Source of the DNA: a virus
DNA: 21,576 bases
Reading direction: 5' to 3' (one strand)
IMG/VR virus record: IMGVR_UViG_3300012920_000332
Location: 1 to 21,576 of that record
A model generated the notes under the pieces. It did no database searches and was not told the origin of the DNA. It saw nothing but the letters and a program-made list of their open reading frames with translations. The position numbers and the translations under genes were made by a program. Position 1 is the first letter of the stretch; each line of letters opens with the position of its first letter. This document shows positions 1 to 21,576 of this stretch, one piece after another.

Positions 1-46
1 AACTTATTTCTTTATCGTCCAAGAAGGAATAATGCAAGTTAAATAA
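1..46 (+). CDS. 3' end of an upstream gene (frame uncertain)
   Basis: The first bases probably hold the C-terminus of a gene that starts outside the window. Frame 1 ends with TAA at 40-42 (tail RPRRNNAS) and frame 2 with TAA at 44-46 (tail EGIMQVK). Both stops fall inside the late-promoter-like run TTAAATAAATA, the arrangement seen at several other gene ends here, so neither frame can be preferred. Frame 3 stops at 28-30. The product cannot be recognised from so few residues. Confidence 0.3.
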   Translation, partial: TYFFIVQEGIMQVK

Positions 47-49
47 ATA
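38..49 (+). promoter_or_regulatory. T4-type late promoter candidate before the 902-aa fibre gene
   Basis: The run GTTAAATAAATA contains two overlapping TAAATA cores (40-45 and 44-49). The second would start transcription near position 55, giving a leader of about 43 bases. The first base of the 8-mer differs from the T4 consensus TATAAATA, so this is weaker than the sites further right. Confidence 0.5.
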
Positions 50-53
50 AAAC

Positions 54-69
54 AGCAATACATATTGCT
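54..69 (+). other. Small leader hairpin
   Basis: AGCAAT (54-59) and ATTGCT (64-69) form a perfect 6-bp stem around the loop ACAT, almost at the predicted 5' end of the late transcript. No T run follows, so it is not a terminator. A perfect 10-base palindrome, GGTATATACC, follows at 77-86 just before the start codon. A 5' stem could protect the mRNA; that role is inference. Confidence 0.4.
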
Positions 70-97
70 CTTCTCAGGTATATACCGAATATAATAA

Positions 98-2806
98 ATG
101 GCGACCAATTTTAGGATTAAACGCTCTGCTGTAGCGAACAAACGTCCGACAACTACAAATTTACAACTTGGTGAATTAGCACTCAACACCTATGACGGAT
201 TTCTATTCGCAGAGAGAGATGGTGTTAGACTTACAACAGTAACGAATCTTACTCCGTGGTATGAAAACTATGGTGCGTCATCAATATATTATAGCAATTC
301 GGTAGGTATAGGGACAACCAATCCACTATACAACTTAGATGTAAGAGGAGCAATAGGTGGTTATACAGATCTTCGTGCACCACATCGCGATGATATAGTT
401 ACATATACAGTAACTGTCGCAACTAAAGATACAACTCATAGATATCAAGGGCAAGGAAGTAATAGTGGATATAAGATAGATGGAGAGTTCTCACCTTTCT
501 TGGTGTTGACACCGGGTAGAACATATCGGTTCGATCAGTCTGATAATACAAACAGTAATCATCCAATACGTTTTTATCTAGAGGCAGATAAGACAACTGA
601 ATATACGACAGGTGTAACTAATACTGGTAATTCTCCAGCTCCGGGTAACTCAGGTGCTTATACTCAGATTGTAGTTGGTGATGAGACACCTGTTGTACTT
701 CATTATCAATGTGCGAACCATGGCTATATGGGGAACGCAGTCCAAGTAAATTCTAATGTAGTCAATACAAACTATGCAGGTATATTCAGAGGTGGTGTTA
801 CCGCAAATACTGCAATTGTTTCAGACTTAACAGATAATCGTGTTGTCATTGCTGGAGTTGGTGGTGAACTTGAGGATAGTGCAAATTTAACCTTTAATGG
901 TACAACTCTTTCTTCAGTTAATATAAATGTATCCTCTACATTAGATGTAGATGGTCTTGCAGAAATAGATGATTTAAATGTATCAGCAGCATCTACATTC
1001 GCTGGCACATCTAAATTTAATGGAATCATAGATGCCAACCATCAAATTGTTGGTCTTGCGACAAATAATATTATACCGTTTTTGTTTAATGCTTGGAGTG
1101 ATCTACCTAATCCCGGAACATATCATGGTGCATTTGCCCATGTCCATAGTTTTGGAAAGGCATATTTTGCACACGCAGGTAACTGGTATGAGTTTGTTAA
1201 TAAAGAACTGAATGGCACAATAGGTGTAGGAACAGAAAGATATAATATTGGCCCAACTGATATAACAACATTAGATGTATCTGGTATATCAACCTTTGGT
1301 GGTAATGTAGATGTAAATGCGAATATAGACGTTAATGGAACATCAACACTAGTAGGATTTACAACTCTAGGAAATAATTTATTCGTTGCTGGTGTATCTA
1401 CTTTTGCAAATAATATTACTGGTACGAATGCAACCTTCTCAGGTAATGTATCAATCGGTGGGACACTTACCTATGAAGATGTAACTAATATTGATTCAAT
1501 AGGTATCATAACTGCAAGATCAGGAATTAAAGTTCTTGGTGGTGGTATTAATGTAGTTGGTATTGCGACTGCTGATGGATTAGATGCAATTGAAATAAAA
1601 GATGATGGGTCAAGTGTTACAACTGGTGCGATATCAGTAATAGATTTTACAGGTGGTAATACGATTACATATAATGCTGGAACAAGAACTGTCACAGTTC
1701 CTGTCGGAAGTGGTAGTGGTAGTGGAACTGGTGGTAAATTTGTAGAGAACGCAACTGGTATACACACTCTGGGTAATGTTGGAATCGGAACAACAACAGC
1801 AAGTGATAAACTTACGATTCTAGGTGATTTAAAATTAGATGGTAAGTTAAAGGTAACAAACTTAGGATTAGCAGGATCAAATGGTCAGTTCTTAAAATCG
1901 ACTGGTGTTGGTGTTACATGGTCAAGTTTCCCAACAGCAAGAACAACTGGTATTGCTACTGCTACTGCAGGACAAACAAGTTTCCCATTTACATATAACG
2001 TAGGATTCTTAGATGTATTTGTAAATGGTGTAAAACTACAACACAGTGAGTTCGGTGCGACAAACGGAACATCAGTCACACTTACTCATGGTGCTTTTCT
2101 AGGTGATCAGGTTGAGTTTATTTCATACAATACTACTGCTACAGGAACTGGTGGTAGTTCAGGTATCACTGATGTTGTTCAGGACACCAGCCCGCAGCTG
2201 GGAGGCAACCTTGATCTGAATAGTAAAAATATTACTGGTACTGGTAATATTAGTATCACAGGTGATGTTACAGCGACTAACTTCTCTGGTAGTGGTGCAA
2301 ACTTAACAGATATAAATGTCTTTAAAACTATAGCAGTATCTGGACAAAGCGATGTAGTTGCAGACAGTATATCTGATACACTGACATTTGTTGCTGGTAG
2401 CAACATGACAATCACCACTAGTGCTGCTGGTGATTCAATCACATTTGCATCCACTGGTGGTGGAGGTGGAGCTACTAATGTAGGTATAACAACTAATATC
2501 ACCGGATCATTTTCTGCAAGTGCAGGATCGCCATCAACAATCAATACCTATTCATATAATGCAGATGATATTATGATTGAATATTCAATCTTCATTAAGA
2601 ATGGATCAAATTATCATTCACAGAAACTGTTTTGTATGAGAGATGGTACCTCAATAGATTCAACTGAATATGGGATTATGTTTAGTAGTACGAAATTAGC
2701 TGTTTTTGATGCAACAATAAGTGGTGGTAATATATTATTAAGAGCAACACCAGAAACTGGAGTTTCCGGTAACACAACATATCGTGTCAAACGTGAGGTA
2801 TCTTAG
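98..2806 (+). CDS. Large modular tail-fibre protein with cupredoxin-like domain (902 aa)
   Basis: Probable virion structural protein of the tail-fibre or adhesin type. Residues 1-60 hold an attachment-like region with the motif LGELALNTYDG common in marine myovirus tails, followed by VGIGTTNP. Residues about 100-220 resemble a small blue-copper (cupredoxin) domain with H155, C205, H208 and M211 in an amicyanin-like order (NHP, then CxxHxxM). A beta-rich shaft follows (repeats such as LDVSGISTF and LFVAGVSTF), then an AHVHSFGKAYFAHAGNWYE segment near residue 345, TYEDVTNIDSIGIITARSG at about 458, a GSGSGSG linker near 540, TAGQTSFPFTYNVGFLDVFV near 622, DTSPQLGG at 696 and a GGGGG linker near 787. 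The last 110 residues are a probable distal domain. The gene is first after a late promoter and its stop TAG shares a base with the GTG start of the protease gene. No enzymatic role is implied; copper binding is a prediction. Confidence 0.85.
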   Translation: MATNFRIKRSAVANKRPTTTNLQLGELALNTYDGFLFAERDGVRLTTVTNLTPWYENYGASSIYYSNSVGIGTTNPLYNLDVRGAIGGYTDLRAPHRDDIVTYTVTVATKDTTHRYQGQGSNSGYKIDGEFSPFLVLTPGRTYRFDQSDNTNSNHPIRFYLEADKTTEYTTGVTNTGNSPAPGNSGAYTQIVVGDETPVVLHYQCANHGYMGNAVQVNSNVVNTNYAGIFRGGVTANTAIVSDLTDNRVVIAGVGGELEDSANLTFNGTTLSSVNINVSSTLDVDGLAEIDDLNVSAASTFAGTSKFNGIIDANHQIVGLATNNIIPFLFNAWSDLPNPGTYHGAFAHVHSFGKAYFAHAGNWYEFVNKELNGTIGVGTERYNIGPTDITTLDVSGISTFGGNVDVNANIDVNGTSTLVGFTTLGNNLFVAGVSTFANNITGTNATFSGNVSIGGTLTYEDVTNIDSIGIITARSGIKVLGGGINVVGIATADGLDAIEIKDDGSSVTTGAISVIDFTGGNTITYNAGTRTVTVPVGSGSGSGTGGKFVENATGIHTLGNVGIGTTTASDKLTILGDLKLDGKLKVTNLGLAGSNGQFLKSTGVGVTWSSFPTARTTGIATATAGQTSFPFTYNVGFLDVFVNGVKLQHSEFGATNGTSVTLTHGAFLGDQVEFISYNTTATGTGGSSGITDVVQDTSPQLGGNLDLNSKNITGTGNISITGDVTATNFSGSGANLTDINVFKTIAVSGQSDVVADSISDTLTFVAGSNMTITTSAAGDSITFASTGGGGGATNVGITTNITGSFSASAGSPSTINTYSYNADDIMIEYSIFIKNGSNYHSQKLFCMRDGTSIDSTEYGIMFSSTKLAVFDATISGGNILLRATPETGVSGNTTYRVKREVS
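2183..2218 (+). other. GC-rich conserved segment encoding DTSPQLGGNLDL
   Basis: By hand count 23 of 36 bases are G or C, inside otherwise A+T-rich coding sequence. The encoded phrase DTSPQLGGNLDLNS is familiar to me from many marine phage fibre proteins. It may be a recently exchanged piece or a shared recombination point; this is inference. Confidence 0.5.
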
Positions 2807-4749
2807 TGAAACGATATACATTATCAGTGACATCACCAGAATATTGGAGTGAAATACATGAAGCACTTATTGTAGACTCTAATCAGGATGGTATTCCAGA
2901 TCGAAAAGTTACTTGTTCAAATTCTAAAAGTTTTAGTCCGACTCGAAGCACTTATGAGTTGACTGAAGAAGAAGCTGCTGAGATTGCAAAACATCCTAAA
3001 GTTCAGTGGATAGAACTTTCTCCTGAAGATAATCCCGATCATTATCCAAACCCATCTCCAGCGAGTAAAAGATATTTATCCAATGTAAAAATATATCGTG
3101 ATCTTGGAACTCATGGCCCATCAGCATCTAATCCTCCATTATCAGATTTGAATAGAACAAATTGGGCAATGAAGAGAGTTGGTATAGATACTAATGGAGA
3201 TTTTTATGGAACATCTACAGGTAATATAGCATCGGTAAATGGTAATTTAGATTTCAGTTTGACAGGAAAGAATATTGACATTATAATACAGGATTCAGGT
3301 ATACTAGCATCACATCCGGAGTTTTTAGATGGAACAGGGAAATCACGAGTTCGCGATATTGTGCTTGACGGGCCTTATTATATTGATAAATCTTACTTTG
3401 ATACTAATAACCATACTTTTACACGACCAGATGGTAGAGTTGGGATCACTACGACATCTGCTATCGCGTGGTGGGAAAATAACTCATCAAGATCAGCAAC
3501 ATACCAAGCATACGGAACAGTAAATATACCATCTGGTTATACTGAAGCAAAAGCAATGGGAGTTGGTATAGGAACAGTGCATTCATTAACAAGTGGTCAT
3601 GGAACTGCATGTGCATCTCTAGCAGCAGGAAAAAATTTTGGTTTAGCATTTGAAGCAAATATATGGAATATGCCGGGAATTTCTGATGCAGTTAACTTAA
3701 CTCCCATTACAAATTATGAGTTGATGAATTTGTTTAATATATTAAAACCCGTAAATTCTGAGACAGGAGTTAAAAACCCCACATTGATTAATGGTAGTTG
3801 GGGATATCAAGCAGCATTTTCATCTAATAGCACTGTGAGTTATAAGTTTAGGGGAAGCACAGGAACATTTACAGGTAATGCATCAGTCACAGATCAAGTG
3901 ACTGCGATGAAAGATGGTTTGAATAATCAAGTTGCAGGTGCTTATCGTTCTTGGTCTTCCTCATCACGTTCAAATTCTACTGATACTGCTGGAAATGAAA
4001 TGATGACGGGAGGTAATATTCATTATGTTGCAGCAGCTGGAAATAATAATCAAAGACTTGGTGTTGGTGCAGATGATCCTGATCGTTTAAATTACATGAG
4101 TGATAATTATTATAGTACGACTGATCCACGGTCTGAATTTCCTTCAGGGACTGTTCCATGCAATCATCGTGATTGGATGACACCACAAGGTTTGGGATTT
4201 ATCGAGGCTGCAGATCCTAATTTTCACCCTACGATTTGTGTTGGTGCAATGGATGATGAGGTGAATGTTGATTTATCTGAGAGAAAGGCATCATACTCAA
4301 ATAATGGGCCCGGTATAGATGTTTGGGCTCCAGCAGACGAAACACTTGCAGCAGGATTAACTGGTCAAGCATCATATGAAGATTTTCAACGTAGAGATAA
4401 TAATGTTTTCTTTGACGCTAATTTTAATGGGACATCAGCAGCAGCACCTGTTGTTACTGGATTAGTTGCTTTATATCTACAAGGTAATCCAACTGCAACA
4501 CAAAGACAGGTAAAAAACTTTATTGAAACGAAAGGTAGTGTGCTCGTTGAAAATAGTCTTTATCAAGATCAATATTCAAATGATTCCACTACTACGTATT
4601 GGACTGGATCTTTCAATTTGAGAGGTGCCTCAAGGAGAATTGCTCGTGATTTATCAGCAACAAATGTTAAGCCTACAATTAAAGGTGGTTTTACTGGAAC
4701 AAATCATCTTAGTATGACTGGATCAAACTTATCAATTAAACATAAATAA
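2806..4749 (+). CDS. Subtilisin-like serine protease (peptidase S8), tail-associated (647 aa)
   Basis: A complete subtilase triad is visible: D163 in QDSGI, H265 in GHGTACASLAAG and S544 in NGTSAAAPVVTG, with N413 in AAAGNNN as the likely oxyanion asparagine. Residues 1-75 resemble an I9-type propeptide, ending in LTEEEAAEIAKHPKVQWIEL, and contain DSNQDGIPD (24-32), a calcium-loop pattern like thrombospondin type-3 repeats. No signal peptide or membrane segment is seen. The start is GTG, overlapping the previous TAG, with GAGG seven bases upstream, so translation is probably coupled to the fibre gene. The stop TAA lies inside the next late promoter. In this setting the enzyme may be a virion component that cuts host-surface protein or processes fibres; the target is unknown. 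Identification as S8 is strong, the role is inferred. Confidence 0.92.
   Translation: MKRYTLSVTSPEYWSEIHEALIVDSNQDGIPDRKVTCSNSKSFSPTRSTYELTEEEAAEIAKHPKVQWIELSPEDNPDHYPNPSPASKRYLSNVKIYRDLGTHGPSASNPPLSDLNRTNWAMKRVGIDTNGDFYGTSTGNIASVNGNLDFSLTGKNIDIIIQDSGILASHPEFLDGTGKSRVRDIVLDGPYYIDKSYFDTNNHTFTRPDGRVGITTTSAIAWWENNSSRSATYQAYGTVNIPSGYTEAKAMGVGIGTVHSLTSGHGTACASLAAGKNFGLAFEANIWNMPGISDAVNLTPITNYELMNLFNILKPVNSETGVKNPTLINGSWGYQAAFSSNSTVSYKFRGSTGTFTGNASVTDQVTAMKDGLNNQVAGAYRSWSSSSRSNSTDTAGNEMMTGGNIHYVAAAGNNNQRLGVGADDPDRLNYMSDNYYSTTDPRSEFPSGTVPCNHRDWMTPQGLGFIEAADPNFHPTICVGAMDDEVNVDLSERKASYSNNGPGIDVWAPADETLAAGLTGQASYEDFQRRDNNVFFDANFNGTSAAAPVVTGLVALYLQGNPTATQRQVKNFIETKGSVLVENSLYQDQYSNDSTTTYWTGSFNLRGASRRIARDLSATNVKPTIKGGFTGTNHLSMTGSNLSIKHK
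4741..4748 (+). promoter_or_regulatory. T4-type late promoter, CATAAATA
   Basis: CATAAATA is followed directly by ACTAAAAAA and the start codon at 4763. The TAA at 4747-4749 that ends the protease gene overlaps the box. By T4 spacing, transcription would start in the A run about nine bases before the ATG. There is no Shine-Dalgarno sequence in the leader. Confidence 0.75.
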
Positions 4750-4762
4750 CTAAAAAAGTAAT

Positions 4763-7174
4763 ATGGCAGATAAAGCATTCGGTGTAGATCAGTTAGATAT
4801 TTTGGGGAGTGGAACTCCAACGATATCTGCACCAAACCAATTAAATTTAGATTGTCATACTGTTGCGATAAGCACATCAGTCACAGTGGGTGCTAATTTG
4901 ACTGTGAATGGTAATATTGACTTAGGAAATGCTTCTTCAGATACTATATCTTTAACAGGTGTTGTTGATACAAATATTATACCAAGTGCAGATAGTTCAA
5001 AAAATATTGGAAGTAATACAGTTAGATTTGCAAATGGATATTTTGATACAGTTTATGGAGATGGATCAAATTTAACTAACCTCCCTGCCTCTGGTATATC
5101 AACATCACCATCAAATGTACAGGCAACATGGAAATTAGGTGGTGGTTCAGGTTCTGGATTTACATTTACAGGGCCAGGACAAGATGGAGCAGAGGGTAAT
5201 CCTGACATTTATTTGGTAAGAGGACAAAGATATCTTTTTGATAACACCACATTAGCTGGTAATCATCCATTTGAATTTAGAAATGCAGCAAATGATGCAG
5301 ATTACACGGATGGTGTTTCAGGTGCCCAAAATGGATTGCAATATATAAATGTTCAACACGATGCACCAGCAGCACTAAAGTATAGATGCACGATTCATAC
5401 CAATAGTATGCTTGGAAACATTTATATTGTTGGACAACACTTGGCAAATGGTGCAGACAATCGAATATTGACTGCGACAAGTGCTTATGGAATGAATGGT
5501 GAAGCAAACTTAACTTTCGATGGAACTTCATTAGATGTAAATGCCAGTGCAACTGCAGCAAATTCTGAGGCAAACACCTTAGTATTGGGTCATGGTAGTG
5601 GAAATTATGTTGGAATGACACTTCAATGTGCACCTTCATATCCCGGTAGTATTTTCTTTACTGATACTGATAGTGGTAATCAAGGTCAGATTGTTTATAA
5701 CCACAGCACAAATGAATTGAGATTCTATGCAAACGGATCTCAAAAATTGGTTTGTAAATCTGATGGAGTACTTGTTTCCAACGGTAGTTTGTATCTTAAT
5801 GATAGTATTATTCATAATGGTGATACAAATACAAAGATAAGATTTCCTGATGCTGATACTTTTTCAGTAGAAACTGGTGGTAGTGAAAGACTTCGCATCG
5901 ACTCAAGTGGTCATGTAACTGTTAACTCAACTTCATATGAAGCTCTCACTGTAACGACAAGTGAAAATGGAACAAATGGGCCAGAACTTTCACTTGTTCA
6001 TAATTCTGCATCCCCTGCTGCTTCTGATTCTATTGCTCAAATAAGATTTAAAGCAAAAGATAGTGCTGGTAATACTGATCTTTATGCCAGAATACATACA
6101 AATTTAGCAAGTCCTACAAGTGGATCTGAAAGTGGTGATTTAGTATTTGGTACTAGAGGTTCTGGAACATTTGCAGAAAGACTTCGCATCACATCAAATG
6201 GCTCTTTACTTTTAGGAACAACTACTGATCTTGGACATCTTACTGTATCTCAAGCTCAAAATAGTGCCACAAGTGGTACTTTTACTGACCCACATATTCG
6301 GTTAGATGCTCCAAACACTACAGATAATGTAGGTTTCTCAGGCATAGCATATTCTGTAAGTTCTCTTACAAATTATGGTTGGACTGCTGGTGCTCAAAGA
6401 GATTCAACAAGTGGAACAGATGGTGTATTTGTAATGAGACATCATAACAACAGTGCTACAGGTAATGAAAGATTACGCTTGGAATATACTGGTTCTGTAA
6501 AAATTAAATCAGCCGCTGGTAATTCTGCTGTTGAAATTATACCAACAGCATCTGCTTCAACATCATTAGTTTTAAAAACATGGCAAGATAATTCTGGTGG
6601 TAGAAACTGGGCAATTAGAAATCGTTATAATGATCATGGAAGATTAGAATTCATGAGAAGCACAACGAATAGTAATGATCCTTTGACTCCTGTTTTGTCT
6701 ATGAATCGTGATGGAAATTGTAGTTTTTCTGGTTCATTATCAAAAGCATCTGGTTCATTTAAAATTGACCATCCTTTACCATCTAAAACTAATACACATC
6801 ATCTTGTTCACTCATTTGTAGAATCACCTCAAGCTAATAATATATACAGAGGTAAAGTAGATTTAGTTGATGGCACTGCCACAGTTAATATTGATACAGT
6901 AGCAGGAATGAGTGATGGAACTTTTGTTTTATTAAATAGAGAAATTCAATGCTTTACATCGAATGAAACTGGATGGGTAGCAGTAAAAGGTTCTGTATCT
7001 GGAAATATTTTAACAATTACATCTCAAGAAAATACTTGTACCGATACTATTTCATGGATGGTTATCGGGGAAAGAAAAGATAAACATATGTATGACACCG
7101 ATTGGACAGATGAAAATGGTAAAGTAATTGTTGAACCGTTGAAGGAAACAGATGCTGCTCTTGAGAGTTCATAA
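4763..7174 (+). CDS. Large modular tail-fibre protein with cupredoxin-like domain and fibre tip (803 aa)
   Basis: Probable late virion protein. The N-terminus (ADKAFGVDQLDILG) leads into VDTNIIPSADSSKNIGS and the YGDGSNLTN module near residue 105. Residues about 130-222 form a second cupredoxin-like domain: H168 in GNHPF, then C209, H212 and M216 in YRCTIHTNSM. The middle consists of repeated units, each ending in a phrase like SERLRIDSSG (about residues 375, 472 and 569, so roughly 97 residues apart), with a looser one near 326. From about residue 665 the sequence SGSFKIDHPLPSKTNTHHL begins a C-terminal domain of a kind often found at the tips of phage fibres. Two cysteines in it (IQCF and NTCTD) are worth noting. 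It sits alone between two late promoters of the same kind. Confidence 0.85.
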   Translation: MADKAFGVDQLDILGSGTPTISAPNQLNLDCHTVAISTSVTVGANLTVNGNIDLGNASSDTISLTGVVDTNIIPSADSSKNIGSNTVRFANGYFDTVYGDGSNLTNLPASGISTSPSNVQATWKLGGGSGSGFTFTGPGQDGAEGNPDIYLVRGQRYLFDNTTLAGNHPFEFRNAANDADYTDGVSGAQNGLQYINVQHDAPAALKYRCTIHTNSMLGNIYIVGQHLANGADNRILTATSAYGMNGEANLTFDGTSLDVNASATAANSEANTLVLGHGSGNYVGMTLQCAPSYPGSIFFTDTDSGNQGQIVYNHSTNELRFYANGSQKLVCKSDGVLVSNGSLYLNDSIIHNGDTNTKIRFPDADTFSVETGGSERLRIDSSGHVTVNSTSYEALTVTTSENGTNGPELSLVHNSASPAASDSIAQIRFKAKDSAGNTDLYARIHTNLASPTSGSESGDLVFGTRGSGTFAERLRITSNGSLLLGTTTDLGHLTVSQAQNSATSGTFTDPHIRLDAPNTTDNVGFSGIAYSVSSLTNYGWTAGAQRDSTSGTDGVFVMRHHNNSATGNERLRLEYTGSVKIKSAAGNSAVEIIPTASASTSLVLKTWQDNSGGRNWAIRNRYNDHGRLEFMRSTTNSNDPLTPVLSMNRDGNCSFSGSLSKASGSFKIDHPLPSKTNTHHLVHSFVESPQANNIYRGKVDLVDGTATVNIDTVAGMSDGTFVLLNREIQCFTSNETGWVAVKGSVSGNILTITSQENTCTDTISWMVIGERKDKHMYDTDWTDENGKVIVEPLKETDAALESS

Positions 7175-7177
7175 ATA
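7170..7177 (+). promoter_or_regulatory. T4-type late promoter, CATAAATA
   Basis: Same arrangement as at 4741: CATAAATA, then ACTAAAAA, with the upstream stop TAA (7172-7174) inside the box and the start codon at 7191. The leader has no Shine-Dalgarno sequence. Confidence 0.75.
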
Positions 7178-7190
7178 ACTAAAAAGATAT

Positions 7191-8768
7191 ATGTCTAAAG
7201 TAAGACTGACTGGTAGTAATAGTGGATACGTAGAGATTGCAGCGGCTGCAGATGCTGGCAATCTCTCTTTCACGATGCCAACTCATGGAACTGCTTTATT
7301 AGGAAATGGTAATAATGAATATACAGGTATAACAACATTTAACAATGATGTAAAATTTGATGGTGCGACTGCTGGATACGATGTAGTTTGGGATAGATCA
7401 GATAATCAATTAGAGTTTGCAGATAATGCAAAAATCTCTCTGGGATCTGGTGGAGATATGCAATTATATCATAATGGAAATCACTCAAATATAAAAAATT
7501 CTACTGGTAGATTATATATTTTAGCAGATGATATTTGGATAAAAGATGGAAATGATGGTGATATACATGCTAGATTTTTGCATGATGATGCATCTGAATT
7601 ATATTTTGATGGTGGGAAAAAGCTAGAGACTACTAATACAGGAGTGACTGTGACTGGAATAGTTACTGCAACATCATTCAGTGGTAGTGGTGAAAATCTC
7701 ACACGCACGACACCATATTCACATCGTAATATTATAATAAATGGTAAGGCTGATGTTTTTCAAAGAGTCTTAGGAGGATCTCAAATCTCATGTAACGCTG
7801 GTAGTAATTTTTATTGTATGGATAGGTGGTATGCAAGAGGTGAAAGTTCATTAGGTGTATTCAGTCTTATTCAACAAGATATATCTTCAGAGGGAATAGG
7901 AGCTCCTCATGCAATAAGAGTTAATGTTACAACTAATGTAACACCAGCTAGTGGTGATGTTTATAAAATAGCACAAAGAATTGAGGGTAAAAATATTGGT
8001 CATTTGTCTTTTGGAACATCAGGTGCAAGAACAATTACTCTTTCTTTTCTTGTCAAATCAAGTGTAACTGGGACTCATGGTGGTTCTTTGATGAATAGTG
8101 CACAGAACAGAAGTTTTCCGTTCACTTATACAATAAGTAATCCCGATACTTGGGAACAAAAATCAATAACGATTCCCGGTGATACAGGTGGAACTTGGCT
8201 TATTAATACTGGTATTGGATTGGAATTAAATTTTGATATGGGTAGTGGTTCTGCTAAGAGAGGGAATGCAGGTGGTGCATGGATAGCTGCAAGAGCTGAA
8301 GGTGCTAATGGCACAGTTCAATTAATATCAACAAGTAATGCTAATTGGTATGTCACTAAAGTTCAAATTGAAGAGGGATCCACGGCCACCCCGTTCGAGC
8401 ACCGCAGTTACGGAGATGAACTTAGACGTTGCCAACGTTACTTTTTTAATATACATGGATCTAATGGTTATAGAACAGGGATTACATGTTATGCAAATAG
8501 CTCAAGTGCGTGTCGGGGTGTTGTATATTTTCCAGCCCCTATGAGAATTAATCCAAATTTTACAGGTTCAGCAACAGCTATGGTTTTTGACTCAGCAGAT
8601 GATAGTGCAACTTTTAATGTAAATACAATATCAACTGCTGCTGCTAATACAAATGCTTTATATAATAGAGCATTTCTAGAAGTATCTACGAGTAGTATGA
8701 CTGGTGGACAAGCTGGTCAGTTAGAATTTAGAGCAACTGGTTTTATGAATTTTAGTGCAGAACTATAA
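7191..8768 (+). CDS. Tail-fibre/adhesin protein with jelly-roll-like C-terminal half (525 aa)
   Basis: The N-terminus MSKVRLTGSNSGYVEIAAAA followed by LSFTMPTHGTALLG is a common entry module of cyanophage fibres. The shaft contains SGGDMQLYHNGNHSNIKNST and ends with TGIVTATSFSGSGENLT near residue 165. From HRNIIINGKADVFQR (about residue 180) a large domain begins that resembles carbohydrate-binding jelly-roll modules, with its hallmark near the end, ATPFEHRSYGDELRRCQRYF (399-418). About 105 residues after this form the distal tip. The 562-aa protein at 12814 has the same order of parts and nearly the same spacing between the two hallmarks. Likely role: reversible binding to host surface sugars; this is inference from family resemblance. 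Confidence 0.82.
   Translation: MSKVRLTGSNSGYVEIAAAADAGNLSFTMPTHGTALLGNGNNEYTGITTFNNDVKFDGATAGYDVVWDRSDNQLEFADNAKISLGSGGDMQLYHNGNHSNIKNSTGRLYILADDIWIKDGNDGDIHARFLHDDASELYFDGGKKLETTNTGVTVTGIVTATSFSGSGENLTRTTPYSHRNIIINGKADVFQRVLGGSQISCNAGSNFYCMDRWYARGESSLGVFSLIQQDISSEGIGAPHAIRVNVTTNVTPASGDVYKIAQRIEGKNIGHLSFGTSGARTITLSFLVKSSVTGTHGGSLMNSAQNRSFPFTYTISNPDTWEQKSITIPGDTGGTWLINTGIGLELNFDMGSGSAKRGNAGGAWIAARAEGANGTVQLISTSNANWYVTKVQIEEGSTATPFEHRSYGDELRRCQRYFFNIHGSNGYRTGITCYANSSSACRGVVYFPAPMRINPNFTGSATAMVFDSADDSATFNVNTISTAAANTNALYNRAFLEVSTSSMTGGQAGQLEFRATGFMNFSAEL
8384..8437 (+). repeat. Dispersed repeat, copy 1 (ATPFEHR...DELRRCQR region)
   Basis: Two blocks, 21 bases (8384-8404; 16 of 21 G or C) and 24 bases (8414-8437), are identical to the blocks at 14112-14132 and 14142-14165, while the flanks have diverged. 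Identity at synonymous positions in an otherwise diverged pair suggests gene conversion or recent exchange. Confidence 0.75.
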
Positions 8769-8771
8769 ATA
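8764..8771 (+). promoter_or_regulatory. Perfect T4 late promoter, TATAAATA
   Basis: TATAAATA followed by CTGAT matches the T4 late consensus. The stop TAA of the upstream gene (8766-8768) is inside it. Only five bases separate the box from the ATG at 8777, so by T4 spacing the transcript would start at or next to the A of the start codon. Confidence 0.8.
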
Positions 8772-8776
8772 CTGAT

Positions 8777-9259
8777 ATGTCAACATTAAAAACCCACAAT
8801 CTACAAAGTCCTGATGCAAGCAGTGTAAATATTGCAATGTCTCCAAATGCCGGTATGGTGGTTACTGGTATCGCGACATTTAACAGTGCTGTTTCAGTGG
8901 GTAATTCAGTCACTGCCACTGCATTTTATGGGGATGGCACTAACTTAACTGGTGTTGATGCAGCAACACTAAAGTTTGGCGGTGCTACTAAAGCACAAGC
9001 AAATGCTGCTGGTGTTGTAATCACAGGAATATTAACTGCAACATCGTTTAGAGGTGATGGATCACAACTAACAGGCATTGCTGCCGGATCACCTGTTGGA
9101 GGAGCATCAACAAATACTGTATTTTTTGAGAATGATAAAGTGGTAGCGGTTAATTATCAGATCACTTCAACTAAGAATGCAATGACTGCGGGCCCAGTAT
9201 CAGTCAATGCTGGAATCGCAGTCACAGTTCCATCAGGATGTTCGTGGACTATCGTATAA
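8777..9259 (+). CDS. Small fibre-like protein with 'AGPV' C-terminal module (160 aa)
   Basis: Short adhesin-like protein made of recognisable phage-fibre phrases: MVVTGIATFNSAVSVGNSV, TATAFYGDGTNLTGVDA, TGILTATSFRGDGSQLTGI, and a C-terminal module ending MTAGPVSVNAGIAVTVPSGC then SWTIV. The final module recurs at the ends of the 98-aa protein at 10584 and the 248-aa protein at 17273. No enzyme motif is present. Immediately upstream is a perfect late promoter and no Shine-Dalgarno sequence; the next gene starts after another late promoter that overlaps this stop. It could be a short fibre or a cap on a longer one. Confidence 0.75.
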   Translation: MSTLKTHNLQSPDASSVNIAMSPNAGMVVTGIATFNSAVSVGNSVTATAFYGDGTNLTGVDAATLKFGGATKAQANAAGVVITGILTATSFRGDGSQLTGIAAGSPVGGASTNTVFFENDKVVAVNYQITSTKNAMTAGPVSVNAGIAVTVPSGCSWTIV

Positions 9260-9262
9260 ATA
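9255..9262 (+). promoter_or_regulatory. Perfect T4 late promoter, TATAAATA
   Basis: TATAAATA overlaps the stop at 9257-9259. By T4 spacing the transcript starts near 9268, so the mRNA would begin with AGGAG (9268-9272), a Shine-Dalgarno sequence eight bases before the ATG at 9281. It heads the gene group 9281 to 11337. Confidence 0.8.
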
Positions 9263-9280
9263 TGATGAGGAGATAATCTT

Positions 9281-9994
9281 ATGCCAGTAACTATTAACGG
9301 AAGCGGAAGTATAGATGGACTCTCAGTAGGAGGTCTTGGTTCTGGTGTTGTAAATGACACTACATTAGCATCAAATGCTGTCACTAATGCTAAGATTGCA
9401 AACTCTGCAGTGACATATGCAAAGACATCAGGTGTTAGTGGATTAATTCCATTAGCAACCGTCAATGTTACGTCAAATACTTCTGCGGTAACTTTTGATG
9501 AAAGTAATGTTACTAATGCATTTACTGATTTCAAAACATATATGATTATGATGGACGGAGTTAGATGTGTCTCTGATAACGAGGATTTTGAAATGAGATG
9601 TAGAACAGGAACGAATGGTGCAACATTAGATGCTAATAGTAGATATCACTCTACCACCACTGGAGTAGGTGGCAATCCAGTCGCAGCAGAATTCGGTGCG
9701 ATGAATAGATTTAGATTAAATTATAACAACGTAGGTAACGAAACAGAAACTGTCAGTGGAAATACATACTATAAAGAGGAATGGCAATGTATGATTTATG
9801 TACATGGATTTGAAGCATACAAACGACTCAGATTTCATGGTCATCAAACCTATATGAGTAGTGATGGAGTTGATAGGGGACAATATATTAATGGTTTTCA
9901 TAATAGTGAAGCAAGAATAACTGGTCTTGAGATACAATTTACTAACCAAAATAATATTGCTCAAGGTAGATTTTCTATGTACGGAGTGGCATAA
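9281..9994 (+). CDS. Adhesin-like tail protein (237 aa)
   Basis: N-terminal phrase TINGSGSIDGLSVGGLGSGV and the following NAVTNAKIANSAVTYAK are low-complexity attachment or coiled segments typical of phage fibres. From about residue 55 a globular domain follows, ending in ITGLEIQFTNQNNIAQGRF then SMYGVA, a closing beta-strand pattern I associate with cyanophage tail tips. A clear AGGAG precedes the ATG. Its stop and the next start overlap (TAATG), so the following two genes are probably translated in a coupled way. Specific ligand unknown. Confidence 0.75.
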   Translation: MPVTINGSGSIDGLSVGGLGSGVVNDTTLASNAVTNAKIANSAVTYAKTSGVSGLIPLATVNVTSNTSAVTFDESNVTNAFTDFKTYMIMMDGVRCVSDNEDFEMRCRTGTNGATLDANSRYHSTTTGVGGNPVAAEFGAMNRFRLNYNNVGNETETVSGNTYYKEEWQCMIYVHGFEAYKRLRFHGHQTYMSSDGVDRGQYINGFHNSEARITGLEIQFTNQNNIAQGRFSMYGVA

Positions 9995-10584
9995 TGAGTA
10001 AATTACATTTTTTACATAGTGGTGGTGATAAGGTTACACTCACAACACCAGCAAGTAATCCATCAACAAATCCAGTTTTCAAACTCCCTCAAACTGACGG
10101 GACTGCAGGCCAAGTTTTGCAGACAGATGGAAATGGAAATTTGACGTTCGTTAATAAATTTGCTGACGGACAAGTAATATCAACTGTGGTTGGTCAAAGA
10201 AATGGGCAATTTTCATCAGGTAGTAATTCTCTTGTAGCAATATCAGGATTATCTGTCGCAACTCCAACTCCCGAAAGTTCATTAAATGATCATCTTATTC
10301 ATGTCAGGGTTGCTGATTTGAGAAAATCTGCAGATAATGCTATTCAACTTACCGTTCATCGAAATGGTACATTTTGGAGAGGGATAGCTAATTTTTTATT
10401 TGATACTAGTAGTTCTGTACAACAAACAGATTCGATAGGTGCAACTCTTCTTGACACGACTGATGATTCTTCATCAGTAACATATCAAGTATATTATAAA
10501 AGTGCGACTGGAGGTACAATTTATGGTAATGTAGGTAATAGTACCAGTGAAATCATAGTTCAAGAGATAAAGAGGTATTCATAA
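9994..10584 (+). CDS. Adhesin-like tail protein (196 aa)
   Basis: N-terminal module FKLPQTDGTAGQVLQTDGNG is a standard phage-fibre linker. The C-terminal domain runs from about VISTVVGQRNGQF to SEIIVQEIKRYS and contains DDSSSVTYQVYYKSATGGTI, the same pattern as the 'SITPT...YKVY...EIS' family at 11738, 12262, 14565 and 18443, although its SITPT box is not clear. GGAG at 9983 lies seven bases before the ATG, and the start overlaps the previous stop. Probably a receptor-binding tip variant. Confidence 0.72.
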   Translation: MSKLHFLHSGGDKVTLTTPASNPSTNPVFKLPQTDGTAGQVLQTDGNGNLTFVNKFADGQVISTVVGQRNGQFSSGSNSLVAISGLSVATPTPESSLNDHLIHVRVADLRKSADNAIQLTVHRNGTFWRGIANFLFDTSSSVQQTDSIGATLLDTTDDSSSVTYQVYYKSATGGTIYGNVGNSTSEIIVQEIKRYS

Positions 10585-10880
10585 TGAGTTTTATTAAAGT
10601 AAACAAAATCCAACACCTTGGATCATCCGGAGATGGAATCGTTGTTGATAGTAAAGGTACAGTTGGTATTGCAACCAATAATATCGAAACTAATACAGCA
10701 TTAGTTGGTGCTGCAAATTCAATGACTGGACTATACATTGGTGATGGTTCACTTCTATTCAATAAAACACTGGATAGAGACGGTGGATATTATATAACTA
10801 CTTCAGTTAATGCACTTAACGCAGGGCCTGTGAGTCTTGGTTCAACCATGACGCTTGATGGCACTTGGGTAATCGTATAG
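10584..10880 (+). CDS. Small 'AGPV'-module fibre protein (98 aa)
   Basis: Very short structural-looking protein: KVNKIQHLGSSGDGIVVDSK, GTVGIATNN, a middle segment NTALVGAANSMTGLYIGDGS, and a C-terminus YITTSVNALNAGPVSLGSTM closing in WVIV. The NSMTGLYIGDGSL phrase resembles NSFAGMYISNGM in the 248-aa protein at 17273, so the two share both middle and end. Start overlaps the previous stop (TAATG), with GAGG eight bases upstream. It seems to be little more than an attachment strand plus the AGPV cap. Confidence 0.7.
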   Translation: MSFIKVNKIQHLGSSGDGIVVDSKGTVGIATNNIETNTALVGAANSMTGLYIGDGSLLFNKTLDRDGGYYITTSVNALNAGPVSLGSTMTLDGTWVIV

Positions 10881-10887
10881 GAGAATT

Positions 10888-11337
10888 ATGCCTCAATTAA
10901 ACATTGGTGATATTACTTTAACTGGGAGTGGAGCACTTCAAGGTCGTGTAGCATTTCACGCTTATGATGGTCAAAACCAATCTACCACTGGATCTGCATT
11001 CAAAGTTGCGTTTACCCAAACACTTACGAATGTAGGAGGAGGTTTTGATACATCAACCTCTACGTTTACTGCACCAGTGACTGGAATATACTGGATGTAC
11101 TATCAATTTATGCAGGATTCTAGTTCAACTTATGATAGATCTCAATTTAAATTAGATGGTTCCTATGTTGGTTATCAGGCATTTCAAGATGGAGCTCAGT
11201 ATAATCATACAAACAATTCAATAATTATTTCGATGAACTCAGGTCAGGATATGCAAGTTTGGACAGATGTGCAAAGTAATAGTCAAGGTTCTGTTCATGG
11301 GGGATATAGAGTTTTTCAAGGTTTCTTGATAGGATAA
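10888..11337 (+). CDS. C1q/TNF-like receptor-binding tail protein (149 aa)
   Basis: After a short N-terminus (LNIGDITLTGSGALQG) nearly the whole protein reads as a C1q-like trimeric beta-sandwich: FTQTLTNVGGGFDTSTSTFT followed by APVTGIYWMYYQF matches the C1q pattern 'N.gg.Fd..tg.FtaPv.GiY.f', and the end GGYRVFQGFLIG matches the closing '..tFsGfLi' strand. Such domains form trimeric tips. AGGAGA overlapping the upstream TAG gives a strong ribosome-binding site. A looser C1q-like end is seen in the 440-aa protein at 15906. Fold call is by motif only. Confidence 0.78.
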   Translation: MPQLNIGDITLTGSGALQGRVAFHAYDGQNQSTTGSAFKVAFTQTLTNVGGGFDTSTSTFTAPVTGIYWMYYQFMQDSSSTYDRSQFKLDGSYVGYQAFQDGAQYNHTNNSIIISMNSGQDMQVWTDVQSNSQGSVHGGYRVFQGFLIG

Positions 11338-11340
11338 ATA
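11333..11340 (+). promoter_or_regulatory. T4-type late promoter, GATAAATA
   Basis: GATAAATA contains the upstream stop TAA (11335-11337) and is followed by AAAGAAAAATC and the ATG at 11358. The leader is A-rich with no clear Shine-Dalgarno sequence. Confidence 0.65.
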
Positions 11341-11357
11341 AAAGAAAAATCAAAATT

Positions 11358-11735
11358 ATGAAACACGGTATAATATCAGCACTGCATACATTAAAACCAA
11401 ACGCAGATTGGGTTCTTCGTGGGGATGACTACTCTGGTATTGAGTGGATGGATAGTGGTCAGACAAAACCCACTGAGGAAGAAATATTACAAAAAATTAA
11501 AGAACTTAACTCAGCAGAACCAATAAGATTACTACGTGAGGAAAGAGATAAAAGAATTGCATTGACTGATTGGAGAGCAGGAAGTGATCTGGTTATGAGT
11601 GATGATTGGAAAAGATATCGTCAGGCATTACGAGATTTACCTCAGACCGCAGGAGGAGGTGCAAGATTAGATTCTAATTCTGAATTAATTCTAAGTTCTA
11701 TACCTTGGCCTCAAGAGCCTCAGGAGATCTCATAA
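11358..11735 (+). CDS. Tail-fibre assembly chaperone-like protein (125 aa)
   Basis: Unlike its neighbours this protein is charged and helical, not beta-rich. Residues about 55-95 contain LLREERDKRIALTDWRAGSD and KRYRQALRDLP, the signature of the Phage_tail_APC / tail fibre assembly family, whose members help fibres fold or join the tail. The N-terminus (MKHGIISALHTLKPNADWVL, GIEWMDSG) resembles the small substrate-interaction part of such proteins. The last residues include a Pro-rich tail, IPWPQEPQEIS. A second copy of the signature occurs at 19229. The two share the core but differ elsewhere, suggesting different fibre partners. Confidence 0.75.
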   Translation: MKHGIISALHTLKPNADWVLRGDDYSGIEWMDSGQTKPTEEEILQKIKELNSAEPIRLLREERDKRIALTDWRAGSDLVMSDDWKRYRQALRDLPQTAGGGARLDSNSELILSSIPWPQEPQEIS

Positions 11736-11737
11736 CC

Positions 11738-12262
11738 ATGTCATCAGAATTACGGGTCGATAAAATAGTTCCAGTGAGTGGTGTCCCTGCAATGGATGCC
11801 TCTAATTCTAGATTTTATGGTGGTGGTGTTATTCAAGTAGTTCAAGGTTATGGTGGTTTGTCTGAAACAGCGACTACTTCAACATCATATGTGGCAACTA
11901 CGTTATTGGGAAGAATTACTCCTAAATTTACAACATCAAGGATATTAATTACTGTTTCTGGTGGCACTTGTTATGCACCTCAAGGTAATGGGGTTGCTTT
12001 AGATCTCTTCAAAAGTGTAGGTGGAGGTTCTTATAGTGGTTTTACTGGGACAACTGGTAGACCAAGTAGTTCACTATGGAGATTTTATGGTAATGGTGCT
12101 GCAGCACAAATGGGATGTTCATTTCAAGTGTTAGATGCACCAAACACAACATCAGAAATTACATATAAAGTGTATATGAAAAGTTTAGGTGGTGGATCAG
12201 CTCAGTTTAATAATCATGGTAATGATTCATCAGGAATATCAATTATGGAGTTATCAGCATAA
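11738..12262 (+). CDS. Receptor-binding tail protein, 'SELR...EIS' family (174 aa)
   Basis: I chose ATG 11738 because MSSELRVDKIVPV aligns with MSELRTNRIVPRDG of the next gene and AGGAG (11722-11726) lies upstream; a TTG at 11705 in the same frame would overlap the previous gene. After the short N-terminus comes GGGVIQVVQGY and a beta-rich domain with ITPKFTTSRILITVSGG, LDAPNTTSEITYKVYMKSLG and the closing SGISIMELSA. This family recurs at 12262, 14565 and 18443. Probably a trimeric tip on a very short stalk. Confidence 0.75.
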   Translation: MSSELRVDKIVPVSGVPAMDASNSRFYGGGVIQVVQGYGGLSETATTSTSYVATTLLGRITPKFTTSRILITVSGGTCYAPQGNGVALDLFKSVGGGSYSGFTGTTGRPSSSLWRFYGNGAAAQMGCSFQVLDAPNTTSEITYKVYMKSLGGGSAQFNNHGNDSSGISIMELSA

Positions 12263-12795
12263 TGTCAGAGTTAAGAACCAATCGAATCGTTCCAAGAGAT
12301 GGACTTGTATCTGGAACAGGAACAGGTGGTGGTATTATACAAATTAAATCAACAACAAAAACTGATACTTTCACTGGTAGTACTAATAGTAGTTTTGCAG
12401 ATATTACAGGTTTTTCAGTCTCAATTACACCCACAAGATCTGATAGTAAAATATTTGTTATGGTGTGTGTTAACTGGTCGAATGCTGGTTCTGGTGGAAA
12501 TAGAGTATCGTTTCGTCTTGTAAGAAACTCAACACCCATTGCAGTGGGAGATTCTGCTGGTACTAGAGTGCAAGCTACAGGAGGAGGTGAAAATTCAGGA
12601 GGAGGTGGAAATATGAAAGCAGTCACGGTTAATCATTTGGATAATCCATCAACTACAAATCCGGTAACATATAAAGTTCAATACATCGCAAATGATGGTG
12701 CGGAATTTTACTTAAATCGAAGCACTGCCGATTCTAATAGCGTTGGTTATATAAGAACTGTGAGTAGTATATCAGTAATGGAAGTATCTGGATAA
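12262..12795 (+). CDS. Receptor-binding tail protein, 'SELR...EIS' family (177 aa)
   Basis: Paralogue of the preceding protein: MSELRTNRIVPRDG, GGGIIQIKSTTK, FSVSITPTRSDSKIFVMVCV, NPSTTNPVTYKVQYIAND and the ending ISVMEVSG. The two differ strongly in the loops between these landmarks, as expected for receptor-contact surfaces. A GGGENSGGGG segment forms a flexible loop near residue 108-117. The start overlaps the previous stop (TAATG), so the pair is co-translated; its own stop is inside the next late promoter. Confidence 0.75.
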   Translation: MSELRTNRIVPRDGLVSGTGTGGGIIQIKSTTKTDTFTGSTNSSFADITGFSVSITPTRSDSKIFVMVCVNWSNAGSGGNRVSFRLVRNSTPIAVGDSAGTRVQATGGGENSGGGGNMKAVTVNHLDNPSTTNPVTYKVQYIANDGAEFYLNRSTADSNSVGYIRTVSSISVMEVSG

Positions 12796-12798
12796 ATA
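12791..12798 (+). promoter_or_regulatory. T4-type late promoter, GATAAATA
   Basis: GATAAATA followed by ACTAAAAAAA, overlapping the stop TAA at 12793-12795, with the ATG at 12814 after an A+T-only leader. Confidence 0.7.
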
Positions 12799-12813
12799 AC
12801 TAAAAAAATATAA

Positions 12814-14502
12814 ATGACATCTGAGATACGCACAAATAGATTAACAAGCAGAGCAGGATTAAGTACGGTTACTTTATCTGATAGTGGCCCTGTTGTGACT
12901 GGTATTGCGACTTTTGGAACTAGTATCAATATTGGTGTTACAACTATTCATTCAAATCTTTCAGAACTTCATCACGTTGTATCTACTGGTGTAATTACTG
13001 CTACTAAATTTGTAGGTGATATATCTGATGCAACTGGTGCAGCTGCTGGATTAGGCACTGCATTGAGTTCAGTTCAAACAAGTCCTTTAAATAAATTATT
13101 TTACACTGATAGAGTATTAAGTATCGGTTCAACTATCACTGTAGATCATCCAGCATCAGCAACTGGTGCGTATACACAATATGCAGATATACAAGTAGAA
13201 GATAATGCTGATTTAATTGTTGCAGATGGTGATGATTTAATTCCAGATATACTTGGATTAGGAGGTAATGGTAGCACTGGAGCTGGTGGTGCAGGAAGAT
13301 TACTTGTAGATAATATTGTAAATAGATCCGCAACTGGAGCACCTACTTTTCCAAACGGTGCAGTTGTGACAGGTGTTGTAACTGCAACATCATTCAGTGG
13401 TAGTGGTGCAAATCTTACAGGTATATCTACTCCCTTAAGTTTTAGAAATCTTATCATCAACGGAGCTATGCGAGTGGCTCAACGTGGCACATCAGCTACT
13501 CTTGGAGGAATTCATAGTGTTGATAGATTTGGACTTGGAGGAGGTGGATTTGATGAAACACCAACACAATCACAAGTTGATGTTGCGAGTGGAACTACAC
13601 CTTATACTTTAGGTTTTAGAAAAGCATTTAGAATTACTAACGGAAACCAAACAACTACAGGGTCAACAGATAGATCAAACATTTACTATAACGTTGAGTC
13701 TCAAGACATAGCAAATAGTGGTTGGAATTACAAATCAGCATCAAGTTTTTTAACTTTATCTTATTGGGTAAAATCGAGTGTTTCTCAAAATTTCTTTCAT
13801 AGAATATATACTTATGACTCACCATCTCAGGGATTTTGTTGGGAAACAGGTACTTTAAGTGCTAATACATGGACAAAGATTACAAAAACAATTCCGGGAA
13901 ATTCTAATTTAGTTTTTGATAATAATAACGAAGCTGGTTTATATATGGTTTTTTCTCAATATATTGGAACTAACTATACAAATGATAAAACTTTAGATAC
14001 TTGGGCAGCGTTTGCTAGTGATAATAGAACTCCAACTTATCCAACCGATTGGTGGACAGCAAATGATGCAACATTTGAAATGACAGGAGTTCAACTTGAA
14101 GTTGGCTCAGTGGCCACCCCGTTCGAGCACCGTGGTTTCTCAGATGAACTTAGACGTTGCCAACGATATTGTTTTAGACTTGGTGGTACCACAGGAGGTG
14201 CTGCTAACAATTCTTCGACTCTTGCAATTGGTGTGCAGTCACATGCTACTACTTGCAAAGTGCATGTTCAGCATCCTGTTACAATGAGAGATAAAGATGT
14301 CACCTTCACATTCTCCGATCTTACATTAGATGATGATGTAGCGTCTTATGCTGCTGGTAGGGTTAATAGTATTAGTAGTGTGCAGACTAGTGCAACTAGT
14401 TCAACAGTAATTTTTAACACGGCTTCTTTGGGACATGTTCGTATAACAAGAGTTCTAAACGACGCTGTAGGTGGTTACATTCAAGGAGAATGTGAAGTAT
14501 AA
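12814..14502 (+). CDS. Tail-fibre/adhesin protein with jelly-roll-like C-terminal half (562 aa)
   Basis: N-terminus TSEIRTNRLTSRAGLSTVTL belongs to the same attachment type as SELRTNRIVP of the small tips. The shaft carries VVTGIATFGTSINIGVTTIH, TGVITATKFVGD, a NADLIVADGDDL segment and TGVVTATSFSGSGANLTGI (near residue 192). The domain starting RNLIINGAMRVAQRG (about residue 211) and ending at ATPFEHRGFSDELRRCQRY (about 434-452) parallels the 525-aa protein at 7191; the tip beyond it differs from that protein, although both show a CRRGV/CKVHV-like strand early in it. Likely sugar-binding adhesin. Confidence 0.82.
   Translation: MTSEIRTNRLTSRAGLSTVTLSDSGPVVTGIATFGTSINIGVTTIHSNLSELHHVVSTGVITATKFVGDISDATGAAAGLGTALSSVQTSPLNKLFYTDRVLSIGSTITVDHPASATGAYTQYADIQVEDNADLIVADGDDLIPDILGLGGNGSTGAGGAGRLLVDNIVNRSATGAPTFPNGAVVTGVVTATSFSGSGANLTGISTPLSFRNLIINGAMRVAQRGTSATLGGIHSVDRFGLGGGGFDETPTQSQVDVASGTTPYTLGFRKAFRITNGNQTTTGSTDRSNIYYNVESQDIANSGWNYKSASSFLTLSYWVKSSVSQNFFHRIYTYDSPSQGFCWETGTLSANTWTKITKTIPGNSNLVFDNNNEAGLYMVFSQYIGTNYTNDKTLDTWAAFASDNRTPTYPTDWWTANDATFEMTGVQLEVGSVATPFEHRGFSDELRRCQRYCFRLGGTTGGAANNSSTLAIGVQSHATTCKVHVQHPVTMRDKDVTFTFSDLTLDDDVASYAAGRVNSISSVQTSATSSTVIFNTASLGHVRITRVLNDAVGGYIQGECEV
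14112..14165 (+). repeat. Dispersed repeat, copy 2 (ATPFEHR...DELRRCQR region)
   Basis: Second copy of the paired identical blocks described at 8384-8437: 21 bases at 14112-14132 and 24 bases at 14142-14165, separated by a diverged nine-base stretch. Confidence 0.75.
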
Positions 14503-14509
14503 TCTAACA

Positions 14510-14517
14510 TATAAATA
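14510..14517 (+). promoter_or_regulatory. T4-type late promoter, TATAAATA (first of a tandem pair)
   Basis: A perfect TATAAATA eight bases after the stop at 14502. The ATG at 14521 downstream opens only a three-codon frame (Met-Cys-Ile-stop), so this promoter serves no gene of its own now and would read into the gene at 14565. Confidence 0.65.
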
Positions 14518-14540
14518 CCCATGTGTATCTGAAACCAACG

Positions 14541-14548
14541 CATAAATA
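14541..14548 (+). promoter_or_regulatory. T4-type late promoter, CATAAATA (second of a tandem pair)
   Basis: CATAAATA followed by ACTAAAAA and an A+T-rich leader to the ATG at 14565; no Shine-Dalgarno sequence. Confidence 0.75.
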
Positions 14549-14564
14549 ACTAAAAATAATAATT

Positions 14565-15194
14565 ATGTCAAGAATAAGGGCAAACCAAATAACAAACAAG
14601 ACTGCATCGGGTGCACCCACCGTTCAGAATGGTCTTGTGGTTACTGGTGTTACGACCTCTACGAATGTTTCAGTTGCTAGTTCTGTAACCGCCTCAACTT
14701 TTCATGGTAATGGTGCTGGTTTAACTAATGTAAGTGCAGGTAAAGTTCTTCAAGTTGTTCAACAATATGATACTACTTTTACTAGAACTGCTAATGCAAC
14801 CAGTTCATATGCTCCAACCACCCATCAAGTATCAATTACTCCCACAGTAGCTAATAGTAAAATACTGGTTAATATAAGTGGAGCTTGTAATAATAATGGT
14901 GCTGGCAACGTAATTTATATGGACATATACCGAAGTGTAAATGGTGGAACATTCGCAAGTATTTCACCTAATGGTACGTCCGTGCCCACTGCTGGATTTA
15001 CTTTAAACAAAGGTGATCAATCAAGAAACGAAATTCCTATGAACATTATGTATCTTGATACTCCAACTTACTCAGTTGGTAATGCAATAATATACAAACT
15101 TTACATAAGAAATAATGGGTCTGGTTCAGTTGAGGTACCAAGTAATCCGGGCGGTGAACCAGTTATTTGTATAGCTCAGGAGATATCAGCATAA
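14565..15194 (+). CDS. Receptor-binding tail protein, 'SITPT...EIS' family with fibre module (209 aa)
   Basis: N-terminus SRIRANQITNKTASGAPTVQ followed by GLVVTGVTTSTNVSVASSVT and the module TASTFHGNGAGLTNVSAG. From residue about 62 (GKVLQVVQQYDTTFTRTANA) the receptor-binding domain begins, with HQVSITPTVANSKILVNISG and the closing CIAQEISA, the same type as at 11738 and 12262 but on a longer stalk. Multiple asparagines (NNNGAGN, NPGGEP) mark variable loops. It lies directly after the tandem promoter pair. Confidence 0.75.
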   Translation: MSRIRANQITNKTASGAPTVQNGLVVTGVTTSTNVSVASSVTASTFHGNGAGLTNVSAGKVLQVVQQYDTTFTRTANATSSYAPTTHQVSITPTVANSKILVNISGACNNNGAGNVIYMDIYRSVNGGTFASISPNGTSVPTAGFTLNKGDQSRNEIPMNIMYLDTPTYSVGNAIIYKLYIRNNGSGSVEVPSNPGGEPVICIAQEISA

Positions 15195-15198
15195 AAAT

Positions 15199-15576
15199 AT
15201 GTCAAAGAATAGAGAGTTATCACAGTTAGGTTCTTTAGTAATCGTTGATGATTCCAATAAAAATATTGGAATTGGCACAACAGAAGGATCGGTTGGAATA
15301 GGAACGACGAATCCGTCGTCTTCCTATAAACTTGATGTTGCAGGTGACATAAATAGTAGGACTGAAGTTCGTGTCAAAGGTGTCGGTGTTTCAACTGGTG
15401 TCTTTATACAGAATAACGGAACTCCAGCTGGAATTGCTACTACACTAAACTTTAATAGTAATATTACTGCTACAGTTGGTGTGAATGGAGTTACAGTTGT
15501 TAATTCCACCGGAGGTGGTGGAGGAGGTGGTGCATCACTTGATGATGTAGTCGCTCTCGCAATAGCATTAGGATAA
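15199..15576 (+). CDS. Small fibre-like structural protein (125 aa)
   Basis: Begins SKNRELSQLGSLVIVDDSNK, then repeats IGIGTTEGSVGIGTTNPSSS and YKLDVAGDINSRTEV, which are shaft modules also seen near the start of the 902-aa protein. A GGGGGGG linker precedes the end, ASLDDVVALAIALG, a tail I associate with marine phage structural proteins. The preceding stop lies in CATAAAAATA, a degenerate late-promoter-like run; AGGAG at 15178 is too far upstream to be its ribosome-binding site. Confidence 0.7.
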   Translation: MSKNRELSQLGSLVIVDDSNKNIGIGTTEGSVGIGTTNPSSSYKLDVAGDINSRTEVRVKGVGVSTGVFIQNNGTPAGIATTLNFNSNITATVGVNGVTVVNSTGGGGGGGASLDDVVALAIALG

Positions 15577-15579
15577 AAA

Positions 15580-15906
15580 ATGGCAAACACCTTTAAACTG
15601 AAAACTAAAAAAAATGTAGGTGTTACTACTGCACCACTATATGTTGTACCATCTTCTACAACGACAGTGGTGATTGGAATTACTGCTGCAAATATTTCAG
15701 GTAATAATATAAATGTGGGTATCGGAATTACAAGATCATCAGCAGATGATATACATTTGATGAAGAATATTCCAATACCACAAGGATCATCTTTTGAATT
15801 CATGCAGGGAAATAAAGTTGTACTAGAAACAACAGATACAATTACTGCGAAGAGTGATGTAAATAATAGTTTAGATGTTGCACTCACAATAATGGAAATA
15901 ACCTGA
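15580..15906 (+). CDS. Conserved cyanophage virion-type protein (108 aa)
   Basis: The sequence MANTFKLKTKKNVGVTTAPL, TTTVVIGITAANISGNNINV, then IPIPQGSSFEFMQGNKVVLE and the ending ALTIMEIT follows a compact beta-sandwich pattern that I recognise from many marine T4-like phages, usually annotated as a virion structural protein of unknown role. AGGA is six bases before the ATG. The stop TGA shares a base with the next ATG. Its compositional evenness and lack of shaft repeats set it apart from the adhesins around it. Confidence 0.75.
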   Translation: MANTFKLKTKKNVGVTTAPLYVVPSSTTTVVIGITAANISGNNINVGIGITRSSADDIHLMKNIPIPQGSSFEFMQGNKVVLETTDTITAKSDVNNSLDVALTIMEIT

Positions 15907-17228
15907 TGGCTCTTACCGGACTCACTGAGGTACAATTTACTAATTTAAATGTAACTGGTGTTGCCACCTTTGCACAGAATGTCGGTATTGCTGGAACTCT
16001 TACTTATGAAGACGTAACGAATATAGATGCAGTTGGATTGATTACCGCAAGAACTGGTATTAAAGTTCTCGGTGGTGGTACTGATGTATTAGATGGTCGT
16101 GTAAAGATAGGGACAACTAGTAACACTCCTGCATCTGCAAATGAGCCAGGTATTGTATTTGGTGATAATACTGCTGGAACAGCAACAAAAGGTATCGCAT
16201 CATTTTGTGCAAACGGTGCTGCACCCTTACTTTTAACAAGAAGAGTGAGTGATGGTAATGTTCTGGGTATTGCTGATGATACTACAACCAGAGGTATGCT
16301 TAGAGTAACTTCTAATGATTTAGAAATCACTGCTGTTGAAGAACTTCGTTTATCGACTGGTGCAGGACATAATGAAAAAGTAAGGTTAACAAACGCAGGT
16401 AATTTTGGTATTGGAATATCTAGCCCACTCTCTGCTCTTCATGTCAGATCATCAAGTGGAACTCAAGCTGTTTTTGAGAGCACAGGATCTGATAATGCAA
16501 GTATTTCATTTAAAGATTCAACTACTAGTGACAGTATAATTGTTGGTGCACTGAATAATGATTTACAAATAAGATGTGATCCCGGAAATATTGTCTTTAA
16601 ACTTGCAAATAATAATGAAAAACTTCGCATCGGAAGTTCAGGTCAATTAGGAATTAGTGGTGCAAACTATGGAACATCAGGTCAAGTATTAACAAGTCAG
16701 GGTAATAGTTCATCAGTTCAGTGGGCAACACCGAGTTCTGGATTAGCAATGGCAGATATGTGGAGATTAACGACAACTTACAATATTCCTACCAACTCAA
16801 CATCAATTTTATCTACTGCAGATTGGGAGAGACCTGACCAAACAGATGGTTTTGCACAACTTGGAACTGGTATGTCAGTAAACTCCAGTGACCATGCTGC
16901 TGGTGTATGGACATTTCCTTCTACTGGTTTTTATTTAGTTACATATAATGGAATTGTTTATAACGGCTCAAATGACCCTTATGAAGTTTTGATACGAATG
17001 GAATTTTGCGAAAATGGAAGCACTTTCAATATTCAATCAAGATGTTTTGGTGGAGGTGAAAGGGGCAATTACAATCCAATTACTGGTCAAGGTCTAGTAG
17101 ATGTTACTGACACATCTAATGTAAAAATGAGACTAAGAGTATATTCAGCTAACTCTAGTTCAACCTTACAAGGAAATTCAAATGAAAATAGAAATTACTT
17201 TACTGTTATTCGTTTAGGAGATACATAA
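15906..17228 (+). CDS. Tail-fibre protein with C1q-like C-terminal domain (440 aa)
   Basis: N-terminus ALTGLTEVQFTNLNVTGVAT leads to GTLTYEDVTNIDAVGLITAR and GIKVLGGG, nearly the same module as in the 902-aa protein. The middle has FGDNTAGTATKGIA, the phrase HNEKVRLTNAGNFGIGISS, NNEKLRIGSSGQLGI and YGTSGQVLTSQGNSSSVQW, typical fibre units. From about residue 285 a C1q-like domain is likely, with GVWTFPSTGFYLVTYNG at 333 and the closing YFTVIRLGDT. Translation is coupled to the previous gene through TGATG. The stop lies inside a late promoter. Confidence 0.8.
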   Translation: MALTGLTEVQFTNLNVTGVATFAQNVGIAGTLTYEDVTNIDAVGLITARTGIKVLGGGTDVLDGRVKIGTTSNTPASANEPGIVFGDNTAGTATKGIASFCANGAAPLLLTRRVSDGNVLGIADDTTTRGMLRVTSNDLEITAVEELRLSTGAGHNEKVRLTNAGNFGIGISSPLSALHVRSSSGTQAVFESTGSDNASISFKDSTTSDSIIVGALNNDLQIRCDPGNIVFKLANNNEKLRIGSSGQLGISGANYGTSGQVLTSQGNSSSVQWATPSSGLAMADMWRLTTTYNIPTNSTSILSTADWERPDQTDGFAQLGTGMSVNSSDHAAGVWTFPSTGFYLVTYNGIVYNGSNDPYEVLIRMEFCENGSTFNIQSRCFGGGERGNYNPITGQGLVDVTDTSNVKMRLRVYSANSSSTLQGNSNENRNYFTVIRLGDT

Positions 17229-17231
17229 ATA
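17224..17231 (+). promoter_or_regulatory. T4-type late promoter, CATAAATA (first of a tandem pair)
   Basis: CATAAATA overlaps the stop TAA at 17226-17228. It is followed by GTCAAAATATCCCAAACC rather than the usual A-run and start codon, so no gene begins directly after it. Confidence 0.65.
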
Positions 17232-17251
17232 GTCAAAATATCCCAAACCAT

Positions 17252-17259
17252 CATAAATA
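17252..17259 (+). promoter_or_regulatory. T4-type late promoter, CATAAATA (second of a tandem pair)
   Basis: CATAAATA, ACTAAAAA, then GTAAT before the ATG at 17273. The leader is the same as at 4741 apart from one A. Confidence 0.75.
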
Positions 17260-17272
17260 ACTAAAAAGTAAT

Positions 17273-18019
17273 ATGCCATATATTGGTCGCGATTTAAGTC
17301 AAGGTAATTACCTGAAACTAGATGATATTTCATCACAGTTTGATGGTAATAAAGTTTCCTTTGATTTAAAAGCAGGAGGCACAAATTTTTTCCCCGGATC
17401 ATCATTAGCACTGATGGTTGCACTGGGTGGTGTTTTACAGGAAGCAGAAGCAGCTTATACAATAAGTGAGAGTTCGATTGAATTTGCATCTGCACCAGCG
17501 AATGGACTGAGTTGTTTTATCGTTGTTTTAGGAACATCAATCGGTGTATCAGTACCAGCAGATGGATCAGTTACCACAGCAAAATTAGCACAAAGTGCAG
17601 TCCAAACTTTAGGAACTATTGGTATACAGTCTGGTGGTACAGCAATTGCTGGAACTGGTGTTACAATGCTCAACTTCGTAGGGACAGGAAATACTTTTCT
17701 TGTATCTGGATCTGGAGCACTTAAAAAAGTTGACATAAGTATTGAAGGTGGTGGTGCCGGTGGTGGAACAACTTTTACCAAGTCTGTATCAGGTATTCAT
17801 ACCACAGACAATATAGGTATTCGTACAACAGGATTCCCAACAGAGATGGTTGGTGCTGGTAATTCTTTTGCCGGAATGTACATCAGTAATGGAATGACAA
17901 TATACGATAATCAATTAAATGGCAATCACTATATAAGCACAAACTTTAATGGATTGATGGCAGGGCCAGTCCAAGTTAATGGTGTTTTAACAGTTGATGG
18001 CAACTATGTTGTAGTCTAA
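17273..18019 (+). CDS. Tail protein with 'MPYIGRDLSQGNYLKLDDIS' attachment domain and AGPV end (248 aa)
   Basis: Residues 1-95 (MPYIGRDLSQGNYLKLDDIS, SFDLKAGGTNFFPGSSLALM, GVLQEAEAAYTISESSIEFA) form an attachment domain widespread in marine myovirus tails. SVPADGSVTTAKLAQSAV is a linker, followed by shaft phrases, a GGGAGGG linker and HTTDNIGIRTTGF. The end, HYISTNFNGLMAGPVQVNGV to NYVVV, is the AGPV module shared with 8777 and 10584. It therefore combines the best-defined virion-attachment domain in this array with a common cap. Stop lies in the next late promoter box. Confidence 0.8.
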   Translation: MPYIGRDLSQGNYLKLDDISSQFDGNKVSFDLKAGGTNFFPGSSLALMVALGGVLQEAEAAYTISESSIEFASAPANGLSCFIVVLGTSIGVSVPADGSVTTAKLAQSAVQTLGTIGIQSGGTAIAGTGVTMLNFVGTGNTFLVSGSGALKKVDISIEGGGAGGGTTFTKSVSGIHTTDNIGIRTTGFPTEMVGAGNSFAGMYISNGMTIYDNQLNGNHYISTNFNGLMAGPVQVNGVLTVDGNYVVV

Positions 18020-18022
18020 ATA
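18015..18022 (+). promoter_or_regulatory. Late promoter variant, TCTAAATA
   Basis: CTAAATA is a variant of the late box known from marine T4-like phages. It contains the stop TAA at 18017-18019 and is followed by a run of nine A residues before the ATG at 18040. Confidence 0.6.
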
Positions 18023-18039
18023 TTTAAAAAAAAATAGAC

Positions 18040-18420
18040 ATGGGAATAGTAATAGCAGGACATAATGATAATATCCACGCTCATGATGGTAATCTTTCAA
18101 TAGATGGTCTGTCTATTAATACCCCGACTGGAATCGTCACAGCACAAAAATTTGTTGGTGATGGTAGTGATATAACTGGTATAAGTGGATTTGCTACAGC
18201 GATGAGTAGCACACCCAATACACTTCTTAATGAGTGTTTCAAAACTACTGAAGCATTTACCATACCTAATGGTACACAGGTTGATCTCACAAATAACGAA
18301 ACAACATCAGGCAAAACTGTGTTCACAAGATTAAATAAAATCAACGTCGCAACGGGAGCGACATTTCATGTATCTGCAGGAACAACATTCATTATGAATG
18401 TCTTGGGAGTTTTTCCCTAA
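18040..18420 (+). CDS. Small fibre-like protein (126 aa)
   Basis: Begins MGIVIAGHNDNIHAHDGNLS with LSIDGLSINTPTGIVTAQKF then VGDGSDITGISG, the standard fibre module, and SSTPNTLLNECFKTTEAFTI. The C-terminus is a beta module (KINVATGATFHVSAGTTF, then IMNVLGVFP) unlike the AGPV or EIS types. N(T)LLN...FTI resembles SPLNKLFYTDRVLSIGSTIT in the 562-aa protein. A purine-poor A-run leader precedes the ATG and there is no Shine-Dalgarno sequence. Function beyond a virion component is not recognisable. Confidence 0.68.
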   Translation: MGIVIAGHNDNIHAHDGNLSIDGLSINTPTGIVTAQKFVGDGSDITGISGFATAMSSTPNTLLNECFKTTEAFTIPNGTQVDLTNNETTSGKTVFTRLNKINVATGATFHVSAGTTFIMNVLGVFP

Positions 18421-18423
18421 ATA
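18416..18423 (+). promoter_or_regulatory. Late promoter variant, CCTAAATA
   Basis: CCTAAATA contains the stop TAA (18418-18420) and is followed by ATAAAAAG and a 12-base A+T-rich stretch before the ATG at 18443. Confidence 0.6.
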
Positions 18424-18442
18424 ATAAAAAGTATTAATAAAC

Positions 18443-19219
18443 ATGTCTGAAATTAGAGTCACGGATATTAAAGGAGAAGATGGGAGTGCTGCTGTCAATT
18501 TCTCCAAAGGTATCAATATTTCTTCAGGTGTATGCACTGCTACCACATTTTCAGGTTCGGGTGCATCTTTAACAAGTATACCTGCTGGACAATTAACTGG
18601 CACAGTTGCTGATGCAAGGATATCTACACTTACTGCATCAAAATTATCTGGTGCTTTGCCAGCGATTAGTGGTGCAAACTTAACAGGGATCACTCAATCT
18701 GTTGTACAAATAAGAGAATATGTTAATAGAACTTTTGAGACGCAATCTTTTACTAATAATACACAAAAGGGATTACAGTTAGAAGGACATATTACACCAT
18801 CCAGTGCAAGCAATAAGATAAGAATCACGTTAAGTGCATTTTTTCATATAAGCAGTGCACAAAATTGTAGTATTCAAATTATGAAAAGCACGAATGGTGG
18901 AAGTAGTTATGGGGCAGTTGATGCAACTGTACTAAACAGTGAGAGTGTCAGTAGAGCGACAGGTCATATACCATCTCTTTGGGGTACTGGTTATAACTGG
19001 TCTGCAAATCAGATGTCAGTTTGTACTATTATAGATTCTCCAAATACAACAAATCAATTGTATTATAGACCATTTTTCCTTTCTGATGGAAGTGGATCTG
19101 TCTTCACCAATTATAACGATAATACAAGTAATACTGGTAATGCGTATTGTAAATTAGTATCAGTTTTGCGTTTGGAGGAAATAACTGGTTCTGCCGTCAC
19201 TTTAACAAACGTTACTTAG
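18443..19219 (+). CDS. Receptor-binding tail protein, 'ITPSS...EEIT' family (258 aa)
   Basis: N-terminus SEIRVTDIKGEDGSAAVNFS, then GVCTATTFSGSGASLTSIPA and LSGALPAISGANLTGITQ, a pair of 'GANLTGI' modules. The C-terminal domain starts SVVQIREYVNRTFETQSFT and contains GHITPSSASNKIRITLSAFF, IIDSPNTTNQLYYRPFFLSD and SVLRLEEITGS, which match the landmarks of the 11738, 12262 and 14565 family. The extra loop YGAVDATVLNSESV and a 10-residue tail after EEIT are distinctive. It is the last adhesin before the assembly chaperone gene. Confidence 0.75.
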   Translation: MSEIRVTDIKGEDGSAAVNFSKGINISSGVCTATTFSGSGASLTSIPAGQLTGTVADARISTLTASKLSGALPAISGANLTGITQSVVQIREYVNRTFETQSFTNNTQKGLQLEGHITPSSASNKIRITLSAFFHISSAQNCSIQIMKSTNGGSSYGAVDATVLNSESVSRATGHIPSLWGTGYNWSANQMSVCTIIDSPNTTNQLYYRPFFLSDGSGSVFTNYNDNTSNTGNAYCKLVSVLRLEEITGSAVTLTNVT

Positions 19220-19228
19220 GAGTTCTAC

Positions 19229-19642
19229 ATGTCTTACCAACCAAGTCCTAATCCTGATTTTTCAGTTTTCCCATGTTTATCGAATGCGGTAAATAAAGCT
19301 GCAGGTAAAATATGTAATTTTTCAATTACAGGATTAAATGATATAACCAATTTATCTGCAATCCGATGGGAGGATTCAGTAACTGCTCAACCATCAGATT
19401 CAAATATCACAACTGCCTATAATACCCTTCTCTCAGAGTATCCTATGCATAAATTAAAGGCTGAAAGAAATGTTAAACTAGCAGAAACTGATTGGATGGC
19501 AGTTGCTGATCGAACACAAACTGATGCTGAGAAAACTTATAGACAAGCATTAAGAGATCTACCAACAACATCATCATCACCGACATATAATTTAGAGACT
19601 GGTGTGTTAGGAAATGTAAACTGGCCGACAAAACCATCATAG
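19229..19642 (+). CDS. Tail-fibre assembly chaperone-like protein (137 aa)
   Basis: The C-terminal half carries MHKLKAERNVKLAETDWMAV and EKTYRQALRDLP, the same signature as the 125-aa protein at 11358 (ERDKRIALTDW ... YRQALRDLP). The N-terminal half (DFSVFPCLSNAVNKAAGKIC, NLSAIRWEDSVTAQPSDSNI) is different. AGGAG overlapping the upstream TAG gives a good ribosome-binding site. It closes the adhesin block; the DNA after it has no late promoter and looks like the start of another transcription unit. Confidence 0.75.
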   Translation: MSYQPSPNPDFSVFPCLSNAVNKAAGKICNFSITGLNDITNLSAIRWEDSVTAQPSDSNITTAYNTLLSEYPMHKLKAERNVKLAETDWMAVADRTQTDAEKTYRQALRDLPTTSSSPTYNLETGVLGNVNWPTKPS

Positions 19643-19653
19643 TGTGATATAAT
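19625..19653 (+). promoter_or_regulatory. Possible sigma70-like promoter before the glutaredoxin gene
   Basis: CCGACA (19625-19630; four of six matches to TTGACA) and a perfect TATAAT (19648-19653) are 17 bases apart. The -35 lies inside the end of the chaperone gene. No late box is present here, so the right-hand cluster is probably transcribed by unmodified or early-modified host polymerase. Confidence 0.45.
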
Positions 19654-19694
19654 AAGAAAATATTAAAATTATAAATTACTATTTTAAGGGTTAC

Positions 19695-19931
19695 ATGAAC
19701 TTTACGGTCTATTCAAAGGAAGGGTGTGGATATTGTGACAAAGTTAAACAGGTGCTGCAGTTGACAGGTTGCAGCTATGTGGTCTATAATTTAGGAGAAG
19801 ACTATACTAGAGAGGAATTTATCTCTGAATTTGGAGAAGGGACAACCTTTCCACAGGTATCAGTCGATGGAAAAAAAATTGGAGGGTCAGTTGAAACAAT
19901 TAAATTCCTCAAAGAACAACAAGTCGTCTGA
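19695..19931 (+). CDS. Glutaredoxin (78 aa)
   Basis: Thiol-disulfide oxidoreductase of the small phage glutaredoxin type. The dithiol active site C11-G-Y-C14 follows the first beta strand (MNFTVYSKEG), the cis-proline P53 is in TFPQV, and the glutathione-binding GG is at 63-64 in KKIGGS. Length is normal for the compact phage form. Its likely role is to reduce ribonucleotide reductase or other cytoplasmic proteins during infection, as for T4 NrdC; that is inference from the family, since no reductase gene is in the window. AAGGG lies four bases before the ATG. Its 3' end overlaps the next gene in another frame. Confidence 0.93.
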   Translation: MNFTVYSKEGCGYCDKVKQVLQLTGCSYVVYNLGEDYTREEFISEFGEGTTFPQVSVDGKKIGGSVETIKFLKEQQVV

Positions 19932-20130
19932 CCCACTAAATAACTCTAACATTCACTTCGACAGAGGAGTGGAACTTATCTTGAGAGGAGGTAAGAAAAG
20001 ACCAAAAACTTATCGAGTACTACTCGACAGAGTTTTTAAATTTTTTAATCGAGAAATCGAGATACACTTGGATTTTACATTCAATGTGAAAAAATTATCC
20101 TCCGGAGATAAAAATGAATTTAGAAGTTAG
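19891..20130 (+). CDS. Small basic protein overlapping glutaredoxin (79 aa, start uncertain)
   Basis: An open frame runs through 19932-20113, which no other gene covers, and ends at 20130. I favour the TTG at 19891 because GGAGG (19881-19885) lies five bases upstream, giving MKQLNSSKNNKSSDPLNNSN. An ATG at 19867 or TTG at 19831 in the same frame would lengthen it inside the glutaredoxin gene. The body is basic (LRGGKKRPKTYRVLLDRVFK) and ends NVKKLSSGDKNEFRS, with no domain I can name. Its stop overlaps the next gene by 17 bases. The tight overlaps and charged composition suggest a real, conserved small phage gene of unknown function. Confidence 0.65.
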   Translation: MKQLNSSKNNKSSDPLNNSNIHFDRGVELILRGGKKRPKTYRVLLDRVFKFFNREIEIHLDFTFNVKKLSSGDKNEFRS

Positions 20131-20356
20131 TTTAGTCATAGGCTCTTTTGTCACTCTACTATTCTTTATAGTAGGAATTCTTATAGGATGGACAGCGAGA
20201 GAATATATGAAAAATTATCGGGAAGTCCCAAAACCTCATCCAGAAATGTTTGATATGCAGGGAAACCTGATTCCTGACGAAATTGTCGCATTCAACTTTG
20301 AAAACTATTATGACAGCGAAAACAACAGCGAAGACGAGGAAACCGAGAACGGTTAA
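20114..20356 (+). CDS. Single-pass membrane protein of cyanophage type (80 aa)
   Basis: Residues about 5-28 (VSLVIGSFVTLLFFIVGILI) form a hydrophobic segment followed by GWTAREYMKNYRE, so the N-terminus is probably outside and the basic side inside. The rest is soluble and acidic, ending NNSEDEETENG. The phrases HPEMFDMQGNLIPDEIVAF and GWTAREYM are familiar from marine T4-like phages, where the gene follows glutaredoxin; no function is known to me. GGAG (20104-20107) precedes the ATG. Its 3' end overlaps the start of the next gene by 47 bases. Confidence 0.78.
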   Translation: MNLEVSLVIGSFVTLLFFIVGILIGWTAREYMKNYREVPKPHPEMFDMQGNLIPDEIVAFNFENYYDSENNSEDEETENG

Positions 20357-20900
20357 AGTAAATGCAATCCCTGAGTTACCTAGAAATCCATTCGTCTTTG
20401 AGATTTTAGATCTTGCATCAAAACAAAGAACTAAAGCAAAGAAAGTTGCAGTATTACAGAGATATGGTGATCTATCTCTTAAGCAGATACTTAAATGGAA
20501 TTATGATACATCAATTGTATCTGTTCTTCCGGAAGGAGAGGTTCCTTATGGTAAATTTGAAGATGATGCGAAAACAAGTGGAAATTTGACTAAAAAAATT
20601 ACACTTGAAGTTCGTAGAATGCATGAGACAGGATCATTTTCATTGGGATCAAGTGATAAACAGGGACATACTACAATTCGTAGAGAGGCAAGAAACTTTT
20701 ACAGGTTCGTTAGAGGTGGACAAGATAGTTTAAGTAGTCTACGTCGTGAAACCATGTTCATCAACGTGCTTGAAGGATTACACCCACTTGAGGCAGAAAT
20801 TTTAGTGTTAGTAAAGGATGGAAAACTTGAAGAAGTATATAATATTTCCAAGGATGTAGTGTCAGAAGCATTTCCTGATATTATTTGGGGTGATGAGTAA
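20310..20900 (+). CDS. Conserved cyanophage protein, DUF6433-like (196 aa)
   Basis: I chose ATG 20310 (MTAKTTAKTRKPRTVKVNAI) over an in-frame TTG 27 bases earlier that has no support. A basic tail of about 20 residues leads to LPRNPFVFEILDLASKQRTK, AVLQRYGDLSLKQILKWNYD, VLPEGEVPYGKFEDD and a conserved C-terminus LEGLHPLEAEILVLVKDGKL ... FPDIIWG. I recall this pattern as the DUF6433 family of marine myoviruses; no activity is established. The protein is alpha-helical and charged, with no membrane segment. It overlaps both neighbours (TAATG at its end), which suggests coupled translation. Confidence 0.82.
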   Translation: MTAKTTAKTRKPRTVKVNAIPELPRNPFVFEILDLASKQRTKAKKVAVLQRYGDLSLKQILKWNYDTSIVSVLPEGEVPYGKFEDDAKTSGNLTKKITLEVRRMHETGSFSLGSSDKQGHTTIRREARNFYRFVRGGQDSLSSLRRETMFINVLEGLHPLEAEILVLVKDGKLEEVYNISKDVVSEAFPDIIWGDE

Positions 20901-21217
20901 TGTCAACAACAGAAAAGAAAATGGATGAGAAGAAACTAGATGGTTCTTCTTATGATTGTGAGGTTTTGCTTCAAAGAACAACACTAGAGTCTGCTAACGA
21001 TAAATCTTACCCAACAGATGCAAAACTTGTTTACTATGAAGTAGAGGGTGAAACCTTTATTGACCTTACGAGATCTCAGAAAAATGTAAACATATTCGAT
21101 TTATATTGTGATACATATGGTAAGACAGCAGTGAAGAGAATTGATTTTGGATATGGTACTATATCACCTTCACGATGGGGGTACAAATCTACTACCAAAA
21201 AGAAAAAGCGAAGATAG
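20900..21217 (+). CDS. Small conserved-looking protein with lysine-rich tail (105 aa)
   Basis: No family recognised. The start overlaps the preceding stop (TAATG). The body (LVYYEVEGETFIDLTRSQKN, IFDLYCDTYGKTAVKRIDFG) looks like a small alpha/beta fold, and the end SPSRWGYKSTTKKKKRR is strongly basic, possibly nucleic-acid binding. It is the last gene of the cluster and is followed by a terminator-like structure. Confidence 0.72.
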   Translation: MSTTEKKMDEKKLDGSSYDCEVLLQRTTLESANDKSYPTDAKLVYYEVEGETFIDLTRSQKNVNIFDLYCDTYGKTAVKRIDFGYGTISPSRWGYKSTTKKKKRR

Positions 21218-21232
21218 TTTCAAAATATGGCG

Positions 21233-21272
21233 AAAAAATATCCGGGCCAATTTTTGACCTATAGGATTTTTT
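21233..21272 (+). terminator. Terminator-like hairpin with T run
   Basis: AAAAAA plus TCC (21233-21243, with TA bulged out) can pair with GGA plus TTTTTT (21264-21272), enclosing an inner hairpin GGCCAA/TTGACC (21245-21259, one mismatch). The T run at 21267-21272 fits an intrinsic terminator for the upstream cluster, although the G+C content of the stem is low. Confidence 0.45.
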
Positions 21273-21315
21273 AAATATTATTTAAGAACCCATTATTTAG
21301 ACGTTAAATATTTCA

Positions 21316-21360
21316 ATTTGTGTGTTGAATCTAAAAAAATTATTAAATTGTAACACAAAT
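21316..21360. repeat. Inverted repeat ATTTGTGT / ACACAAAT
   Basis: A perfect 8-base inverted repeat (21316-21323 and 21353-21360) with a 29-base A+T-rich spacer, ending 11 bases before the -35 box. It could be an operator or a long hairpin; nothing decides between these. Confidence 0.45.
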
Positions 21361-21371
21361 GACAAAACTAC

Positions 21372-21400
21372 TTGCATATATACTAGGAATGTGTTAATAT
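21372..21400 (+). promoter_or_regulatory. Sigma70-like promoter for the riboswitch transcript
   Basis: TTGCAT (21372-21377) and TAATAT (21395-21400) are 17 bases apart, the optimal spacing. The start point would be about 21407, directly at the first aptamer (CGTTC at 21409), as expected for a leader RNA. Confidence 0.6.
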
Positions 21401-21408
21401 AAACACAT

Positions 21409-21488
21409 CGTTCATCTCACGTCATTGCTTTTTACTTATTTTTAGAAGAATGCGATGAATTGGGACGCAAGTAAGCCGACACGGAACG
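21409..21488 (+). ncRNA. Glutamine-riboswitch-like aptamer, copy 1
   Basis: CGTTC (21409-21413, in CGTTCATC) pairs with GAACG (21484-21488). Inside is a 7-bp stem TCATTGC/GCGATGA (21422-21428 and 21452-21458, one G-U pair), followed by GGGACGCAAGTAAGCC. The order CGTTCATC - P2 - GGACG.AAGTA - GGAACG matches the glnA / Downstream-peptide aptamer of cyanobacteria and marine phages as I remember it. The canonical GAAGGAACG end is replaced by CACGGAACG, so this copy may be altered. Confidence 0.65.
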
Positions 21489-21492
21489 GGTT

Positions 21493-21533
21493 CGTTCATC
21501 CCGAAAGGGACGCAAATGCCGACTGAAGGAACG
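21493..21533 (+). ncRNA. Glutamine-riboswitch-like aptamer, copy 2
   Basis: CGTTC (21493-21497) pairs with GAACG (21529-21533); CCC-GAAA-GGG (21500-21509) is a compact P2; then come GACGCAAATGCC and GACTGAAGGAACG, whose end fits the glnA / Downstream-peptide consensus. It repeats copy 1 at GGGACGCAA, GCCGAC and GGAACGGG. The AGTA part of the usual loop-E motif is missing here. Ligand is assigned by motif memory only. Confidence 0.65.
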
Positions 21534-21568
21534 GGATTAAAAACCCCTACTACTACAGGAGAAAACCG

Positions 21569-21576
21569 ATGGCCAA
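21569..21576 (+). CDS. Start of a riboswitch-controlled gene (partial, Met-Ala-)
   Basis: ATG at 21569 is seven bases after AGGAG (21557-21561) and follows the aptamer pair, so a gene almost certainly starts here. Only Met, Ala and two bases of a third codon (AA) are inside the window, so the product cannot be named. Confidence 0.6.

Follow-up and report, generated by a model that had tools for sequence, protein, structure and literature searches.

The window analysed here, a stretch of viral DNA of 21,576 nt, is an entire IMG/VR virus record whose end falls 8 nt inside a gene. The leader of this gene contains two repeats bordered by CGTTC and GAACG, which raises the question of whether it holds two glutamine aptamers in tandem, as an initial annotation proposed, or a single structure to which both repeats contribute. 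All features of the leader lie on the + strand. Copy 1 (21409-21488) runs from CGTTC at 21409-21413 to GGAACG at 21483-21488 and copy 2 (21493-21533) from CGTTC at 21493-21497 to GAACG at 21529-21533, with the linker GGTT (21489-21492) between them. The same two-copy arrangement recurs: a first set contained 103 loci with it, and the total came to 207 distinct phage units. The RF01739 E-value of copy 2, given below, places the repeats beyond chance.

Relation to the glutamine-I riboswitch

In a 357-nt stretch containing the leader, the RF01739 (glnA) model matches copy 2 with 33.2 bits (E 1.4e-5) and copy 1 with 13.1 bits (E 4.9). RF01704 (Downstream-peptide) reaches 20.1 bits on copy 2, in an alignment that leaves the pairs of the 3' helix mostly broken. 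The gathering cut-offs are 35 and 33 bits, respectively, and no match in the window reaches its Rfam gathering threshold, RF01739 on copy 2 being the best. The search that was suggested with the annotation as a check, where two significant hits would have counted as support, gave nothing at the gathering threshold. Of the two families named there, glutamine-I is retained and a glutamine-II identity was rejected on the RF01704 score and the lost 3' helix.

The relatives L021, L060, L085 and L003 exceed the RF01739 gathering threshold, with 35.4-43.6 bits. In the first three of these, the alignment spans both copies (85-97 nt, 38-44 bits). For L021, the model builds its P3 from AGU of copy 1 with ACU of copy 2 and leaves the middle as an insert; scored separately, the two copies of this unit obtain 32.8 and 19.1 bits. 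RF01739 was built by others and is hence independent of our analysis. In the window, its feature set (P1 CGUUC/GAACG, P2, CGNAAGUA, P3, GAAGG) is complete if the 5' half of copy 1 is combined with the 3' half of copy 2, and the P1-capping pair, which links the variable base of CG[N]AA to the nucleotide following GAACG, is present as C21468-G21534. A pair of complete aptamers, with P1 and the entire junction present in both, is absent from the window. We conclude that the leader repeats belong to the glutamine-I riboswitch family. A published glnA match in cyanophage S-CREM1 (99 nt, 44.0 bits; PMC9964418) is of a length compatible with a composite of this kind.

Division of the conserved elements between the copies

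The canonical aptamer has the order P1-5' CGUUC, A, P2, CGGAAGUA, P3, GAAGG, GAACG. In a set of 233 distinct canonical aptamers, bacterial and viral, the P3 segment follows AAGUA and runs directly up to GAAGG, and 115 of 128 distinct bacterial cases fold to a closed P3 hairpin at this place. In the 207 two-copy units, copy 1 keeps AAGUA without GAAGG and copy 2 keeps RAAGGAACG; the unit search itself demanded AAGUA in copy 1 and RAAGGAACG in copy 2. The complementary losses, of GAAGG from copy 1 and of GUA from copy 2, are seen in the window and in nearly all units. The inner junction lacks GUA and GAA. The linker measures 3-6 nt in 207 of 207 units. Because the search patterns demanded the closing CGTTC/GAACG stems, these are invariant in this data set, and P1, its strands fixed in this way, gives no covariation signal.

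The annotation was therefore correct that the two copies are missing different consensus parts, a difference that is conserved. The suggestion that one copy is decaying does not hold up: the 13-bit score of copy 1 would suit a decaying duplicate, but it results from the P2 insert, a long extended hairpin that depresses the RF01739 score, and from the missing GAAGG, and the same asymmetry is constant across 207 units. We consider that copy 1 can hardly be such a remnant.

Other arrangements occur as well. At L113 (+ strand, units near 6504-6830), a triplet is found in which an extra type-1 copy without a P3 partner precedes the nested pair, and the neighbouring arm carries a 67-codon ORF. The unpartnered copy counts against the nested reading proposed below. 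True tandem glutamine-I aptamers with two complete copies are present at L133, L141, L160, L187 and L198, on contigs of SAR86 and other marine bacteria.

A P3 helix between the copies

The segment after AAGUA of copy 1 (P3a) is complementary to the segment before RAAGG of copy 2 (P3b) across the units, and the two sit where the canonical P3 sits, between AAGUA and GAAGG. Variants include AGUCG/CGACU, AGUCA/UGACU, GCCAAC/GUUGAC and, with one mismatch, GGACGG/CCGCCC. Over 36 distinct P3a/P3b combinations, 82% of the cells in the first five positions are paired in register, against 11-45% when the strands are slid by 1-3 places. True partners also beat shuffles within length classes (1/2000 and 0/2000), and compensatory pair types are seen at several P3 positions. 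The commonest type retains two C.A mismatches at places where other lineages have standard pairs. In the window, P3a (AGCCGACA, 21474-21481) and its predicted partner P3b (UGCCGACU, 21517-21524) form six of eight standard pairs, with C.A and A.C at positions 3 and 6, and forcing this helix costs energy in the thermodynamic model.

The P3 covariation would also be accounted for by two aptamers that each form their own P1 and make a kissing contact through a P3a-P3b pseudoknot. Such an arrangement leaves the constant linker of 3-6 nt and the covariation described in the next section unexplained, and appears very improbable to us.

The capping pair as a test of topology

All 233 canonical aptamers pair the N of CG[N]AA with the nucleotide that follows GAACG (G-C 208, C-G 21, G-U 4). 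The name 'linchpin' for this P1-capping pair, and the role assigned to it, reportedly originate with Ren 2015. A nested topology pairs N of copy 1 (N1) with the base after copy 2 (post2) and N of copy 2 (N2) with the first linker base, whereas a tandem pairs each N with the base directly after its own copy. N1 and post2 form a standard pair in 207 of 207 units, C-G and G-C contributing about half each; under shuffling the paired fraction has a mean of 0.50 and a maximum of 0.62. Some search patterns favoured N1=G or a non-G linker, and none was conditioned on the post2 base. The inner capping pair is kept in 192 of the 207 units, with that of L074 misparsed by the search pattern. Written as N1, linker, N2 and post2, the units fall into the classes CGCG (90), GGCC (82), CCGG (12), GCGC (5) and rarer others, and the own-copy pairs of a tandem are broken in about half of them (82 GGCC and 12 CCGG). 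On a tree of the downstream proteins, which is rough because the peptides are short, N1 and post2 change together in all six independent well-supported comparisons (p 0.031); the tandem pairings show no association on this tree.

The initial annotation read the leader as two glutamine-riboswitch-like aptamers in tandem, each closed by a stem within the copy, and pointed out that tandems can give steeper or two-step responses; published surveys likewise count glutamine doublets as tandems. Each copy alone does match RF01739 to some degree, complete-copy tandems exist in SAR86, other bacteria and some viral contigs, and tandem glutamine RNAs have been reported (Weinberg 2010; Sherlock 2022). However, each copy of the cyanophage units lacks one conserved junction element, the own-copy capping pairs are broken in roughly every second unit and show no covariation on the tree, and the P3 strands match between the copies, all of which makes independent aptamers quite improbable. 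The compensatory changes that the annotation asked for exist in abundance, but they lie between the copies, in a topology other than the one assumed. They join copy 1 to copy 2, at P3 and at 21468/21534, and each copy is therefore one of two complementary halves that make up a single nested structure.

A probable composite nested riboswitch

The inter-copy P3, the N1-post2 pair, the failure of the within-copy pairs and the RF01739 alignments that span both copies lead us to a nested fold, a topology that is well supported by sequence comparison. We are accordingly confident, if short of certain, that the leader is one composite nested glutamine-I riboswitch. Most likely, an ordinary outer aptamer carries a circularly permuted second three-way junction in the loop of its P3. 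RNAfold agrees for the isolated segment 21407-21541, where the nested fold is the minimum free energy (MFE) structure at -34.1 kcal/mol against -31.2 kcal/mol for the tandem, in energies that leave out tertiary contacts. The nested ensemble energy is below that of the tandem in 75 of 76 ORF-free units.

In the composite, copy 1 would supply the 5' strand of P1, P2, CGCAAGUA and the 5' strand of P3, and copy 2 would complete one canonical aptamer with the 3' strand of P3, GAAGG and the 3' strand of P1. The outer P1 is predicted to pair CGUUC at 21409-21413 with 21529-21533. The P2 arm of copy 1 (21415-21465) consists of a UCUCA/UGGGA closing stem and an extended 7-bp hairpin, UCAUUGC/GCGAUGA. 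J2/3 (CGCAAGUA, 21466-21473) contains the linchpin base C21468, with G21534 as its predicted partner, and is followed by P3a. GAAGG and GAACG at 21525-21533 correspond to the canonical J3/1 and the 3' strand of the outer P1 (RF01739 consensus GAAGGAACG). The second junction, in the P3 loop, would be made of the P1' hairpin, P2' and the same P3. P1' (21484-21497; GAACG-GGUU-CGUUC), present in the MFE structure, joins the 3' end of copy 1 to the 5' end of copy 2; it is followed by the P2' arm UCCC GAAA GGGA (21499-21510) and the inner J2/3 CGCAAA (21511-21516), in which C21513 is predicted to pair with G21489 as an inner linchpin.

Small genes in the P2 arms

Intact genes of 49-73 codons occupy P2 arms in most relatives, and the unit of the window holds none. 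Its copy-1 P2 arm is without an ORF at a position that is a gene slot in many relatives, where the arm carries an ORF in 51 units (51/51). About half of the relatives hold a gene of 49-66 codons in the P2' arm of copy 2; this arm exceeds 100 nt in 102 of 207 units, and 100 of the 102 hold an ATG-started ORF. These ORFs begin 3-5 nt after CGTTCA in all but one of the 100 cases, and 99 stop at the TGA of the aptamer's GAC-TGA. With median dN/dS values of 0.14 and 0.28 and an excess of third-position change, the arm ORFs behave as coding sequence, which indicates that the genes are under purifying selection. They match phrog_504, phrog_6471 and phrog_13397, all of unknown function, and are annotated as genes in S-SSM7, P-RSM6, S-SM1 (SSM1_203) and P-HM1 (PHM1_179/180); one arm-protein query found relatives in 311 phage records, all of cyanophages. 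The C-termini WDAND* or IGRK* of arm proteins are encoded by letters of the aptamer core.

The helix around the gene is kept. Positions 3-5 of the arm are paired in 96% of cases against at most 54% in slid registers, and they covary (pair 3: C-G 53, U-A 44, U-G 4; pair 4: A-U 43, C-G 42, U-A 9, U-G 7). The start codon of the arm gene lies wholly or partly within the P2' helix. The linker is GAG in 37 of 100 units with a P2' gene and in 0 of 105 without, and could possibly provide GGAG as a Shine-Dalgarno (SD) sequence. The P2 arms would serve as slots for small genes in relatives, and translating them would have to open the arm.

Two side observations concern the arms themselves. The same hairpin, TTCGCTATT-CGCA-AATAGCGAA, forms the copy-2 P2' arm in L006, L016, L045 and others, and is also found inside copy-1 arms (L017, L111, L124) and in single aptamers (L259, L261); it may be a mobile or recombining arm module. 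Closely related proteins beginning MLSLALIFFSHV are encoded in the P2' arm of L017 and the P2 arm of L023, a relatedness that suggests that arm genes have been exchanged from one slot to another.

Small genes in relatives are flanked by parts of the element, which provides an SD, start-codon pairing and stop codons and whose inner junction lacks GUA and GAA. These traits would be explained if the element were no longer a sensor but a translational spacer of the phage, riboswitch-like by descent, that orders small genes and masks their start sites. Against it, the outer junction keeps CGNAAGUA, RAAGG and the capping pair in all units, DUF4278-type genes, the usual targets of glutamine riboswitches, come next, and many units, including that of the window, hold no gene. 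We regard the loss of sensing as unlikely.

Distribution and genomic neighbourhood

The leader of the window finds matches in 89 phage records, each from a cyanophage or marine virus. The two-copy signature is present in 188 phage records, which belong without exception to cyanophages or unclassified marine viruses. By exact pattern, the nested form was found in none of 386 cyanobacterial genomes, 33 of which contain the canonical aptamer, and in no plasmid. As far as searched, the nested form is specific to cyanophages; a host origin was considered and rejected on the same counts. The window has a T4-like Kyanoviridae (cyanomyovirus) gene neighbourhood, with genes for glutaredoxin, DUF6433 and tail chaperones. 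The window also encodes, among tail-fibre-like ORFs, a 647-aa ORF with a subtilase domain (2806-4749, +; Peptidase_S8, 66 bits), and Phage_tail_APC (tail assembly chaperone) is found in two separate ORFs about 8 kb apart (11358-11735 and 19229-19642, +).

A promoter scan detected no + strand sigma-70 promoter directly upstream of copy 1. Immediately 5' of copy 1 (about 21390-21408), an inverted repeat surrounds a likely -10 box, as also in L003, L004 and L006; it reads TGTGTTAATATAAACACA in the window, TGTGTTATAATTAACACA in S-SSM7 and GGTCTATAATAGACC in S-PM2, and is possibly an operator or early promoter.

Downstream gene and proposed switching

Copy 2 is followed by a putative expression platform (21534-21568) with the capping base G21534, a short GGG/CCC hairpin and the SD AGGAG (21557-21561). 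Of the gene itself, the window contains the first 8 nt (ATGGCCAA, 21569-21576). By synteny, it probably encodes a small DUF4278-type YRG protein. The description of the element as a phage leader ahead of one gene, here in a cyanophage, is borne out. P-TIM68 (L003) shows this arrangement ahead of a 47-aa protein beginning MAKVTYRGVEYD that passes the Pfam DUF4278 cut-off with 26 bits. A small ORF lies 3' of 192 of the 207 units; 154 of these ORFs have a Y-x-G signature near the start, and the remainder are mostly of an MNTL type, examples of which also have YRG motifs. A PDB search with the downstream peptide gave no match.

Among the genes that glutamine-I and -II riboswitches turn on at high glutamine are those of the DUF4278 type, gifB/IF17 being one example (review PMC6316151). 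By analogy with the family, from which the ligand, the ON direction and the occupancy of the inner site are taken, glutamine would bind the outer junction and lock the outer P1 through the capping pair 21468-21534. The locked P1 would hold CUGAAGGAACG apart from the stretch that precedes the ribosome-binding site, with the result that translation of the DUF4278-type gene would be ON at high host glutamine. Within the marine group (N1=C), the aptamer segment CU[GA]AAG is able to pair with CUU[CU]AG ahead of the SD; for the full window leader, the MFE structure has a terminal helix of this kind against CUGAAG, with the outer P1 open. Over all units, complementarity between aptamer and leader was not above shuffles overall, and in the thermodynamic model the SD is not released in the nested state (mean accessibility 0.20 free, 0.21 nested). 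Neither of these aggregate tests supported the platform, which makes the switching step weak and leaves the expression platform an inference. The leader probably links the downstream gene to host nitrogen status.

The inner junction may be structural only. Alternatively, and rather doubtfully, it could be a working permuted glutamine aptamer that shares P3 with the outer one, the two sites being cooperative; in relatives, glutamine would then switch ribosomes between the P2-arm gene, with its start codon paired in the arm and its SD in the P1' loop, and the downstream DUF4278 gene.

Comparison with known systems

With the glutamine-I riboswitch (RF01739), known as the glnA motif (Weinberg 2010), the leader shares P1, P2, CG(N)AAGUA, P3, GAAGG, the capping pair and the DUF4278 association. 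In contrast to it, the P3 loop of the cyanophage form holds a second, permuted junction, the P2 arms of relatives often hold genes, the window has CGCAA/G in place of the commoner CGGAA/C, and the nested form was found here only in cyanophages. Ames & Breaker 2011, Ren 2015 and Klahn 2018 are said to be studies of the glutamine-I riboswitch. The glutamine-II riboswitch (RF01704) has in common with the leader CGCA in J2/3, GAACGG at the 3' end and small downstream peptides, but differs in the low score and broken 3' helix noted above.

Sherlock et al. 2022 (PMC9481103) counted 157 doublets and 4 triplets of glutamine riboswitches as pseudo-cooperative. These tandems likewise have two RF01739-like repeats per leader and are read as independent aptamers, whereas the cyanophage copies are complementary halves. 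Some of the published doublets may be of the nested kind, and the nested fold, if true, alters the reading of published 'tandem' glutamine riboswitches.

Natural permuted RNAs comprise hammerhead and twister ribozymes, 5S rRNA and group II introns (Eckert 2023, PMC10085705), which resemble the inner junction in having the same core with segments in another 5'-3' order. No riboswitch is named among the known cases listed there, and the openly accessible literature searched yielded neither a description of the nested fold nor one of aptamer arms that contain genes. Going by the papers searched, a nested aptamer whose second junction is permuted would, if true, be the first permuted riboswitch known from nature. 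As the element is common in marine cyanophages, it would tie phage gene expression to host glutamine.

The B12 aptamer of M. tuberculosis metE contains a translated uORF (PMC11260477), so that an ORF overlaps an aptamer and translation should disturb folding, as in the arms described here. The metE uORF is short and lies inside the aptamer, while the cyanophage P2 loops hold conserved genes of 49-73 codons with a covarying closing helix, an unusual sharing of one stretch by RNA structure and whole protein-coding genes.
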